A DNA stretch of 64,000 nt, taken from positions 888,001 through 952,000 of the forward strand of contig NZ_CP074436.1 in the NCBI RefSeq assembly GCF_016858305.2. The letters run 5' to 3'. Position numbers and translations under genes: made by a program. The notes below the pieces were generated by a model, which worked only from the letters and a program-made list of their open reading frames with translations, had not been told where the DNA came from and made no database searches. Numbering within the stretch: position 1 is the stretch's first letter; each line of letters starts with the position of its first letter. This DNA is from Polaribacter sp. Q13. Its GTDB lineage: Bacteria; Bacteroidota; Bacteroidia; Flavobacteriales; Flavobacteriaceae. Shown here one piece after another: positions 1 through 64,000 of this stretch.

Positions 1-1447
1 CAAAAGCTTTAGTAACTCTAGCTACTTGCCCAATATCAACTCCTTTTTTCATTTTTGCCAATAACCTGTCTGAAGCAACTTCTAATCCACCGGTTACGGC
101 AATACAGCCAGATTTAGAAAGCAACGCGCATAATTCGGCATTAAAAGTTTTTTCGAACCTGATGTTGGTCCACCAAGTAATGTACACTTTGCGTTCTATC
201 AACTTATTCGCCAATGCTCTTAGCATTTTAGGTGGTGCAGCTTCGTCTACAAAATGAAAACCTGTAATTCCGGTTTCCGAAATTATTTTCTCAATTTTAT
301 CCACCAAATCATCTGCCGTTGTATTTTGATAATTGCTGATATAATCTAGGTTTACATCACAAAAAGTACATTTTTTCCAATAACAACCATGAGAAATGGT
401 GAGTTTATTCCACTTACCATCAGACCACATTCTGTGCATCGGATTCATAACATCTAAAAAAGATAAATACTTTGCGGTTGGCAAACCGATATAACTTGGC
501 GCCGGTAAATTCTTATGATGAAAAATAGTATTTGGTTTTTTATCAGCAAATATTACTGTATCATTTTTACAGATATAAGTTCTTTCTAAAGACTCCTCAC
601 CTATTTTTCCATCTAAAAATTCGGTGATTCTTAACAACGGACCTTCGCCATCATCCAACGTAATAAAATCTACAAAATCAAAAATTCTAGGATCAGATAA
701 ACGCCTTAATTCGGTGTTGCAATAACCACCACCCATTCCTATTTTAATTTCAGGATAATTTTGTTTTATAAACTGAGCACATCGCAAAGCGGAAAATAAA
801 TTCCCTGGAAAAGGAATGGTAAAACAGATTAAATCGTAGTTATTTTGTTGTAATTTCTCATCCAACAAATACAACATTTCATCTTCTATCAGCGTAGTTT
901 CGAACTGTAAACAGTCATCTATCTCATCAAAACTAGAAGCGGCTCTACCAATTTGTTCGGCATAGCGTGTAAACGAGAAAAACTCGTCTACATTGGTGTT
1001 GATAAAATCGCCCAATTCTTCTACAAACAGCGTTGCAATATGTTTTGCTTTGTCTAAGATTCCTAATTTCCCGAACTCTGTACTTAAATCTTTGTTTAAT
1101 TTTATACGTCGGTGCCCGTGAGGTAAATAATCTTTATGCACAATTTGATACGCCGCCGTAACTTCTTGTACACGCAAATAATCCATTACAGAATCTACTT
1201 TATTTATGTAATCCTCTCTTTGTTTCCAAACTAAAGGCAACTCTTTATTGCCGAGCATTTCTGCTTGTTTAAAAATAGCGTCTATAAATTCTTTGGTAAA
1301 CACTGCCGTAAACAACTCGATACTTAAATCTAATTGCGTTGTGGGTACTTTTTTAGAATCTAAAAATCCTTTAATATACGCAGTTGCAGGATACGCCGTA
1401 TTTAACTGAGTAAAAGGTGGTGTTATTAAAAGAGTGTTTATAGACAT
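1..1447 (-). CDS. B12-binding-domain radical SAM protein (partial, 3' end outside window)
   Basis: The ORF opens at an ATG at 1447 (MSINTLLITPPFTQLN) and runs for about 482 codons off the left edge without a stop. The N-terminal half resembles the cobalamin-binding region of B12/radical SAM proteins: a TPP start, IxxxTIPFPGNL, and a GGGYCNTE loop. The SAM core contains GCYWKKCTFCDV, i.e. CX4CX2C cysteines for a [4Fe-4S] cluster, followed by the HFVDEAAPP and GGLEVASDRLL strands. CX4CX2C is one residue longer than the usual CX3CX2C. The substrate is unknown; no RiPP precursor or methyl-acceptor gene is visible on this side. The family call is firm and the function open. Confidence 0.85.
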   Translation of the reverse strand, partial: MSINTLLITPPFTQLNTAYPATAYIKGFLDSKKVPTTQLDLSIELFTAVFTKEFIDAIFKQAEMLGNKELPLVWKQREDYINKVDSVMDYLRVQEVTAAYQIVHKDYLPHGHRRIKLNKDLSTEFGKLGILDKAKHIATLFVEELGDFINTNVDEFFSFTRYAEQIGRAASSFDEIDDCLQFETTLIEDEMLYLLDEKLQQNNYDLICFTIPFPGNLFSALRCAQFIKQNYPEIKIGMGGGYCNTELRRLSDPRIFDFVDFITLDDGEGPLLRITEFLDGKIGEESLERTYICKNDTVIFADKKPNTIFHHKNLPAPSYIGLPTAKYLSFLDVMNPMHRMWSDGKWNKLTISHGCYWKKCTFCDVNLDYISNYQNTTADDLVDKIEKIISETGITGFHFVDEAAPPKMLRALANKLIERKVYITWWTNIRFEKTFNAELCALLSKSGCIAVTGGLEVASDRLLAKMKKGVDIGQVARVTKAF

Positions 1448-1569
1448 AAATAAAATAAAGTGCAAAGATACTATCTCATTTATGAACTATAGTTAAAATT
1501 GTATTTGCTTTTTAGAAATGATTTTATTCTTTTATAGCTGTGGATACTAATAAAAAAGACGAAACCTAT

Positions 1570-2061
1570 TTAGTTCTCGTCTTTAGGTTTAATAAATTCT
1601 GATTGATATTTTTCTAAAAATTTCTTTTGTCTAACAATCATTTGTTGTCTTAATGTATCAATATTCATAAAATCATTACCAAATTCACTTTCAAAAAAAT
1701 GATCATTAAAAAAATGTTTGCTAAAAAGTGAATCTTTAGAAAACACATTATCAAACCCCTGGTTTTCAAATCCTGAAAAATTTGAAAAAAATCGTGATTT
1801 AAAGGATTCTATCAAACTATCTCTATCGGACAATGAGAGATTCTCTAACTTTTTATTGGACGACCAAGAATAAATACTGTCATATTTGGTTAAATTTCCA
1901 TTTTCATCAAATTCCTTATCAACTTTCCATGTGCCTTTTGGTTCTTCAATTACATTTGTTTTGTTTCCTCCTTTTTCAACTTTTTTAGTTTCATTTTCTT
2001 GTCCTTTGCAACCAACACTTAACAAGCCAAGCATAAATAATAAAATATATTTTTTCATCAC
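1570..2061 (-). CDS. small hypothetical lipoprotein
   Basis: 163 residues. The N-terminus MMKKYILLFMLGLLSVGCKG is a lipoprotein signal with lipobox SVGC, so the mature protein should be anchored through its cysteine. The rest is hydrophilic and rich in Phe, Asp and Ser, with an FFNDHFFESEFGNDF stretch and no domain that I recognise. It lies 122 bp beyond the radical SAM start and behind the hsp20 terminator, so it is probably a single-gene unit. The start could equally be the second Met. Confidence 0.6.
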   Translation of the reverse strand: MMKKYILLFMLGLLSVGCKGQENETKKVEKGGNKTNVIEEPKGTWKVDKEFDENGNLTKYDSIYSWSSNKKLENLSLSDRDSLIESFKSRFFSNFSGFENQGFDNVFSKDSLFSKHFFNDHFFESEFGNDFMNIDTLRQQMIVRQKKFLEKYQSEFIKPKDEN

Positions 2062-2171
2062 TTTAAAGTTTAATTTATAATTAATTTAAGGGCAGTCTAA
2101 AACTTTTATTCAATCTCCAGATATAAATTCTGCTGATATCATAATATAATTTTAAAGAAATAAATTGATTA

Positions 2172-2208
2172 TTAAGAGGATGCTGAAAAAAATCAGCATC
2201 CCTCTTAA
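2172..2208 (-). terminator. hairpin terminator after hsp20
   Basis: The arms TTAAGAGG-ATGCTGA and TCAGCAT-CCCTCTTAA pair over about 15 bp with one bulged base and a six-A loop. It lies 29 bp beyond the hsp20 stop and before the lipoprotein gene. There is no long T-run on either side, so its efficiency is uncertain. Confidence 0.6.
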
Positions 2209-2236
2209 TATTTGATTCTAAAATTAAGTGATACAA

Positions 2237-2713
2237 TTATAAAATCTGTATGTTTCTTACAGGCTTTTGTTTGGCTTCTTCTTTTTTAGGTAAAAGAATA
2301 TTTAGAATACCATTGTCATAATTTGCATTAATCTTTTCATCATTAACCGTTTCTGGTAAATTAAAGGTTCTTTTAAAAGAAGAATAACCAAACTCTCTAC
2401 GGGTATAATTATCTTCCTTGTGTTCACTTTCTTTTTTTGTTTCTGTAGAGATAGATAATACTTGATTATCTAGGTCTATATGAAAATCTGATTTTTTTAA
2501 CCCTGGAACCGCCATTTCTACTATAAAAGAATCAGCAGTTTCTTTTATGTTTACTTTGGGTAAAGTAATACCAGTATTAAAATTGGAAGAGAATACTGAT
2601 GGCAGTTCTCTGTTAAAGATGTCATCTAACCAATTTGACAAAGTTAGAACGTTTTGATTTGAATTACTGTTCTCTAAACTTCCATTTTTAGGAACACTTA
2701 CTAAATTGCTCAT
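2237..2713 (-). CDS. Hsp20/alpha-crystallin small heat shock protein
   Basis: 158 residues, the usual length for bacterial sHsps. The alpha-crystallin domain spans about residues 50-145, with PKVNIKETADSFIVEMAVPG at its start, FGYSSFKRTFNLPE in the middle and the conserved YDNGILNILLPKKE near its end. The C-terminal tail ends in NIQIL, an I-x-I/L-type motif that mediates oligomer contacts. It is a holdase chaperone preventing aggregation of unfolded cytoplasmic proteins. It is monocistronic and divergent from the peroxiredoxin gene across 388 bp of control region. Confidence 0.92.
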   Translation of the reverse strand: MSNLVSVPKNGSLENSNSNQNVLTLSNWLDDIFNRELPSVFSSNFNTGITLPKVNIKETADSFIVEMAVPGLKKSDFHIDLDNQVLSISTETKKESEHKEDNYTRREFGYSSFKRTFNLPETVNDEKINANYDNGILNILLPKKEEAKQKPVRNIQIL

Positions 2714-2835
2714 AATTATAAAATTTTAAATTAAACATTATTTCAATTATGAAATCTTTTAGACTTCATGGTTTTTTAAACAAAAAAAATACCAAAATAA
2801 ATTAATTGCTTTTATCTAAAATATTCGATGATATT

Positions 2836-2866
2836 TTGTCATAATTATGAATAATTGTCATAATTA
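2836..2866. promoter_or_regulatory. 19-bp-spaced direct repeat in the hsp20/peroxiredoxin divergent region
   Basis: The 12-mer TTGTCATAATTA occurs at 2836-2847 and again at 2855-2866, a 19-bp period (nearly two helical turns). It sits about 125-155 bp upstream of hsp20 and 235 bp upstream of the peroxiredoxin start. The spacing suggests tandem binding of a regulator on one DNA face, but AT-richness makes chance repeats possible. Confidence 0.35.
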
Positions 2867-2959
2867 CTTTAGAATAAAGTGACATATTTTCATTTGAATT
2901 TCTTTTAAAAAAAGCTTTACATAACGCATAAATCAACACAATGGTAACTATCTTTTCTT

Positions 2960-2967
2960 TAGCTTTG
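2960..2967 (+). promoter_or_regulatory. Bacteroidota -7 element, peroxiredoxin promoter
   Basis: TAGCTTTG matches TAnnTTTG exactly. No -33 TTTG is visible at the expected distance. It would give a leader of about 130 nt before the peroxiredoxin ATG at 3102. Confidence 0.45.
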
Positions 2968-3101
2968 CGAAAACAGCTTACTTATAAAAGTATTAAGATG
3001 ATAAATATTTCATTTTAAATATCTAAAAAGAATGAATCTATAAATTCACTCTTTTTAAATTCAATTATTAGTGATGTTTTTGGTAATATAAAAATAAAAT
3101 A

Positions 3102-3752
3102 ATGAAGAATTTAAGAGCACAAACAGATGCTAAAATTGCAGCAGGAAGAAAAAATAATCCTAATTTCATGAAAGGTGTTGATGCTATAATAACTAAAGCA
3201 AAAGCTTTTGAAGAAGGAAAAAATGCGCTAAAAGTTGGAGAAAAAGCACCTAGTTTTGAGTTGCCAAATGCAGAAGGAAAATTAATTTCTTTAGATTCTT
3301 TATTAGAAGAAGGTCCGCTTGTAATTACATTTTACCGAGGAGATTGGTGTCCGTATTGTAACTTACAACTGAGAGCTTTACAAGCTAAATTAAACAAAAT
3401 TAAAGACTTAGGAGCTAACTTAGTTGCTATAAGTCCGCAAGTGCCTGATGGTTCCTTAACGAAAAGTGAGATTAGTGAAATGGATTTTATAGTTATGTCT
3501 GATCAAAATGCAAAAATAGCCTCTAAATATGGTGTTGCTTGGGAAGTACCAGAATTTATGGCAGAACACATGCGCGTAGATCGCAATCTTGATTTAGATA
3601 AAATAAATAATGGTAATGCTAGTGTATTGCCAATTCCTGCCACTTTTATATTGAACCGCAAAGGCATAGTTACATGGAATTATGTAAATATTGATTATAG
3701 AACACGTTCTGAGCCTGATGAAATTATAGAAGCTTTAAAAAAGCTATCTTAG
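3102..3752 (+). CDS. AhpC/TSA peroxiredoxin-like protein
   Basis: 216 residues with a thioredoxin fold. The active-site region is FYRGDWCPYCNLQLRAL, with Cys83 and Cys86 forming a CPYC pair; Cys83 would be the peroxidatic cysteine. Residues 45-70 give the usual VGEKAPSFELPNAEGK opening of redoxins. The first 40 residues (Lys-rich, helical) precede the redoxin domain, as in the AhpC-TSA family often fused to or near DUF899-like proteins. It should reduce hydroperoxides in the cytoplasm (no signal peptide). The secreted thioredoxin gene follows after 51 bp, so the two probably share a transcript and a thiol-redox role. Confidence 0.85.
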   Translation: MKNLRAQTDAKIAAGRKNNPNFMKGVDAIITKAKAFEEGKNALKVGEKAPSFELPNAEGKLISLDSLLEEGPLVITFYRGDWCPYCNLQLRALQAKLNKIKDLGANLVAISPQVPDGSLTKSEISEMDFIVMSDQNAKIASKYGVAWEVPEFMAEHMRVDRNLDLDKINNGNASVLPIPATFILNRKGIVTWNYVNIDYRTRSEPDEIIEALKKLS

Positions 3753-3803
3753 TAAACTATTGATACAGTACAAAAAAACATTTTAAACATTAAAAAAACA
3801 TCT

Positions 3804-4328
3804 ATGAAAACTAAATTTCTAGCACTTTTTATAACTGCTTTATTCGCTTTTAATCAACAAGTTTCCGCACAAGAAAGCACAAAAAATTTATTAGAAAACG
3901 CGCAAGAGATAGCAAAAAAAGAAGGGAAATCTATTTTTATAAAATTTGAAGCCTCTTGGTGTAGTTGGTGCCATAAAATGACCAAAGACATGCAATCTAA
4001 AAATACTAAAAAGTTTTTTGATGACAATTATGTAATTGTACCTATTGTTGTTAAAGAATCTGCAAAAAACAAAAATTTAGAAAACCCAGGTTCTCTAGAT
4101 TTATTAAAAAAGTATGATGGAGATAAAGCTGGCTTACCTTTTTGGTTAATTTTAGATGCTAATTTAAAAGTAATTACAGACTCTAATGATGCTAATAATC
4201 AAAATTTAGGAGCTCCAGGAAGTGCCGAAGAAGTAGCGGTCTTTATCAAAAAAATAAAGAAATCTGCCAAAAAGTTAACCCAAAAGGATATCGAGAATAT
4301 TACAAATCAATTTGTAATGAAAAAATAA
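3804..4328 (+). CDS. secreted thioredoxin-family protein
   Basis: 174 residues. A Sec signal peptide (MKTKFLALFITALFAFNQQVSAQ, cleavage after SAQ) is followed by a thioredoxin-7-like domain. The redox centre is ASWCSWCHKM (Cys53, Cys56), a CxxC of the type found in periplasmic disulfide reductases and DsbD C-terminal domains. GLPFWLILD carries the cis-proline-like element. It is likely periplasmic, reducing or isomerising disulfides. It directly follows the peroxiredoxin gene on the same strand. Confidence 0.8.
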   Translation: MKTKFLALFITALFAFNQQVSAQESTKNLLENAQEIAKKEGKSIFIKFEASWCSWCHKMTKDMQSKNTKKFFDDNYVIVPIVVKESAKNKNLENPGSLDLLKKYDGDKAGLPFWLILDANLKVITDSNDANNQNLGAPGSAEEVAVFIKKIKKSAKKLTQKDIENITNQFVMKK

Positions 4329-4332
4329 CACA

Positions 4333-4380
4333 AAATAAACTTCTTTTTGACTTTAGTAAGAGCCGAAAAGAAGTTTATTT
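4333..4380. terminator. bidirectional intrinsic terminator
   Basis: A 15-bp perfect stem (AAATAAACTTCTTTT at 4333-4347 with AAAAGAAGTTTATTT at 4366-4380) separates the converging thioredoxin (+) and MtfA-like (-) genes. T-runs flank both sides, so it can serve both. Confidence 0.85.
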
Positions 4381-4424
4381 TTATAGTTAAAAGGTATACT
4401 TAATCTACCTTTTAAACCATTATC

Positions 4425-5201
4425 TCATTTCACAAAACAAGCTTCTAGCATTGTATACAATTCTGGATGCTTTCTTTTAAACAACTTAGGTCTTTCAAAA
4501 AAATATTCTCCTGCAACGGCTAAAAATTCAATTTCTGAGGTGCCACCATAATTTCGAATATCTGATTTGTCATTATTAATAGCTTCCATTTCTTTATGAA
4601 TTATCTGTAAATAAGGAATTGTAAATTGTTTATCTAACAAAGCAGCCGGAATGCCATCTATAACCCCATCTGCTTTGTCTAATAAATGAATAAATTCATG
4701 AATAGCTGTATTGCCTTTGTCTGTTTTATTTTGAAAACCCAGATGTAATGCCTTTCTAGATAAAATCATTTGATTTTCGAAACGTCCCGTACCTACCAAA
4801 CCACCTATATTTCTGCCTTCGGTTTTACTGCTAAATTGCAGGTCTTCATCAAAATAATCTGGATAAATTAATACCGTATTTAAATTCGCATAATGCCATG
4901 TTGGAAATCTAAAAACAGGAATTACCGCACTGGCTGCAATTAACAACTTATCTAACTCTTCTAGTTTAAAATGAATGGCTTCTATATTTGTTACGTCTAA
5001 GAAATAGACCATCTTAGCACAAAACAATTGTTGTTCTTTATGGGTAAGTTTCTTATAGAAAAGTACATTATCTGCTAATATTTGATGCCAAAGCGTTGGA
5101 ATTACCACTTTTTCTAAAGGAATTATTTTTTCCTTTTTCTTAGGTTTTAAGCTCATATACAAAATAATGAGTAGTATAATAATTGTAATAAAATAAAGCA
5201 T
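4425..5201 (-). CDS. mtfA: MtfA-family zinc peptidase (M90)
   Basis: 258 residues. One N-terminal TM segment (residues 3-17) precedes a cytoplasmic MtfA-type domain. The zinc site HEFIH (His168-Glu169-His172) is followed by the family signature LLDKADG, and the third ligand lies in GGTSEIEFLAVAGEYFFERP. E. coli MtfA binds the Mlc repressor and has aminopeptidase activity; an Mlc role is unlikely in this phylum. The TM anchor is unlike E. coli MtfA but common in Bacteroidota homologues. It is transcribed toward the shared terminator. The peptidase assignment is strong; the substrate is unknown. Confidence 0.85.
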   Translation of the reverse strand: MLYFITIIILLIILYMSLKPKKKEKIIPLEKVVIPTLWHQILADNVLFYKKLTHKEQQLFCAKMVYFLDVTNIEAIHFKLEELDKLLIAASAVIPVFRFPTWHYANLNTVLIYPDYFDEDLQFSSKTEGRNIGGLVGTGRFENQMILSRKALHLGFQNKTDKGNTAIHEFIHLLDKADGVIDGIPAALLDKQFTIPYLQIIHKEMEAINNDKSDIRNYGGTSEIEFLAVAGEYFFERPKLFKRKHPELYTMLEACFVK

Positions 5202-5423
5202 TGTATTTTTTTAGAAACGGAAATCTACAACATCTCTTTGATTTCTACTATCATAAATTCTCTAAATAATTATAGAGCACTTAAAAACAAACCTTAATAA
5301 ATACTTTACTATTTAAGACTTTTACTATACATTTAAAATCTAAATAATTTAGAATTTCACTGTGTTAAAATAAATTATTACTTTATAAAACAACACTGTT
5401 TTATTTTTCTTAAATAACTAATA

Positions 5424-7781
5424 ATGAAATTTATAAATATTAAAAAACTATTCCTTTTTTTAATTCCTTTGTCTTTAATTAGTTATTTAATTATTCATAA
5501 TTATTATAGAATAATTACGGAAAATCAACTAGAAATTATTAAAAATGGAGCAGTTAATGATTTAAATTCTAAAGGGATTATAATTAATGATATGTACAGG
5601 TCTTTGGCAACGGATATTGATCTTATTCATTGGGAATTCAGTAAAGATTTTGCAGGAGATAATCAACCTAAAAAAGAAAAACTTAAGGAGTTTTTTCTTC
5701 ATTTATCAAACCTACAAACTACTTACGATCAGGTTCGATTTATTGATACTTTAGGTCTTGAAACGATTCGTGTAGATTTTGATAGCATTAATGCGGCTAA
5801 AGTGAAAGAATATGATAAACTTCAAAATAAAAGCAATCGTTATTATTTTAAGAATGCTGTAAAAGTACAAAAAGGTGATATTTATTTTTCTAATATTGAT
5901 TTGAATATGGAATATGGGAAAATTGAAACTCCATACAACCCGGTGCTTAGAGTTGCAAAAAAAGTATATACACCCAATGGAAAGTGGAATGGCTTAATAG
6001 TAATTAACTATTTTATGGATAATTTGTTTCATAAATTGGCTACACAGAACAAGGGAGAATATGCAGATTTTGAGCTTAGAACTGAAGAAGGATTTAGTTT
6101 AATCTCTAAAAATAAACGCAGCAACTTTGCTCATATTACGTCAAATTCTGATAGTTTTACATTATATAAAACAGAGAAAAAACTATGGAATGAGATACAG
6201 CAACATGCTACTGGTAGTTACACCAATAAGAATTTTATTTATGTCTATAAAAAATTAACAATAGATGATAATAGTATAAAAAACAATTCTTACAAAGACA
6301 ATAAAGCCCTTATTCTTATTCATAAAATAGACATCGAAAAGATTAAAAAAGACAAGTTTATTTACGTTGCCTATAAATGGATTTCCTTTATTATTATTGT
6401 TCTTTTAATTCTATTTCTTTTAATAGGAAATCAATATTACAACTACAAATTACAACTTCAATATAAAAAATTACAACACAAAAACAACCAGCTAGAAAAT
6501 CTAAAAAATAAGCTACAAGAAACCTTACGCATTAAACTAGATGAATTAAAACTTACCGAAAGAAAATTTTATTCCATATTTAACAATGCAGGTATAGGAA
6601 TTACATTATTAGATTTGAAAGGGAAACCCGTATTTACAAATAAAAAATTAATGGATGTTTTAGGATACTCTGAAAAAGACCTTACTAAAATGACCTTTTC
6701 AGATTTCACACATCCAGATGATTTAGAAAATGATTTGGATAAATTTAATAAATTAATTAATAGAGAAATTGATGCTTATAATATAGAAAAACGATATATA
6801 CGAAAAGACAAAACGGTTATTTGGGGAGACTTATATGTTTCTTTATTAGTTAATAAAGAAAACGAAATTATAAATGTAATTGGTGCTGTTAGTGATATTA
6901 CAGAACGTAAAGACGCACAAAAAGAAACTAAAAACCTTAAAAAAATTATTAACAGTCTTAATTATATTGCAAAGGTTTTAAATATTGACTCTGTAGAAAA
7001 TATTTCGGAAATAAATGAATCTATAAATTTAGTAGCACACATTGAAAAACAATCGAAAGATATTTTAAATGCCAATAAAGCAAGAGAAGAACTTTTGGTG
7101 AATTTAGAACAGAAAAACACAGATTTAAACAATTATGCTCACATTGTTTCTCATGATTTAAAAACACCTTTACGTAGCATTTATACTTTACTTAATTGGA
7201 TTGAAGAGGATTCAGAAAATAAACTTTCAGAAGAAAGTAAAACCTATTCTCAATTAATTCTAGAAAATCTAGAAAAAATGGAATCTTTAATTACTGGTAT
7301 TTTAAAATATTCTAGCATTGATAATGTAGATATGCCTGAATACGAAATTAATACCTATGATTTGGTAAATGATATTATAAAATTAATAATTATACCAGAT
7401 TCTGTTGAAATTAAAGTAGCTGCAAATCTGCCAATGATAAGAGGTAATAAGCATAGAATTCTTCAAGTCTTTCAAAATTTGCTACAAAACGCTATAAAAA
7501 GCATCGTTACCAAAACTGGTAAAATAGAGATTGGTGTAAAGGAAACTCATCTGTTTTGGGAATTTTACATTAAAGACAACGGAAAAGGTATTGATGAAAA
7601 ATATTTTAAAAAAATATTTGAATTGTTTCAAAGTATAGACGGTAGTGAAAGTAAATCTGGAATTGGGCTTTCTATCGTTAAAAAAGTAATTCAATTTTAT
7701 AAAGGAGAAATTTGGGTTGAAAGTGAAGTTGATAGAGGTACCACATTTTATTTTACGCTACCTAAAGCGTCAAACTTGTAA
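5424..7781 (+). CDS. membrane PAS sensor histidine kinase
   Basis: 785 residues. TM1 at about 8-25 and TM2 at 317-337 enclose a ~290-residue periplasmic sensor resembling dCache domains (VRFIDTLGLETIRVDF; LRVAKKVYTPNGKWNGLIVINY). A coiled coil (340-380) leads to a PAS domain (about 383-495, ending VIGAVSDITERK). The HisKA box is HIVSHDLKTPLRS with phospho-acceptor His577, followed by HATPase N-box (QNLLQNAIKS) and G-boxes (DNGKGID, SGIGLSIVKK). No response regulator is adjacent, so it is an orphan whose partner lies elsewhere. Its ligand is unknown; Cache domains commonly bind small metabolites. The start at 5424 places TM1 correctly. Confidence 0.9.
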   Translation: MKFINIKKLFLFLIPLSLISYLIIHNYYRIITENQLEIIKNGAVNDLNSKGIIINDMYRSLATDIDLIHWEFSKDFAGDNQPKKEKLKEFFLHLSNLQTTYDQVRFIDTLGLETIRVDFDSINAAKVKEYDKLQNKSNRYYFKNAVKVQKGDIYFSNIDLNMEYGKIETPYNPVLRVAKKVYTPNGKWNGLIVINYFMDNLFHKLATQNKGEYADFELRTEEGFSLISKNKRSNFAHITSNSDSFTLYKTEKKLWNEIQQHATGSYTNKNFIYVYKKLTIDDNSIKNNSYKDNKALILIHKIDIEKIKKDKFIYVAYKWISFIIIVLLILFLLIGNQYYNYKLQLQYKKLQHKNNQLENLKNKLQETLRIKLDELKLTERKFYSIFNNAGIGITLLDLKGKPVFTNKKLMDVLGYSEKDLTKMTFSDFTHPDDLENDLDKFNKLINREIDAYNIEKRYIRKDKTVIWGDLYVSLLVNKENEIINVIGAVSDITERKDAQKETKNLKKIINSLNYIAKVLNIDSVENISEINESINLVAHIEKQSKDILNANKAREELLVNLEQKNTDLNNYAHIVSHDLKTPLRSIYTLLNWIEEDSENKLSEESKTYSQLILENLEKMESLITGILKYSSIDNVDMPEYEINTYDLVNDIIKLIIIPDSVEIKVAANLPMIRGNKHRILQVFQNLLQNAIKSIVTKTGKIEIGVKETHLFWEFYIKDNGKGIDEKYFKKIFELFQSIDGSESKSGIGLSIVKKVIQFYKGEIWVESEVDRGTTFYFTLPKASNL

Positions 7782-7919
7782 AATATCGCCAACTTTTTTA
7801 ACCGTATTTTGGGCTTCTTAGTTCTTTTTAGAAAAAAATTAAATATTAAAAATATAGTTTTTGTTATGCCTTATAAAGTAAAAATGTACTAATTCCCTAG
7901 CGAATTTTATATTGAGTTT

Positions 7920-8432
7920 TTAGTATTTTAAATACATAATATGATTAGGGTTGGTATGTGTGTCTGATATTTTAAAATCAAATACTCCAGCAATTTTAAA
8001 GCCCATTTTATGATAAAACTTTACTGCCTTTTGATTCTCTGTCCAAACTGCCAACCAAATACCATTCTGATTATTTTTTTTAGATAATTCTAAATTAAAA
8101 TGAAATAATTGTGCACCTAGCTGCTTACCATGAAAACTTTCTAAAAGGTATATTCTGTCTAGCTTTGTAATGTTTGTATCGGCTATATTTTTGTTGGTAG
8201 TATCTAATTCAACTTTAGAAAAACCTGCAATAATGGTATCAATATAAATAAGATAATAATGTACTTTACTGTTTTTTAACTCTGTAAGAATAGTTTCTTT
8301 CTGATATGCTTTATCAATATAAAGTTCAATATCTTCTTTAGAAGCACTATGCCCATGAGATTCTAGAAAGGCTTGTTTTCCTGTAGCTATAATAACATCG
8401 CAATGCGTTGCGTTTGCTTTTATAATTTCCAT
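7920..8432 (-). CDS. GNAT-family N-acetyltransferase
   Basis: 170 residues from the Met at 8432 (MEIIKANATHCDVII), which starts the GNAT fold exactly; an upstream Met at 8468 would add 12 unconserved residues. Motif A is RIYLLESFHGKQLGAQLFHFNLEL, containing the acetyl-CoA-binding Q/R-x-x-G-x-G/A-like HGKQLGAQL loop. It is followed by NGIWLAVWTENQKAVKFYHKMGFKIAG, typical of GNAT motif B. It transfers an acetyl group from acetyl-CoA to an amine; the acceptor is unknown. Cytoplasmic. It converges on the kinase gene. Confidence 0.85.
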   Translation of the reverse strand: MEIIKANATHCDVIIATGKQAFLESHGHSASKEDIELYIDKAYQKETILTELKNSKVHYYLIYIDTIIAGFSKVELDTTNKNIADTNITKLDRIYLLESFHGKQLGAQLFHFNLELSKKNNQNGIWLAVWTENQKAVKFYHKMGFKIAGVFDFKISDTHTNPNHIMYLKY

Positions 8433-8571
8433 CATTTTATTTTGTTTATTACAGTCTAATTTAACCAATAATTTTCATCATTTATTATTCAGATTGGCAA
8501 TTGGTGCTACTAAATTATTTTTTATGTTTTGGATATCCATTTGGGCTTATAAAAAATATGAATATTTTATA

Positions 8572-11013
8572 CTACAGTAACTTAGCCATTGCTTCCTTAA
8601 TAATTTCAGTATTTCTAATTTTGTTTGAAGTGTTTTTGGTTTTTTGATCATTTATCATGGTTCTCATTAAGTTAATAACCACTTTATCAAAATTAAAAGA
8701 TTTGTATTGGTTTCCTTTTACCACCATATCATCTACTAAATTCTGAATAGCTTCAGAATTATTGCTTTCTGAGATTTGTTTAAAGGCTTTTTGATACAAA
8801 CTTTTTGTAGCATCATCACCAGACAAAAACATACCAGAAACGACACTTTTTGCTATAAAAGGCAATTCCTTTTCGTCATTTTCTTCTATATAAATGCGTG
8901 TTAAAGGCGTTGCTAATATTTTTTTAATTTCGTCTGGTAATTCTTTAGATTTTGCAATTGCAGTAGGTTTGTCTATATAATACATCGCTACCAAAGATTT
9001 TCCTATTACAGAATATGATTTACTTTCTAATCCTTTTACAAATATCGATTTCAATTCTGGATCTGTTAATTTCCCTAACGTTTCAATTGCTGCAGCCTGT
9101 ACCAATGTTTTTTTATCATTATTGGCAATTTCCATTATTTTTGAAATGGCATCTTTTTTAGAAAACTTATTAATTAAATCTACTTTTTGTAAGGCCAAAA
9201 TTCTAATTTTATAAGAAGGGTCGTTCATTGCATTTACAACTGCATTAAAAGCATCTTTTTCTTCTTGTTTCTTAGCTACTTCTAATAAAGCTTCTCTTCT
9301 ATGTTGATAATTTTCAGCATTTTTTAATTGAAAAACATAATCACTTAACACCTTATTTTCTGTGATTTCACATAACAAAACACCATCTGCATTTATTTGA
9401 ATTAATGTAGGTTGTTTTGTGTAAGGAAACGTAAAAGAAGCATCATTTCCATTCACAAACACATTATGTCTTGTTTTTTTACCGTCTTCGAAAACATCGA
9501 TAGCCAAAGGAAATTTAAATTCATTTACATTTAATTGCAAAAGATTAACGGTTACTTTTTTCTGAATGGTGTTATAATCATAAGTAACATCAATTTTTGG
9601 GTGTCCAGCTCCAAAATACCATTGATTAAAGAACCAGTTTAAGTCTTTACCAGTAATTCTTTCAAAAACCAATCTCAATTGATGTACTTCTGCAGCTTTG
9701 TATTTATTTTCATTTAAATAGGTTTTTAAACCTAAGAAAAAAGCCTCATCACCTAAATAATTACGCAACATGTGCAAAATGGAACCACCTTTATTGTAGG
9801 TGACTAAATCGAACATATCTTCTTTATCTACATAATTATAACGTACCAAATGTTTGTCGGTATTTTGACCATTTAAATAAGCCTGACGGTCCTCAAACAA
9901 ATGCACATCTGCATCTAATTTCCCGTACTTATGTTCTCTCCATAAATACTCGCTATAATTTGCAAAAGATTCATTTAAAGTTAAGTTAGACCAACTTTCT
10001 GAAGTTACTAAATCTCCAAACCAATGATGAAAAAGCTCATGTGCAATGGTATTTTCTTGTACATTTTCATCAATTAACTGTCCTGGAGTTTGATAGGCTT
10101 GTTCTCCATGAATTACTGCCGTTGTATTCTCCATAGCACCAGAAACATAATCTCTACCAACAATCTGACTATATTTATTCCAAGGATATTCTACCCCTAA
10201 TTTATCAGAAAAGAAACCAATCATTTCTGGTGTCAATCCAAAAATAGCTTTGGCATATGGAGCGTATTCTTTTTCTACATAATAGTTTACAGGAATATTT
10301 TTGTATGAGTCTTTTATAACTTCATACTCTCCCACTCCCATAAAGAATAAATAAGGCGCATGTTTTTGATCCATTTTCCAGTAATCGGTTCTATTAAGAC
10401 CGTTTTTGGTAGAACTCTCTAATTTTCCGTTAGATAGTGTGACAAATTTATCTGGAACGGTAATATAAATTTCTTCTGTGGTTTTTTGATTCGGACTATC
10501 AATCGTTGGAAACCAACAGCTGCTTGCTTCTGTTTCACCTTGCGTCCATATTTGTGTAGGTTTGTTTTTATCCGTACCATCTGCGTTTATAAAATACAAC
10601 CCTTTGGCATCTGTAATTGCCGCACTTCCTTTCTGTTGTACTTTTTCTGGACGTGCAGTATATTTAATGTAAAGTGTAAATTCTTCGTCTTTGGTATACT
10701 CTTTTGGTAAATCAATAATAAGACTAACATCATCATAATTATAGTCTAAGTTCTGATTATTCAATGAAACTTGATGAATAATCATTGCTTTAGCATCTAA
10801 CGTAATTTTGTTTGTTGCATAAAAATGAGGTTTTGCGGTTACCCAGGCTTCCCCGTTTAATTGTTTTTCGCTAAAATTAAAATCTACTTTTAATTTTGTG
10901 TGCACCAAACTGTGAATTTTATCTCTTTCTGGTTTATAGGTTTTATAAGTTTGAGAAAAACTTATTGAACTCATCAATATTAAAAGGAGAAATGAAACTT
11001 TTTTAATTATCAT
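8572..11013 (-). CDS. M1-family zinc aminopeptidase with HEAT-like C-terminus
   Basis: 813 residues with a Sec signal (MIIKKVSFLLLILMSSISFS). The M1 core carries the GAMEN exopeptidase motif (292-296), zinc motif HELFHHWFGD (His325, Glu326, His329) and the third ligand in LNESFANY (Glu348). The catalytic Tyr is likely in the VTYNKGGSIL segment. Residues ~560-760 are helical repeats resembling HEAT/ERAP C-terminal domains. It should clip N-terminal residues from peptides in the periplasm or outside the cell, supporting protein-based nutrition. A TAATTTTG -7 element at 11041-11034 lies 20 bp upstream. It appears monocistronic. Confidence 0.92.
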   Translation of the reverse strand: MIIKKVSFLLLILMSSISFSQTYKTYKPERDKIHSLVHTKLKVDFNFSEKQLNGEAWVTAKPHFYATNKITLDAKAMIIHQVSLNNQNLDYNYDDVSLIIDLPKEYTKDEEFTLYIKYTARPEKVQQKGSAAITDAKGLYFINADGTDKNKPTQIWTQGETEASSCWFPTIDSPNQKTTEEIYITVPDKFVTLSNGKLESSTKNGLNRTDYWKMDQKHAPYLFFMGVGEYEVIKDSYKNIPVNYYVEKEYAPYAKAIFGLTPEMIGFFSDKLGVEYPWNKYSQIVGRDYVSGAMENTTAVIHGEQAYQTPGQLIDENVQENTIAHELFHHWFGDLVTSESWSNLTLNESFANYSEYLWREHKYGKLDADVHLFEDRQAYLNGQNTDKHLVRYNYVDKEDMFDLVTYNKGGSILHMLRNYLGDEAFFLGLKTYLNENKYKAAEVHQLRLVFERITGKDLNWFFNQWYFGAGHPKIDVTYDYNTIQKKVTVNLLQLNVNEFKFPLAIDVFEDGKKTRHNVFVNGNDASFTFPYTKQPTLIQINADGVLLCEITENKVLSDYVFQLKNAENYQHRREALLEVAKKQEEKDAFNAVVNAMNDPSYKIRILALQKVDLINKFSKKDAISKIMEIANNDKKTLVQAAAIETLGKLTDPELKSIFVKGLESKSYSVIGKSLVAMYYIDKPTAIAKSKELPDEIKKILATPLTRIYIEENDEKELPFIAKSVVSGMFLSGDDATKSLYQKAFKQISESNNSEAIQNLVDDMVVKGNQYKSFNFDKVVINLMRTMINDQKTKNTSNKIRNTEIIKEAMAKLL

Positions 11014-11079
11014 AAATAGTGTTATTATTAAAACAAAATTAGCAAATACGATACCATATAACGTTAATTACCCGTTAAA

Positions 11080-13827
11080 CTAGTTCGGGTCATTAATAAA
11101 ATCATAAACTTGAATATTAGAATTTATACTATAATTTTCATTCATGCCAAGACTAAAGTAGATTTTACCATTTTTTATAAACATAGAATGACTCAATAGT
11201 TTTTGCAGCATTGGTGTTTTCTCTGTCCAAGAATTTGAGATTAAATTATACTCATACAATCTATGTTCTATTCCCCCATCTGTATAACCACCACTAAAAT
11301 ATAAATTTCCTTTAAAATATTTTAGAGCAACATTATTGTAAGTTCCTGAAAAATTCCTTGGTCTTCCTATATTATTCCAAGTATCATTCGTAATATCAAA
11401 ATAATATCCACTTCCTTGCACTGGATTTATAAATATTTTATTGTCTCCAAAAGTAATATTCTCAAAAGATATATTTAAATCTGATGGTTTATTTAAATCT
11501 TCAAATGTTTGATTTTTTAAATTATATTTTATAAAATTTATTTTATCATATTGTTTTGCATAAATAAAATCACCAACTACAATACCTGTTTTTATACTTA
11601 TGTTTTTTAGATTTATTAGATTCCATTCTTTAGTATTTGTGTTGTAAGTATGTAACTGGCTTCCAATTGCATATTTTGCGATTCCATTTTCCAAAGAAAC
11701 AAATGTGCTTTCTCCAAAAAGAGGGGTATTAAAAGGAGGCGAATTTGTATCGAAAACTTCCCATTTATGTTTTATTAACGAAAACTTAAAAACACCATCA
11801 TTATTACAATAATACCAATTTTCTTCATCAGAAAAAGTAATGTGTTTTTTATAATAACGAACATCATTCTCAAAAGCATCTTCAAAAATATCATAAGGTT
11901 CGATACCATTAAAAGTACCTAAATCAAATTTTTGGTCACCACTTGAAGCTGTAATTTTAAAACTTGGTTTTAATTTATTAAAATAAGGTAATCTAAACGT
12001 AACTTTTTCATCTTCCTCACTTATTTGAAAAACATAAAAATTATCTGCAGTTATTTCTAGTTTTTTAAGATTTTTCCCTTGAATTTCATAAAGGTCTTTT
12101 CTGGTACCCATATTTTTATTTAAAGAAAAAACTTCTGTTTTTTTAATATTATATTCTATTTCATTAGATTTTTGCCCAGCAGTAATTACGTAAAGTTTAT
12201 GCTTTCCTGCAGTTGTATTTATATTTAAAGGAAATTCTATTTTACTATTATTTAGCGTATAAGTTGAATTTGATTGAAAAGGCACTTCTTCATTATCTAT
12301 ATAAACTTTTGTAAAACTTCTATATGCAAAATTATTTCCTGTTAAAATAATATGATCATTATATAAAAACTCTTCTTTATTTACCGAAGTTATTTCTGGT
12401 TTATGAATTTTAACCAATTTAGAATCTTCTCCAAACTGTGTTTTAATTTTAATCTCTAAACTACCAGGTGTTGTTAGATTATATCCCCAACTATAAAAAT
12501 CAATGTCTAACCAACTATTTAGAGATAAACCTAAATTACCTGACACATCAACTTCACTTTTAACTCCAAATGTTTTTGCTCTTCCTCCTATTTCTATATC
12601 ATCATCTAAAAAACTTTCTGTTTTTATCACAAAATTAGTTTCGTTTAAATGATAAATCTCTTTATTGAAACCTTTGATAGCTGGAGGTTTTATTTGAACA
12701 GGTTCTTCAATCGTAAAGTCATTAAATTCTAATTTTACTTTTGGCTCTGTTTCGTTAAAATATCGGTCAATAAAAATTTTAACTTCGTTTTTTTTATGAC
12801 TTACTATACTTTGCAAACTATTTCCTACATATACTTTTAATTGAGAGTTCTTCTGTTTAAAATAATTCCCTTTGATGGTTAAAGTGTCTAGAAAACCAAC
12901 TGTTTGTGGCAATAAGCTCTCTATAAATGGAGTTGTTGTTTGGAAATATTTTTCCTTTTCAATTACTTTATCAATTACCTTTAATTTAAAATTTACTTTA
13001 CCTATAGATAAATTTTTAGGGATTTTAACTGAAAAACTATCTATGGAATTACTATTTAAAACTTCTACTTTTATATTGTCTATCCAAACTTCAGAGATTG
13101 AGGAATGAATGTTTTTCCCATAAATGGTTAATTCATCTCCTATATATTTTTCTCCAGAACTTAAAGAATCTAAAATAGGTTCATCTATCGTAAATTCATC
13201 TTTTATTTGCGTGGTTGTGTTACAGGTTTTAAGAGTTAAAGGAAGTGTTGATTCTTTTAAATAAGCAGGAATAGTACCTTTAATTAAAGTATCTGATTCA
13301 GAAATAATATCTAATTGAGAAAATTGACCAAGGTAAACACTATTCCTAAAATCTTCTACACAAAAGTTTTTACCAATAATTTGAATTGTATCATTTATAA
13401 ACCCATTTTTAGGTAAAATTTCATTTACTGTTATAATAGAAGTAAATAAACTTTTGAAAGTGATAGTATCTCCATAAATATATTTGTCTTGAAACTTAAT
13501 AAATGGATAGGTTTTATAAATAGAATCTTTTAATAAACCTTGTGAAATAGCTGCTGTAAAATGAGATGCTTCTAAAACCCCAAAGTTAATTTTTCTTTTA
13601 GGAGTTGATTTTTTATACCAAAAAACACCATGTTCTTCTAAAAATTTATTTTTTGAGTCTGAAAATTCTAAATCAACTTGAGTTTTTATAAAATTTTCAT
13701 TATTCTCTAAAATAGTATGTGAAATAATTTTTGCATCTGGAATTACTTTTTCCTCAACACTTTCATTAGATTCACAAGAAATAATAAGAAAAAAGAGACA
13801 TATTAATAAACTAATCTTTAAATTCAT
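11080..13827 (-). CDS. IPT/TIG-repeat lipoprotein with kelch-like C-terminal domain
   Basis: 915 residues from the Met at 13827 (MNLKISLLICLFFLIISC), which begins the lipobox signal directly; the longer frame to 13851 adds eight residues across the promoter. Several IPT/TIG immunoglobulin-like repeats follow (e.g. ILPKNGFINDTIQIIGKNF; SLLPQTVGFLDTLTIKGNYF; SVNKEEFLYNDHIILTGNNF). The last ~270 residues look like a kelch/galactose-oxidase-type propeller (YYFDITNDTWNNIGRP; LYEYNLISNSWTEKTPM). It is probably surface-exposed and may bind glycans or protein; no catalytic site was recognised. A TATATTTG -7 element (13844-13837) ends only 9 bp before the ATG, suggesting a very short leader. Confidence 0.75.
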   Translation of the reverse strand: MNLKISLLICLFFLIISCESNESVEEKVIPDAKIISHTILENNENFIKTQVDLEFSDSKNKFLEEHGVFWYKKSTPKRKINFGVLEASHFTAAISQGLLKDSIYKTYPFIKFQDKYIYGDTITFKSLFTSIITVNEILPKNGFINDTIQIIGKNFCVEDFRNSVYLGQFSQLDIISESDTLIKGTIPAYLKESTLPLTLKTCNTTTQIKDEFTIDEPILDSLSSGEKYIGDELTIYGKNIHSSISEVWIDNIKVEVLNSNSIDSFSVKIPKNLSIGKVNFKLKVIDKVIEKEKYFQTTTPFIESLLPQTVGFLDTLTIKGNYFKQKNSQLKVYVGNSLQSIVSHKKNEVKIFIDRYFNETEPKVKLEFNDFTIEEPVQIKPPAIKGFNKEIYHLNETNFVIKTESFLDDDIEIGGRAKTFGVKSEVDVSGNLGLSLNSWLDIDFYSWGYNLTTPGSLEIKIKTQFGEDSKLVKIHKPEITSVNKEEFLYNDHIILTGNNFAYRSFTKVYIDNEEVPFQSNSTYTLNNSKIEFPLNINTTAGKHKLYVITAGQKSNEIEYNIKKTEVFSLNKNMGTRKDLYEIQGKNLKKLEITADNFYVFQISEEDEKVTFRLPYFNKLKPSFKITASSGDQKFDLGTFNGIEPYDIFEDAFENDVRYYKKHITFSDEENWYYCNNDGVFKFSLIKHKWEVFDTNSPPFNTPLFGESTFVSLENGIAKYAIGSQLHTYNTNTKEWNLINLKNISIKTGIVVGDFIYAKQYDKINFIKYNLKNQTFEDLNKPSDLNISFENITFGDNKIFINPVQGSGYYFDITNDTWNNIGRPRNFSGTYNNVALKYFKGNLYFSGGYTDGGIEHRLYEYNLISNSWTEKTPMLQKLLSHSMFIKNGKIYFSLGMNENYSINSNIQVYDFINDPN

Positions 13828-13836
13828 ATTTTTTAA

Positions 13837-13844
13837 CAAATATA
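13837..13844 (-). promoter_or_regulatory. -7 element of the IPT/kelch lipoprotein gene
   Basis: On the minus strand this reads TATATTTG, an exact TAnnTTTG. Its closeness to the ATG at 13827 argues for a near-leaderless mRNA and against the upstream Met at 13851. Confidence 0.45.
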
Positions 13845-13850
13845 ATAACA

Positions 13851-13885
13851 AAAAAGCTGTAACTTCTAATGAAATTACAGCTTTT
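13851..13885 (-). terminator. intrinsic terminator of the ECF sigma operon
   Basis: On the minus strand AAAAGCTGTAA (13885-13875) pairs with TTACAGCTTTT (13862-13852) across a 12-nt loop and runs into a T-tract. It sits 20 bp after the last DUF4252 gene. Confidence 0.85.
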
Positions 13886-13905
13886 ACAGATAAAAAAATT
13901 AAGTT

Positions 13906-14448
13906 CTATTTCCCTTTAAAAATGGCACTAAAATGATCTAGATTCACATTGTCTCCATCAAATTTTACGCTATTCATCATTTCTATAATTTTAGCAGGAT
14001 TCATGTTATCGCCTAATAAACGGGCAACTCCTACTCCAATTTCATTACCGTAACCAAAAGCAATTACTTCATCTATAGATTCAGTATCACCAGTATAATA
14101 AATGCTTACATTCATTCCTTGCGCTTTTAGAGACATTAAAGATTTATAATCTTCATTATCTTTAAAAATACTTTTTAATTTAATTTTCTCAACTTCATAC
14201 GCAGCTTCATTTCCTTTAATTGGTAAAGCTACTACGTTAACTTTTCGAATACTTTTTAAGGTTTCTTTTACTTCTTCGGAAACATCTTCAGACTTTAATT
14301 GTAAAAAACTTGTAGGAATATCTACAGTTATGAAACCCGATTTTTCTTGGCTTTCTACTAAATATCCTTGTAATGATTTTTCATTTTTACATGAAGTAAT
14401 CATCAAGACAAGTAATAAAAGAGAAAGTATTTTGGTTGTGTTTTTCAT
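13906..14448 (-). CDS. DUF4252 lipoprotein (second copy of operon)
   Basis: 180 residues with lipoprotein signal MKNTTKILSLLLLVLMITSC. The mature part fits DUF4252, a Bacteroidota family found beside ECF sigma factors. Features include KIKLKSIFKDNEDYKSLMSLK, YYTGDTESIDEVIAFGYG and VGVARLLGDNMNPAKIIEMM. The function of the family is unknown. It is the fourth and last gene of the sigma-factor operon, separated from the first DUF4252 gene by 121 bp that contains a REP-like palindrome, and followed by a strong terminator. Confidence 0.8.
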   Translation of the reverse strand: MKNTTKILSLLLLVLMITSCKNEKSLQGYLVESQEKSGFITVDIPTSFLQLKSEDVSEEVKETLKSIRKVNVVALPIKGNEAAYEVEKIKLKSIFKDNEDYKSLMSLKAQGMNVSIYYTGDTESIDEVIAFGYGNEIGVGVARLLGDNMNPAKIIEMMNSVKFDGDNVNLDHFSAIFKGK

Positions 14449-14477
14449 GATTTATTTTAAGTTTTTGTTGATAAAAG

Positions 14478-14556
14478 TGCCTTTTTGAGCCCAGTTGAAA
14501 ATTATTGCTATCGTTTTATAGAACAGATAAAGTTTCCGACTGCGCTCAAACAGACA
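14478..14556. repeat. REP-like imperfect palindrome, relative of the 36.9-kb array
   Basis: The left arm (TTTTTGAGCCCAGTTGAAAA) and right arm (GTTTCCGACTGCGCTCAAAC) are inverted copies with several mismatches, about 30 bp apart. The core GACTGCGCTCAAACAGAC matches the element at 50849 and the arms of the tandem array. It lies between two co-transcribed DUF4252 genes, where it could form an mRNA hairpin. Confidence 0.6.
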
Positions 14557-14569
14557 TTATTTTAATGAT

Positions 14570-15076
14570 TTAATTTTTAGAAAAAGTATCTGCTAATTCA
14601 GACATTTTATTAATATCTATGTTTCCTGTTAAAGAAACAACTACAGCTTCTGCATTTCCTTTCGTTTGTTTATCAATACCTTTAATAAACATTAATACTT
14701 CACTCACAAAATCTTTATTTTTTGTAGATTTTACATAAATTTTTACACGAGAATTATCGTCTTTAATTCGCATTAATTGAGTTAAGTTTTGTTTTTTAAT
14801 TGCAGCATTTGTCATCGCTTCCATTTTGTTTGCAATGCCAGTATCTTTCGTAGAAAACATTTTAAATTCCTTTAAGTCTTGAATCATCTGAAATACCTTC
14901 ATACCTTCATTATCATCTACTTGTACATTTTTAAATTTAGAGATTAACTCAAAAGCATCTTTGGTAACCACTACCATATCTACTCCATTCATATCTTCTA
15001 AAGTGTCAAAAAAAGACTGTGCGCTTGTTACCATTGGTGCAACTACTAACGCTATTAATATTGCTATTTTTTTCAT
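14570..15076 (-). CDS. DUF4252 secreted protein (first copy of operon)
   Basis: 168 residues. A Sec signal (MKKIAILIALVVAPMVTSAQS) ends in a type I cleavage site rather than a lipobox. The mature domain shows the DUF4252 pattern, with VVTKDAFELISKFKNV, DLKEFKMFSTKDTGIANKM and IKDDNSRVKIYVKSTKNKDFVSEVLMF. It is a periplasmic protein of unknown function, paralogous to the next gene, which is a lipoprotein. The pair may work together, one soluble and one anchored. The gene follows the putative anti-sigma gene after 41 bp. Confidence 0.8.
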   Translation of the reverse strand: MKKIAILIALVVAPMVTSAQSFFDTLEDMNGVDMVVVTKDAFELISKFKNVQVDDNEGMKVFQMIQDLKEFKMFSTKDTGIANKMEAMTNAAIKKQNLTQLMRIKDDNSRVKIYVKSTKNKDFVSEVLMFIKGIDKQTKGNAEAVVVSLTGNIDINKMSELADTFSKN

Positions 15077-15117
15077 AATTTCTGTGTTTACTTGGTTTTA
15101 CTATTGTTACTTGGTTT

Positions 15118-15540
15118 TTATTTTAATATTTTTTTTACGGTATCTTCATAAGTATACAAAGTTGCTACCGCTTGCTCTCCTTTTTTAAGGTTTTCAGATA
15201 AAAGCATTAACCCTTTACTTATTTGATCGAATTGTTTTTTTGCTTGATATCTATCGTATTCATTTTTACCAATAAATACACTAAATAATAAGACTATTGA
15301 TGCAGCTACAGACAACCATTTTAAGTTTCTCTTTTTAGATTTCTTAGGTTCTAACTTAATGGTTTTGGTGTACGTTTCATCTTTGCTAGTAGCAAAATAG
15401 TTAAACATGTATTCGTATTCTTGCAAATGTGGTGCAACAGACCCTCCTGTAAAATAGTTTCTTAAGGTTGTTTCTTCTTGCAAAGACGTTTCTGCGTTTT
15501 CGTATTTTTCTACTAATTTTTCTATGTTAGCTAACTCCAT
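15118..15540 (-). CDS. one-TM protein, putative anti-sigma factor
   Basis: 140 residues. The first ~65 residues are acidic and helical (MELANIEKLVEKYENAETSLQEE, with TLRNYFTGGSVAPHL), as in the cytoplasmic sigma-binding half of small Bacteroidota anti-sigma proteins. KRNLKWLSVAASIVLLFSVFIG (about 73-94) is the single TM helix, and the ~45-residue tail would be periplasmic. It overlaps the sigma gene by 14 bp, implying translational coupling, which fits a sigma/anti-sigma pair. No zinc-binding HxxxCxxC motif is present. The anti-sigma role is inferred from context and topology, not from a family match. Confidence 0.65.
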   Translation of the reverse strand: MELANIEKLVEKYENAETSLQEETTLRNYFTGGSVAPHLQEYEYMFNYFATSKDETYTKTIKLEPKKSKKRNLKWLSVAASIVLLFSVFIGKNEYDRYQAKKQFDQISKGLMLLSENLKKGEQAVATLYTYEDTVKKILK

Positions 15541-16036
15541 AGTTGTGTTTTTTAATTAATTGTTCTCTTATTGTTTTTCTTGCTCTAGATAATGCCACTC
15601 TTACTGCTGTTGGTTTCATATCTACCATTTTACAGATTTCATCAAAATCATATTGTTCAATATCTCTTAATTGAATAATAATTTTTTGTTGCTCTGGCAA
15701 TGCTTCTATCAATTGGTGTACTTGGTTTACACTGTCTCGATGTTCTACTTGCTTATCTAAAGACGTATCTTTTTCTTTATAATTACTGTGTATTAAAGTT
15801 AAATTACTTGCTTGTTTACTTTTTAAACGATCATAACAATAATTTTTAGTCATGGTCATTGCAAACGCTTCAACATTTTTATAATCAGCAATCTTTTCTT
15901 TGCTTTTCCATAATTTAAAAATCAATTCTTGCGTAGCATCTTCAGCTTCTTCTGTAGAAACTAAAAGTCTTTTTGCTAAACGGAAGACTTTGTCTTTAAA
16001 GGGTAAAACAACTTTTAAAAAGTCTGACTGGTTCAT
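15527..16036 (-). CDS. ECF RNA polymerase sigma factor
   Basis: 169 residues from the Met at 16036 (MNQSDFLKVVLPFKDKVFRLAKRL). The upstream Met at 16117 is rejected because it lies in the promoter spacer. Region 2 (residues ~10-80) contains EEAEDATQELIFKLWKSKEKI for -10 recognition and core binding. Region 4 (110-165) holds LPEQQKIIIQLRDIEQYDFDEICKMVDMKPTAVRVALSRARKTIREQL, split here as a helix-turn-helix for -35 recognition. It heads an operon with a TM protein and two DUF4252 proteins and diverges from an S41 protease lipoprotein. It probably responds to an envelope signal and activates its own promoter. Confidence 0.9.
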   Translation of the reverse strand: MNQSDFLKVVLPFKDKVFRLAKRLLVSTEEAEDATQELIFKLWKSKEKIADYKNVEAFAMTMTKNYCYDRLKSKQASNLTLIHSNYKEKDTSLDKQVEHRDSVNQVHQLIEALPEQQKIIIQLRDIEQYDFDEICKMVDMKPTAVRVALSRARKTIREQLIKKHNYGVS

Positions 16037-16105
16037 TTGGTTTTGGTTGATTGTTCTTGTAAACTCATAATAATTTTTACTTGTTATTATTGGGTCTACA
16101 TAATT

Positions 16106-16133
16106 AAGACGATACACAATATATTTTGTTACA
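16106..16133 (-). promoter_or_regulatory. ECF-type autoregulatory promoter
   Basis: On the minus strand: -35 TGTAAC (16133-16128), a 16-nt spacer, and -10 CGTCTT (16111-16106). This is the classical AAC/CGTC architecture recognised by ECF sigma factors and differs from the TAnnTTTG housekeeping type. It leaves a leader of about 60 nt before the sigma ATG at 16036. Confidence 0.7.
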
Positions 16134-16196
16134 ACATATTTTAAAAATAATACTATTTCTTTTTATCTTGCGTTATATTCTATAAATATTAAATTC

Positions 16197-17690
16197 ATGA
16201 AGTTTAAATTATTCCCTAAAGTAATTGTCTTTTTTATAATTTCTGTACTCTTTTTTAATTGTACTAAAAGTGAAGATGGTATACCCGAAAACCTAGAAGT
16301 AGAAAACTTTGTTTGGAGAGGTTTAAACGCTTATTATTTATGGCAAAATGATGTGCCAGATTTGGCAGATGTACGTTTTAGTAATCAGAATCAAATAAAC
16401 AGTTATTTAGAAGGTTTTTCATCACCTGAAAATTTATTTGATAATTTATTATATACAGAAGCTAATGGTTATCCAACAAATGAAAAGGGGTACGATCGTT
16501 TTTCTTGGATTGTTGATGATTATGTTGCTTTAGAAAACTCTTTTCAAGGAATAAACCTAAGTACAGGAATGGAGTTTGGCTTAAAACGCTATAATAGCAG
16601 TACCACAAATGTTTATGGCTACGTAAGATATGTAATTCCGACTACTAATGCCGAAATAAAAGGCGTACAAAGAGGCATGATTTTTAATACCATAAACGGA
16701 ACTCAATTAACAGACACAAACTATCAAAATTTACTTTTTGGTACTAACTCTAATTTAGAGATTGGTTTAGCAGATTATAATGCAGGAAACCCTAACACAA
16801 ACGGAACAACTATTTCTTTAACTAAAGAAATCGTTACAGAAAACCCGGTTGCAATTTCTAAAGTAATTAATGAAGGAGGTAAAAAAATTGGTTACCTATT
16901 ATATAATCAATTTTCTAGTTCTTTTGATGGCGAATTAAATGCAGCATTCAATAATTTTAAAACAGAACTTGTAGATGAATTAATTATAGATTTACGTTAC
17001 AACGGTGGTGGCTCTGTTAGAACAGCAACCTATTTAGGTAGTATGATAAGCACACAACCTACTGATAACATTTTTTCTAAACAAGTATGGAATGAAAAAG
17101 CAATGAAAGTCTTTACTCCTGATAATTTGATTAATTATTTTACAAATGAAATTAATAATACCAATGAAAATGGAAGTGTTATTTTACAAGAGCCTATAAA
17201 TAGTCTAAATCTTACTAGTGTTTATTTTATAGTTTCTGGAAGCACAGCTTCTGCATCAGAATTGGTTATAAATGCTTTAAGACCGTATATAGATGTTAAA
17301 CTTGTAGGTACAACAACAGTAGGAAAACAAGTTGGGTCTATTACTTTATATGACTCTGAAGATTATTCTAGAACAGGTGCTGATTTAAACACAAATCATA
17401 CGTATGCAATGCAACCTATTGTATTAAAAATATCTAATAAAGACGATCAAGATGAAATTAATGGCTTTACTCCCGGAGTAACATTACCAGGAATTCAATT
17501 GGAAGAAGATTATAACAATTTAGGTGAATTAGGAGACCCAACAGAACCTTTATTAGCAAGAACTATAACTTATATTACTACCGGATCTAAAGGTGATTTT
17601 AAAACGAATGTTGAAGAATATTCTGAGATTTACAATTCTAAATTAGCAACTCCTGCAAGTAATAACATGTATGTAGATTTTAAAAAATAA
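16197..17690 (+). CDS. S41-family (C-terminal processing) peptidase lipoprotein
   Basis: 497 residues. The lipoprotein signal is MKFKLFPKVIVFFIISVLFF-NC. A helical N-domain (35-130) and a PDZ-like region (about 140-215) precede the S41 core. The core carries ELIIDLRYNGGGS, the nucleophile in GSTASASE (Ser352) and the general-base Lys in VGKQVGS (Lys377), a Ser-Lys dyad. It is an outer-membrane or periplasmic protease. It diverges from the ECF sigma operon over 160 bp, and this neighbourhood suggests a role in signal-dependent proteolysis or in the sigma regulon. Its own promoter was not clear. Confidence 0.88.
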   Translation: MKFKLFPKVIVFFIISVLFFNCTKSEDGIPENLEVENFVWRGLNAYYLWQNDVPDLADVRFSNQNQINSYLEGFSSPENLFDNLLYTEANGYPTNEKGYDRFSWIVDDYVALENSFQGINLSTGMEFGLKRYNSSTTNVYGYVRYVIPTTNAEIKGVQRGMIFNTINGTQLTDTNYQNLLFGTNSNLEIGLADYNAGNPNTNGTTISLTKEIVTENPVAISKVINEGGKKIGYLLYNQFSSSFDGELNAAFNNFKTELVDELIIDLRYNGGGSVRTATYLGSMISTQPTDNIFSKQVWNEKAMKVFTPDNLINYFTNEINNTNENGSVILQEPINSLNLTSVYFIVSGSTASASELVINALRPYIDVKLVGTTTVGKQVGSITLYDSEDYSRTGADLNTNHTYAMQPIVLKISNKDDQDEINGFTPGVTLPGIQLEEDYNNLGELGDPTEPLLARTITYITTGSKGDFKTNVEEYSEIYNSKLATPASNNMYVDFKK

Positions 17691-17715
17691 AAATGAAATT
17701 ATAATGATGGTATAT

Positions 17716-17915
17716 GTAGATAGCGGATTATTAACCATTGCCATCATATTAATTTATTTACAAATAAATCATCTCCGCTAGCGCGAGCGTCTTGCTCGTA
17801 CCAATACCGTTAACATTTTCTACTTAATACAAATATTATTGATTACAAAAGGCTCATATAAGCATTTTGTAACGTGCTTGTTATGTATTACTTGTTGAAT
17901 TTTTGAGCGAAACGC
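17716..17915. repeat. intergenic palindromic elements between S41 protease and patatin genes
   Basis: This convergent gap has TAGCGGA (about 17719) pairing with TCCGCTA (about 17774). It also has a local CGAGC-GTCTT-GCTCG hairpin in the AGCGCGAGCGTCTTGCTCG stretch and a later GAGCG-AAA-CGCTC hairpin near 17905. The GC-rich cores stand out from the AT-rich surroundings and look like interspersed palindromes; they may also act as bidirectional terminators. Confidence 0.4.
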
Positions 17916-17930
17916 TCTAGCTAATACTGC

Positions 17931-18899
17931 TTAGAAATTTAAGTTGTCTAAATCTTCTATACCTTCTTCTATTTCTTGATCGGTTAAAACATCGGGTCTA
18001 AATTCGCTCATTAACTCTTCTCTTTTAGACTTTGCGTATTTATAACCAGATTTCCACCATTTTCGCATTAATTTTTCATCAAAAACTAAAGAATTTGTAG
18101 TTAAAACCGTAGGTGTATAATATAAATTTAGTTTAATATTTTTATTTGTAGCTGCCAATTTACCAATGGTAATATTGTGTCTTTCTACGTGTGCTAGCAT
18201 AAAATCGAATACATCAAACAATAAAGAAAACGGGTTTGTAGCAGGCAATTTATTAAACTGAGTAACTTCTGTTTCTAAAATAATGGCATCAATTTCTGTT
18301 GCTCCTCTTAATATGGCTTCTCTAATGGGAACTAAAGAACCAAAACCACCATCTGCATACTGACAATTATTTTTTTCTAACAAACTCATAAAAGGCACAT
18401 AATTACAAGAACCCCAAATCCAATCACAAAAATCATCATAAGTACAATCATTTATAGACTTATATTCAATTTGATTGGCTGTTAAATTAGAAACCGTAAC
18501 CACAACCTCTTTGTTGTTTTCTCTAATTTCATCGTATATTTCTTTGGTAATCTTGTTTTTTATTAAAGTCCGTAAGTTTTTACTTTCCCCAAAAGTTTTT
18601 CTTCCGTTTAAAAAGTTCCATATCGTATTTAAATGTCGAATACTAACTACTTTTTCTCCGGCTACTTTTTTAATTTTAAAAGGATTATTACTAAAAATAG
18701 TTTTTTGGTTTACGTTGGTATATAACTCTTTTAGCTCATCTAATTTACCTAAAGCTAGGTGAGAAACCATTAAACTTCCTGTAGACGTTCCTATATACAA
18801 ATCGTAATCTTTGTTTTCTTTCTTCATTAAATATTGTGCAACTCCTCCTGCAAATGCTCCTTTACTTCCTCCTCCAGAAATTACCAATGCTTTTTTCAT
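17931..18899 (-). CDS. patatin-like phospholipase
   Basis: 322 residues. The oxyanion loop SGGGSKGAFAGG lies at the N-terminus, the nucleophile elbow is GTSTG (Ser39), and the catalytic Asp is in YADGGFGS (Asp183), completing the Ser-Asp dyad. No signal peptide, so it is cytoplasmic or peripherally membrane-associated. It should hydrolyse acyl esters of lipids. The GTSTG elbow with Thr replacing the usual Ala/Gly is mildly atypical. It is a lone gene, divergent from the Ycf48-like gene. It is unlike the second patatin (49.9-50.7 kb) in length. Confidence 0.88.
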   Translation of the reverse strand: MKKALVISGGGSKGAFAGGVAQYLMKKENKDYDLYIGTSTGSLMVSHLALGKLDELKELYTNVNQKTIFSNNPFKIKKVAGEKVVSIRHLNTIWNFLNGRKTFGESKNLRTLIKNKITKEIYDEIRENNKEVVVTVSNLTANQIEYKSINDCTYDDFCDWIWGSCNYVPFMSLLEKNNCQYADGGFGSLVPIREAILRGATEIDAIILETEVTQFNKLPATNPFSLLFDVFDFMLAHVERHNITIGKLAATNKNIKLNLYYTPTVLTTNSLVFDEKLMRKWWKSGYKYAKSKREELMSEFRPDVLTDQEIEEGIEDLDNLNF

Positions 18900-19105
18900 T
18901 ATCTAAAAATGATTTGTTTATTTAAAAAAAATCCCACTATTTTTTAGTGGATGTCCTTAAAACTGTTATTCCCAAAAACGTGGAAATCTAAAATAGTTTT
19001 TTTTTGTTTATAAAATTAATCATGCAATACATTATATGCAACTAAATTAAATAAGTTTATAGTTTTAAAAAAAACAGCTATTTTAGTCCTATAAAAGTAT
19101 CAAAA

Positions 19106-20158
19106 ATGAAGAGAATAATCATATTTATTTTTGGTTTCCTAATTTTTGTCTCTTGCAAAGACAATTATCAACCTAGAGAAATCAATGCTATTACCTTTAA
19201 AGAGTTTAAAATAGACAGTGTTAGCATCCGTGCAATTCAGGTTATCAATAAGAATGAAGTTATTTACGCAGGCTCTAATGGAGATATTGGTTTCTTTTCT
19301 GATAGTAAAGAGCCCGCATTGGAAAGTATGGTCTTAAAAATTCAATATCAAGATTCTATACGGCCGAACTTTAGAAGTATTGCTTCTAATGGTAAAGCCG
19401 TGTTTGCTTTAAGTATTGCAAATCCTGCCCTATTATACCAGATATCAGATAGAAAAGCTACCTTAAAATATACCGAAAATCATGAGAAAGTTTTTTATGA
19501 TGCTTTGCAATTTTTTGATGACAACCTGCACGGAATTGCAGTAGGAGATCCAACAGAAAATTGTGCTTCTATTCTATTAACTTCGGATGGTGGAGATAGT
19601 TGGCGTAAAATTCCGTGTGCTAATTTACCAGAATTTAAAGAAGGCGAAGCTTTTTTTGCTGCAAGTAACACCAATATTAAAACTATTGGAAGCACGGTTT
19701 GGATTGCTTCTGGAGGAAAAAAAGCACGTATTTTAAAGTCTGATGATTTTGGAAATTCTTGGCAAATTTTTGAAACTCCAATCATTCAAGGAAATGGACC
19801 ACAAGGCATTTATTCTATTGATTTTACTGATAAAAATAACGGAATTATAATGGGTGGTGATTACTCAAATCCTTTAGAAAACAAAGCAAATAAAGCCATT
19901 ACCAAAGATGGTGGACGTACTTGGACGCTAGTAGCCAACGGACAAGAACCTAATTACAAAAGCTGCGTACAATATGTACCAAACACCAACGGCTTAGAAA
20001 TTTTTGCTGTAGGTAAAACAGGTGTTTCTTTTTCTAATAACGGAGGTGTAACTTGGACAGAAGTAAGTAAAGACGCCTATTATGCCATTCAGTTTGTAGA
20101 TAGAAATACGGCTTGGTTATCTGGTAATACTAAATTAGGTAAATTAGTTTTGAAGTAA
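19106..20158 (+). CDS. Ycf48/BNR-type beta-propeller lipoprotein
   Basis: 350 residues with lipoprotein signal MKRIIIFIFGFLIFVSC. The body consists of repeated propeller blades with BNR/Asp-box motifs: SDGGDSWRKI, SDDFGNSWQIF, TKDGGRTWTL and SNNGGVTWTE. The fold resembles sialidase/Ycf48 (photosystem assembly factor-like) propellers, and Bacteroidota homologues are often labelled 'oxidoreductase' without evidence. No sialidase catalytic Arg triad was recognised. It is likely a periplasmic or outer-membrane binding protein. It stands alone on the plus strand. Confidence 0.75.
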   Translation: MKRIIIFIFGFLIFVSCKDNYQPREINAITFKEFKIDSVSIRAIQVINKNEVIYAGSNGDIGFFSDSKEPALESMVLKIQYQDSIRPNFRSIASNGKAVFALSIANPALLYQISDRKATLKYTENHEKVFYDALQFFDDNLHGIAVGDPTENCASILLTSDGGDSWRKIPCANLPEFKEGEAFFAASNTNIKTIGSTVWIASGGKKARILKSDDFGNSWQIFETPIIQGNGPQGIYSIDFTDKNNGIIMGGDYSNPLENKANKAITKDGGRTWTLVANGQEPNYKSCVQYVPNTNGLEIFAVGKTGVSFSNNGGVTWTEVSKDAYYAIQFVDRNTAWLSGNTKLGKLVLK

Positions 20159-20529
20159 AAAACAAACAATATCAGCTCTTTTTGTAAACTAAAAATATTT
20201 TCATCGTGTTATCAATTTAAAGGGATTTTTAACGTGTTTAAGTCTTAAAAGCACAAATAAGCACCCTAATTTAAAAGCTATATACCTAGTAATTAAAGAG
20301 TAATGTTTTATAATATTTTTCTTGATTTACTATCTAATTAAGATCAAAATATTTACCTTTAATAACGCCAATCAATCTTATTAAAAAAAAAGTATATTTG
20401 ACGGCGATTTTAATTTATGGTATTCATAATTATCTCTATATATTAAAAAAATAAATACTTTTATTTGAGATATTATAATCCCTATAATTTCTATCATTTT
20501 ATAAATAAATAATTCAAAAATTTTAAATT
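20159..20529. other. 371-bp intergenic region without a gene
   Basis: Very AT-rich sequence between the propeller and beta-barrel genes. No ORF, hairpin with T-run or exact TTTG-N19-TAnnTTTG promoter was found. It presumably holds the promoter and leader of the barrel gene. Confidence 0.5.
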
Positions 20530-21474
20530 ATGAAACAATTAATTACAGTAGTAGCAGCCATTTTAATTAGTACGGTGTCTTATGCACAATTTCAAATTTC
20601 TGCAAGTACCGGTTATGCAATGGGTAGTGCCGGAATGCTTACAGGAACTACCACAACTACAACAAGTACAGAAAATAATTACGGAAGTTACGGAGAAGGT
20701 TTAAATTTTCAATTAAGAGGTACTTACTTTTTAAATGAAAAATTTGGACTAGAATTAGCTTTAGGATATTTAAACGGAGCAGACCAAACAATTAATAAAA
20801 CATCTGTACCTGGTGTTGCAGAAGTAAATGCCATTGCAAGAGCACGTGCATTTGGTGCATCTACTTCTATGGTGTATAAATTTACAGAAAACTTTTACGG
20901 ACGTATTGGTGCTTTATTAAAAGTTGGTGGTAAAACAGAAGCCGTTGTTTCTAGTAGAGCTTATTTGTCAGACCCTCAAGTCGCCTTTTTTAATTCACAA
21001 ATTGCAGGTTTAGATTTAGATAGCGGTTCATACTCTCAGACAAATTATATAGAAGACTTTCATGGGCATTTTCCCTTAGGTTTTGTAGGTGCATTAGGAT
21101 ATAAATTTGATCTTGATGAAAACTTTTCTCTTTTTGTTGAGGCAGAATATTACGGAATTAGTTTAAAAAGAAAAGATTCTGAGTTAGCTGAATTTAATAC
21201 AGACATTGTTTCATCCAATGGTACTATTAAAATACCTGGATATAAATCTTTAGACAACTTACCATCACCAAGTCTTGAGACTATGGCTACTAATGTTTTT
21301 AGTAATACAACTTATGTAGATGAATTATCACATACAGAAGCAGCAGCACAAGCAGCAGCCATTGATGCAGGAGACTCATCTCATTCTACTGAATTATCTC
21401 AAAAAGTACCTTATTCTTCTTTTGGAGTAAACTTTGGTATTACTTACAAGTTTAGTGGTTCAAGTAAAAAATAA
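20530..21474 (+). CDS. outer membrane beta-barrel protein
   Basis: 314 residues with Sec signal MKQLITVVAAILISTVSYAQ. Alternating aromatic/hydrophobic strands of an OmpA/OmpW-like 8-12-stranded barrel follow: LNFQLRGTYFLNEKFGLELALGY, MVYKFTENFYGRIGALLKV, LGYKFDLDENFSLFVEAEYYG and a terminal GVNFGITYKF strand. A Ser/Thr-rich, low-complexity loop (TTTTTTSTENN) lies near residue 40 and an Ala-rich one near 280. No catalytic or OmpA peptidoglycan-binding domain is present. Its function is unknown. A strong terminator follows. Confidence 0.75.
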   Translation: MKQLITVVAAILISTVSYAQFQISASTGYAMGSAGMLTGTTTTTTSTENNYGSYGEGLNFQLRGTYFLNEKFGLELALGYLNGADQTINKTSVPGVAEVNAIARARAFGASTSMVYKFTENFYGRIGALLKVGGKTEAVVSSRAYLSDPQVAFFNSQIAGLDLDSGSYSQTNYIEDFHGHFPLGFVGALGYKFDLDENFSLFVEAEYYGISLKRKDSELAEFNTDIVSSNGTIKIPGYKSLDNLPSPSLETMATNVFSNTTYVDELSHTEAAAQAAAIDAGDSSHSTELSQKVPYSSFGVNFGITYKFSGSSKK

Positions 21475-21494
21475 TTAAAAAAGATTTATCTTTT

Positions 21495-21545
21495 AATACC
21501 TAATAAATATCACTTTATGTTATAATTATTGGGTATTTTTTTTGT
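21495..21545 (+). terminator. intrinsic terminator of the beta-barrel gene
   Basis: AATACCTAATAA (21495-21506) pairs with TTATTGGGTATT (21526-21537), with one G-T wobble, followed by eight or more T's. An outer AGATTTATC/GATAAATCT pair surrounds it. Confidence 0.8.
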
Positions 21546-21596
21546 GATAAATCTACACTTCTAAACGATTCCTTTATTAAGAATGATAAATAAACC

Positions 21597-22136
21597 TTAC
21601 AATCTATTCTTCATTTTTTGAATATCTAAGTTATTCAATAGCACCAATAAATTGGGATACATTTTGTAATGATATCCTAAATTATCTTTCTGAAATTCAT
21701 TTATAGCTTCCTCTTTAGACCAATTATCTAGCACCATTCTGTAAGCCGCAATAATGGTACCTGTTCTATCAGATCCATGCCAACAATGCACTAAAACGGG
21801 CTGCACAGAATTTTTAATAACACGCAGCGCATTAAAAATATCTTCTTCATTTAATACTTTTGTTTTAATGGGATAATGCACCAAATTAAAATTGAAGTCC
21901 TTTGCCTTTTTGGTGTTATTTCTAAGTCTTCGTAAATTTAAAATGGTCTTTACTCCTATCAACTCAATTTCTATAAATCCCTTTTTGCTAGGTTGCTCCG
22001 ATCTATATAAATTATCATTTACTCTATATAGATTTTTGAAATGCTTTGAATCCACCTTTTTTAAAGGTACTTCTTGACCATAATTATAGGTTACACCACC
22101 AAGACAGATAAGCATCATTAATATTAATTTTCTCAT
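21597..22136 (-). CDS. exported dual-specificity/tyrosine phosphatase-like protein
   Basis: 179 residues with a Sec signal (MRKLILMMLICLGGVTYNYG). The phosphatase P-loop is VHCWHGSDRTG, with nucleophile Cys118 and Arg124 in the CX5R pattern, and the general-acid region is around LNEEDI. The upstream YRSEQPSKKGF segment is typical of DSP10/Siw14-like protein phosphatases. It would dephosphorylate phospho-tyrosine or inositol/sugar phosphates in the periplasm. A TATTTTTG -7 element on the minus strand (22168-22161) lies about 25 bp upstream of the ATG. Confidence 0.82.
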   Translation of the reverse strand: MRKLILMMLICLGGVTYNYGQEVPLKKVDSKHFKNLYRVNDNLYRSEQPSKKGFIEIELIGVKTILNLRRLRNNTKKAKDFNFNLVHYPIKTKVLNEEDIFNALRVIKNSVQPVLVHCWHGSDRTGTIIAAYRMVLDNWSKEEAINEFQKDNLGYHYKMYPNLLVLLNNLDIQKMKNRL

Positions 22137-22316
22137 TGTACCTTTTTTTTAATGATTAATCAAAAATAATGCTAAACTTAATTTATAGTTTTAAAATAAA
22201 AGTTAAAGTTATCTATCTTGATATCTTATTAAGGTTCTCTTTTTCTTTTTTTATACGTTTAGTTTTAAAAATTAGTACCATAGTAAAATTGGTTAAATGT
22301 TTTTATAATACACAAA

Positions 22317-22343
22317 ATAGGCCACCTTTTTAAGGCAGCCTAT
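22317..22343 (-). terminator. hairpin terminator after the SnoaL-like gene
   Basis: ATAGGCCACCTT pairs with AAGGCAGCCTAT (10 pairs with a 2x2 internal loop); on the minus strand TTTTG follows. It is about 30 bp beyond the stop at 22373. Confidence 0.6.
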
Positions 22344-22372
22344 TTTTAAATAATATCTAAAAATTAAATTAA

Positions 22373-23233
22373 TTATTGAGGGAAATTAAATTTTCCGTTG
22401 GTATTTTGTCTGTCTGCCTCTGCCGCAATTGTTTCTAAAACATCCCAATGTTCTGCTATTTTATTGTTTTCAACTCTAAATAAATCGTAAAAAGAAGTTG
22501 GTACACCTGCAAATGTTCCCTCACTAATTGTTAAAACAAAATTACCTTGTCCTAGCACTTTATGCGTAGTTGTATACACCATAGTTATACCTTGTTTTGC
22601 CATTGCTTCTACTGCCTGTCCTAAACCAGACAATCCATCACCAATATTTGGGTTGTGTTGTATGTAGTTATCTCCATAAAAATAACCAGATAATTTGTCC
22701 ATTTTACCGTTTACCAAAATATCATTTACAAAATTAGATACTAAAGTTTTATTCGCTTCCGTTTTATCTAAATCTGTTACCGTAGTTGCTCCATCCGTTT
22801 GTGTGTGTCCACTTGGATTTGCAGGAGTTATTGCCACTAAATTATCCCAATGTTCTACAATTTGTCCGTTTTCATATCTAAAAACATCAAAACCAATTTT
22901 CGGTCCAAAGAAATCGTATTCCGTTTGTGCAAAGCCATAATCTCCATCTTCAAAAGCTCTTACCGTATTCACTTTAAATCCACCTTCAGGTGCTTGTGCT
23001 AATAATGCTCCAAAACCAGCTAAACCATCTGCCACAGCCAAATTGTGTTGTACGTAATTAGTTGGATTAATATAGCTTACTCCTTTTTCATCTCCGGTTT
23101 CTATACTTTTTAAAACCGCTACCGTTTTTTCTTTAGTTGATAATTCCATTTCTGTTATTGTATTTAATTCTTTTTCTGATTTACATGACACCATTGTCAT
23201 TACTAATGCTATTGCTGTAATTGTTTGTTTCAT
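22373..23233 (-). CDS. duplicated SnoaL-like (NTF2-fold) lipoprotein
   Basis: 286 residues with lipobox signal MKQTITAIALVMTMVSC. The body is two tandem SnoaL-like halves, each with the same pattern: YINPTNYVQHNLAVADGLAG... FDVFRYENGQIVEHWDNL, then FYGDNYIQHNPNIGDGLSG... YDLFRVENNKIAEHWDVL. The family covers polyketide-cyclase-like and predicted aldol-type enzymes with an NTF2 fold; the repeated His/Asp residues suggest a binding pocket in each half. Its activity is unknown. It follows the AraC gene on the same strand but has its own -7 element (TAATTTTG at 23262-23255) next to an imperfect palindrome CAGTA-G-TACTG. Confidence 0.8.
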   Translation of the reverse strand: MKQTITAIALVMTMVSCKSEKELNTITEMELSTKEKTVAVLKSIETGDEKGVSYINPTNYVQHNLAVADGLAGFGALLAQAPEGGFKVNTVRAFEDGDYGFAQTEYDFFGPKIGFDVFRYENGQIVEHWDNLVAITPANPSGHTQTDGATTVTDLDKTEANKTLVSNFVNDILVNGKMDKLSGYFYGDNYIQHNPNIGDGLSGLGQAVEAMAKQGITMVYTTTHKVLGQGNFVLTISEGTFAGVPTSFYDLFRVENNKIAEHWDVLETIAAEADRQNTNGKFNFPQ

Positions 23234-23254
23234 AATTGTTGTTATTTATGACGA

Positions 23255-23274
23255 CAAAATTACAGTAGTACTGC
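23255..23274 (-). promoter_or_regulatory. promoter and short palindrome upstream of the SnoaL-like gene
   Basis: Minus-strand TAATTTTG (23262-23255) fits TAnnTTTG. The 11-bp palindrome CAGTAGTACTG (23264-23274) lies just upstream, a possible operator for the adjacent AraC regulator. Confidence 0.4.
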
Positions 23275-23328
23275 AGTTAACTATAGGTGAAAAAGGTTTT
23301 AAAAACGGTAAATATCGAACCTACATAT

Positions 23329-24207
23329 CTATAAATAGGTTTTTTTGAAGCTATTTGGGGTTAATCCTGTATGTTTTTTAAAATATTTAATAAAATTAGT
23401 AGGTTCTTCAAATCCTAAAGAATAGGATAGTTCTGTACTTTTAATATCCGAATTTATGAGGAGCCGTTTTGCTTCTAAAATCACAAAGGCATCTATAAAT
23501 TGTTTTGCAGTAACTGCAACGGTATCTTTACAAATGGTGTTTAGATGTTTATACGTAATGTGAAGTTTTTCTGCATAAAAATCTGCATTTCTATTTGTAT
23601 TAAAATGAATTTCTAAAAGTGATTTAAAATCTAAAAAATGGGTTAATTTATCTGACCGTTTTAGATGAAATGTTTGGTATTGTTTTAAACGTTCTAATTT
23701 TGAAAAAATGATAGAATATAAAGAATTATACGTGTTTTCTTGATTGTAACCTTCTTCTATATCTGAATATTCTTCATAAAATAATTGCAGATATGTAATT
23801 ACATTATCGTCTTCTGGAACTTGAATAACTGGTGAGAATAAATGTGCATTAAACAAACGGATTAACTCATTTTTTGGCAATGAATGAATCTGTTTTTTTA
23901 AATACGCTTCGGTAAACAATATAATATACCCTTTTAGCCCTTCGGTAAATTGAAAAGCAGTTATTTGTCCTTTAGATAAATGGATTACTGTATTCTTTTT
24001 TACGTTATGCCATACAAAATCTACCAACTGTCTGCTTTCTCCACCAGTATAAAAAACAATCATGTTAAAGGTAACCTGATGTGCTTTTTCTGGGTGGTGA
24101 GCAATCTCATGTTTCCGTACAAAAAGACTTTCAATAGTTAAGATATCAATTCCGCTATTGTCTGGTTTTTTAGAATTAAAATCAAGATTAGGAATGTCAT
24201 TTCGCAT
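23329..24207 (-). CDS. AraC-family regulator, third gene of the Kef operon
   Basis: 292 residues. The N-terminal cupin-like sensing domain contains HQVTFNMIVFYTGGESRQLVDF. The C-terminal AraC DNA-binding domain has two HTHs; the second reads LSYSLGFEEPTNFIKYFKKHTGLTPNSFKK, split here as recognition helix plus signature. It starts 6 bp after the Kef antiporter stop, so it is almost surely co-transcribed and may regulate the operon or the adjacent SnoaL-like gene. It is a paralogue of the AraC protein at 28.0-28.9 kb. Confidence 0.88.
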   Translation of the reverse strand: MRNDIPNLDFNSKKPDNSGIDILTIESLFVRKHEIAHHPEKAHQVTFNMIVFYTGGESRQLVDFVWHNVKKNTVIHLSKGQITAFQFTEGLKGYIILFTEAYLKKQIHSLPKNELIRLFNAHLFSPVIQVPEDDNVITYLQLFYEEYSDIEEGYNQENTYNSLYSIIFSKLERLKQYQTFHLKRSDKLTHFLDFKSLLEIHFNTNRNADFYAEKLHITYKHLNTICKDTVAVTAKQFIDAFVILEAKRLLINSDIKSTELSYSLGFEEPTNFIKYFKKHTGLTPNSFKKTYL

Positions 24208-24213
24208 ACTAGA

Positions 24214-26103
24214 TTATTTTTTTTGAACTTTCTTTAACGATTTTCTAATAAATTCACTGTCCCAATGTTTATCATACTCTACAATACCTCTCTTTAAATC
24301 TTCATTTAAGAATTTTTCTTGTTGCGCTAACTCTATTCTTGCTTTAAAAATATAATTTTCTTCATCTTTTGCTTCGGATGATAAACGCCTTAAGCTGTCT
24401 TCGTCATATTTAATAAAATTTTTAACTTGTTTACTTAAGGTGTATTTTCTATACCCCATTTTACTCAAAACATCTTTAGCTAAAGTTAATGAAGTCTCTA
24501 ACGATTCTCTATACACATGTTCATTACCAAGATTCAATAATTCGTAAGCATCATATCTATTTTTTGTACGAATCATAAATTCCACATGTGGATATTTATC
24601 TTTAATTATTTTACCAATAGCTTTAGAAACCGATATTTTATTAGTTGCACAAATAACTATTTTAGCTTCTGCAATACCTGCAGATTCTAACAAATCTAAA
24701 CGAGTGGCATCTCCATAGTACACCTCAAAACCCATTTTTCTAAGAAAATCTACTCGATTAGAATCATGGTCTAAAATAGTTGCTTCTACTCCGTGAGAAC
24801 GTAAAAAGCGCCCAATAGTACTCCCGAAGTGCCCAAAACCTACCAATATAATTTTTTGAGATTTGGCAATATGATCCATCGGACGTTTTATAGATTCTTT
24901 CGTGCCTATTTTTGGTAGTATAAAACGTTCATTAATAATACTTATAATTGGCGTAATAGACATACTTAATGCGGTTATTACCAACATCATGTCCATTTGA
25001 TCTTGTTCTAAAATATGAAGACCAGAGGCAAATGATAACAGTACAAAAGCAAATTCTCCTATTTGTGCCAAACTAAAGGTTAGTAGTAATTTTTGATCTA
25101 ATTTTAACTTAAAAATTTGTCCTGTAATAAATAAAACAAGTGCTTTTATAAGAATAATGGCTATTAATAATCCTCCTATTTTTAAAGGATTATTTGCGAT
25201 GACAATAAAGTTAATAGAAGCACCAACAGCCATAAAAAACAATCCTAAAAGCAAGTTTTTAAAAGGTTCTAAAGTACTTTCTAGTTCGTGCTTAAATTCA
25301 CTATTAGATAAAACAACACCACCTAAAAAGGCACCTAAAGCAGGACTTATACCTACAAATTCCATTAAAAATGAAATTCCGAAAACAATTAAAAAAGCCG
25401 CAGCAATTAACAATTCTCTAACCTCTGTTTTTGCTACTTTACGTAACATGGGTACAATTAAAAATTTACCCGCCACAATAATTAAAATTACAGATAAAAG
25501 AATAGCCAAGGTTTGAAAACCCAAAGGAAGTTGCTCTAATAAACTATTAGTATTACCATGGTTTTCTGTAGAAGTGCTGCCATCTGTATTTGCCAATAAC
25601 GGAATAAAACCTAACATGAAAATTACAATGATATCCTGAAACAATAAGATAGAAAAAGAAGACGTACCAAATGTGGTTTTCATCAAGCCTTTTTCTTTTA
25701 TGGTTTGCATTGCAATTGCCGTAGATGACAAGGCAACTGCCATAGAAATTACCAAAGCTACTTTCCATTCTAACCCTAAAAGCGTAAACAAAAAATAAGA
25801 GAACAACATGGTACCTCCTACTTGTATGCCTCCCATACCAATAATTGTTTTTCGCATGTTCCAGAAATTTTTTGGTTCAATTTCTAACCCAATTAAAAAC
25901 AACATCATAACTACTCCAAATTCTGCAAAGTGTAAAATATCTTCCCCTTCGTTACCAATAAAACCTAAAACATAAGGACCAATTAAAACTCCGGATAATA
26001 AATAACCTATTACAGAACTGAGTCCTAATCGTTTGGCTATGGAAACACAAATAATAGCTCCAGCTAAAAATATAATCGCTTGAAAAAGTAAACTTCCGGT
26101 CAT
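24214..26103 (-). CDS. KefB/KefC-type K+(Na+):H+ antiporter (CPA2)
   Basis: 629 residues. About 12 TM helices (1-385) form a Na+/H+ exchanger core, with FGVVMMLFLIGLEIEP and GISPALGAFLGGVVLSNS containing the polar transport residues. After a linker, a TrkA-N/RCK domain shows the Rossmann motif LVGFGHFGSTIGRFL and YYGDATRLDLLESAGI. In E. coli, Kef effluxes K+ and acidifies the cell in response to glutathione adducts of electrophiles. The start codon lies 3 bp from the stop of the oxidoreductase gene, matching the Kef/ancillary arrangement. Whether it senses thiol adducts here is inference. Confidence 0.9.
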   Translation of the reverse strand: MTGSLLFQAIIFLAGAIICVSIAKRLGLSSVIGYLLSGVLIGPYVLGFIGNEGEDILHFAEFGVVMMLFLIGLEIEPKNFWNMRKTIIGMGGIQVGGTMLFSYFLFTLLGLEWKVALVISMAVALSSTAIAMQTIKEKGLMKTTFGTSSFSILLFQDIIVIFMLGFIPLLANTDGSTSTENHGNTNSLLEQLPLGFQTLAILLSVILIIVAGKFLIVPMLRKVAKTEVRELLIAAAFLIVFGISFLMEFVGISPALGAFLGGVVLSNSEFKHELESTLEPFKNLLLGLFFMAVGASINFIVIANNPLKIGGLLIAIILIKALVLFITGQIFKLKLDQKLLLTFSLAQIGEFAFVLLSFASGLHILEQDQMDMMLVITALSMSITPIISIINERFILPKIGTKESIKRPMDHIAKSQKIILVGFGHFGSTIGRFLRSHGVEATILDHDSNRVDFLRKMGFEVYYGDATRLDLLESAGIAEAKIVICATNKISVSKAIGKIIKDKYPHVEFMIRTKNRYDAYELLNLGNEHVYRESLETSLTLAKDVLSKMGYRKYTLSKQVKNFIKYDEDSLRRLSSEAKDEENYIFKARIELAQQEKFLNEDLKRGIVEYDKHWDSEFIRKSLKKVQKK

Positions 26104-26106
26104 TTT

Positions 26107-26703
26107 TTAAGAGGTTTTTAGTTCTGGAATATCATTTAGAAAAAAACGTTCAGCACAGTTTTCTATAGTAAAATCTTGCTGTAACAATTCTATTAATTTA
26201 CTGTATTGATTGGCGTAATCTGCTAAAGCTTCTTTACTTAAATGATGAGTTCCCATAACCGCAAATGGCGGTAAATAACTCATGCCACAAGAGTTTGCAG
26301 TTTGCTCAAAAGGTCTTAAAAACTGATTTACAGTAAACCCATTGGTACCTTTAGAACAATATATTTCTTTAGAACCACCTGTAGTTATTACATTTAAGCA
26401 AATTTTATCTTGTAAAGCATCTGCATTTGGCCCATACGCCCAACCAAATTCTAAAACCATATCAATCCACTGTTTCATTAAAGGCGGACAACTAAACCAA
26501 TAAAAAGGATGATGCCAAATAATAACATCATGTTCTTTTAGCAACTCCTTCTCTTTAGGTACATCTATATGAAAATCTGGGTAACGTTCATACAAATCAA
26601 TAAAGGTAACTCCTTCTTTATCTTTAATTTGATCTACCAGTATAGAATTTGCTCTTGATTTTTCGTACTTTGGATGCGAAAACAGAATTAATATTTTTTT
26701 CAT
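26107..26703 (-). CDS. KefF/KefG-like NAD(P)H quinone oxidoreductase
   Basis: 198 residues with a flavodoxin-2 fold. ILILFSHPKYEKSRANSIL forms the FMN phosphate loop; VIIWHHPFYWFSCPPLMKQWIDMVLEFGWAYG and VITTGGSKEIY complete the flavin and quinone sites. E. coli KefF/KefG are needed for full Kef antiporter activity and reduce quinones and electrophiles. Its position immediately upstream of the Kef gene (3-bp gap) strongly supports this ancillary role. Cytoplasmic, peripheral to the antiporter. Confidence 0.88.
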   Translation of the reverse strand: MKKILILFSHPKYEKSRANSILVDQIKDKEGVTFIDLYERYPDFHIDVPKEKELLKEHDVIIWHHPFYWFSCPPLMKQWIDMVLEFGWAYGPNADALQDKICLNVITTGGSKEIYCSKGTNGFTVNQFLRPFEQTANSCGMSYLPPFAVMGTHHLSKEALADYANQYSKLIELLQQDFTIENCAERFFLNDIPELKTS

Positions 26704-26802
26704 GCTACTCGGTTATAAAGATAAATGTTGGTGTTTGTAAAAAGATAGTCTAAATTTTAACAATAACTACTTTTTTTTCGCCCTTAAATTTCACTAAAAA
26801 TC

Positions 26803-27423
26803 TTAAGACATTAAATGAAAAGTAATTTTAATACCTGTAATTACCATACCTGTACCAATAATGGCAATAATTAGTCCCATTATTTTACCAATAACAGAAA
26901 TTACGTTATTCCCCACTACTTTTACTATTAAATCACTCAATCTAAAAGTATAAAAAGTAATTAAACTCATAGAACCAAATATAGCAATTACTAAAATAAT
27001 GTGTATGGTTTGTACATTCGCCACAAAATTCATAGCAGTTACAATGGTTCCTGGGCCAGCCAAAATAGGAATTGCTAATGGAGACACCGCAATATCTTCA
27101 TCAATATCTACATTTTTTATGTTTTTTACATCAGATTTTTTTGATTGTAGCATTTCAAATCCAATGTAAAATATTAAAATACCTCCTGTAATTTTAAATG
27201 CAGGAATACTAATATTAAACAATTCAAAAATATACTTTCCTAAAAGCACAAAAACAGTTACAATAACAAAAGCAATGATATTACTTCGTTTATTAATATC
27301 CCTTTTTGTTTTTTTATCCAATCCTCGTGTTAAAGACACAAAAACTGTCATGTTAGAAATTGGGTTGGTAATGGCGAAAAAGCCAGTAAATACAGTGATT
27401 GCAAAGGTTAATAAGTTATCCAT
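26803..27423 (-). CDS. MarC-family integral membrane protein
   Basis: 206 residues with six predicted TM segments and the MarC/UPF0056 landmarks FFAITNPISNMTVFVSLT near the N-terminus and SPLAIPILAGPGTIVTAM in the middle, a duplicated ~3-TM topology. The family was once tied to antibiotic resistance, but that link has been disproved and its substrate is unknown. The gene is flanked by its own spacers, so it is probably monocistronic. Confidence 0.9.
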   Translation of the reverse strand: MDNLLTFAITVFTGFFAITNPISNMTVFVSLTRGLDKKTKRDINKRSNIIAFVIVTVFVLLGKYIFELFNISIPAFKITGGILIFYIGFEMLQSKKSDVKNIKNVDIDEDIAVSPLAIPILAGPGTIVTAMNFVANVQTIHIILVIAIFGSMSLITFYTFRLSDLIVKVVGNNVISVIGKIMGLIIAIIGTGMVITGIKITFHLMS

Positions 27424-27505
27424 TTATCATGATAATTTGAGTATGCAAAAAGATAAAATAACTTTGATACTACCTAAGTAATTTTATCTTTTTTTTTAAT
27501 ACAAG

Positions 27506-27542
27506 AAATGCTGAGATTAATAAAAAATTAATCTCAGCATTT
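27506..27542. terminator. perfect 16-bp hairpin terminator
   Basis: AAATGCTGAGATTAAT (27506-27521) pairs perfectly with ATTAATCTCAGCATTT (27527-27542) over a 5-nt A loop. It lies between the CBU_0592-like gene and MarC; a T-rich tract follows on the minus strand. Confidence 0.8.
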
Positions 27543-27588
27543 AAATAATTAAGTACTGGTATTGTGGCTATTAAATACTTAGCAACAC

Positions 27589-27918
27589 TTAATAATTCTT
27601 TGATTTTATCTTCATCATAAGTTCTCGAAAACGTTGATAAAAGAATATATGCTCTACTACTTTAACATTCGCTAAATGGCGCTCTTTTCTCTTAACTCTA
27701 TATAAAGTAAAAGTAGCCATAATACTCCAAATTAAATTAGAAACAAAAGACGGTATGGCATTGTAGTAATAACAATTAATGGCTATTAAAAGCGCTCCAA
27801 AAAGATTTAAATACTTAGAGTAGTTAACGTGTTTATTATTCTCTACAATTGTTAGTCCGTAAGCTAGAATTAAAAATACAGAACCAGACCATCCTAATAC
27901 ATCAATTAATAGTTTCAT
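27589..27918 (-). CDS. CBU_0592-family small membrane protein
   Basis: 109 residues with three TM helices (about 5-22, 35-50 and 55-75): VLGWSGSVFLILAYGLTIV, LNLFGALLIAINCYYYNAIP and SFVSNLIWSIMATFTLYRV. These fit the CBU_0592 family of small membrane proteins, whose role is not known. The basic tail should be cytoplasmic. It is flanked by its own terminator. Confidence 0.75.
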   Translation of the reverse strand: MKLLIDVLGWSGSVFLILAYGLTIVENNKHVNYSKYLNLFGALLIAINCYYYNAIPSFVSNLIWSIMATFTLYRVKRKERHLANVKVVEHIFFYQRFRELMMKIKSKNY

Positions 27919-28029
27919 TTTTTTTAATTTGTTTCATTTATAATTGTTAAACTATGAAGCAAATTTGCGGTAAGTGCTTTAATAAAATATGATACAAAAG
28001 CAACTTTAGATGGTAATTTTACGCCATTT

Positions 28030-28893
28030 TTAAAACTTAATTCTAAACTCTTTTGGTGTAATGGTTTGGTGTTTTTTAAAAAACTTTACAAAATTTGTAG
28101 GTTCATCAAAACCAAGTGTATATCCTATTTCTTTTACACTAGCAGAGTTATGCACAAGTAATCGTTTAGCTTCTAATAATATTCTAGCGTCTATCATTTG
28201 CTTTGGTGTAATTGCCATTATTTTTAAAGTAGCCCTACTTAAACGTTTTTGAGTAACATTTAATTGAAGCGCATATTTACTTACAGATTTCTGATATTGA
28301 AATTGAACATCTAATAAGTCTCTAAACCTAATAACACATTCCAAATCTGTTCCCTTATCAATTGTTATATTATTTTGATTCTGTCTTGCTCTTTCAGACA
28401 ATAACAATATGTTTTTAAGGTAGTTTCTAAGAATATCAGCATGAAAGTAATCTAAAGTTGTGTCTTCTTCTTTTTTTATAAGTTGAAAAAAGCTGTGAAA
28501 AATAGTTTTCAAATCTTGAACTTGAATGGTAGAAATAGTATGTAAATCATTAAAAAGCATATTACTTCTTAAAAACTGAGTATCTTCTTCTGTTTTGCAG
28601 AAAAAATTATCAGTAAAAAGCAAGACCTCTCCTTCAATAGGTACTAAAGGATCAAAACATTGAACACTATTTTTATCTACAAATAAAATGGTGTTTGGTT
28701 TAATGTCTAGATGGTTAAAATCTATCATATGTTTTGGTTGTCCTTTTTTAAACCATATAATCTGATAGAAATCTGCTCTATGTGGTACCGTTAAACTTTC
28801 AAAATTTTTGGTATATAATTCAGCTAAGTTTACACGCTCAAACTCATAAGATAAACCTTCTTTAAAACTGTATTTTTTAATTTCTGATGTCAC
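28030..28893 (-). CDS. AraC-family transcriptional regulator
   Basis: 287 residues with the same layout as the AraC protein at 23.3-24.2 kb: a cupin-like N-terminal domain (YQIIWFKKGQPKHMIDF) and a C-terminal double HTH. The second HTH carries IGYTLGFDEPTNFVKFFKKH and ends TPKEFR. The ligand is unknown. The gene has its own -7 element and is divergent from a decayed coding segment that might be its former target. Confidence 0.88.
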   Translation of the reverse strand: MTSEIKKYSFKEGLSYEFERVNLAELYTKNFESLTVPHRADFYQIIWFKKGQPKHMIDFNHLDIKPNTILFVDKNSVQCFDPLVPIEGEVLLFTDNFFCKTEEDTQFLRSNMLFNDLHTISTIQVQDLKTIFHSFFQLIKKEEDTTLDYFHADILRNYLKNILLLSERARQNQNNITIDKGTDLECVIRFRDLLDVQFQYQKSVSKYALQLNVTQKRLSRATLKIMAITPKQMIDARILLEAKRLLVHNSASVKEIGYTLGFDEPTNFVKFFKKHQTITPKEFRIKF

Positions 28894-28918
28894 TTATAAA
28901 TCTTGTTAATTTAAAAAT

Positions 28919-28926
28919 CAAAAGTA
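28919..28926 (-). promoter_or_regulatory. -7 element of the AraC gene
   Basis: Minus-strand TACTTTTG fits TAnnTTTG and lies about 26 bp upstream of the ATG at 28893. No -33 TTTG was found. Confidence 0.45.
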
Positions 28927-29013
28927 TGTTTAATTTTAATAAAACTTTTAGTCATTTTAAATAAATACACTTCTTTTTTCACCATTTTTAACATGGTTTT
29001 ATGCAGGTACTAA

Positions 29014-29231
29014 AATTTCTATGGAACTATTCCTTTTGATGATAAATTACACTTACAATTAAATGAATCAACGTTTACAGTGAAATTATAAATATACTAG
29101 GTGCTCTCATTTATAGTAAAAAAAACGACGTTTTAAATAATAAAGTTACTTTAGAAAGCAAGAACAACTTACAGTCAGTAATTTGTGATGTACATATTGC
29201 AGTATTAAATAGTACCAAGAAAATTGTATAA
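29014..29231 (+). pseudogene. decayed coding remnant, frameshifted
   Basis: Within the 490-bp gap, one frame (29014-29091) gives NFYGTIPFDDKLHLQLNEST. A second frame (about 29082-29231) gives NILGALIYSKKNDVLNN, followed after a few residues by SKNNLQSVICDVHIAVLN and a stop. Both have protein-like composition, and one shift near 29080 would join them. It has no usable start. It resembles a thioesterase/hotdog-like C-terminus only vaguely. Chance ORFs are possible in such AT-rich DNA, so this is tentative. Confidence 0.35.
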
Positions 29232-29399
29232 AAAAAATATTTTAAAATTATGAGATTATCAAATTAAAAGAAATTGTCATACAATGTTATTTAATCATAA
29301 ACATAAAGCATTAATTTTAATTTATACAATATAAACTTTATGATAAATTTCCAAAAAAAATGCACCAAGCAAAAAAAATAGGTACGTGAATATTAATTG

Positions 29400-29407
29400 T
29401 ATCTTTG
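29400..29407 (+). promoter_or_regulatory. -7 element for the DEAD-like/thiE unit
   Basis: TATCTTTG is an exact TAnnTTTG. It lies 38 bp before the chosen ATG at 29446 and inside the longer open frame that starts at 29386, which therefore is unlikely to be the true start. Confidence 0.5.
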
Positions 29408-29445
29408 CCTTCATTTTTACAATCAACAATTACCTTTTTCTAGAT

Positions 29446-30060
29446 ATGCCATTTAAAAAATTACATGTAGATATAAAAGAGATTTTAGAATCTCTAGAAA
29501 TAACAGCGCCTACTCCTTTTCAGAGCAAAAGTATACCTGTTATTAAAAGTGGTGCCAATATTTATTGCACTGCTCCAAAAGATAGTGGAAAAACAACCAC
29601 ACTTGTGCTTACTACTTTACACAAATTAAAATGCCAAGAAGTTGGTAGTGCACCAAGAGCATTGGTTTTAGTAGAAAACTCTGAAAAAGCTGTAGCATTA
29701 CATGACGAATTTATAAAACATAGTAAATATGATGCATTACGGGTTTATGCTTGTGATGAAAGAAACCACATTGAACTGTTAAAATCAGAAATATTTGAAG
29801 GTGTAGATGTTCTTATTGCAACGCCTAAAACCATGAATAAATTACTTTTATTAGAAGGTGTAAATACCACGCAATTAAAGATATTTAATATTGATGATGC
29901 TGAATTTTTGGTAGAAAAAACTGCGTATGCAGCATTAATGGCTATTACACAAAGTATTCATAAATGCCAATATGTAATTTATTCTGATAAAATGCACCCA
30001 ATTTTAAAACGATTTGAGTCTTATTTTATGCAATATGCAAAAATAGTATCTATTAAATAA
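29446..30060 (+). CDS. degenerate single-domain DEAD-box-like protein
   Basis: 204 residues from the Met at 29446 (MPFKKLHVDIKEILESLEI). It is one RecA-like domain: Q-motif TPFQSKSIP, Walker A TAPKDSGKTT, and VLIATPKTMNKLL. The DEAD motif is altered to IDDAEFL, motif Ia (PTRELA) is replaced by VENSEKA, and motif III (SAT) is missing. There is no second RecA domain, so helicase activity is unlikely; it may bind ATP or RNA. It ends 45 bp before the thiE-like gene. The truncation is clean rather than frameshifted, suggesting a stable gene rather than a pseudogene. Confidence 0.75.
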   Translation: MPFKKLHVDIKEILESLEITAPTPFQSKSIPVIKSGANIYCTAPKDSGKTTTLVLTTLHKLKCQEVGSAPRALVLVENSEKAVALHDEFIKHSKYDALRVYACDERNHIELLKSEIFEGVDVLIATPKTMNKLLLLEGVNTTQLKIFNIDDAEFLVEKTAYAALMAITQSIHKCQYVIYSDKMHPILKRFESYFMQYAKIVSIK

Positions 30061-30105
30061 TTTACTTTTTTACTGCCATAATTCTCACCGAAAAACGAAT
30101 ACATT

Positions 30106-30744
30106 ATGATTCCTAAACTACATTACATCTCACAAGGAAGTTCACCAAAAGAGCATCTAGAAAATATACAAAAAGCGTGTTCAGCTGGAGCGGAATTAGT
30201 ACAATTACGTTTGAATGGTATTTCAGAAAAAAAATATTTAAAATTTGCTTTAGAAGCGAGAGAAATTACGTCTCATTTTCAAACGAGGTTAATTTTAAAC
30301 AATCATTATAAAATAGCAAAAGAAGTAAAAGCAGACGGTGTTCATTTAGAAAACATAGATTTCTGTGCAACAACAGCGCTAGAGCATTTATTTACTTGGC
30401 AAATTGTTGGTGCTACGGCAAATACATTGCAAGATTGTAAAACCCTAATTAGCAAAAAAGTAGATTATATCACTTTAAGTCCGTTTAGAAGCTCAGAAAC
30501 CAAAGACAATTCACTTACCGTTTTAGGTTTAAATGGTTTTACTGTAATTGTAGAAGCCTTAAAAACCGAAACCCCAATTATTGGTGCAGGTTTAATTACC
30601 ACAGACGATGTGACTGCTATTTTAGAAACTGGTATTTCGGGAATTGCGGTATCGGATGAAATTACTCGCAATTTTGATAGTATAAAACTATTTAATAAAT
30701 TACTAAGCGCATCTTCTATAGACGAGCAGCGTCATACTTTTTAG
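30106..30744 (+). CDS. thiE: thiamine phosphate synthase (ThiE/TenI type)
   Basis: 212 residues of TIM-barrel ThiE/TenI family. Seen are LILNNHYKIAKEVKADGVHLE (pyrimidine-PP/Mg-binding NxxxxA and HLE), VGATANTLQDC, DYITLSPFRSSETK and PIIGAGLITTDDV with phosphate-binding GISGIAVSDEI. ThiE joins HMP-PP and thiazole phosphate to give thiamine phosphate. The usual SPFRxTxTK element here reads SPFRSSETK, and no other thi genes are adjacent, so this may be a TenI-like or secondary copy. It follows the DEAD-like gene by 45 bp. Confidence 0.78.
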   Translation: MIPKLHYISQGSSPKEHLENIQKACSAGAELVQLRLNGISEKKYLKFALEAREITSHFQTRLILNNHYKIAKEVKADGVHLENIDFCATTALEHLFTWQIVGATANTLQDCKTLISKKVDYITLSPFRSSETKDNSLTVLGLNGFTVIVEALKTETPIIGAGLITTDDVTAILETGISGIAVSDEITRNFDSIKLFNKLLSASSIDEQRHTF

Positions 30745-30807
30745 GTTTGATAAAAAGCCTATTCTAAAGAAAACGGAATCTTAATCTTCATTAAAACTTG
30801 TACATTT

Positions 30808-32058
30808 ATGAATACGGAACATTTATTATATGATTATTTAGTAAAGACAGGGATTTCTGCAACATTGGCTGCCTATATAAATATGGCTATCTTACTTTTA
30901 GCAGTGCTAATTATTGCGTTTATCATTGATTTTATCGTTAGAAAAATTATTGTTCAATTATTTACACAATTTGCACTTAAAAGTAAAACTAATTTTGATG
31001 ATTTATTAGTCAAAAATAAAGTCCCTCGTAATATTGCTCATATTATTCCATTAATTTTTGCTTTAGAATGTACGCCTTTTGTATTTGTAGATTTCCAATA
31101 TATAGAAAATATAATTCAGAAAAGTTTAGAGGTTTTTACCATTGTTTTAATTCTTTGGATTGTAAGAAGCCTCTTAAATGCTCTTAAAGATTACTTAAAA
31201 ACGGTACCTCGCTTAAAAGATAAACCTATAGATAGTTATACTCAGGTATTTATGATTTTTGCTTGGACATTCGGAATTCTATCTGCTTTTGCCATTATTA
31301 CAGGTATAGAATTTATCAAATTCATTACCACTATTGGAGCTGCTTCTGCCGTTATTATTTTGGTTTTTAAAGACACCATTTTAGGTTTTGTAGCTAGTAT
31401 ACAAGTCTCTATAAATGATATGGTAAGAATTGGAGATTGGATTACTTTTGAAAAATATGGTGCAGATGGTGACGTCGTTGAAATTAATCTATCTACTGTA
31501 AAAGTTCAAAATTTTGATAATACCATTACTACAATTCCTACCTATGCCCTAATTTCTGATTCTTTTAAAAACTGGAGAGGAATGACAGATTCTGGTGGTA
31601 GACGTATCAAAAGATCTTTAAACATCAACTTAAATAGCATTCATTATTTATCTGATAAGGAAGTAAATGATCTTAAAAAAATTCAAGCAATTACCACTTA
31701 TTTAGAAACTCGTCAGGCAGAAATTAATGGCTATAACCAGAAAAATAATATCAATAAAGAATTACCTTTAAATGGCAGAAACCTTACCAATATAGGTGTT
31801 TTTAGAAAGTATATAGAAACCTATATAGAAAATCATTCTGGTACCAATAAAGAAATGATGATTATGGTACGTCAATTAGCACCTGGTACTCAAGGAATCC
31901 CTTTAGAAATTTATGCTTTTAGTAGCGACAAACGTTGGAAAAATTACGAATACATTATGTCTGATATCTTTGACCATGTTATCGCTGCCGTTCCCTATTT
32001 TAATTTAGAAATTTTTGAATTACCGAGTAATTCTAGTTTTATCAATAAAAAAAAATAG
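30808..32058 (+). CDS. ybdG: MscS-family mechanosensitive channel, YbdG type
   Basis: 416 residues, almost exactly E. coli YbdG length. Five TM helices precede the pore helix TM3 (FITTIGAASAVIILVFKDTILGF). The beta-domain is highly YbdG-like: MVRIGDWITFEKYGADGDVVEI, TIPTYALISDSFKNWRGM and SGGRRIKRSLNI, then MMIMVRQLAPGTQGIPLEIYAF. It opens under hypo-osmotic membrane tension to release solutes. It stands downstream of thiE on the same strand, 63 bp apart. Confidence 0.92.
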   Translation: MNTEHLLYDYLVKTGISATLAAYINMAILLLAVLIIAFIIDFIVRKIIVQLFTQFALKSKTNFDDLLVKNKVPRNIAHIIPLIFALECTPFVFVDFQYIENIIQKSLEVFTIVLILWIVRSLLNALKDYLKTVPRLKDKPIDSYTQVFMIFAWTFGILSAFAIITGIEFIKFITTIGAASAVIILVFKDTILGFVASIQVSINDMVRIGDWITFEKYGADGDVVEINLSTVKVQNFDNTITTIPTYALISDSFKNWRGMTDSGGRRIKRSLNINLNSIHYLSDKEVNDLKKIQAITTYLETRQAEINGYNQKNNINKELPLNGRNLTNIGVFRKYIETYIENHSGTNKEMMIMVRQLAPGTQGIPLEIYAFSSDKRWKNYEYIMSDIFDHVIAAVPYFNLEIFELPSNSSFINKKK

Positions 32059-32070
32059 TATTACATAAAA

Positions 32071-32102
32071 AAAGGAGAGTCATTTTTCAATACCCCTCCT
32101 TT
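32071..32102. terminator. short hairpin between converging genes
   Basis: AAAGGAG (32071-32077) and CTCCTTT (32096-32102) form a 7-bp stem between the channel (+) and DUF6515 (-) genes. Weak but bidirectional. Confidence 0.45.
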
Positions 32103-32121
32103 ATCAATCAACCAATATCTT

Positions 32122-32727
32122 TTATTGTACATCAATAATACCCACTACTTCATAAGCTCTTGTACCATCTACTTGTACTTTTTCATATAGAATATTTGCA
32201 TATTCATAATACGTTTGTCCGTCTATTACTACTTTTTCATAATCATTTGGTAACTCGTAAACAATAGTACCCACTTCTGGCTCTACCACTTCGTATTGAT
32301 TATTGGTTTGAATATAAAAGGTTCCATTAACATTATAATAATTGTAATTATTATGACGAACTCTTCTATAATTAGTAGGCAAAATATTTATTCTAAATCC
32401 TATTTTTGGAGCAATCACAATATATCTACCTCTAGACTGCGTATAGTATTTATTGTTAGCATAATAGTAATTTTGATTATTATACTTAACCACAGTTCTG
32501 TTGGGTACATTTCTTACGGAAACTACTTTTTTAGAAGGTTTTTTATAAGTAACCTTTGTGCTTGCTACTCTCCTAGTTGTTGCTTTAGTGGTTTTTTTAA
32601 CAGGTGCCTTTTTAGTTTTTGTCGTAGTTGTTGTCGTAGTTGTTCTACGAGATTGTGCAGAAACTTGTGTTGCAAAAGCAACGATAAACAAAGATGGTAA
32701 AACGAATGATTTTATAAATGTTTTCAT
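32122..32727 (-). CDS. DUF6515-family exported protein
   Basis: 201 residues with signal peptide MKTFIKSFVLPSLFIVAFATQVSA. A basic low-complexity segment rich in Thr and Lys (TTTTTTTKTKKAP, then KKTTKATTRR) follows. The C-terminal part repeats a Tyr/Val-rich unit: FRINILPTNYRRVRHNNYNYYNVNGTFY, then VGTIVYELPNDYEKVVIDGQTYYEYANILY, each split here from a longer run, as in DUF6515 proteins. It is probably an envelope protein of unknown function. No partner gene is adjacent. Confidence 0.65.
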   Translation of the reverse strand: MKTFIKSFVLPSLFIVAFATQVSAQSRRTTTTTTTTKTKKAPVKKTTKATTRRVASTKVTYKKPSKKVVSVRNVPNRTVVKYNNQNYYYANNKYYTQSRGRYIVIAPKIGFRINILPTNYRRVRHNNYNYYNVNGTFYIQTNNQYEVVEPEVGTIVYELPNDYEKVVIDGQTYYEYANILYEKVQVDGTRAYEVVGIIDVQ

Positions 32728-33082
32728 AATTTTAATGTTTTTAAATTAAACTTCCTTTTTTATACTTCTAAGACTCCTAGATATAACATAGGTTTAATAT
32801 CTTTTTTGATGAATAGACAAACTAAGTATTTGTATCTATGAATTGGATAATTTTATAGATGGAATTATATTTCTTTTATTGTTTTAAAAGTAATTCTCAG
32901 ATTATAAACACAGTATGTAATCAATAATCTCCCTAAAGGGTAAGAAGTTTACTCCTAAAAGAAATGTTTGTCATTTCTAAGTAAGCTTCAATGAATAAAA
33001 CCTTGACTATCTCTCAGCAATAAAAACAAAAAAGAAGGCATACTTTTAAAGCATGCCTTCTTTTAACAAATTCAAAACTATA
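32728..33082. other. 355-bp gap: terminator plus control sequence
   Basis: Between the DUF6515 start and the EF-hand gene stop (both minus strand). It contains the terminator listed at 33030-33064 and presumably the DUF6515 promoter; no exact TAnnTTTG or ORF is apparent. Confidence 0.5.
33030..33064 (-). terminator. intrinsic terminator of the EF-hand lipoprotein gene
   Basis: AAAAGAAGGCAT (33030-33041) and ATGCCTTCTTTT (33053-33064) form a 12-bp perfect stem 19 bp beyond the stop at 33083. Confidence 0.8.
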
Positions 33083-33385
33083 TTATTTCAATAACGCTAA
33101 TAAACCTGTTAACTCAGTAAGGTTTAAACTAGAATTACTATCTGTATCTAATACATTAAAGTTTTCTGCTACAGAACCAATAGCTTCTGTACTGCTAATA
33201 GCTTCATCTTTATTAGTATCTAATAAAGAGAAAAGACTAGTAACTTGTTGTACTGTAGAGTTAGAACTTAAAGAACCTAATAATGTTGCTGCTTGTTTAA
33301 TACTAGAGCTAGACCCCATATTTTGAATACTACTACAGCTAAACATTGAAGCTGTTAATACTAATGTTAATGCGATTTTTTTCAT
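33083..33385 (-). CDS. small EF-hand lipoprotein
   Basis: 100 residues with lipobox signal MKKIALTLVLTASMFSC. A Ser/Gly-rich linker leads to two EF-hand-like loops: DTNKDEAISSTE and DTDSNSSLNLTE, with Asp/Asn at positions 1, 3 and 5 and Glu at 12, the usual Ca2+ ligands. Position 9 is Ser or Asn, as tolerated. It may bind Ca2+ in the periplasm or at the outer membrane. It is a single-gene unit with its own -7 element (TACTTTTG, 33421-33414) and terminator. Confidence 0.75.
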   Translation of the reverse strand: MKKIALTLVLTASMFSCSSIQNMGSSSSIKQAATLLGSLSSNSTVQQVTSLFSLLDTNKDEAISSTEAIGSVAENFNVLDTDSNSSLNLTELTGLLALLK

Positions 33386-33413
33386 GATTTGTAATTATGA
33401 TTTTATGTTACAT

Positions 33414-33421
33414 CAAAAGTA
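33414..33421 (-). promoter_or_regulatory. -7 element of the EF-hand lipoprotein gene
   Basis: Minus-strand TACTTTTG, about 29 bp upstream of the ATG at 33385. No -33 TTTG at 19 bp. Confidence 0.45.
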
Positions 33422-33511
33422 ATTTTATTTAATACATTGATAAAAAGAAATAGACCAATGCTATCAATTTGTCTTTTAATAATAGGTATTAATAGATGAA
33501 CCAAAATTTAC

Positions 33512-34246
33512 TTAATTATTCAAGGAATTATTATTGACAAAGTCCAAGAATTTAGGCTTATAATTTTCTGAAACTGTAATCCGTTGTTTATTAATTACAA
33601 TCTGACTGCGTTCTATAACATCAATATTTTTTAAGGATACAATAAAAGATCGATGCACACGCATAAACTGAGTTTCAGGCAATTCTGCTTCCAAAGTTTT
33701 TAAGCTCATTAGTGTTAAAATAGCCTTCGGATTGTCTTTTAACCAAATTTTAATGTAATCCTTTAATCCTTCAAAATACAAGACATCCGCCAATTTAATA
33801 CGTAATTGTTTGTATTCCGATTTTACAAAAAGAAACTCTTTTTCCTCAGAAACTATAGGCTGTTTTTTTCCTTTCACCAACTCAAACCACGTATTTGCTT
33901 TGTTTGCAGCAGCTAAAAATTCTGCATAATCAAAAGGTTTTAAAAGGTAATCTAACGCTTCTACTTTAAAACCTTCTAACGCATATTGATCAAACGCAGT
34001 GGTAAAAATAACACGCGTTTCTTTAGGCAACATTCTAGAAAACTCAATACCTGTTAAATCGGGCATTTGTATGTCTAAAAAAAGTAAATCTACGGGCTCA
34101 TTTTTCACAAATTCCATCGCCTCAATAGCACTGCTACATTTCTTTTTTAAAACTAAAAAAGGTGTTTTTTCTACATAACTTTCAACCAAATTAAGCGCCA
34201 TCGGCTCATCATCTACAATAACACAGGTAATTTTTATATTGCTCAT
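33512..34246 (-). CDS. LytTR-family response regulator
   Basis: 244 residues. The receiver domain (1-120) has acidic pocket DDE (12-14), phosphoacceptor Asp58 in LLFLDIQMPD and the switch Thr and Lys in TAFDQ and LLKPF. The C-terminal LytTR DNA-binding domain (about 140-240) includes FLFVKSEYKQLRIKL, FEGLKDYIKIWL and MRVHRSFIVSLKNIDVI. It binds direct-repeat sites to activate transcription. It ends a two-gene operon, starting 3 bp after the LytS-type kinase stop. Confidence 0.92.
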   Translation of the reverse strand: MSNIKITCVIVDDEPMALNLVESYVEKTPFLVLKKKCSSAIEAMEFVKNEPVDLLFLDIQMPDLTGIEFSRMLPKETRVIFTTAFDQYALEGFKVEALDYLLKPFDYAEFLAAANKANTWFELVKGKKQPIVSEEKEFLFVKSEYKQLRIKLADVLYFEGLKDYIKIWLKDNPKAILTLMSLKTLEAELPETQFMRVHRSFIVSLKNIDVIERSQIVINKQRITVSENYKPKFLDFVNNNSLNN

Positions 34247-34249
34247 ATT

Positions 34250-35284
34250 TTAGTTGGTTTCAATTTCTAATTGTGCTACAAAACGATTGTCTTTTACAAA
34301 CGTTTTAAAACTATTTTTATTCGGATATAATAATGCCAATCGTTTTTCAATATTTACAAGTCCAATTCCAGAACCACTTTTATCATCCGATTTTTTAGGA
34401 AAATCATCATTTTCGATCGTAAATAAGACTGTTTTTTCTTGTGTACTTATACTAATTTCAATGGTACTTGGTTTACTTGCCGAAACACCATGCTTAAAAG
34501 CATTTTCAATTAACGAAATAAATAATAAAGGGGCAACTTTAATTCCTGTTTCTTCAGACGGAAAATGATAATTTACAATGGTTTTATCGGAAACACGTAA
34601 TTTCATTAAATCGATATACTTTTTCATAAAATCAATTTCTTTAGATAAAGATATCAATTCTACATTGGTTTCGTATAACATATACCTCATCAATTTACTT
34701 AAACTGTGTATCGAGGTTTTTGCTTGATCCGGAGAAATATCTACCAAGGCATAAATATTATTTAACGAGTTAAAAAAGAAATGTGGCTGCAACTGATAAT
34801 GCAAATGTTGCAATTCTGATTTTAATTTAAAATTAGCCGCTTCTTTACGTGCTGCTTCTGTTTGTACCCATCTTTTGGTGGTTTTTATGGCTATTGAAAA
34901 TAACAAAGGTGCCATATATGATAGCATTTGTATATAAATAAACATTTTAATAGGTGGCCCTACTCCCTCCATTTTAGCTGATCTTTTTAAAGATTCGCCA
35001 AATAAAAAATCTTCTATGGTTTCTTTAAATGTAATACTCAACGCAATAATTAATACATTTATAAGTACAAACTGAACTGTTTTATTAGAAAATAAGTATT
35101 TGTCAATGAGTATAAAATAATTGACATAAAATATAATTGCATAGAACGTTATGGGAACCCAAAAATGTGCTATTATTCTATTCAAATCTTGCTCCTGACC
35201 ATAAGATAACAAGTAAGGCATACTAAAAAGTACCAACCATACAAGTACATGAGAAAAGAGTGTTATTTTTTTATTTTTGTGCAT
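34250..35284 (-). CDS. LytS/YehU-type sensor histidine kinase
   Basis: 344 residues. Four TM helices in residues 8-150 lack a separate periplasmic domain. The His_kinase region has phosphoacceptor motif LQPHFFFNSLNNIYAL and the N-box PLLFISLIENAFKHG, with GSGIGLVNIEKRL as the ATP lid. It partners the downstream LytTR regulator. The stimulus is unknown; LytS-like kinases of Bacteroidota often respond to envelope or nutrient signals. A TATATTTG -7 element lies 52 bp upstream. Confidence 0.92.
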   Translation of the reverse strand: MHKNKKITLFSHVLVWLVLFSMPYLLSYGQEQDLNRIIAHFWVPITFYAIIFYVNYFILIDKYLFSNKTVQFVLINVLIIALSITFKETIEDFLFGESLKRSAKMEGVGPPIKMFIYIQMLSYMAPLLFSIAIKTTKRWVQTEAARKEAANFKLKSELQHLHYQLQPHFFFNSLNNIYALVDISPDQAKTSIHSLSKLMRYMLYETNVELISLSKEIDFMKKYIDLMKLRVSDKTIVNYHFPSEETGIKVAPLLFISLIENAFKHGVSASKPSTIEISISTQEKTVLFTIENDDFPKKSDDKSGSGIGLVNIEKRLALLYPNKNSFKTFVKDNRFVAQLEIETN

Positions 35285-35335
35285 TTTGTTTTAATTTGAA
35301 TCTTATTCTAAAACTAATTATACCAACTTAAAGAT

Positions 35336-35343
35336 CAAATATA
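35336..35343 (-). promoter_or_regulatory. -7 element of the LytS/LytTR operon
   Basis: Minus-strand TATATTTG, exact TAnnTTTG, about 52 bp before the kinase ATG at 35284. No -33 TTTG at the ideal spacing. Confidence 0.45.
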
Positions 35344-35440
35344 GTATGTAATATAAATTTTTAAGATGAACATTTCAAAGATAAAACTATTTACATTCTT
35401 TTCTATAAGGAATATATGTTTTAGGGAATTGACTATATGA

Positions 35441-35620
35441 ATCAGACCATTTTATCGACGCTACCTAATAGATGATAATAGTAAAATACTACACCAAATG
35501 GATAAATCGATAGCAGAAGTTACCTATGCTTTAGGTTTTAATGAAGTTGCTAATTTTAATCAGTTTTTTAAACGAAACTTAGGTGTTACAGCTACTCAAT
35601 TTAGAAATAAAGAGCATTAA
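35441..35620 (+). pseudogene. AraC-family HTH remnant
   Basis: Translated from 35441, the frame gives the C-terminal half of an AraC DNA-binding domain: RRYLIDDNSKILHQMDKS, then VTYALGFNEVANFNQFFKRN and GVTATQFRNKEH with a stop at 35618. This matches the end of intact AraC proteins here (LGFEEPTNFIKYFKKH). A stop precedes it at 35438, and no sensing domain or upstream half exists, so it is a truncated relic. An internal ATG at 35498 could still give a 40-residue peptide. It lies just upstream of the MFS gene and may once have regulated it. Confidence 0.75.
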
Positions 35621-35671
35621 AATTAGATAAATTAATTAGGCTTTTAATTACTTATAATTTTTAGAGTTTAA

Positions 35672-35679
35672 TACCTTTG
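35672..35679 (+). promoter_or_regulatory. -7 element of the MFS gene
   Basis: TACCTTTG is an exact TAnnTTTG, 35 bp upstream of the ATG at 35715. Confidence 0.45.
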
Positions 35680-35714
35680 ATCCTTTCTTTAAAGGTGTTC
35701 TTAAGTTTTAAAAT

Positions 35715-36881
35715 ATGAGTAAAAATTTATCAAATTCAGTATTATACTTAATGAGTATAGCTGCTGGACTTGTTGTAGCAAACCTCTATTACAACCAACC
35801 TCTTTTACACCAAATGACTTTAGAGTTTGGTGTTAGCGAATCTGCGATTAGCAAAGTTCCGTTAGCTACACAACTCGGATATGCTTTTGGCTTATTGTTT
35901 ATCATTCCTTTGGGTGATAAAGTTTCTAATAAAAAAATATTACAGTTCGATTTTGCTTTAATGATACTGTCACTTATTGCTGCATCAATATCAACCTCTT
36001 TATCTCTTCTTATTATAAGTAGTTTTTTTATTGGTTTTTCATCAGCATTACCACAATTATTTGTCCCTATGGTTGCGCAATTATCAGACGATAAAGGCAG
36101 AGGACGTGCCATTGGTATTGTAATGAGCGGATTGTTAATTGGTATTCTAGGAAGTCGTGTTATAAGTGGTGTTATCGGAAAATGGTATGGATGGCGATTT
36201 ATGTTTTCTGCCGCAACAGTACTCATGGTGTTGCTCTTTATTTTACTTCAATATAAATTGCCAAAAATAAAACCAAATTACAAAGGAAGTTATGGAAGTC
36301 TGTTAAAATCTATAGGACATTATTTTAAAACAGAACCTTCGTTACGATTGGCTGCTTTACGCGGTGGACTTGGTTTTGCGGGCTTAAGTGTTTTTTGGAC
36401 CACCTTTGTTTTTCTAATGGAAGACCATTTTAATTACGAAAGTGATATTGCCGGAGCCTTTGGCATCTTTGGTATTGTAGGAGCACTTGGAGCTACCGTT
36501 GTAGGCAAAATAAGTCATAGATATAAACAAAAACGGCTTATTATCTTCTCTTCGATATTATTAATGGTTTCCTGGTTAATTTTCCTTTTTTCTGGATATT
36601 CACTAATCGGTTTAGCGTTGGGAGTAATTATAGTAGATTTAGGAATGCAAGTATTACATATTACCAATCAAGTTACTATTTTTTCAAAGAATCCAGAAGC
36701 TAGAAATCGTGTGAATACAGTTTATATGGTCGGCTTTTTTATTGGTGGTGCAATCGGTACATTTTTAGGAGCTTTTGCTTGGGAACATTACGGTTGGAAA
36801 GGGGTTTCTGTTTTAGGATTATTCATATCAATATCCATTTTAATTGTTCAATTTATTTTTGAACCTAAAAAACAGATGTAG
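35715..36881 (+). CDS. MFS efflux-type transporter
   Basis: 388 residues with 12 predicted TM helices. MFS signature positions include IPLGDKVSNKKIL (loop 2-3, related to motif A, GxxxDrxgrr), DDKGRGRAIGIVMSGLLIGILGSRVISG (motif C-like antiporter pattern, split over TM4-5) and VVGKISHRYKQKR in loop 8-9. The overall length and pattern suggest a drug or metabolite exporter of the DHA1/YgaY type. Substrate unknown. The AraC relic just upstream suggests it lost a local regulator. Confidence 0.88.
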   Translation: MSKNLSNSVLYLMSIAAGLVVANLYYNQPLLHQMTLEFGVSESAISKVPLATQLGYAFGLLFIIPLGDKVSNKKILQFDFALMILSLIAASISTSLSLLIISSFFIGFSSALPQLFVPMVAQLSDDKGRGRAIGIVMSGLLIGILGSRVISGVIGKWYGWRFMFSAATVLMVLLFILLQYKLPKIKPNYKGSYGSLLKSIGHYFKTEPSLRLAALRGGLGFAGLSVFWTTFVFLMEDHFNYESDIAGAFGIFGIVGALGATVVGKISHRYKQKRLIIFSSILLMVSWLIFLFSGYSLIGLALGVIIVDLGMQVLHITNQVTIFSKNPEARNRVNTVYMVGFFIGGAIGTFLGAFAWEHYGWKGVSVLGLFISISILIVQFIFEPKKQM

Positions 36882-36918
36882 AGTTCTATAACCAAAAACA
36901 TTTAATTTACGATTGTCA

Positions 36919-38330
36919 GTTCAAGCGGAATCGAGAACTTGTATTATTACTTTAAAATTGAATGCTTTTGGGTTATGCTTCTCGACTCCGCTCGAAGACC
37001 ATTTTGTTACTTTTCTTGAATACCGTTTATTTAACAGGGTGTTCGAGCGCAGTCGAGAACTTGTATTATTCTTTAAAATTAATACTTATTGGGTATGCTT
37101 CTCGACACCGCTCGAAGACCGTTTGGTTATTCTTCTTAAATACCGTTTATTTATCAGGGAGTTCGAGCGGAGTCGAGAACTTGTATTATTTCTTTAAATT
37201 TAATGCTTATTGGTTATGCTTCTCGACTCCGCTCGAAGACCGTTTGGTTACTCTTCTTGAATACCATTTATTTAACAGGGTGTTCGAGCGCAGTCGAGAA
37301 CTTGTGTTGTTTCTTTAAATCTGAATACATTTTGATTTTGTTTCTCGACTCTGCTGGAAGACCGTTTGGTTACTCTTCTTAAATACCGTTTATTTAACAG
37401 GGTGTTCGAGCAACGTCGAGAACTTGTGTTGTTTCTTTAAATCTGAATACGTATTGACTTTCCTTCTCGACTCCGATCGAAGACCGTTTGGTTACTCTCC
37501 TTAAATACAGTTTATTTAACAGAGTGTTCGAGCGCAGTCGAGAATTGGTACTATTTCTTTGAATCTGAATACATATTGACTTTGCTTCTCGACTCCGCTC
37601 GAAGACCGTTTGGTTACTCTTCTTGAAAACAGTTTATTTAACAGGGTGTTCGAGCGGAGTCGAGAACTTGTATGATTTCTTTGAATTTAATGTTTATTGG
37701 GTATGCTTCTCGACTCCGCTCGAAGACCATTTTGTTACTTTTCTTTAATACCATTTATTTAACAGGGTGTTCGAGCGCAGTCGAGAACTTGTGTTGTTTC
37801 TATAAATCTGAATACGTATTGACTTTGCTTCTCGACTCCGATCGAAGACCATTTTGTTACTCTTATTAAATACAGTTTATTTAACAGGGTGTTCGAGCGG
37901 AGTCGAGAACTTGTATGATTTCTTTGAATCTGAATACATATTGACTTTGCTTCTCGACTCTGCTCGAAGACCGTTTGGTTACTCTTCTTGAATACAGTTT
38001 ATTTAACAGGGTGTTCGAGCGGAGTCGAGAACTTGTATGATTTCTTTGAATCTGAATACATATTGACTTTGCTTCTCGACTCCGCTCGAAGACCGTTTGG
38101 TTACTCTTCTTGAATACAGTTTATTTAACAGGGTGTTCGAGCGCAGTCGAGAACTTGTGTTGTTTCTTTAAATCTGAATACGTATTGACTTTGCTTCTCG
38201 ACTCCGATCGAAGACCGTTTTTGGAACTTTTCTTATATACCGTTTGTTTAACTGGGTGTTCGAGCGGAGTCGAGAACTTGTATGATTTCTTTAAATTTAA
38301 TGCTTATTGGGTATGCTTCTCGACTCCTAA
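36919..38330. repeat. tandem array of twelve ~122-bp palindrome-bearing units
   Basis: Left arms begin at 36919, 37041, 37161, 37282, 37404, 37526, 37648, 37769, 37891, 38013, 38135 and 38258, giving periods of 120-123 bp. Each unit has a left arm (TTCGAGCGGAGTCGAGA or the CGCAG variant) and a right arm (TCTCGACTCCGCTCGAA), inverted copies separated by roughly 40-45 bp on either side. The whole unit, not only the arms, is conserved. The first unit is diverged and the last truncated. Long open frames across it change register and are not genes. It is not CRISPR-like, because there are no unique spacers. Confidence 0.9.
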
Positions 38331-38351
38331 AAATAATACTAAAGCATAGCC

Positions 38352-39941
38352 TTACCTTCTTCTTCCTCCAGAATACGTCATCGCTTCACCTTTACCAAAT
38401 CCATAGCTAATACCTAAAGTAATAAAGCGACCACGTTGTGCAAAACTATAAGTTTCAAAAGTTTCTTGTGATACCAATTGTTCCGAAATTCTAGATACAA
38501 ACAAATCTCTAACTCCTAAATTTACAATGGCTTTTCCTTTAAATATTTTTTTACAAACACCTAAATCTAAATGTGTATATCCAATTACATATTGTGCACC
38601 CGTTTCTATGGTATAACTATCAGAAATTGGGTTTGTATAATCGGCTTTAAAAGTATAATCTGCTTGTTGAAAATTGGTGGCTGTTTTTTGGTCGCTATCA
38701 TTATCATCACCAGAAATAGTAGTATTTGTAAATTGAGAAGATTGGTCTTTCCCGAAAAAACTACCCAAAGCACTAAACAATAAAGTATGATCTTCATTAT
38801 TTTCAAACTGCTTCTTATAATTCAATTCATACTTGTATTTAGGGTTTGTAGCATCTGTAACCTCATTTCTTAACCAACTAGAAATTAGAGCATCATTAGC
38901 ATCAAAAGAGCTGAAAATTGTTTCAGAAGGTTGTTCCTCAATTTCATAGGCTACATTGGCAGATAAGGTAAGCACATTTAAGTCGTTAATATGATAATCG
39001 GTACCTAAAGTAAGGTTGTAAAACGTTTCGTCTCTGTATTCTGTTCCGTTACTAAAAATAACCTCATCATTAACTAAGTCTCTATTAATAGCTTCAGAAT
39101 CTTTTGGTAAAGACCTGTAACCAGCTCCTAATTGCGCAAATAAATTAAAACTTTCCGTTCTTCTATTCAAACTTAAACCAACACTATGATTATCTGGAAT
39201 TCCGGTGTTTACCGAAACAGAACCATTCCAACCTCTTTTTTCTTCTTTTTTAAGAATGATGTTTAAAATTCCGGCAGTTCCAGAAGCTTCATATTTAGCC
39301 GAAGGGTTTGTAATGATCTCGATACTCTCAATCATATCAGCAGTAATTGTACCCAATGCATTGCTAGATTCATCAGCTAAAACAGAAGGTTTTCCGTTGA
39401 TTAATATTTGTACTCCAGAACTTCCTCTAAGGCTAATTTCACCTTCAATATTTACATTTACAGAAGGCACATTATTTAGTACTTCTAAAGCACTTGCACC
39501 GGTACTACTAATATCAGCACCAACATTAAAAACACGTTTATCTAATTTAAAAACGGTTTTAGAAACTTCTCCTGTAATTACAACCTCATCTAATTTTTGA
39601 TTGTCTGGAACGAGTATAATTTTTCCTAAATCAGCCTTATTATTACTGATATTAAAAGTTTGAATATTTTTTGTTTCAAACCCCATAAAACTTACTTCTA
39701 AATAAAAATTGGAATTGGAGGTAGAAATACTAAATTTCCCTGAATCATCAGAGGTTGTACCTGCTATAATTTTCTTAGTTGTTTTATCATGAAGCACTAC
39801 CGTTGCATACGGAATTGCTTGTGAAGTAGCTTCTTCAATTAATTGTCCAGTAATTTGAATGTTTTTGTCTTGTGACAAAATAGCACTACTAGAAAATAAA
39901 AGAAACAGCATGGAAAATGTATGTTGAATAAAGGATTTCAT
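38352..39941 (-). CDS. TonB-dependent receptor-like protein with internally deleted barrel
   Basis: 529 residues from the Met at 39941 (MKSFIQHTFSMLFLLFSSSA); the longer frame adds 12 residues before the signal. Order: signal, carboxypeptidase-regulatory-like domain (about 25-110, ITGQLIEEATSQAIPYATVV), plug (about 120-230, VPSVNVNIEGEISLRGSSGVQILINGK split) and barrel strands. The family is usually near 800 residues. Here ETGAQYVIG jumps to a C-terminal segment (LGVCKKIFKGKAIVNLGVRDLF) normally ~250 residues further on. The frame stays open, so the protein may be made, but the barrel is probably incomplete. It abuts the tandem array. Confidence 0.75.
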   Translation of the reverse strand: MKSFIQHTFSMLFLLFSSSAILSQDKNIQITGQLIEEATSQAIPYATVVLHDKTTKKIIAGTTSDDSGKFSISTSNSNFYLEVSFMGFETKNIQTFNISNNKADLGKIILVPDNQKLDEVVITGEVSKTVFKLDKRVFNVGADISSTGASALEVLNNVPSVNVNIEGEISLRGSSGVQILINGKPSVLADESSNALGTITADMIESIEIITNPSAKYEASGTAGILNIILKKEEKRGWNGSVSVNTGIPDNHSVGLSLNRRTESFNLFAQLGAGYRSLPKDSEAINRDLVNDEVIFSNGTEYRDETFYNLTLGTDYHINDLNVLTLSANVAYEIEEQPSETIFSSFDANDALISSWLRNEVTDATNPKYKYELNYKKQFENNEDHTLLFSALGSFFGKDQSSQFTNTTISGDDNDSDQKTATNFQQADYTFKADYTNPISDSYTIETGAQYVIGYTHLDLGVCKKIFKGKAIVNLGVRDLFVSRISEQLVSQETFETYSFAQRGRFITLGISYGFGKGEAMTYSGGRRR

Positions 39942-40082
39942 CTGAATATATTTTATAATTTGATTTCGTTTTAGCAAAAAATGAATATAAGGCTAATTCA
40001 ATATATAACACCCCTTACTTTTATAAATGGAATCGTTTTAAAATCAAAAACAAAACATTTAACAAAAATTTCACAAATAGAA

Positions 40083-40109
40083 AAAACCTAGTCTTTAAAA
40101 CTAGGTTTT
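40083..40109 (-). terminator. terminator of the tolC-macAB-DUF1566 operon
   Basis: AAAACCTAG (40083-40091) pairs with CTAGGTTTT (40101-40109); the minus strand then runs into a T-tract. It lies 51 bp beyond the DUF1566 stop. Confidence 0.75.
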
Positions 40110-40160
40110 CTCATTGTAAAATTCACATTTACTATTAGTTACTTTTTTACTTCTTATTTT

Positions 40161-41495
40161 TTAATCTACATTTCTCACCAAACGTACATAGTTATAATAA
40201 CGTTCACCACCTTCTCCTGCAGGTCCGTTTTCATGTTTGGTATCAAATCTCACAGAACCTGCTCCGTGAAAATCTAAACCTTCTGCATTCACAGCTTTAC
40301 CAAAAGCTACGTACCATGCATAGTAATAAGGTTTTCCTTTTTGAAATCTTGCCGAAGTGCTTGTCCAAAAATAGGGATAATCTTTATCGCCATTCTCATT
40401 CTTTATTTCTGAAATATTAAATATTGGATCTATTGCTGGTCTATCTAATGAAGTATCTTTTGCCCCAGGTGCATAAGAATAATCTACAATACCTTGTAAT
40501 TCCTTTACATTTGGCAATCTCCAATCTGAGTGTCCTGCTAATTCTGATTCTTCAGCATATTTTAAAGAAAATTTCCAATCCAAACCTTTTTTACTATCAT
40601 TTTTAGCCCACATTAAACCAGTTGCATTATCTGTAATTGTTTGATTACCATTATCTGCAAAATCATTAATTCCATAAATACTACCACGCACTGCACGGAC
40701 ATGCTTTAGCATTGGGTTGCCAGTTGGTCTCTCTCCATTTCCTGGAGGTGGAGGTCTGTGTCCTGCTGTATTTTTTCCATCTTGTTCTCCATCTCTAGAT
40801 GGCGGCGCTTTTTGATCACTAGAACCTTGGTTATTAGCATCTCGTTTTCCCATTGGTGGCGGACCTTTGTGATCACCTCTACCTTCAGGAGTTTCTCCAG
40901 GATATGCTTTTATATGTCCAGTTGCATGGTTTACGCCAAAAGCAGCGGTATAACCACCTTCTTCGGTATGCCCAACATATTTTTCTATTGCCCAATATTG
41001 TTCGCTTTTATCTACACGCTCATTATTAACTAATGAAAAATAATTGGTATCTAAATAAGGCCAACCAGTACTAAAATCACTAATAGAATATAATTCTTTA
41101 AGTGTAGGCATTCTCCAATCATCATAACCACCTAATTCTAAATCTTCTACATAATCCTTTGCTCCTTGCCAATCAAAACCTTCTGTTGTTGGAATTTCTT
41201 GCCATGTCAATCCAGTGTTTAAATCTAAAATTGTTCCGTCTTCACTTTTTTGGAAAGACATTTCTTCACCTTTTAAATAGTTGGCATCTTGACCGTAAAG
41301 AGCATCACCTGGTGCTAAATCACTTAAAATTTCACCATCTTCGCCATAAGCTTTTACTTGTCCTGTTGCTATTTGTGTGTAATTGTAATTCTTATTTTGT
41401 TCTTTCTTTGACGTTTCCGTGTTTTTACAACTCATAAATACGAGGGCACAAACTGTAAAAGTCAGAACAGTATTTCTATTATGTATTATTTTCAT
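40161..41495 (-). CDS. DUF1566 (Lcl C-domain-like) lipoprotein
   Basis: 444 residues from the Met at 41495 (MKIIHNRNTVLTFTVCALVF, lipobox MSC); 33 upstream residues of the open frame lack signal character. Two DUF1566 domains share TGLTWQEI / TGLMWAKN, GYDDWRMPTLKEL / GHSDWRLPNVKEL and a YPYFWTSTSA tail. They are joined by a ~70-residue Pro/Gly/Lys-rich linker (KGPPPMGKRD, APPSRDGEQDGK, HRPPPPGNGERP). DUF1566 occurs at the end of Legionella collagen-like adhesin Lcl, so a surface adhesion or binding role is plausible. It begins 11 bp after the macB permease stop. Confidence 0.82.
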   Translation of the reverse strand: MKIIHNRNTVLTFTVCALVFMSCKNTETSKKEQNKNYNYTQIATGQVKAYGEDGEILSDLAPGDALYGQDANYLKGEEMSFQKSEDGTILDLNTGLTWQEIPTTEGFDWQGAKDYVEDLELGGYDDWRMPTLKELYSISDFSTGWPYLDTNYFSLVNNERVDKSEQYWAIEKYVGHTEEGGYTAAFGVNHATGHIKAYPGETPEGRGDHKGPPPMGKRDANNQGSSDQKAPPSRDGEQDGKNTAGHRPPPPGNGERPTGNPMLKHVRAVRGSIYGINDFADNGNQTITDNATGLMWAKNDSKKGLDWKFSLKYAEESELAGHSDWRLPNVKELQGIVDYSYAPGAKDTSLDRPAIDPIFNISEIKNENGDKDYPYFWTSTSARFQKGKPYYYAWYVAFGKAVNAEGLDFHGAGSVRFDTKHENGPAGEGGERYYNYVRLVRNVD

Positions 41496-41506
41496 TGTAT
41501 TATTTT

Positions 41507-42727
41507 TTACTCGTAACGTAATGCAGTAATTGGATCTAATGCTGATGCTTTTCTCGCAGGATACCATCCGAAGAAAATACCTGTTACAGCACACACTGCA
41601 AAAGAAATCACAATAGAATACAAAGCAACACTTGTTGGCCAGCCTAGAAATTGCTCAATAAATACGGAGGCTCCTAATCCTAGTAATACACCGAGTACCC
41701 CACCGGTAATACTAATTAAAATAGCTTCAATTAAAAATTGCATTAAAATATCTGCTCCTTTTGCGCCTACTGCCATACGCAAACCAATTTCTTTAGTTCT
41801 TTCTTTTACAGAAACATACATGATGTTCATAATACCAATACCCCCAATTAATAAAGAAATACTAGCAACTGCAACTAACAGAATGGTTAACATTTCTGTT
41901 GTAGAACTAAAGGTAGAAATCAATTCTTCCATAGAACGTACGCTAAAATCATCTTCCTCATCATCTAACAATTTATGTTCGGTACGTAATATATTACTTA
42001 TCTGTTCTACGGCATCTGGTGCATCATCTTCACTAATTGCCGATGCTATAATCTGGTTTAAGTGATCTATTGCTAGAATACGTTTTTGTACTGTCGTATA
42101 AGGAGCTATTACAACATCATCTTGATCTTGACCAAAAGTATTTTCTCCTTTTTCTTCTAATACACCAATTACTTTAAACGGAATATTATTAAAACGAATC
42201 ATTTGCCCTACCGGTTCTTGTCCATCAGGAAACACATTATCAACCACCGTTTGTCCAATTACTGCCACTTTAGAAGCCGATTTAACCTCAGCATCTGTAA
42301 ACATACTTCCACTTTGTAAACCAACCACTTTAATGTCTAAATATTCTGGGTTTACACCATAAATTGAAGAAGGCCAGTTGTTAGAGCCATTAATAATTTG
42401 TCCGTTACCATTAACTACAGGTGTGATGTAGCTAATTAAGTCCGACTGTGCTTTAATAGTTTCATAATTTGCAAGTGTTAACGTTTGTACATCTCCTCCA
42501 CTACCTCTTGCCGGACCTCTACTGTCTGCACCAGGCTGAATGGTAATCATATTAGAACCCATTGCAGAAATAGTAGTACGAATACTTTCTTTAGATCCTT
42601 CACCAATGGCTAGCATTGCAATTACCGAAGCTACTCCAATAATAATACCTAACATGGTTAATAAAGTTCTCGTTTTATTAAGAATGATAGCTTTTGTAGC
42701 AATTTTAAATAAATTTAATAGTCTCAT
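41507..42727 (-). CDS. macB: MacB-type ABC transporter permease
   Basis: 406 residues. TM1 (about 19-40), a periplasmic MacB-PCD domain (about 45-270, with PVNGNGQIINGSNNW-like strands) and three C-terminal TM helices form the FtsX/MacB permease with SLLIGGIGIMNIMYVSVKERTKEIGLR as signature (split at the family motif). In E. coli the ATPase and permease are one polypeptide; here they are separate genes, as is common in Bacteroidota. It drives export of a substrate (macrolide, peptide or lipid) from the periplasm. It starts 2 bp after the ATPase stop. Confidence 0.92.
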   Translation of the reverse strand: MRLLNLFKIATKAIILNKTRTLLTMLGIIIGVASVIAMLAIGEGSKESIRTTISAMGSNMITIQPGADSRGPARGSGGDVQTLTLANYETIKAQSDLISYITPVVNGNGQIINGSNNWPSSIYGVNPEYLDIKVVGLQSGSMFTDAEVKSASKVAVIGQTVVDNVFPDGQEPVGQMIRFNNIPFKVIGVLEEKGENTFGQDQDDVVIAPYTTVQKRILAIDHLNQIIASAISEDDAPDAVEQISNILRTEHKLLDDEEDDFSVRSMEELISTFSSTTEMLTILLVAVASISLLIGGIGIMNIMYVSVKERTKEIGLRMAVGAKGADILMQFLIEAILISITGGVLGVLLGLGASVFIEQFLGWPTSVALYSIVISFAVCAVTGIFFGWYPARKASALDPITALRYE

Positions 42728-42729
42728 AA

Positions 42730-43473
42730 TTAATCGTCTTGTTTAGGTAATTTTGCTAATTCATTTGCTGCAGATTGTATGTTATCATTTTTATAATCTT
42801 TAATAACATGCCCGTCTTTTAAAACAACCGTTCTACTACTAAAAGTAGCAATATCTGGTTCGTGCGTTACAAACGTAATGGTGATTCCCTTTTTATTCAA
42901 CTCTTGAAATAAAGACATAATTTCGTAAGAAGTTCTTGTGTCTAAATTTCCGGTAGCCTCATCTGCCAATATCATTACAGGATTGTTTACCAAAGATCTG
43001 GCAATAGCAACACGCTGTTGTTGTCCTCCTGAAAGTTGCGATGGCGTGTGATGCAATCGCTCACCCAAACCAACCATTTCTAACGCTTTTATAGCACGTT
43101 CTCTTCTTTCTTCCGTAGATACCTTGCTGTTGTATAATAAAGGTAATTCTACGTTTTCTATAGCAGAGGTTCTTGCTAATAAATTATATGATTGAAAAAT
43201 GAATCCTATTTTTTCATTTCTGATGGTTGCCAGTTCATTTCTGCTTAAATCTTTTACAGATACGCCATCAATTTCATACACACCAGATGTTGGCTGATCT
43301 AAACATCCTAAGATATTTAGCATGGTACTTTTACCAGATCCACTAGACCCCATAATGGTAACAAATTCGCCTTCTTTAATATCGAAAGAAATACCTCTTA
43401 ATGCATGAACCGTTTCGGTTCCCATGGTAAACTCACGTTTTAAATCTTGTATTTTAATGATTTCTTTACTCAT
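42730..43473 (-). CDS. MacB/LolD-type ABC transporter ATP-binding protein
   Basis: 247 residues. Walker [11 protein letters not shown]-loop [11 protein letters not shown], signature [15 protein letters not shown], Walker [11 protein letters not shown] with the LDT D-loop, and H-loop VTHEPD are all intact. It powers the MacB permease encoded directly downstream. The gene lies 6 bp after macA, so the operon is tightly packed. Confidence 0.93.
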
Positions 43474-43479
43474 GGTTTC

Positions 43480-44691
43480 TTATTTTTTTCTGTTTCCTCC
43501 TGGACGTTGTGGCATAAAAGGACTTTCGCTTTTCTCTGCTGTACCTCCTGCTTCTGTTTTAGAAACACCTTGTAAACTGTACACCAATTTATCTCCTTTA
43601 TTTATCCCACTTAAAATTTGCACATTTACTCCATCACTAGCACCAAGAGTTACTGTTTTTGGTGTAATAGTTCCGTTTGCTTCTAACACCCAAAGAGCCG
43701 TTTCTTCTCTAGATCTTTGGCCATTGTTTGTTTCTTCTATTTGATGTTGAAGATTATAAGTTGCAAGGGTTCCTCTTTCTGGCTTAAAATTAATTGCTTT
43801 AGCTTCTGCTGTTAACACATCTTGTAATTCTAAAGTAAAAATAGAAATGGTTGCTGTTAAACCTGGTTTTAATTTTAAATCTGGATTATGTGCTTTAATA
43901 ACCACGGTATATGTAACTACATTCGAGGTTACTGTTGGATCTAAACGCACTTGAGTTACTTCTCCCTCAAAAGTTTCACCGATATACGCATCTACTGTAA
44001 ATTCTACTCTTTGCCCTTCTATTACTTGTCCTATATCTGCTTCATCAACATCTGCTTCTACTTGCATTTCTTTTAAATCTTGTGCAATGGTAAACAATGT
44101 TGGTGTACTTAAACTTGCTGCAACAGTCTGACCTTCATCAATAGCTCTAGATAAAACTACTCCGTTTATTGGCGAATAAATATTGGCGTATCCTAAATTT
44201 GTTCTGGCAGATTGTAAATCTGAATAACGTTGTGTTACGGTTCCTTTTGCAGTTTCATAATTAAAAGTTGCTTCATCAAAATCAGCTCTACTAATTACTT
44301 GATTGTCGTACAACGATTTTTGTCTGTCGTAAATCGTTTTCATGTAATTTCTCTGACTTACCGCATTGTCATAACTTGCTTGTGCTTGTATTTTAGAAGC
44401 ATTTAAATTCGTTTTATCTAACTCAGCAATTAGCTGTCCTTCTGTAACTACACTGTTATAATCTACGTATATTTTTTCTACAACTCCAGAAACTTGTGTC
44501 CCTACTTCTACTTGCGTAATTGGTTCTATCGTTCCGGTTGCGGTAACCATTGTGGTAACATCTGCTTTTTTTGCGACTACCGTTTTTGCTTCTATTATAA
44601 TGGCATCGTCGCCTTTCATAAAAGAGTATCCTACAATAGCCAATACAACGACTACAATGCTTATAATGATGATGTTTTTATTTTTTTTCAT
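43480..44691 (-). CDS. macA: MacA/HlyD-type periplasmic adaptor
   Basis: 403 residues. N-terminal TM anchor (about 5-24), biotinyl-lipoyl halves (TTMVTATGTIEPITQVEVGTQVSG, split; YSPINGVVLSRAIDEG), a coiled-coil hairpin (about 90-165) and beta-barrel/MP domains (DVDEADIGQVIEGQRVEF). It bridges the ABC transporter and TolC. It is followed by macB ATPase and permease genes and preceded by tolC. Confidence 0.92.
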   Translation of the reverse strand: MKKNKNIIIISIVVVVLAIVGYSFMKGDDAIIIEAKTVVAKKADVTTMVTATGTIEPITQVEVGTQVSGVVEKIYVDYNSVVTEGQLIAELDKTNLNASKIQAQASYDNAVSQRNYMKTIYDRQKSLYDNQVISRADFDEATFNYETAKGTVTQRYSDLQSARTNLGYANIYSPINGVVLSRAIDEGQTVAASLSTPTLFTIAQDLKEMQVEADVDEADIGQVIEGQRVEFTVDAYIGETFEGEVTQVRLDPTVTSNVVTYTVVIKAHNPDLKLKPGLTATISIFTLELQDVLTAEAKAINFKPERGTLATYNLQHQIEETNNGQRSREETALWVLEANGTITPKTVTLGASDGVNVQILSGINKGDKLVYSLQGVSKTEAGGTAEKSESPFMPQRPGGNRKK

Positions 44692-44702
44692 GGTGATTTA
44701 TA

Positions 44703-46034
44703 TTAAAGTTTGATATCGTTTCCTTGATAGAATTGTAATAATTGATGGTATAAAATATTTAAGTATTTAGATTGTAAATAGTTTTGTTGTGCGTTGGTGT
44801 ACCTATTTTGACTGATCACTAAATCCGTAGTACTTAAAGCACCTAATTCGTATTTTTTTTGTGCCAATTTATAAGATTGTTCCGACGCTGTTTTAGAAGC
44901 TTCGGCTGCAATTACTTGCTCTTGTGCAGACAATGCATTTTGATACGCCGTTTCTACTTTTCTATACACTTCTTTTTCTGTAGATAACTTTTGTATTTCT
45001 GCTTTTTCTATGTTGATGCTTGCCGTTTGTACCGCCGATTTTGTTTGATTTCTATTAAAAATTGGAATGGTTAAAGACAAACCTAATTTCTGATTGAAAT
45101 TCAAATCTACCTGATCTGAAAACGTATTATCATTAATACTTGTATATCCAGAACCTAAACTACCTGACAAAGCCAATGTTGGTAAAAAACCTCCTTTTGC
45201 AATGTCTAATTGTTTTTTATTTGCTTCTATATTTAAGTTGCTCGATTGTATTTCTGGTAAAATTCCCAATGCTTTTTCATACACATCAGCCTTGTTCAAT
45301 TCTAGATTTACTAAATCCATATTTTCATCGATGGTTTCAATTTCTATATCTTCGATTGGAGATAACTCTAATAATTGTTTTAAAGCAATAATGTATTGTT
45401 GATAGTTGTTTTTAGCAGCAATAACATTGTATTTGTTGGTTGCCGCCTGACTTTGAGCTTCCGTATAATCGCTTAATGCAATGTTTCCTGCATCTAAACG
45501 AGACTTTGCTCTTATAACTTCTGTTTCTGAAGCTGCCAAGTTGTTTTCTGCAATAACAATACTTTCTTTGCTATACAATGTTTGCAAATACGTTTCTAAA
45601 ATATTTAAAACGATGTTGTTTTGTGCTACTTCTTCTTCAAATACACTTTGGTTGAATAAAATTTTACTTTGTGCTATTTGATTGGTTATTTGATTTCCTT
45701 GAAACAAAGTCATAGAACTATTAATCCCTACGTTTGTACTGTGTATTTGGTCTGTTACAAAATCACTTGTAATAGGATCTATCGTATTTCCGCTAGAAAA
45801 ATTTTGAGATGCACTTCCAAATAAATTTGGTAATCGAGACGATTTTGCTTTGTTATAATCTATTTCGGCAATGTTTTTAGTCAGTACCGCATTTTTAACC
45901 GTAATGTTATTTTCTAAAGCATAATCGATACAGTCTTGCAAAGACCAAACTTTAGATGCGGAACTTGTAGTTACTTCTTGTGCAAAAGAAAGCTGCGCAA
46001 ATAGTAAACCAAGAATGATGATATATAGTTTCAT
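44703..46034 (-). CDS. TolC-family outer membrane efflux protein
   Basis: 443 residues with signal MKLYIIILGLLFAQLSFAQ. Two TolC repeats of long alpha-helices alternate with barrel strands: VWSLQDCIDYALENNITVKNA (first OEP motif), LGLSLTIPIFNRNQTKSAVQTA and AQKKYELGALSTTDLVISQNRY (second repeat). It is the outer membrane exit duct for the MacAB pump and the first gene of the operon, followed by macA after 11 bp. The promoter probably lies in the 328 bp upstream. Confidence 0.93.
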   Translation of the reverse strand: MKLYIIILGLLFAQLSFAQEVTTSSASKVWSLQDCIDYALENNITVKNAVLTKNIAEIDYNKAKSSRLPNLFGSASQNFSSGNTIDPITSDFVTDQIHSTNVGINSSMTLFQGNQITNQIAQSKILFNQSVFEEEVAQNNIVLNILETYLQTLYSKESIVIAENNLAASETEVIRAKSRLDAGNIALSDYTEAQSQAATNKYNVIAAKNNYQQYIIALKQLLELSPIEDIEIETIDENMDLVNLELNKADVYEKALGILPEIQSSNLNIEANKKQLDIAKGGFLPTLALSGSLGSGYTSINDNTFSDQVDLNFNQKLGLSLTIPIFNRNQTKSAVQTASINIEKAEIQKLSTEKEVYRKVETAYQNALSAQEQVIAAEASKTASEQSYKLAQKKYELGALSTTDLVISQNRYTNAQQNYLQSKYLNILYHQLLQFYQGNDIKL

Positions 46035-46224
46035 TTTTTTGAGTGTTTTAATTCAACACATCAAAAATGAAACTTTATACTAGTATATGAAATTGTAATA
46101 TACGTTTGCGGGTTTTTACTATATGAAAGCGGTATTTTTATGGATGGGAGTTTTGGTGGTTTGTTGAATAAAGAGCACCTATTTACAATAATGAGAGCTA
46201 CTCTCTTACTATGAAATACTAGAA

Positions 46225-46253
46225 ACCCTTCAGGTTTTTAAAACCTGAAGGGT
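46225..46253. terminator. strong palindromic terminator
   Basis: ACCCTTCAGGTTT (46225-46237) pairs with AAACCTGAAGGGT (46241-46253), 13 perfect pairs, with CTTTTT following on the plus strand. It lies 110 bp beyond the S8 protease stop and within the 328-bp upstream region of tolC. It separates the IetAS-like pair from the efflux operon. Confidence 0.75.
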
Positions 46254-46362
46254 CTTTTTAAGACGTAATGAAATTGATGATGAATAACATTTGACTTTAT
46301 GGAAGAAAGTATTTTAAGATAGAATTTTTAGTTTAGTGACATATTTACGTAAAATTTCTTGT

Positions 46363-48822
46363 TTAATTATCAATAGGTATTGATACTAAAATTTGATTTA
46401 AAACATCGTTATATATATCAATTTCAGCTTCATTGGTTTCGATAGAAATAATTAAACTATATCTAACCGATGAATCATAACGTTTGAGTTTTTTTCTGTT
46501 TTTCCACCATCCTCCGACTGGATAAACCGCAATATTATTTCTCAATGCTAAATCTGCAGCTGAACCAATCCAGAGATCCTTATGTATACTACCTTTATCT
46601 CTAACTTGACTTCCCAATATCCAATCCTCTCGACCTTCAGCTACATAATCACCCTGTTCTTCTTTTATAGACTTACTAACACGAGATTTAAAAGCTTTCT
46701 GACTTTCATTCTTATCAATCATTTTGAACCTTAATCCATGTGATTTATATGATTGATCGTTAGCATATCTTTTATTTCCAGGGTTTGGTTCAATAAAATA
46801 TGATAAGGTAACTATTAATTTCACTTCTAATTCAGCTAAATCAGACAAAATATCCGTTGGCCATGGTAAATCAAACAAATGAAAAATATTTGTTTTAACT
46901 ATATTTTTATCATATTTAAAAGGTTGCAATGTTCTTTCTGCAATAATGTTTAAAGAATTTTCAGCACTATATTTAGCTTTGTTTAAGTTTGGTATTCCAT
47001 AACCCACTCTCGCTAAAAGTTTAGATTTTTCTTCTGAGGACAAACTTTCTATTTTTTTATTATTTAACATTATATCATTCCATGAAGCAGAATGAATAAT
47101 TAAAGCACGAATTGTTTCAGGTAAATAACTTGGATATTTTTGATATAATTTAGAGGCAAATTTTGATGCTAATGCTACTGATGCGCTTGTATCTGAAAAA
47201 GTAGTTAATACAGAACTTCCTATTCCAACTGTTCCTGTCGATAAAAGTTTTAAAGAATCGTGATCTAAAATCCCTGAATTGAAAATCCCATCATTACCTC
47301 CTTCAAATACAACATCGGGCTTTTTAGGCCATTTTTTATTCCAATTTATTGAAGTAGAATTACATGGAGACATTTGACCTTTTTTAGCTAATAATTCCGC
47401 ACTTGGAAATTGCTGTGTGTCTAATCTATCTTTATTAGTAAAAGATCCTACTGTGATAGCATTAAAAGATTGTGCAGGATCTTGTACCGAAAAATCATCA
47501 TTAGATAATGGATATATTAATCTATCATTCAAAGGTAAATTTCCTCCTGATATTAAAACCAAAGTTTCATCATTCCTATTATCTATAGAACCAAACAACT
47601 TTTGATCAATAGCAGCAGACCAAGAAGAAGGTCTCCCTAAATATTGATGATCTGGAGCTGTAATAGCTAGGCAAACAACTCTTTTATTATCTGGATTCAT
47701 AATTTCTGCAATAGCTATAGCTTCAAGAGTTATTTGCCCATATAATTCCGGATCGTTCGCTAAACAATCAATAATTTTAATACTTTCTATATTATTGGAA
47801 ACATTTATTTGCGAATTAGAAGTTAATGGATCGTTCAAATCTCCATATATAATAAGACCAGCCATAGGAGTCCCGTGTCCTTGCCTATAAGAATCGGAAT
47901 TTGTCCAATTTGGATTTACTGAGTCTAAATTTCTTTCTGGAATTAAATCTACTAATAATGGATTAATTCTATTAACACCTGAATCTAAAAGACAAACTGA
48001 GACGTTATTTTGTTCTATTTGGTTATTAATTCTACTACGTAAATCACTTACAAAATCACCATCCCAATCTTTATCAAGATTTGTGAAGAAGTCTGCAGTT
48101 TCAATTGGTTTTCTGATTTCTGCTAAATTATCTACATAAAGTAAACTTTCTCCTAGTTCTTCAGGAGTAGCTTTAATTAAGCCTACTATATTTTCCGGAA
48201 AAACAAGTAATCTGTTATTTGTTAAAATAGTATCCGTGGATAATGTATTTAAAGTTTCTTCTACAACTTCTTTATTAAATCCACTAAACCAAACTTCCCA
48301 CCATACACTTACATCTGAGCTTGGGAAATCTATTTCAGGTTCTTGCCAAAAACTTTCTAGAGTTGCTGCTCTAATATTTTCTATATTAGCTATTAAATTT
48401 TGGTTTTTGGGCTTTTCTGTTATAGTTTCCTCTGTTAAGTATTTTTCAACTTTATTCAAAAAATTAGAAACAGCTTTCTTATTTAAATAAACCGCAATTT
48501 TATATACTATTTGCTCATTACCATCAGCATCTGTAAAGAATTTCGCTTTGCAAGAGGCAAGTCTATAGTTTCCTTTTGCATCTTCAAAACTATCGAAAGC
48601 TAGTTCAAAATTTAATGCAGATTCAAATTCGATATAAACAAATTCATATTCTTCATTTCCACCTGTAAAATCAGTTACTGCAGAGTTGAAAGAATTTTTT
48701 AGTTTTAAACCGTGTCTACTTCTATCTCTATCATCTTTAAAAAGAAAACTTCCACCACCATAAGTACTATATGGTAATGAAGAATTATTTCCATTAAGAA
48801 AAATGTGATTTAAGTCAGACAT
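46363..48822 (-). CDS. ietS: subtilisin-like S8 protease (IetS-like)
   Basis: 819 residues. The first ~260 residues form an accessory N-domain without a signal peptide, so the protein is probably cytoplasmic. The S8 domain has catalytic Asp280 (LLDSG), His316 (QGHGTPMAG), oxyanion Asn428 (ISGGN) and Ser546 (SDTSASVA), a complete tetrad, though the usual GTSxAxP is replaced by DTSASVA. The last ~170 residues form a beta-rich C-domain. Cytoplasmic subtilases paired with an AAA ATPase define IetAS. The start codon lies 6 bp after the ATPase stop, so the two are translationally linked. Its target is unknown. Confidence 0.78.
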   Translation of the reverse strand: MSDLNHIFLNGNNSSLPYSTYGGGSFLFKDDRDRSRHGLKLKNSFNSAVTDFTGGNEEYEFVYIEFESALNFELAFDSFEDAKGNYRLASCKAKFFTDADGNEQIVYKIAVYLNKKAVSNFLNKVEKYLTEETITEKPKNQNLIANIENIRAATLESFWQEPEIDFPSSDVSVWWEVWFSGFNKEVVEETLNTLSTDTILTNNRLLVFPENIVGLIKATPEELGESLLYVDNLAEIRKPIETADFFTNLDKDWDGDFVSDLRSRINNQIEQNNVSVCLLDSGVNRINPLLVDLIPERNLDSVNPNWTNSDSYRQGHGTPMAGLIIYGDLNDPLTSNSQINVSNNIESIKIIDCLANDPELYGQITLEAIAIAEIMNPDNKRVVCLAITAPDHQYLGRPSSWSAAIDQKLFGSIDNRNDETLVLISGGNLPLNDRLIYPLSNDDFSVQDPAQSFNAITVGSFTNKDRLDTQQFPSAELLAKKGQMSPCNSTSINWNKKWPKKPDVVFEGGNDGIFNSGILDHDSLKLLSTGTVGIGSSVLTTFSDTSASVALASKFASKLYQKYPSYLPETIRALIIHSASWNDIMLNNKKIESLSSEEKSKLLARVGYGIPNLNKAKYSAENSLNIIAERTLQPFKYDKNIVKTNIFHLFDLPWPTDILSDLAELEVKLIVTLSYFIEPNPGNKRYANDQSYKSHGLRFKMIDKNESQKAFKSRVSKSIKEEQGDYVAEGREDWILGSQVRDKGSIHKDLWIGSAADLALRNNIAVYPVGGWWKNRKKLKRYDSSVRYSLIISIETNEAEIDIYNDVLNQILVSIPIDN

Positions 48823-48828
48823 ATTTTG

Positions 48829-49806
48829 TTAGAAAGGTCTTTTTCTTGAATTAATAGTTTCAGTTATAAATTCTAAATTGGACGTTTCCTTACCATAGAC
48901 AATAATGTTTTTAAAAAAATCTTGACAAATTTTTTCTAAATCAGAAAAATTTAATCCTATAGATTTTTTAGAAAGTTCTATTAAAGCATTATCAGCTATT
49001 AATTCACTTTTTAAAAGTTCTCTTTTGTAATATTTAAATATTTGTTCTTCTGTAGGTATAGGATAATTTATAATATCATCGAATCTTCTAAATAATGCTT
49101 CATCTAAATTCTCAGGTATATTTGTAGCTGCAATTATTAAACTATTTGAATCATCTTTTTCTATTTGAAGTAAAAAACTATTAAGAACTCTTTTTATTTC
49201 TCCAACTTCATTTCCTTGACTTCTCGTTGTACCAATACTATCAAATTCATCAAATAAATAAACAGCTCTAAATTCTTTCATTGTATCAAAAACCAAACGT
49301 AATTTAGCTATTGATTCTCCCATATATCTACTGATTAAACCATCTAACCTTATTACAAATAGTGGAATACCTAATTCATTAGAAATTACTCTAGCTGTCA
49401 TTGTTTTTCCACAACCAGGAGGGCCCGTTAATAATATTTTTTTTCTAGGAAATAAATTATGCTGTCTTAATTTTTCTATTTGTCTTTGTTCATCTAAAAT
49501 TCTTTGAAGAGATTTTTTTAGATTAGTAGATAAGACCATGTCTTTCAATTTATCATCAGGTCTTGAAAACTCTAATAAATCATTAAGTTCTTTTTGTGCT
49601 GCATTGACAGGCAATCTTTTTAAAGTTCTTTCATTAATTTTTGATTTTTTAGAATCTTGAATTAATTTCTTCAACTCTTCGGCTAGTTCTTGACGTCCCT
49701 TACGGGCTTCTGCTGCAGCTATTTGCATAGCAGTAGCATAGAAGCGAGAATCATCTCCTTCACTGAATGATCTAATCAAACTTTTTATTTGTTCAGCTGC
49801 TGCCAT
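48829..49806 (-). CDS. ietA: AAA+ ATPase (IetA-like)
   Basis: 325 residues. N-terminal helices (1-100) precede the AAA core: Walker A GPPGCGKT (128-135), pore-type loop YMGES (161-165), Walker B YLFDE (183-187), sensor-1 Asn229 (AATN) and Arg240-Arg241 as finger candidates. C-terminal lid: about 255-320. It resembles FtsH/katanin-like single AAA modules that unfold or remodel proteins, and might present substrates to or restrain the adjacent protease. Gene order (ATPase then protease) and near-contact match IetAS. No clear TAnnTTTG element was found upstream. Confidence 0.8.
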   Translation of the reverse strand: MAAAEQIKSLIRSFSEGDDSRFYATAMQIAAAEARKGRQELAEELKKLIQDSKKSKINERTLKRLPVNAAQKELNDLLEFSRPDDKLKDMVLSTNLKKSLQRILDEQRQIEKLRQHNLFPRKKILLTGPPGCGKTMTARVISNELGIPLFVIRLDGLISRYMGESIAKLRLVFDTMKEFRAVYLFDEFDSIGTTRSQGNEVGEIKRVLNSFLLQIEKDDSNSLIIAATNIPENLDEALFRRFDDIINYPIPTEEQIFKYYKRELLKSELIADNALIELSKKSIGLNFSDLEKICQDFFKNIIVYGKETSNLEFITETINSRKRPF

Positions 49807-49923
49807 TTATGTTAATGTATTTTGATGTAAAAATATACAAAAAAAATGATAACTATATAAATTATGGTTAGCTATATTATCGTTTTAATTAAATCTAAAT
49901 TTTTAACATTTACCCAGAATTAC

Positions 49924-50700
49924 CTATACCCCATCCAAATACCCCTTCCCAATATCAAATATTTTTTCAGAATCTTTATTATCCAAACCTGAATACTCAG
50001 ACAACGGAAAACTAACGGTCATTTTAGTAGTTGCAAACTTATGGCTTTCTGCGGCATGCGATTTTAAGTATGTAGCATGTGTAATTACTTTAAAAGTAGA
50101 ATTTAATTGTAAATGCGTTTTTGGAGCAGGTTCAGCTACATAACTTCCTATAATTGGCAATCCTGATTTTAGAAAAGGTTTAATCGGAAAATTATCTAAA
50201 ATTCCGCCATCGGAATACAAGGTTTTATTGATGATAATAGGCGTAAAAATACCAGGAATCGCGCAAGAAGCCAATACAGGTTTTAATAACTTCCCTTTGC
50301 TAAAATAACGAGGTTTGCCACTTTGCATGTTAGAGGCAGTAATGTAAATTGGAATTTCTAAATCTCTGAATTTATCTTTTATTTTATTTTCTATAATCGA
50401 TTTGAATAAAAAAGTATCAAAAATTCCTGCTTTTGTCATGCTAAAGAAGGAGAATTTAAAAAGACTCGTTCTTTTAAAGATTTCTAAAATTTCTTGAGTA
50501 GAAATACCAGAAGCATATAATGAAGCTACCAAAGCGCCTCCACTACTCCCGGAAATTGCATTTATTTGCAAGCCTAACTCTTCTATTTTCTCTATCAAAG
50601 CTAAATGTGCAGCACATTTAATACCACCTCCAGATAATACTAAATTTATAGGAATGTTTACATTTAGTTTAGAAAGTTGTTCACTGTAATTTATAAGCAT
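49924..50700 (-). CDS. patatin-like phospholipase
   Basis: 258 residues. Oxyanion loop VLSGGGIKCAAHLAL, nucleophile elbow GSSGG (Ser53) and the Asp in YSDGGILDNFP complete the Ser-Asp dyad; no signal peptide. It would hydrolyse membrane lipids on the cytoplasmic side. It lies 117 bp upstream (in transcription sense) of the IetAS-like pair on the same strand. Patatins also act as effectors of abortive defence systems, but no cyclic-nucleotide synthase or sensor is near. A housekeeping lipase is the simpler reading. Confidence 0.87.
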   Translation of the reverse strand: MLINYSEQLSKLNVNIPINLVLSGGGIKCAAHLALIEKIEELGLQINAISGSSGGALVASLYASGISTQEILEIFKRTSLFKFSFFSMTKAGIFDTFLFKSIIENKIKDKFRDLEIPIYITASNMQSGKPRYFSKGKLLKPVLASCAIPGIFTPIIINKTLYSDGGILDNFPIKPFLKSGLPIIGSYVAEPAPKTHLQLNSTFKVITHATYLKSHAAESHKFATTKMTVSFPLSEYSGLDNKDSEKIFDIGKGYLDGV

Positions 50701-50848
50701 TGAAATATTTTTTTAAATCTAAAATACACGTAAATATACTTTTTAAATGGCTTATAAGCTATTTATTACGAAGGCAATCGTTGATAGATATAATCAACTA
50801 TAAAATGTCATGAAATTCAAATAACGATTCTATAGACTTTAATCAAAA

Positions 50849-50916
50849 TGTCTGGTTGAGTGGAGTCGAAACCTATGTTAACAATTAAATAGTTCTCGAC
50901 TGCGCTCGAACAGACA
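50849..50916. repeat. REP-like imperfect palindrome
   Basis: The left arm (TGTCTGGTTGAGTGGAGTCG) and right arm (TCTCGACTGCGCTCGAACAG) are imperfect inverted copies flanked by TGTCTG/CAGACA. The right arm is nearly identical to array arms at 36.9-38.3 kb. It lies between the LLM oxidoreductase stop and the patatin start on the minus strand. Confidence 0.7.
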
Positions 50917-50955
50917 CTCTGAGTTTTATCATTATTTTAATTAATTTCTGATCAA

Positions 50956-51963
50956 TTAAGAATTCAACTCTTTCATAATTTCTGCAAACAATTCATAAGA
51001 ACGGATTCTGTCTTTAATACCATAAATATTGGTTACGGCAATCAATTCATCCGCTTGCGTTTGTGCTAAAAAATCCTTTACTTGTGCTTTTACAGTAGCT
51101 TTACTTCCTATAAAAGAATACTTCAGCATTTGATGTACTTGCGGATTTTCTAGAATCTCTTTGTAATAATCCGTCATTGGAGTTGGTGGTTGTACAAAAT
51201 CTCGTTTTCCGGTAAATAAACCAAGTATCATTCTAATTAAAGAAGTAGATAAATTGGCCGCTTCTTCATCTGTTTCTGCAATAATAATATTTACACCAGC
51301 AATGATATACGGTTTTTCTAAAACATCCGAAGGTTGAAATTCGTCTCTATAAATAGCTAAAGCATTCCATAAATGCGTCGTAGCAAAATGACTTGCAAAT
51401 GCATAAGGCAATCCTTTTTTAGCTGCTAAATGTGCACTGTCTGTACTAGAACCCAAAACATAAAGAGGTACTTCTACTCCTTCTGCAACCGTAGCACGAA
51501 CATTGGCATCTTTGTTTTCTTTAGAAAAATAAGTCTGAATTTTTTCTATCTCTCTCGGGAAATGTTGCGCAGCTTCCATAAAATCAGATCGAATGGCTTG
51601 AGCTGTTTCTCTATCGGTTCCTGGAGCTCTCCCCAAACCTAAATCTATTCTATTCGGATACAAAGCACCTAACGTACCAAATTGTTCGGCCACAATTAAA
51701 GGCGAATGATTGGGCAACATAACACCACCAGAACCAACACGAATGGTTTTTGTACCTTCTGCGGCATAACCAATTAAAATACTTGTAGCAATACTACCGA
51801 TATTTGTAGAATTATGATGTTCTGCCAACCAATAACGCGTGTATCCAAATGTTTCGGCATTTTGTGCCAGTTCTCGTACATTGTTAAAAGTATCTTTTAA
51901 AGTATTTCCTTTAGAAACTAAAGCAAGATCTAAAATGGAATATGCGGTATTTTGAGTTTTCAT
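50956..51963 (-). CDS. LLM-class flavin-dependent oxidoreductase
   Basis: 335 residues of the bacterial luciferase-like family. Hallmarks: YSILDLALVSKGNTLKDTF (start), RYWLAEHHNSTNIGS, the VGSGGVMLPNHSPLIVAEQFGTL stretch split as flavin-contact region, RIDLGLGRAPGTD, and PLYVLGSSTDSAHLAAKKGLPYAFASHF. It uses reduced FMN or F420-like flavin to oxygenate an unknown substrate. The signature fits the 'group 1' luciferase-family oxidoreductases. A TAATTTTG -7 element on the minus strand (52024-52017) lies upstream. Confidence 0.9.
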   Translation of the reverse strand: MKTQNTAYSILDLALVSKGNTLKDTFNNVRELAQNAETFGYTRYWLAEHHNSTNIGSIATSILIGYAAEGTKTIRVGSGGVMLPNHSPLIVAEQFGTLGALYPNRIDLGLGRAPGTDRETAQAIRSDFMEAAQHFPREIEKIQTYFSKENKDANVRATVAEGVEVPLYVLGSSTDSAHLAAKKGLPYAFASHFATTHLWNALAIYRDEFQPSDVLEKPYIIAGVNIIIAETDEEAANLSTSLIRMILGLFTGKRDFVQPPTPMTDYYKEILENPQVHQMLKYSFIGSKATVKAQVKDFLAQTQADELIAVTNIYGIKDRIRSYELFAEIMKELNS

Positions 51964-52054
51964 AAGTATTTAAAATCAATAATTATATTTGAAATATAAA
52001 GTCGTTTTGAGGGTTACAAAATTACAGAAATCAGTCTGTTTTTTTACGTAATGT

Positions 52055-52087
52055 TTTGTTAATATAAACGACCAATTATTAAATTTG
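52055..52087 (+). promoter_or_regulatory. housekeeping promoter of the redoxin gene
   Basis: -33 TTTG (52055-52058), 21-nt spacer, -7 TAAATTTG (52080-52087); an exact TAnnTTTG with near-consensus spacing, 28 bp before the ATG at 52116. Confidence 0.6.
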
Positions 52088-52115
52088 TAAACTGAATAAA
52101 AACAAGAATTTTAGA

Positions 52116-52547
52116 ATGAATACCACCATACAATCCATACCTGTTTTAGATTTAGAAGGAAATCCTGTAGATTTAATGTCCAAATATAAAAACAAGGTTT
52201 TACTACTGATATTTTATAACAACGATTGTTTAGGCTGCACGGGTCGTGCGATTCCTTTGGCATATGAGTTTCAACAGAAATACCCAACCATTCAGGTTGC
52301 AGGCATTCATGCCGATTTTATAAACAGAGAAGGAACAAAAGAAAATATTAAAAGTGTTTTTACAAGTGGTGAAAATCCGTTTCCTATTTATATTGATAAA
52401 AACCATAAAGTTTATGATGAGTTTAAAGCAGAAGGAACTCCACAATGGTTGTTAATTTCTAAAAAAGGAGAATTATTTCGTTCTATTTTTGGATCTCAGG
52501 AAAACGCAGTTAATAGATTGTTTTATGCTTTAGAGAGTTTAGTTTAA
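52116..52547 (+). CDS. thioredoxin-like redoxin protein
   Basis: 143 residues of TlpA/redoxin type. The active site is NNDCLGCTGRAIP with Cys38 and Cys41 in CLGC. The cis-proline segment is EGTPQWLLISKKGEL, with HADFINREGT in between. No signal peptide, so it is cytoplasmic. It probably handles thiol-disulfide exchange. It is a single-gene transcript, transcribed away from the LLM oxidoreductase. Confidence 0.8.
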   Translation: MNTTIQSIPVLDLEGNPVDLMSKYKNKVLLLIFYNNDCLGCTGRAIPLAYEFQQKYPTIQVAGIHADFINREGTKENIKSVFTSGENPFPIYIDKNHKVYDEFKAEGTPQWLLISKKGELFRSIFGSQENAVNRLFYALESLV

Positions 52548-52682
52548 GCTTAAAACCTATTTCAAGAAAATCTACGTTTATAATGAAACACAACTACTTT
52601 TGATTAAGCATTAATTAAGCAATTATTTTTACATGGTGTTAGCTTTTCGTTTTTCTCTTTCTATAAAGCAAATAGATATTCT

Positions 52683-53117
52683 TTATTTGTTTTTTGAATA
52701 AAGTTTTGACGCTATCCAAGCTCCAATAATCATTTCAAACCAAGCGATAGGGAATAAAATACCAGCCGTACTCCACTCTCCCAAACCTGTATTTACACTA
52801 GCAATCCAGAAAACACCAATCGTCGCTAAAGCAGTGGTAGTACCTGAAATAATAATTGATTTTAAGTTATTTCCAAATGCAACTGAACAAAGCCAAAATA
52901 TAAATACTAAAGTTGCAGACAACAAGGTGTCCCATATTCCCCAAATTAAGGCATTACTTATTTCCATGGCACCAATTGGTATTCTGCCTGCAAAGAATTC
53001 TTCCATCAATGGAAATGCAACAAACATGGCTCTTGCTACTTCCGCAATATTTATCCAAATACTTGTTATTAAAGTGATAATAACAAATTGTTTCAAATTA
53101 AAAATTTTATTTTCCAT
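52683..53117 (-). CDS. four-TM hypothetical membrane protein at the end of the NO cluster
   Basis: 144 residues with four predicted TM helices (about 9-28, 55-77, 83-107, 116-136). No family motif was recognised, but IWGIWDTLLSATLVFIFWLC and GILFPIAWFEMIIGAW show conserved-looking Trp-rich helices. It follows the porin gene by 60 bp on the same strand and probably shares the NO-detoxification transcript. Whether it takes part in NO metabolism is unknown. Confidence 0.6.
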   Translation of the reverse strand: MENKIFNLKQFVIITLITSIWINIAEVARAMFVAFPLMEEFFAGRIPIGAMEISNALIWGIWDTLLSATLVFIFWLCSVAFGNNLKSIIISGTTTALATIGVFWIASVNTGLGEWSTAGILFPIAWFEMIIGAWIASKLYSKNK

Positions 53118-53177
53118 TGTAATTATATCGTTTTTTTGATGAAAGCCAACTATTAATATCTAAATATTCAATTTCGT

Positions 53178-54452
53178 TTAATTGATTATAATTTGGTATT
53201 GCAACACAGCCATTCCTTTGCGTTCATCAACTTTTAATTGATTATTAATATTTTGATAAACAGGTCTATTTTGGTAACTTAAAGTTAGTTTGTTATCGTG
53301 GCCTCTAAAGAAACAATTAATACCTAAGTCATACACAATCATTGCATCATCTAAAGCATCAAAATCTGAATATTGAACAGCAATATTTGGTTGTAATTGA
53401 TAACTTTTTTTACCTTTAGCAAGTGCGTACCCTAATTGAAAAAAGGTGGTATTTCCAGTTCCCATCATCGGAAAATCATTACCACTTCCATTAAAAGAAG
53501 TCCCGCCAGAAGTAATATCATTAGCACCCACATTTCGAATGTAATTTGGACCAAAATCGTTATGATTATACCCTAAATAGGTTGTAATAGCCGTTCCTTT
53601 TTCTTTATTTAAAGGAGCGTCATAAAAAACATCTACTGCCCAATTTTTAAAATCGTAATATTTTTCTACCCCATTTACGAGTTGTGAAGTCATTTTAGGT
53701 TGGTTCATAAAACCTGCTCCTAAGTTTAAAATATTCTTTGTTCCTATATAGGTTCCTGCTCCTCCGCTGTAGGCAGATTTATTGCTTTCATTATCTAGAA
53801 ACTCATACTTTACATAACCAGAAATTCTTTTTCTCGGTTTGTTTAAAGCATAATCCACTTTCCCTTCTGTGGCTGAAACGCCAAACTGAACAGGGTTTTT
53901 AAAAGATAAAATATAGTCGAATTTATGTACTTGACCTTTTGCCCAAATACCTAAACTACGAGCCACGTCATCGTTTTTATTAACTGTAAGCAACGAAAAT
54001 AAAGGAGCATCTAAAGACATTAAAGTTACACTACTTCTAACATTCCAACGGTTTAAACCTTCCCATCCAGATTCTCCAAAACCTAAAGCAAATTCTTTAG
54101 CAAACTCATATTCAGCATATAAATCTAACACACCAAACTGAAAATCTTTTTCTGTTTTACTATTTAAGTTATTTCCTCCAAATAAAGAATACACATATAA
54201 TTTAGGCGTTAACTGTGCTGAAATCCCCATTCTAACTCTTCTTAAAGAAACATCAAACACATTATTTGCAATTTCATTATTAATAGTAGTACCTGGATTC
54301 GTGTCAAAATACCTTGCCCATAATTGCATTCTAAGAGATGCTTTTATGTATGTTTTACCTGTTTCATCGAGATTTAATTTTAGTTTGTTGCTTTGTCCGT
54401 AGCTAAAATTGGATAATAAAGTTAAAATAAAAAGAAGTCTTATTACTTTCAT
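53178..54452 (-). CDS. porin-like outer membrane protein
   Basis: 424 residues from the Met at 54452 (MKVIRLLFILTLLSNFSYGQ); the frame's upstream Met at 54509 adds 19 residues before the signal. The body shows porin/DcaP-like strands: KTYIKASLRMQLWARYF, VFDVSLRRVRMGISAQLTPKLYVYSLFGG and the last strand MAVLQYQIIIN. RRVRMG resembles the Arg patch of anion-selective porins. It lies 270 bp downstream of the globin gene and may supply nitrogen oxides or other anions. No specific substrate is visible. Confidence 0.75.
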   Translation of the reverse strand: MKVIRLLFILTLLSNFSYGQSNKLKLNLDETGKTYIKASLRMQLWARYFDTNPGTTINNEIANNVFDVSLRRVRMGISAQLTPKLYVYSLFGGNNLNSKTEKDFQFGVLDLYAEYEFAKEFALGFGESGWEGLNRWNVRSSVTLMSLDAPLFSLLTVNKNDDVARSLGIWAKGQVHKFDYILSFKNPVQFGVSATEGKVDYALNKPRKRISGYVKYEFLDNESNKSAYSGGAGTYIGTKNILNLGAGFMNQPKMTSQLVNGVEKYYDFKNWAVDVFYDAPLNKEKGTAITTYLGYNHNDFGPNYIRNVGANDITSGGTSFNGSGNDFPMMGTGNTTFFQLGYALAKGKKSYQLQPNIAVQYSDFDALDDAMIVYDLGINCFFRGHDNKLTLSYQNRPVYQNINNQLKVDERKGMAVLQYQIIIN

Positions 54453-54721
54453 AATTGGTTTTAATAATTGTTTGATGTAATTAATATTCAAACACTTTAC
54501 AAGCAGCAAAACTATATAAATTCTAAAATAGACTTACTGACATTTGTCACTTAATTACTTTTTTGAAAAAGGTCTCACTTTCTTAGAATATAAAGGCCAT
54601 CATAATTAAATATTATCAAAGATAAAAATAACGATGAATTTCAGTTTTTGAACTTACATCATGATTATATCAATATACAACAGAAGTATTAGTGATTAAA
54701 CGCTTCTAACTGCAAAAGAGA

Positions 54722-55111
54722 TTACACTTCTCTACTTTTCCAAACATTCAAATACTGACCTGTTGCCATTCTTCTAGATGCATCTTTGGCTCTTTGTGCT
54801 AATTCACCAACATATAAAGAATCAATTGTTTGAAACCAAATCTGTAACCATTGTCCAAAATGTTCCTGACTCATGGTATGCTTTAAATGTTTATCTACTT
54901 TTAAATGTGCTTTTGTAGGATTTCCTTTAAAACAAACATCACCCAATAAAGCTGTTACCCAGAAATCGGTTAGTTTCTCTAAATGTGGAGGCCATTGTTC
55001 TGCTTTTAAATGATGATTAAATATAGGACCTAATAAAGCATCGTTTCTAACTTCATTATAAAAAGTAATGACCAATAGATTTATATCTGCTCTGTTTTCT
55101 ATTTCTTTCAT
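54722..55111 (-). CDS. group III truncated hemoglobin
   Basis: 129 residues, the length of TrHbIII/TrHb. Landmarks: LVITFYNEVRNDALLGPIFNHHL (B/C/E helices with Phe at B10-like position), FWVTALLGDVCFKGNPTKAHLKV and HFGQWLQIWFQTIDSLY, where a His in the ahead segments serves as proximal ligand. Such globins bind NO and O2 and help detoxify NO. The gene sits between the NO reductase and the porin. Confidence 0.88.
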   Translation of the reverse strand: MKEIENRADINLLVITFYNEVRNDALLGPIFNHHLKAEQWPPHLEKLTDFWVTALLGDVCFKGNPTKAHLKVDKHLKHTMSQEHFGQWLQIWFQTIDSLYVGELAQRAKDASRRMATGQYLNVWKSREV

Positions 55112-55125
55112 TTTATAAAAAATTA

Positions 55126-55160
55126 AATCAGCACAAACCTATGAAAGGCCTATGCTGATT
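55126..55160 (-). terminator. hairpin between norB and the globin gene
   Basis: AATCAGCA (55126-55133) pairs with TGCTGATT (55153-55160); a T-rich stretch follows on the minus strand before the globin ATG at 55111. It is probably an attenuating or processing hairpin. Confidence 0.6.
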
Positions 55161-55177
55161 GTATATACATTTAAAAA

Positions 55178-57397
55178 TTAATTTTTCTTTTTGATACAAT
55201 AAATGGTTTCTTGTATGGTAAACCAACAAAAATAGAATATACCTACAGAGAAAATTACGTCACCAATCATACGCATCCATTTTAAGGTTTGTACTGTTGG
55301 AGAATATAGTAATTCTGCATCTCTTGCAAAAGAGTATCCTTTTGTAATTGACGTGTAGGCTTGTATAATTCCTACAGGCAGCATGCTTAAAAAGACCATA
55401 GCTACTAAACCAATGTTTAAAAACCAAAAAGCTCTTTTTAATTTTACAGAACTCCATTCTCTGTCTGAATAAAAACGCAAACAGATAATAATGAATCCCA
55501 TACCTAATAAACCATACACACCAAACAACGCAGTATGTGCATGCACTGCCGTAGTATTTAAACCTTGAATATAATACAACGCAATTGGTGGGTTAATTAA
55601 GAAACCGAATACACCTGCTCCTACCATGTTCCAAAATGCCACGGCAATAAAGAAAAATATAGGCCATTTGTATTTCTGAATCCATTCGTTCGATTTTAAA
55701 AGATTCCAATTTTCACGAATTTCAAATCCCATTAAGGTTAATGGCACTACTTCTAAAGCACTAAATGTTGCTCCTAATGCGATTGCTTGTACAGGTGTTC
55801 CAGAATAGTATAAATGGTGTAAAGTTCCAATAATTCCTCCTGCTAAAAATATGGTTGCAGAAGCAATAGACGCTTTTCCTGCTGTTTTTGCTGATAAAAT
55901 TTTCATTCTTAAAAAGATAAAAGCAATAACTACGGTTGCAAAAACTTCAAAGAAACCTTCTACCCAAAGGTGCACTAGCCACCATCTCCAATAGTTAATT
56001 ACGGGTAAACTACTGTTTTCTCCATACATTAATCCTGAGAAGAAAAACATTCCAATCGCAATAACAGAAATCAATAATATGATTAATAAATGTTTAGAAT
56101 CATCATTTTTTCTAATCGCATAGATGATGTGTCTACCAACCATAAACACCCATAACACCAATCCGATTCCTAAGAAAATTTGCCAGAACCTACCTAAATC
56201 CATGTACTCATATCCTTGATGTCCAAAGAAGAAATTAGTTGTTAAATCTAAAAACTGGTGTACACCCAACCATTCTCCCATCATAGAACCCAATACAATT
56301 ACTATTAGTGCTATAAATAGAAAATTGGTACCAAATATTTGATATTTCATTTCTTTGCCGCTAATCATTGGTGCTAAGAATAATCCTGTTGCCAACCAAG
56401 TAGCAGCAATCCAAAATACAGCCAATTGTGTGTGCCATGTTCTGGTAATAGAATATGGAAGAATACTAGATAAATTGATACCAAAAAAATCTTGTCCCTC
56501 TACGGTATAATGCACTGTTAGAGCACCTAAAACTACCTGTAATGCTATTAATAAAGAAATAACAATAAAGTATTTTAATACAGCTTTTTGAGATTTTGTA
56601 AGAATTAAAGTATCTAAAGGATCTTTATCTGGATGAATGACTGCTTCACCTTTTTCGTGATTACGGATATAATAATACCCTAATCCTCCAATAAATAATA
56701 ATAGAAGTACAATTGAAAACCCTGACCAAACTTGAGAATCTGGAGTAATTGTATTATCAATTAATGGCTCATGTGGCCAGTTAGAAGTATATGTATAATC
56801 CTTTTCTGGTCTGTTAGTACTTGCTGCCCAAGAAGTCCAGAATAAAAAAGCATTTAACTGTGCTAGTTTTTCGGTATCTACCAATGCACCTTCAGGAATA
56901 GCGTATTTTTCATACCCATTAGAAAAAATATCTGTGTAATGCTTTTGATTTTCTAGAATAGCGGTATATCTATCTTTAGAAATAGTAATACTACCCGTTT
57001 CTGCATTATACGTATTTGTTTTAATATGCTGAATTAATCGTGCTTTTAAGGCTGCTTTATTTTCTACATCTAAGTTTTCATAGGTTGAATTAAAATCTTT
57101 TTTAGCCCAGGCATTAAGCATAAAAACAGCTTCTTTATGTATCCAGTCTGCAGACCAATCTGGTGCTACATAACTACCATGCCCCCAAATAGAACCTACT
57201 TCCATTCCTCCAATAGACTCCCAAACATTCTGACCTATTTGTATGTCTGCCTTGGTTAAATAGACTTCTCCTGTTTCCTGTATTATAACGGTTTCTGGTA
57301 TAGGTGGTTGTGTTTGATAAACTTCTGTTCCCACCCAAATAAGTACTAAAAAGGATAGTGTTACCACACTAGTAAATGCAATCCAAACTTTTTTCAT
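55178..57397 (-). CDS. norB: quinol-dependent nitric oxide reductase (qNOR)
   Basis: 739 residues. The N-terminal TM helix and a ~210-residue periplasmic domain (HGSYVAPDWSADWIHKEAV) distinguish the single-subunit qNOR type from cNOR. Heme/FeB ligands appear in RTWHTQLAVFWIAATW, WVEGFFEV (preceded by HLW), HHLYYSGTP and VHAHTALFGVYG; 14 TM helices are expected. It reduces 2 NO to N2O using quinol at the inner membrane. No norC or nitrite reductase is present, so the role is detoxification rather than full denitrification. It begins 20 bp after the cupin gene. Confidence 0.95.
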   Translation of the reverse strand: MKKVWIAFTSVVTLSFLVLIWVGTEVYQTQPPIPETVIIQETGEVYLTKADIQIGQNVWESIGGMEVGSIWGHGSYVAPDWSADWIHKEAVFMLNAWAKKDFNSTYENLDVENKAALKARLIQHIKTNTYNAETGSITISKDRYTAILENQKHYTDIFSNGYEKYAIPEGALVDTEKLAQLNAFLFWTSWAASTNRPEKDYTYTSNWPHEPLIDNTITPDSQVWSGFSIVLLLLFIGGLGYYYIRNHEKGEAVIHPDKDPLDTLILTKSQKAVLKYFIVISLLIALQVVLGALTVHYTVEGQDFFGINLSSILPYSITRTWHTQLAVFWIAATWLATGLFLAPMISGKEMKYQIFGTNFLFIALIVIVLGSMMGEWLGVHQFLDLTTNFFFGHQGYEYMDLGRFWQIFLGIGLVLWVFMVGRHIIYAIRKNDDSKHLLIILLISVIAIGMFFFSGLMYGENSSLPVINYWRWWLVHLWVEGFFEVFATVVIAFIFLRMKILSAKTAGKASIASATIFLAGGIIGTLHHLYYSGTPVQAIALGATFSALEVVPLTLMGFEIRENWNLLKSNEWIQKYKWPIFFFIAVAFWNMVGAGVFGFLINPPIALYYIQGLNTTAVHAHTALFGVYGLLGMGFIIICLRFYSDREWSSVKLKRAFWFLNIGLVAMVFLSMLPVGIIQAYTSITKGYSFARDAELLYSPTVQTLKWMRMIGDVIFSVGIFYFCWFTIQETIYCIKKKN

Positions 57398-57417
57398 GTT
57401 GTTGTTTTTTTAATAAA

Positions 57418-57753
57418 TTATACTACGTCTTTTACTCTTTGTACACTGTCTGCCACAGAAACCGTAAGTCTTATGATACAATTTTCTGTACAGTATAAAT
57501 CGTGTGGAACATTTGCGTCTAACGCAATTAAATCTCCTTTTTTTAATGCTTGTTTTTCTCCTTCTACTCCAAAATCTATCGCTCCTTCAAATAATTCTAT
57601 CACAATAGGAAACGGTGCTTTGTGCTCTTTCATTTGTTGTCCTTTTTTCATAAGGATTCTTATCTCTTTTGTAGTTGCGGTTTTTATTAATACGGTTATT
57701 GCAGGTTTGTCTTCTCCGTAGATTAAGTTTTCTGTGATAGATACTGTTTTCAT
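57418..57753 (-). CDS. small cupin protein of the NO cluster
   Basis: 111 residues, a single beta-barrel cupin: [42 protein letters not shown], read as the two cupin motifs with HDLY. Metal-binding His residues are few, so it may be a sensor or a small-molecule binder. It is the first gene after the NsrR-like regulator and directly precedes the NO reductase. Its role in NO stress is unknown. Confidence 0.75.
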
Positions 57754-57784
57754 TATTTTTGGTTTTGATTATCTTATAAATTAG

Positions 57785-57806
57785 TAAAAGATCTTAATAT
57801 CTTTTA
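57785..57806 (-). promoter_or_regulatory. candidate NsrR operator upstream of the cupin-norB operon
   Basis: A perfect 8-bp inverted repeat, TAAAAGAT-N6-ATCTTTTA, lies between the NsrR-like gene and the cupin gene, 32-53 bp upstream of the cupin ATG, where a repressor would block a -7-like TAATTTAT (57783-57776). Confidence 0.6.
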
Positions 57807-57819
57807 TATGGTTAAATTT

Positions 57820-58251
57820 TTAGCGCTTTAATATGAAGCCTCCTAATGACATATCATCTATGATGGATTTTATAGAAGTATTTTCTAACATATTTTTTAG
57901 ACTCTCACGGATATCAACAAATTTAAAATGCAACGGACAAGGAGATGTTGCGTCACATTGTTTTAGTCCTACCCCACAACCTTTGTAAATAGCATCACCG
58001 TCTAAAATACTTACAATTTCACTTAATTTAGTATCCATCTTCTCCTCCTCTATGGTAAAACCTCCATAAGGTCCTTTTAAAGATTTAACAATATTATTTC
58101 TTTTAAGTTGTTGTAAAATTTTGGCCGTAAAAGCTTGTGGTGAGTTTATTTCTTGAGATATAGTATTCATACTTACTTTATAACCATTCGCACTTTCTTG
58201 TGCTATAAATAGCACTGCTCTTAATCCGTATTCGCAAGTTTTAGAAAACAT
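57820..58251 (-). CDS. nsrR: Rrf2-family NO-sensing regulator, NsrR-like
   Basis: 143 residues. The winged HTH (about 5-65) includes GLRAVLFIAQ and AKILQQLKRNNIVKSLKGPYGGF. Three cysteines, Cys92, Cys99 and Cys105, form C-X6-C-X5-C in the loop (YKGCGVGLKQC; TSPCPLHF), the [Fe-S] site of NsrR/IscR relatives. Destruction of the cluster by NO would release DNA. It heads the NO cluster. Its start is fixed by the promoter 23 bp upstream. An IscR role is less likely, given NO reductase next door. Confidence 0.85.
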   Translation of the reverse strand: MFSKTCEYGLRAVLFIAQESANGYKVSMNTISQEINSPQAFTAKILQQLKRNNIVKSLKGPYGGFTIEEEKMDTKLSEIVSILDGDAIYKGCGVGLKQCDATSPCPLHFKFVDIRESLKNMLENTSIKSIIDDMSLGGFILKR

Positions 58252-58273
58252 CCTCTTTCTTTATTTGATGGAG

Positions 58274-58304
58274 CAAATATATATTTTATTTTATAAAGGA
58301 CAAA
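58274..58304 (-). promoter_or_regulatory. consensus promoter of the nsrR-like gene
   Basis: Minus strand: -33 TTTG (58304-58301), 19-nt spacer, -7 TATATTTG (58281-58274). This is a perfect Bacteroidota housekeeping promoter, ending 22 bp before the ATG at 58251. Confidence 0.8.
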
Positions 58305-58311
58305 TTTATCC
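58298..58311 (-). promoter_or_regulatory. palindrome over the nsrR-like -33 element
   Basis: GGACAAATTTATCC is palindromic at 12 of 14 positions and contains the -33 TTTG on the minus strand, so a bound regulator would occlude it. Autoregulation by the Rrf2 protein is inferred. Confidence 0.45.
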
Positions 58312-58370
58312 GCTATAAAAAATCGTGCAATTTTTAATGCCTTATTTAGATAACTAAATAGGTGTAAAAT

Positions 58371-58400
58371 AAAAAAACTTTCTAAAAAGAAAGTTTTTTT
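58371..58400. terminator. perfect 13-bp hairpin terminator
   Basis: AAAAAAACTTTCT (58371-58383) pairs with AGAAAGTTTTTTT (58388-58400). It lies 364 bp downstream of the universal stress gene, beyond a MITE-like element, and upstream of the nsrR promoter. A second 9-bp palindrome, AATCTGAAA/TTTCAGATT, follows at 58405-58425. Confidence 0.65.
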
Positions 58401-58524
58401 ATTCAATCTGAAATAATTTCAGATTATTATGAAGAGTAAACTTCCATAAGTTGAGAAACTGAAACAAATTGAGATTGATAAGATTTATACTTTTCAGACA
58501 ACCTTTAAAAATCTATTATATGAC

Positions 58525-58750
58525 TAGTGTCCACTAAAAAGACTTAAGACCGCTCTGCTAAAAGACACAAGAAACAAGACTTTCTCAATTTACTGTTTTT
58601 ATCTGTTTTGTATATTATAAGGTCGTTTAAAAAAAATATTTTCATTCGAAATGCAATATTCCAATTCAACTCTTCACGTAATAACTTCTATCTAAACAAA
58701 TTGAATTTCATAAAGTTGATTGAGCAAAATGATATTTTTAGTGGACACTA
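58525..58750. mobile_element. MITE-like 226-bp element
   Basis: Perfect 16-bp terminal inverted repeats: TAGTGTCCACTAAAAA at 58525-58540 and its reverse complement at 58735-58750. The interior has no coding capacity. Its size and ends fit a miniature element or a deletion derivative of an IS, but no target-site duplication is obvious and the family is not recognised. It ends 14 bp from the universal stress gene's stop. Confidence 0.6.
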
Positions 58751-58763
58751 ATGCTGCTATATT

Positions 58764-59570
58764 TTACTCAATAGGTATTGATAACAACGGAATATTTTGC
58801 CCAGAAGCCATCACCCTAGTTTTACTTTTGTGTACAATAGATTCCCAAAATCCATATTTTTTAGGCATCATAACCAAAAGTTCTGAGTTCGATTTTTTGA
58901 TTTCATTTTCAATCGCTTCTATTACAGAATTCGATTTTACATTTTTATAGAACAATGTAACATCTTCTAGATTTTTATCTAGATTGCTTGTTATCTCACT
59001 TTTTAACTCTTCAATTTTTTCATCTACATAAAAAACAGTAACGGCTGCTTTTAAACTTAAAGCAACTTGACGTAGTTTTGCTAATGTTTTTAAAGGAATA
59101 TCTTGTAATACATCACAAGCAAAAAGAATTTGTTTTACCTCCTTAAATTTAGCGTTGATGGGAATTGCCAACACCGGAAATTCTTTCATACTAATAACGC
59201 TTGTCGTAGGATTCCCTAATAAATTTTGTTCCATAGATTTTGGTGACATCCCAATCACTAAAAAACGAGATTTATGTTCTTTCATTAAAAAATCTACTTC
59301 ATCGCCTAAACTAGAATAACTAACTTTATAAGTTACTTTAATCTTGAATTTTTCACTTAATTTAGAAGCTTTATCTTTTAATTTGTTTTTGGTTTTTTCA
59401 AATAACTTATCTATTGATGCTGCAGATAATCTACTATTTGCGGCATGAACAGGCAGTTTATAAGCATGAAAAAGTATAAGTTCTACTTTACTATATTGGG
59501 CTAATGCCGCAGCGTATAAAACAGCGTTTTCAGATAACTTAGAAAAATTTGTGGCTACTATAATACTCAT
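58764..59570 (-). CDS. tandem-domain universal stress protein
   Basis: 268 residues, two Usp domains (1-140 and 150-265). The first has MSIIVATNFSKLSENAVLYAA and SRFLVIGMSPKS; the second ends SNSELLVMMPKKYGFWESIVHKS, split, with SGQNIPLLSIP. The GxxGxxxxS ATP-binding motif of Usp is poorly conserved in both, so it may be non-ATP-binding (UspA-like). It helps survive starvation or envelope stress. It is transcribed toward the MITE-like element and nsrR region. Confidence 0.85.
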   Translation of the reverse strand: MSIIVATNFSKLSENAVLYAAALAQYSKVELILFHAYKLPVHAANSRLSAASIDKLFEKTKNKLKDKASKLSEKFKIKVTYKVSYSSLGDEVDFLMKEHKSRFLVIGMSPKSMEQNLLGNPTTSVISMKEFPVLAIPINAKFKEVKQILFACDVLQDIPLKTLAKLRQVALSLKAAVTVFYVDEKIEELKSEITSNLDKNLEDVTLFYKNVKSNSVIEAIENEIKKSNSELLVMMPKKYGFWESIVHKSKTRVMASGQNIPLLSIPIE

Positions 59571-59696
59571 AATTTAAATAGTTGGTTTATATCCAAAGAT
59601 AAAAAATAGTTAGCAGAATTATGTAGTCGAAAAATGGGATGTATTGGTCTATAATACGTTTTTATAAAAGTTTAACAATTAATTATAGATCTCGTG

Positions 59697-60596
59697 TTAT
59701 ATATTTTTTCTAAAGTAGGAAGGTGATACACCAGTATTCTTCTTAAAGTATTTACCAAAAAAAGAGAGATTGCTAAAATTTAATTCATTAGCAACTTCAG
59801 AAACACTTAGCAAAGGATTGCTTAATAATAATTTAGCCTCCATAATTACAGTAGCATCAATTAATTGACCAGCCGTTTTACCCGATATTTCTTTTAATAC
59901 TTTAGATAAATGGGCTGAGGTTAAATTCATACGATCTGCATAAAAGTTTACAGAACGTTCTTTTTTAAAATGATCATTTAATATGGTTAAAAATTTAAGC
60001 GTTAGTTGCTGTTGCCTATTTAAATGTGCATCTAAATCTGGGTGCTCTCTTTTAAAAATAGATCCATAATGATATAATAGCAATCCAAAAGAATGCATAA
60101 TAATTTCATTTCTAAAAGGTAAAGAAAGTGCTTCTGCATTATTGTTTTTTGCTAATAATTTAGAAAGAATTATAGAAGTTTCCTTTTCTTCTTCTAATAA
60201 TTTTAACTTCGGAAAACTATTTGCTGTTAAAAAATCGATGGCATCAAATTCTGTTTTTTTTAAAAGTATTTTAAAAATAAAATCTACCGTAAAACTAACG
60301 CCAATAATTTCTAGATCGCTACTAGTTGCTATAATTTGAGAAACCGTTTGGGGTTTTACAACAATCATTTCACTACTTTCTAAAAGATGCGTAATTAAAT
60401 TTAATTGCACTTTTAGGGTACCTTTAAGAATCAATAAAAACGTGTAATTACCCGCTCTAAATGGTTCTAAAAAAGGAGTTTCGTTGAAATTATTTTTAGA
60501 TAAATGAATGTGTAAATCTGTATTTATTTGTGGTTTATCACCAATAATTTTAACAACGTCGTTAATAGTAAAGTTTTTAATAAAAGGTGTTTGCAA
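59697..60596 (-). CDS. AraC-family regulator divergent from the detoxification operon
   Basis: 299 residues. N-terminal cupin-like domain (about 15-150) with FRAGNYTFLLILKGTLKVQLN; C-terminal AraC domain with FYADRMNLTSAHLSKVLKEISG (first HTH) and VANELNFSNLSFFGKYFKKNTGVSPSYFRK (second HTH, split). It faces the TetR gene across 209 bp. In E. coli the AraC protein YqhC activates yqhD; a similar link is possible here because a YqhD-like gene ends the facing operon, but that is inference. Confidence 0.88.
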   Translation of the reverse strand: MQTPFIKNFTINDVVKIIGDKPQINTDLHIHLSKNNFNETPFLEPFRAGNYTFLLILKGTLKVQLNLITHLLESSEMIVVKPQTVSQIIATSSDLEIIGVSFTVDFIFKILLKKTEFDAIDFLTANSFPKLKLLEEEKETSIILSKLLAKNNNAEALSLPFRNEIIMHSFGLLLYHYGSIFKREHPDLDAHLNRQQQLTLKFLTILNDHFKKERSVNFYADRMNLTSAHLSKVLKEISGKTAGQLIDATVIMEAKLLLSNPLLSVSEVANELNFSNLSFFGKYFKKNTGVSPSYFRKNI

Positions 60597-60758
60597 TGGG
60601 TTTATTTCTAAAGATTAAGATTTCAAAGATACCAATTTCTAAATGTAATTAATTCTAAAACATCTGGCATATCTCCCCTATCCAAGAATAATTATTCATT
60701 TTTTGTGGTATCAATTATTTCTATAAGAGTATAAGTATAAAACTTTGTTAAAAAAAAG

Positions 60759-60786
60759 AATGAACGTTCATTTTTACGTATATTTG
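60759..60786 (+). promoter_or_regulatory. TetR operator palindrome and -7 element
   Basis: A perfect 14-bp palindrome, AATGAACGTTCATT (60759-60772), precedes the -7 element TATATTTG (60779-60786) by 6 bp. The ATG of the TetR gene is at 60806. A TGAACGTTCA-type core is common for TetR/AcrR operators, so autoregulation is likely. Confidence 0.7.
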
Positions 60787-60805
60787 CATCAGAATTAAAA
60801 ACAAT

Positions 60806-61390
60806 ATGGCAAAGCTTCAAAAAAGTATAGACAAACGTAATGCCCTTGTAAAGGCAACTATAGAACTTGTTAATAACAATGGGTTTCATGCAACACCTAT
60901 GAGTAAAATTGCAAAAATGGCAAAGGTTTCTCCTGCTACTATCTATTTATATTTTGAAAATAAACAAGATTTATTAAACCAAACATATATTGATGTAAAA
61001 GCAGAATACACAAAATATGCATTTGAAACTTATGATAGTTCAATGTCTGTAGCCTACGGTTTTGAAATTATTTGGAAACGAATTTCTAACTTTAAACTAA
61101 ATGAATGTGAAGAAGCCATGTTTTTGGCCCAATGTGATAATACACCAATTATTGATGAAGCAATTAGACAAGAAGGCATTAAACATTTACAACCACTACT
61201 CGACCTTTGGGAACGCGGTAAAAAAGAAGGAATTATAAAACCAATATCAGATTATTTGCTTTATGCTTATGCTATAAACCCGTTATCCTTTTTAATGATG
61301 ACACAAAATCGTGGGTCTTTTAAATTAACTAAAGAAAATATAGAAGAGGCGTTTCAAGCCGCTTGGAGCAGTATAAAACTTTGTAAATAA
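60806..61390 (+). CDS. TetR/AcrR-family repressor
   Basis: 194 residues. N-terminal HTH (about 10-55): ALVKATIELVNNNGFHATPMSKIAKMAKVSPATIYLYFENKQDLLN. C-terminal ligand domain is helical and divergent, with YAINPLSFLMMTQNRG. It is the first gene of a five-gene operon and is the likely electrophile or aldehyde sensor for it. The stop is 1 bp from the next start. Confidence 0.9.
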   Translation: MAKLQKSIDKRNALVKATIELVNNNGFHATPMSKIAKMAKVSPATIYLYFENKQDLLNQTYIDVKAEYTKYAFETYDSSMSVAYGFEIIWKRISNFKLNECEEAMFLAQCDNTPIIDEAIRQEGIKHLQPLLDLWERGKKEGIIKPISDYLLYAYAINPLSFLMMTQNRGSFKLTKENIEEAFQAAWSSIKLCK

Positions 61391-61391
61391 G

Positions 61392-62054
61392 ATGAAGAAA
61401 ACGGCTATCATATTAGGATCAACTGGTTTAACTGGAAATAGTATTCTTCATAAATTAATTGAAGACGAAAACTATGAAGTTATTAAATTATTTTCTCGTT
61501 CTAAAATTGAAGGTCTACCTAAAAAAGTTACACAGTATATAGGTGATATTTTAAATCTAGAAAATTTTAAAGCAGATTTTACGGCAGATGAAGTGTATTG
61601 CTGCATTGGTACTACCGCAAAAAAAACACCAGACAAATCACTCTATAAAAAAATAGATTATGGTATTCCGGTTGCTGCTGCAAAACTATCAAAAGAAAAT
61701 AATATTGATACTTTTTTGGTGATTTCTGCCATGGGAGCGAATGCAAAAAGTACTGTTTTTTATAATAAAACAAAAGGTGAAATGGAACGCGATGTTTTAA
61801 ATCAAAACATTAAGAACACCTTCATTTTAAGACCCTCATTAATTGGTGGGGAAAGAAAAGAACGTAGATTTTTAGAAAAAATTGGGTTGGTTGTGTTTAA
61901 AATAATTCAACCTTTATTTATCGGAAAATTAAAAGAATATAAAATAATAAATGCAGAAAGTATTGCGCAAGCAATGATCAACTTAGCAAATAATACAAAT
62001 AATGCCGAAGTCATAATTACTTCAAACCAAATAAAAACACTTTCATTAAAATAA
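61392..62054 (+). CDS. NAD(P)H-binding oxidoreductase (HTATIP2-like SDR)
   Basis: 220 residues. Rossmann motif AIILGSTGLTGNSIL (GxTGxxG-type) at the N-terminus; CCIGTTAKKTPDKSLYKKIDYG, then FLVISAMGANAKSTVFYNKTKGEMER contain the YxxxK-equivalent YNKTKGEME. The fold is atypical-SDR/epimerase-like and resembles HTATIP2/TIP30. No specific substrate can be named. It follows the TetR gene by 1 bp and precedes a nitroreductase. Confidence 0.82.
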   Translation: MKKTAIILGSTGLTGNSILHKLIEDENYEVIKLFSRSKIEGLPKKVTQYIGDILNLENFKADFTADEVYCCIGTTAKKTPDKSLYKKIDYGIPVAAAKLSKENNIDTFLVISAMGANAKSTVFYNKTKGEMERDVLNQNIKNTFILRPSLIGGERKERRFLEKIGLVVFKIIQPLFIGKLKEYKIINAESIAQAMINLANNTNNAEVIITSNQIKTLSLK

Positions 62055-62067
62055 ATAAAGATTAAAT

Positions 62068-62700
62068 ATGGAATTATTAGATAAATTAAACTGGAGATAC
62101 GCTGCAAAAGCAATGAATGGAGAAAAAGTTTCTGAAGATAAAATAGAACGTATTTTAGAAGCTGCACGTTTATCACCAACGTCTAGTGGATTACAACCTT
62201 TTGAGATTTTTGTAATTAAAAATCAAGAAATTAAAGAAAAAATTAAACCTATAGCTTGGAATCAATCTGTAATTACAGACTGTTCTCACCTACTCGTTTT
62301 TGCTGCTTGGGACACCTATACAGTAGAGCGTATTAATTATATGTTCGATTTAACCAATGAAATTCGTGGTTTTAAAAACGAAGGTTGGGAAGATTATCGT
62401 CAAATGTTATTAGGCATGTATCCTCAAAGAGATGCAGAAGAAAACTTTAATCATGCTGCAAAACAAGCATATATTGCTTTTGCCAACGCAATTACAGCGG
62501 CTGCTTATGAAGGCGTAGATGCTACTCCTTTAGAAGGTTTTGACCCTAATGCGGTAGATGAAATTCTAGGCTTGAGAGAAAAAGGTTTGCGTAGCGCTGT
62601 TTTATTACCATTAGGTTATAGAGCAGAAGATAAAGATTGGTTGGTAAACTTGGTAAAAGTTAGAAAACCTATGAAAGATTTAGTTACTGTAATTGAATAA
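62068..62700 (+). CDS. NAD(P)H-dependent nitroreductase-family oxidoreductase
   Basis: 210 residues, NfsB/nitroreductase fold. FMN contacts: RYAAKAMNGEKVS, LEAARLSPTSSGLQPFEIFVI, and GLREKGLRSAVLLPLGYRAEDKDW near the C-terminus. It reduces quinones, nitro compounds or other electrophiles with NAD(P)H. It sits 13 bp from the SDR gene. Confidence 0.88.
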   Translation: MELLDKLNWRYAAKAMNGEKVSEDKIERILEAARLSPTSSGLQPFEIFVIKNQEIKEKIKPIAWNQSVITDCSHLLVFAAWDTYTVERINYMFDLTNEIRGFKNEGWEDYRQMLLGMYPQRDAEENFNHAAKQAYIAFANAITAAAYEGVDATPLEGFDPNAVDEILGLREKGLRSAVLLPLGYRAEDKDWLVNLVKVRKPMKDLVTVIE

Positions 62701-62711
62701 AAAAAAGTAAA

Positions 62712-63707
62712 ATGAAAACGATTTTATTAAATAATAGACCCGTAGGAAAACCAACAACTTCTAATTTTGAATTTGTTACAGAAGACACGCAATTGGTAAT
62801 AAAAGATGGAGAAATTCTTTTAGAAGCTACTTACGTTTCCGTAGACCCTTATTTAAGAGGAAGAATGAGTGCTGCAAAGTCATACGTTCCTTCTTTTGAA
62901 TTAAACAAACCAGTACATTCTGGAGTAATTGCTAAAGTAATAGCTTCTAAAAACGAAAACTTTAAAGAGGGTGATTATGTTTCTGGGATGTTAAATTGGC
63001 AAACACAACAAGTTTCTAATGGAGAAGGTCTTTTAAAAGTCGATGGTTCTAAAGCACCATTAAGTGCCTATTTAGGCATTTTAGGAATGACTGGTTTAAC
63101 TGCGTATTTAGGTTTACACCAAATAGGGAAACCTGTTGCAGGAGAAACCATAGTGGTTTCTGGTGCTGCTGGAGCTGTAGGTTCTGTAGTTGGACAAATT
63201 GCTAAAATATTAGGACTAAGAGTTATTGGAATTGCTGGTACTGATGAAAAAATAGCAATGCTTAAAACCAAGTTTGGTTTTGACGCTGGTATTAATTACA
63301 ACACAAGTAAAGATATTAGTGCTGATATTAAAACATTGGCGCCAAACGGAGTAGATATTTATTTTGATAACGTAGGCGGACCAATATCTGATGCAGTATT
63401 ATTTAATATTAACCGTTTTGCTAGAATGATTATTTGTGGTGCAATTTCTGTTTACAACAATACAGAAACTCCAAAAGGGGTAAGTGTACAACCATTTTTA
63501 GTTAAAAATAGTGCCTTAATGCAAGGCTTTATTGTTTCTAATTATGCAGATAAATTCCCAGAAGCTATAAAACAATTATCAAGTTGGTTATCAGAAGAAA
63601 AACTTACTTACACAGAAACTATCGTAGATGGTTTCGATAATATACCAAATGCTTTTATCGACTTATTTGAAGGTAAAAACAAAGGAAAAATGATCGTTAA
63701 AATTTAA
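62712..63707 (+). CDS. NADP-dependent MDR-family alkenal/one reductase
   Basis: 331 residues of the medium-chain dehydrogenase, leukotriene-B4/CurA-like group. SVDPYLRGRMS near residue 50, cofactor loop VSGAAGAVGSVVGQIAKILG, YFDNVGGPISDAVL and ARMIICGAISVYN are diagnostic. It lacks the zinc-binding cysteines. It reduces the C=C of alpha,beta-unsaturated ketones and aldehydes with NADPH. It supports the reading of the operon as electrophile detoxification. Confidence 0.9.
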   Translation: MKTILLNNRPVGKPTTSNFEFVTEDTQLVIKDGEILLEATYVSVDPYLRGRMSAAKSYVPSFELNKPVHSGVIAKVIASKNENFKEGDYVSGMLNWQTQQVSNGEGLLKVDGSKAPLSAYLGILGMTGLTAYLGLHQIGKPVAGETIVVSGAAGAVGSVVGQIAKILGLRVIGIAGTDEKIAMLKTKFGFDAGINYNTSKDISADIKTLAPNGVDIYFDNVGGPISDAVLFNINRFARMIICGAISVYNNTETPKGVSVQPFLVKNSALMQGFIVSNYADKFPEAIKQLSSWLSEEKLTYTETIVDGFDNIPNAFIDLFEGKNKGKMIVKI

Positions 63708-63720
63708 ATAAAATAAAAAA

Positions 63721-64000
63721 ATGGAAAATTTTGAATTTAAAAACCCAACCAAAATCATTTTTGGAAAGGATACTATTAAACAATTAGAAACCGAAATTCC
63801 TAAAAACGCTAAAATATTATTACTCTACGGTGGAGGAAGCATCAAGAAAAATGGTATTTACGACCAAGTAAAAACGGCTTTATCAAAATTTGATATTGTT
63901 GAGTTTGGCGGTATACCTGCAAACCCTGAGTACGCAACCTTAATAGAAGCTTTACAAGTAATAAAAGAAGAAAGTATTACTTTTTTATTAGCTGTTGGTG
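63721..64000 (+). CDS. YqhD-like iron-containing alcohol/aldehyde reductase (partial)
   Basis: 93 codons from the ATG at 63721 and open at the window edge. The N-terminus MENFEFKNPTKIIFGKDTIK is typical of iron-dependent ADH, followed by ILLLYGGGSIKKNGIYDQV (NADP-binding GGGS), VEFGGIPANPEY and TFLLAVG. YqhD/BDH reduce short aldehydes with NADPH; the GGGSIK and EFGGIPANP signatures suit this subgroup. It is the last visible gene of the TetR operon, 13 bp from the alkenal reductase. Confidence 0.85.
   Translation, partial: MENFEFKNPTKIIFGKDTIKQLETEIPKNAKILLLYGGGSIKKNGIYDQVKTALSKFDIVEFGGIPANPEYATLIEALQVIKEESITFLLAVG

Follow-up and report, generated by a model that had tools for sequence, protein, structure and literature searches.

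A chromosomal IetA–IetS pair of the Ti-plasmid clade at what is most likely a cassette-swapping locus, with a probable role in abortive infection

IetAS, a pair formed by an AAA ATPase and a subtilase, appears in many defence surveys, and the IetA–IetS pair is said, in work attributed to Yamamoto in 2009, to stabilise pTiC58 of Agrobacterium. In the accessible parts of the published reports, the tested function of such pairs is that of a toxin–antitoxin system, with the subtilase as toxin and the ATPase as antidote (PMC5006074, PMC8562856). When the subtilase of SGI1 was induced alone, transformation fell 100- to 1000-fold and toxicity was apparent in <30 minutes; the ATPase counteracted this toxicity in E. 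coli, and the sgiAT pair stabilised SGI1 (PMC5006074). In mycoplasma, deletion of the ATPase alone was lethal and deletion of the protease or of both genes was viable (earlier work cited in PMC8562856), and the AAA/subtilase pair was confirmed as a toxin–antitoxin system (PMC8562856). The link between IetAS and phage resistance given in the available text of PMC11878078 is only statistical, and no lysogens were obtained of a phage carrying IetAS; the mechanism was presented as not yet described in 2023 (PMC9958689) and as unknown in 2025 (PMC11878078), again in the portions available. No phage test for the Ti-plasmid-type IetS clade was found in the literature that could be consulted.

The window, meaning the whole stretch of 64,000 nucleotides analysed here (G000:C1:888001-952000, from a one-contig genome of 4.42 Mb), contains a pair of minus-strand genes separated by 6 bp, with the AAA ATPase gene upstream of the subtilase gene. 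The features of the pair are the following, the IetA motifs being placed by an alignment of 14 IetA sequences and the IetS active-site residues being invariant in alignments of 13 and 44 IetS sequences:

48829..49806, minus strand: ietA, single-domain AAA ATPase, 325 aa (PADLOC IetA, Pfam AAA, alignment)
49402..49425, minus strand: IetA Walker A, GPPGCGKT, residues 128-135 (K134)
49318..49326, minus strand: IetA pore-loop-1-like Y161-M162-G163
49246..49251, minus strand: IetA Walker B acidic pair D186-E187
49120..49122, minus strand: IetA sensor-1 Asn229
49084..49089, minus strand: IetA arginine pair R240-R241
46363..48822, minus strand: ietS, predicted cytoplasmic subtilase (S8), 819 aa (PADLOC IetS, Pfam Peptidase_S8, alignments)
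48049..48822, minus strand: IetS N-terminal domain, residues 1-258, ferredoxin-like in the model, for which no sequence family was found
47983..47985, minus strand: IetS catalytic Asp280
47875..47877, minus strand: IetS catalytic His316
47539..47541, minus strand: IetS oxyanion Asn428
47185..47187, minus strand: IetS nucleophile Ser546, in the DTSA box

A first-pass annotation of this DNA had described two genes 6 bp apart, for an AAA ATPase and an 819-aa subtilase with four active-site residues, and the ORFs, the alignments and the Pfam matches (AAA PF00004, 7.6e-31, for IetA; Peptidase_S8 PF00082, 5.5e-49, for IetS) agreed with it. The HMM check against PADLOC that it had proposed also supported its naming of the pair as IetAS: model PDLC04232 (IetA) matched the ATPase with 3.5e-74 over residues 1-321 of 325, and model PDLC02198 (IetS) matched the S8 protease with 2.4e-29 over residues 271-773, the N-terminal domain lying outside this best stretch, where the assignment means model matches plus adjacency on the same strand and not PADLOC's rule files or coverage limits. 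The same identity is supported by the homology of the whole IetS to the pTi-type protein and by the gene order at related loci described below. The window's IetS gave one match in its own genome and, among 7993 candidates scored, 1301 database proteins with E<=0.001, so the match was not due to chance; the 119 others among the best 120 homologues listed showed 51-87% identity across almost the full length.

In the IetS alignments, in both of which the window's sequence was counted, the active-site set D280, H316, N428 and S546 was complete, from which protease activity is predicted. The serine box, which had been regarded as unusual, turned out to be a family feature, as D544, T545 and S546 were invariant in 44/44 sequences and T545 and S546 in 13/13; the corresponding box of the pTi-type IetS is ETSA. 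K134, D186-E187, N229 and R240-R241 were invariant in all 14 IetA, the window's included, confirming the Walker A and B motifs, sensor Asn and Arg pair noted before and predicting ATPase activity. Position 161 was Y or F and M162 and G163 were invariant in the same set; Y161-M162-G163 is what we take to be pore loop 1. Inspection by eye of the IetS N-terminus (MSDLNHIFLNGNNSS...) revealed nothing like a signal peptide, as stated in the earlier reading. The product of ietA is annotated as a probable antitoxin/regulator and that of ietS as a probable toxin/effector.

Pairing of the two genes was strict at the loci read. The ietA gene lay directly upstream of ietS on the same strand in 9/9 readable chromosomal loci (L002, L003, L005, L006 and L012-L016; L004, cut by a contig end, is not counted), and directly upstream in 9/9 plasmid stretches (L051-L059, from annotation, nine of the 486 matching records) and in 5/5 viral-contig loci examined by tblastn (L060-L064, a count that leaves out L065), that is, in 23/23 readable related loci plus the window. 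Matches to IetS were found in 486 of 72,556 plasmid records, 379 of them covering at least 80% of the query, and in 2 of 50,697 phage records. Within the family the gene is rare and patchy, with matches in 6 of 299 genomes when the window's own is counted. A TraG-type conjugation gene started 1.5-3.3 kb past ietS in three of the nine readable chromosomal loci (L013-L015), L013 also having an integrase; by eye, the genes on either side of the pair resembled housekeeping genes in the window, as they did at the loci from Olleya, Wenyingzhuangia and Formosa. A NERD-domain (nuclease-related) protein is encoded after ietS and ahead of the conjugation genes in one locus (L015:10495-12201). The ietS of a Rhodococcus plasmid, adjoining an ietA, is annotated as two overlapping ORFs (L055:2911-5473) and is apparently a broken copy, followed after 2.8 kb by a CRISPR-associated RAMP gene.

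In a tree of 25 IetS, the window's protein fell within a 15-row clade (support 100/100) together with pTi-type and viral-contig sequences, whereas the rows closest to the NCBIfam IteS model fell outside it. As several outer rows were long-branched and the inner forks of the clade were partly open, only clade membership is used here. The window's proteins matched the NCBIfam models below their cut-offs, with 188.5 bits against 510 for IteA (NF042959, E 2e-55) and 35.8 bits against 900 for IteS (NF042956, E 2.9e-9). The pTi-type pair also failed, with 198.6 bits for IteA and no IteS row at E<=1e-20; by PADLOC the two IetS scored about equally (89.7 bits for the pTi-type, 99.8 for the window's), and the pairs were likewise similar. 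Therefore, phage-protection data obtained for the NCBIfam branch are not simply transferable to the window's pair. Of 296 genomes from the phylum, 13 matched IteS at E<=1e-20 and none scored above its cut-off, nor did any control genome. G607, a genome from the family to which the window's organism belongs, encodes an IteS-like subtilase (L066) that scored 388 bits over NF042956 positions 2-745, so the other IetS branch is also present in these bacteria.

The surroundings of the pair were compared with those of genus relatives, with the following features in the window:

44703..46034, minus strand: left flank gene, TolC-like outer membrane efflux protein, conserved (PF02321, relatives)
46316..49927, no strand: exchanged segment, the pair with short non-coding ends, without match in G334
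49924..50700, minus strand: right flank gene, patatin-like phospholipase, conserved (PF01734, relatives)

With G334 as reference, the ends flanking the pair measured 47 and 121 bp. The segment held the pair alone; integrase, relaxase and replicon genes were not seen in it. The patatin gene was found at E<=1e-100 in 10 of 166 genus genomes searched, own included, and all nine others were read. Six of these keep tolC and patatin on opposite sides of the slot; G407, G355 and G395 were left out of the count because the stretch examined there gave no match to tolC. Among the six, a different cassette was present in two (G334 and G337) and no gene was found in four.

In G334 the flanks were 96-97% identical to those of the window and a 2.7 kb cassette replaced the pair, in which PADLOC identified a UG39 reverse transcriptase (8.7e-100) and an RTasVirE-PriCT2 partner, PrimPol-like (1.7e-106), of the DRT group. 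Of the 541 positions of the UG39 model, the reverse transcriptase ORF (L037:7537-8616) covered 216-537 and no others, so the beginning of the protein is either absent or in another frame. The slot of G337, about 6 kb long, contained in a row (L039:5369-10885) a methylase of the Dcm type, a GHKL ATPase of 966 aa that carries a HEF_HK domain, and a Response_reg_2 (receiver-domain) protein of 527 aa; the PADLOC search gave no telling match for the latter two, and the cassette is a candidate conflict system. Next to it the 3' end of the patatin gene recurs as a repeat of 83 bases with 77% identity, which suggests recombination at the end of this gene. The remaining slots spanned about 560-790 bp, between DNA matches in G331 and G335, with no listed ORF of at least 50 aa, and between ORFs in G362 and G389, with no listed ORF of at least 80 aa. 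Cassettes thus occupied three of seven slots, the window included, and all three were unrelated, in small numbers; PADLOC assigns two of the cassettes to defence systems; the third resembles R-M and has no system name there. The slot is most likely a small cassette-swapping locus. In each of two gene-less slots (L038:9641-10275 and L040:5236-5810), a non-coding repeat of roughly 150 bases is visible by eye in two copies; a search run without positive control did not find this repeat in the own genome. An inverted repeat between tolC and the pair (window 46225-46255), terminator-like by eye, is kept in the G334 flank.

The explanation that we consider probable is that the pair is a chromosomal IetAS of the Ti-plasmid clade acting as a toxin–antitoxin type of abortive-infection defence. 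By analogy with the homologues, for which toxicity and rescue were shown, unrestrained IetS would harm the cell from the cytoplasm, and IetA, the product of the gene immediately ahead of ietS in the same orientation, would keep it harmless. A phage or other invader might then disturb IetA or its ATP cycle, and the freed IetS could cut a host or phage protein, so that infection would end together with the cell. For the window's copy we infer its toxicity, the phage as trigger, the cut target, the manner in which IetA holds IetS and the antiphage role itself. This reading is supported by the PADLOC matches, the intact motifs, the strict pairing, the patchiness, the slot refilled in two of six relatives, once with a cassette of DRT-group UG39, and the toxin–antitoxin tests published for SGI1 sgiAT and the mycoplasma pair, as far as their reports are accessible (PMC5006074, PMC8562856). 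The swapping of unrelated cassettes at the same slot is new, indirect support for defence. Against it stand the scores below the NCBIfam anti-phage cut-offs, the four relatives' slots in which no gene was found, the small number of swapped cassettes (two), the housekeeping-like flanks by eye in the window, Olleya, Wenyingzhuangia and Formosa, and, in the available text of PMC11878078, a link with resistance that is statistical only and the missing lysogens of the carrier phage. Of the earlier proposals, that of an ATPase restraining the protease agrees with the published tests of homologues, again as far as accessible (PMC5006074, PMC8562856), and that of an antiphage role gains from the cassette swapping and loses from the cut-offs and the Ti-plasmid clade.

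The main rival is that the pair was purely an addiction module, a toxin–antitoxin system that retained a DNA segment or mobile element, had no antiphage role and stayed behind on the chromosome once its carrier had decayed. The tested relatives do stabilise pTiC58 and SGI1 (for SGI1, accessible part of PMC5006074), and both the plasmid matches and the TraG-type genes close to the pair in three of nine chromosomal loci fit such an origin. However, the exchanged segment contains nothing else to stabilise, with neither integrase, relaxase nor replicon genes seen in it, and the same slot holds a DRT-type cassette in one relative; pure addiction is thus disfavoured, and we regard it as unlikely although it ranks first among the rivals.

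An ATP-dependent quality-control protease, in which IetA would unfold proteins and feed them to IetS like ClpXP or FtsH, would suit the AAA motifs and the pore-loop-like aromatic-Met-Gly kept by IetA, and also its relatedness, as the nearest NCBIfam models after IteA include CDC48, CdvC, PAN and FtsH and the best PDB rows are CDC48/p97. The occurrence in only six of 299 family genomes, the toxicity of a homologous subtilase without its ATPase (PMC5006074, accessible part) and the sharing of the slot with other cassettes make it improbable. That these are ordinary cytoplasmic protein-degradation genes with no part in conflict would agree with the housekeeping flanks, but given the pairing, the patchiness and the swapping at the slot it is most improbable.

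The N-terminal domain of IetS comprises about 260 aa. It is conserved within the 15-row clade and is included in the homology of the whole protein to the pTi-type IetS (residues 4-815); it had been placed outside recognised families and proposed as a possible sensor, and no sequence family was found for it here either. Its modelled fold is ferredoxin-like, and a role as subtilisin propeptide, which would call for a beta-alpha-beta-beta-alpha-beta arrangement immediately ahead of the protease, is possible. The sequence evidence was negative: when 10 members were compared with Pfam at E<=5 with filters on, no Inhibitor_I9 row appeared, and hhalign gave this family a probability of 0.15 for residues 166-256, with column shuffles scoring higher. 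A speculative, rather doubtful extension is that residues ~171-248 form a diverged propeptide lying over the active site in cis, that IetA holds or remodels this brake through pore loops of threading type, and that a phage inactivating IetA would free the protease. If true, IetAS would be a zymogen-based abortive-infection system, and the tolC–patatin slot a miniature site of defence swapping in the genus.

Membership in IetAS is in itself ordinary, and the slot is the useful part: an intact pair of the Ti-plasmid clade, exchanged with a DRT-type cassette in near relatives, joins the toxin–antitoxin and defence readings of the family, and the relatives supply a natural gene-present, gene-swapped and gene-absent set for phage testing. 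Elsewhere in the window (54722-58251), genes for truncated-haemoglobin-like, NorB-like, cupin and Rrf2-type regulator proteins lie in a row by eye, an apparent nitric-oxide module.

Compared with known systems, the locus shares with the IetA–IetS of the Agrobacterium Ti plasmid the gene order and, with the L052 pTi-type pair, full-length homology (34% for the subtilase over residues 4-815 and 41% for the ATPase, in the same 15-row clade, 100/100), but it is chromosomal and from another phylum, and the comparison was made with L052. The sgiA–sgiT pair of SGI1, in the accessible description (PMC5006074), likewise joins an AAA antitoxin to a subtilase toxin, a likeness by description, but sits on an integrative mobilisable island. 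The AAA-ATPase/subtilisin-like TA132/3 of Mycoplasma, as described in the available part of PMC8562856, is the same type of pair in a distant host, likened by description. The NCBIfam 'anti-phage' IteA/IteS (NF042959/NF042956) are also of this type, but the window's pair is far below both cut-offs and its IetS lies outside the best-matching tree rows. Finally, the other slot cassettes, UG39 RT with VirE/PriCT2 and Dcm with HEF_HK and Response_reg_2, occupy the same slot with proteins unrelated to IetAS.
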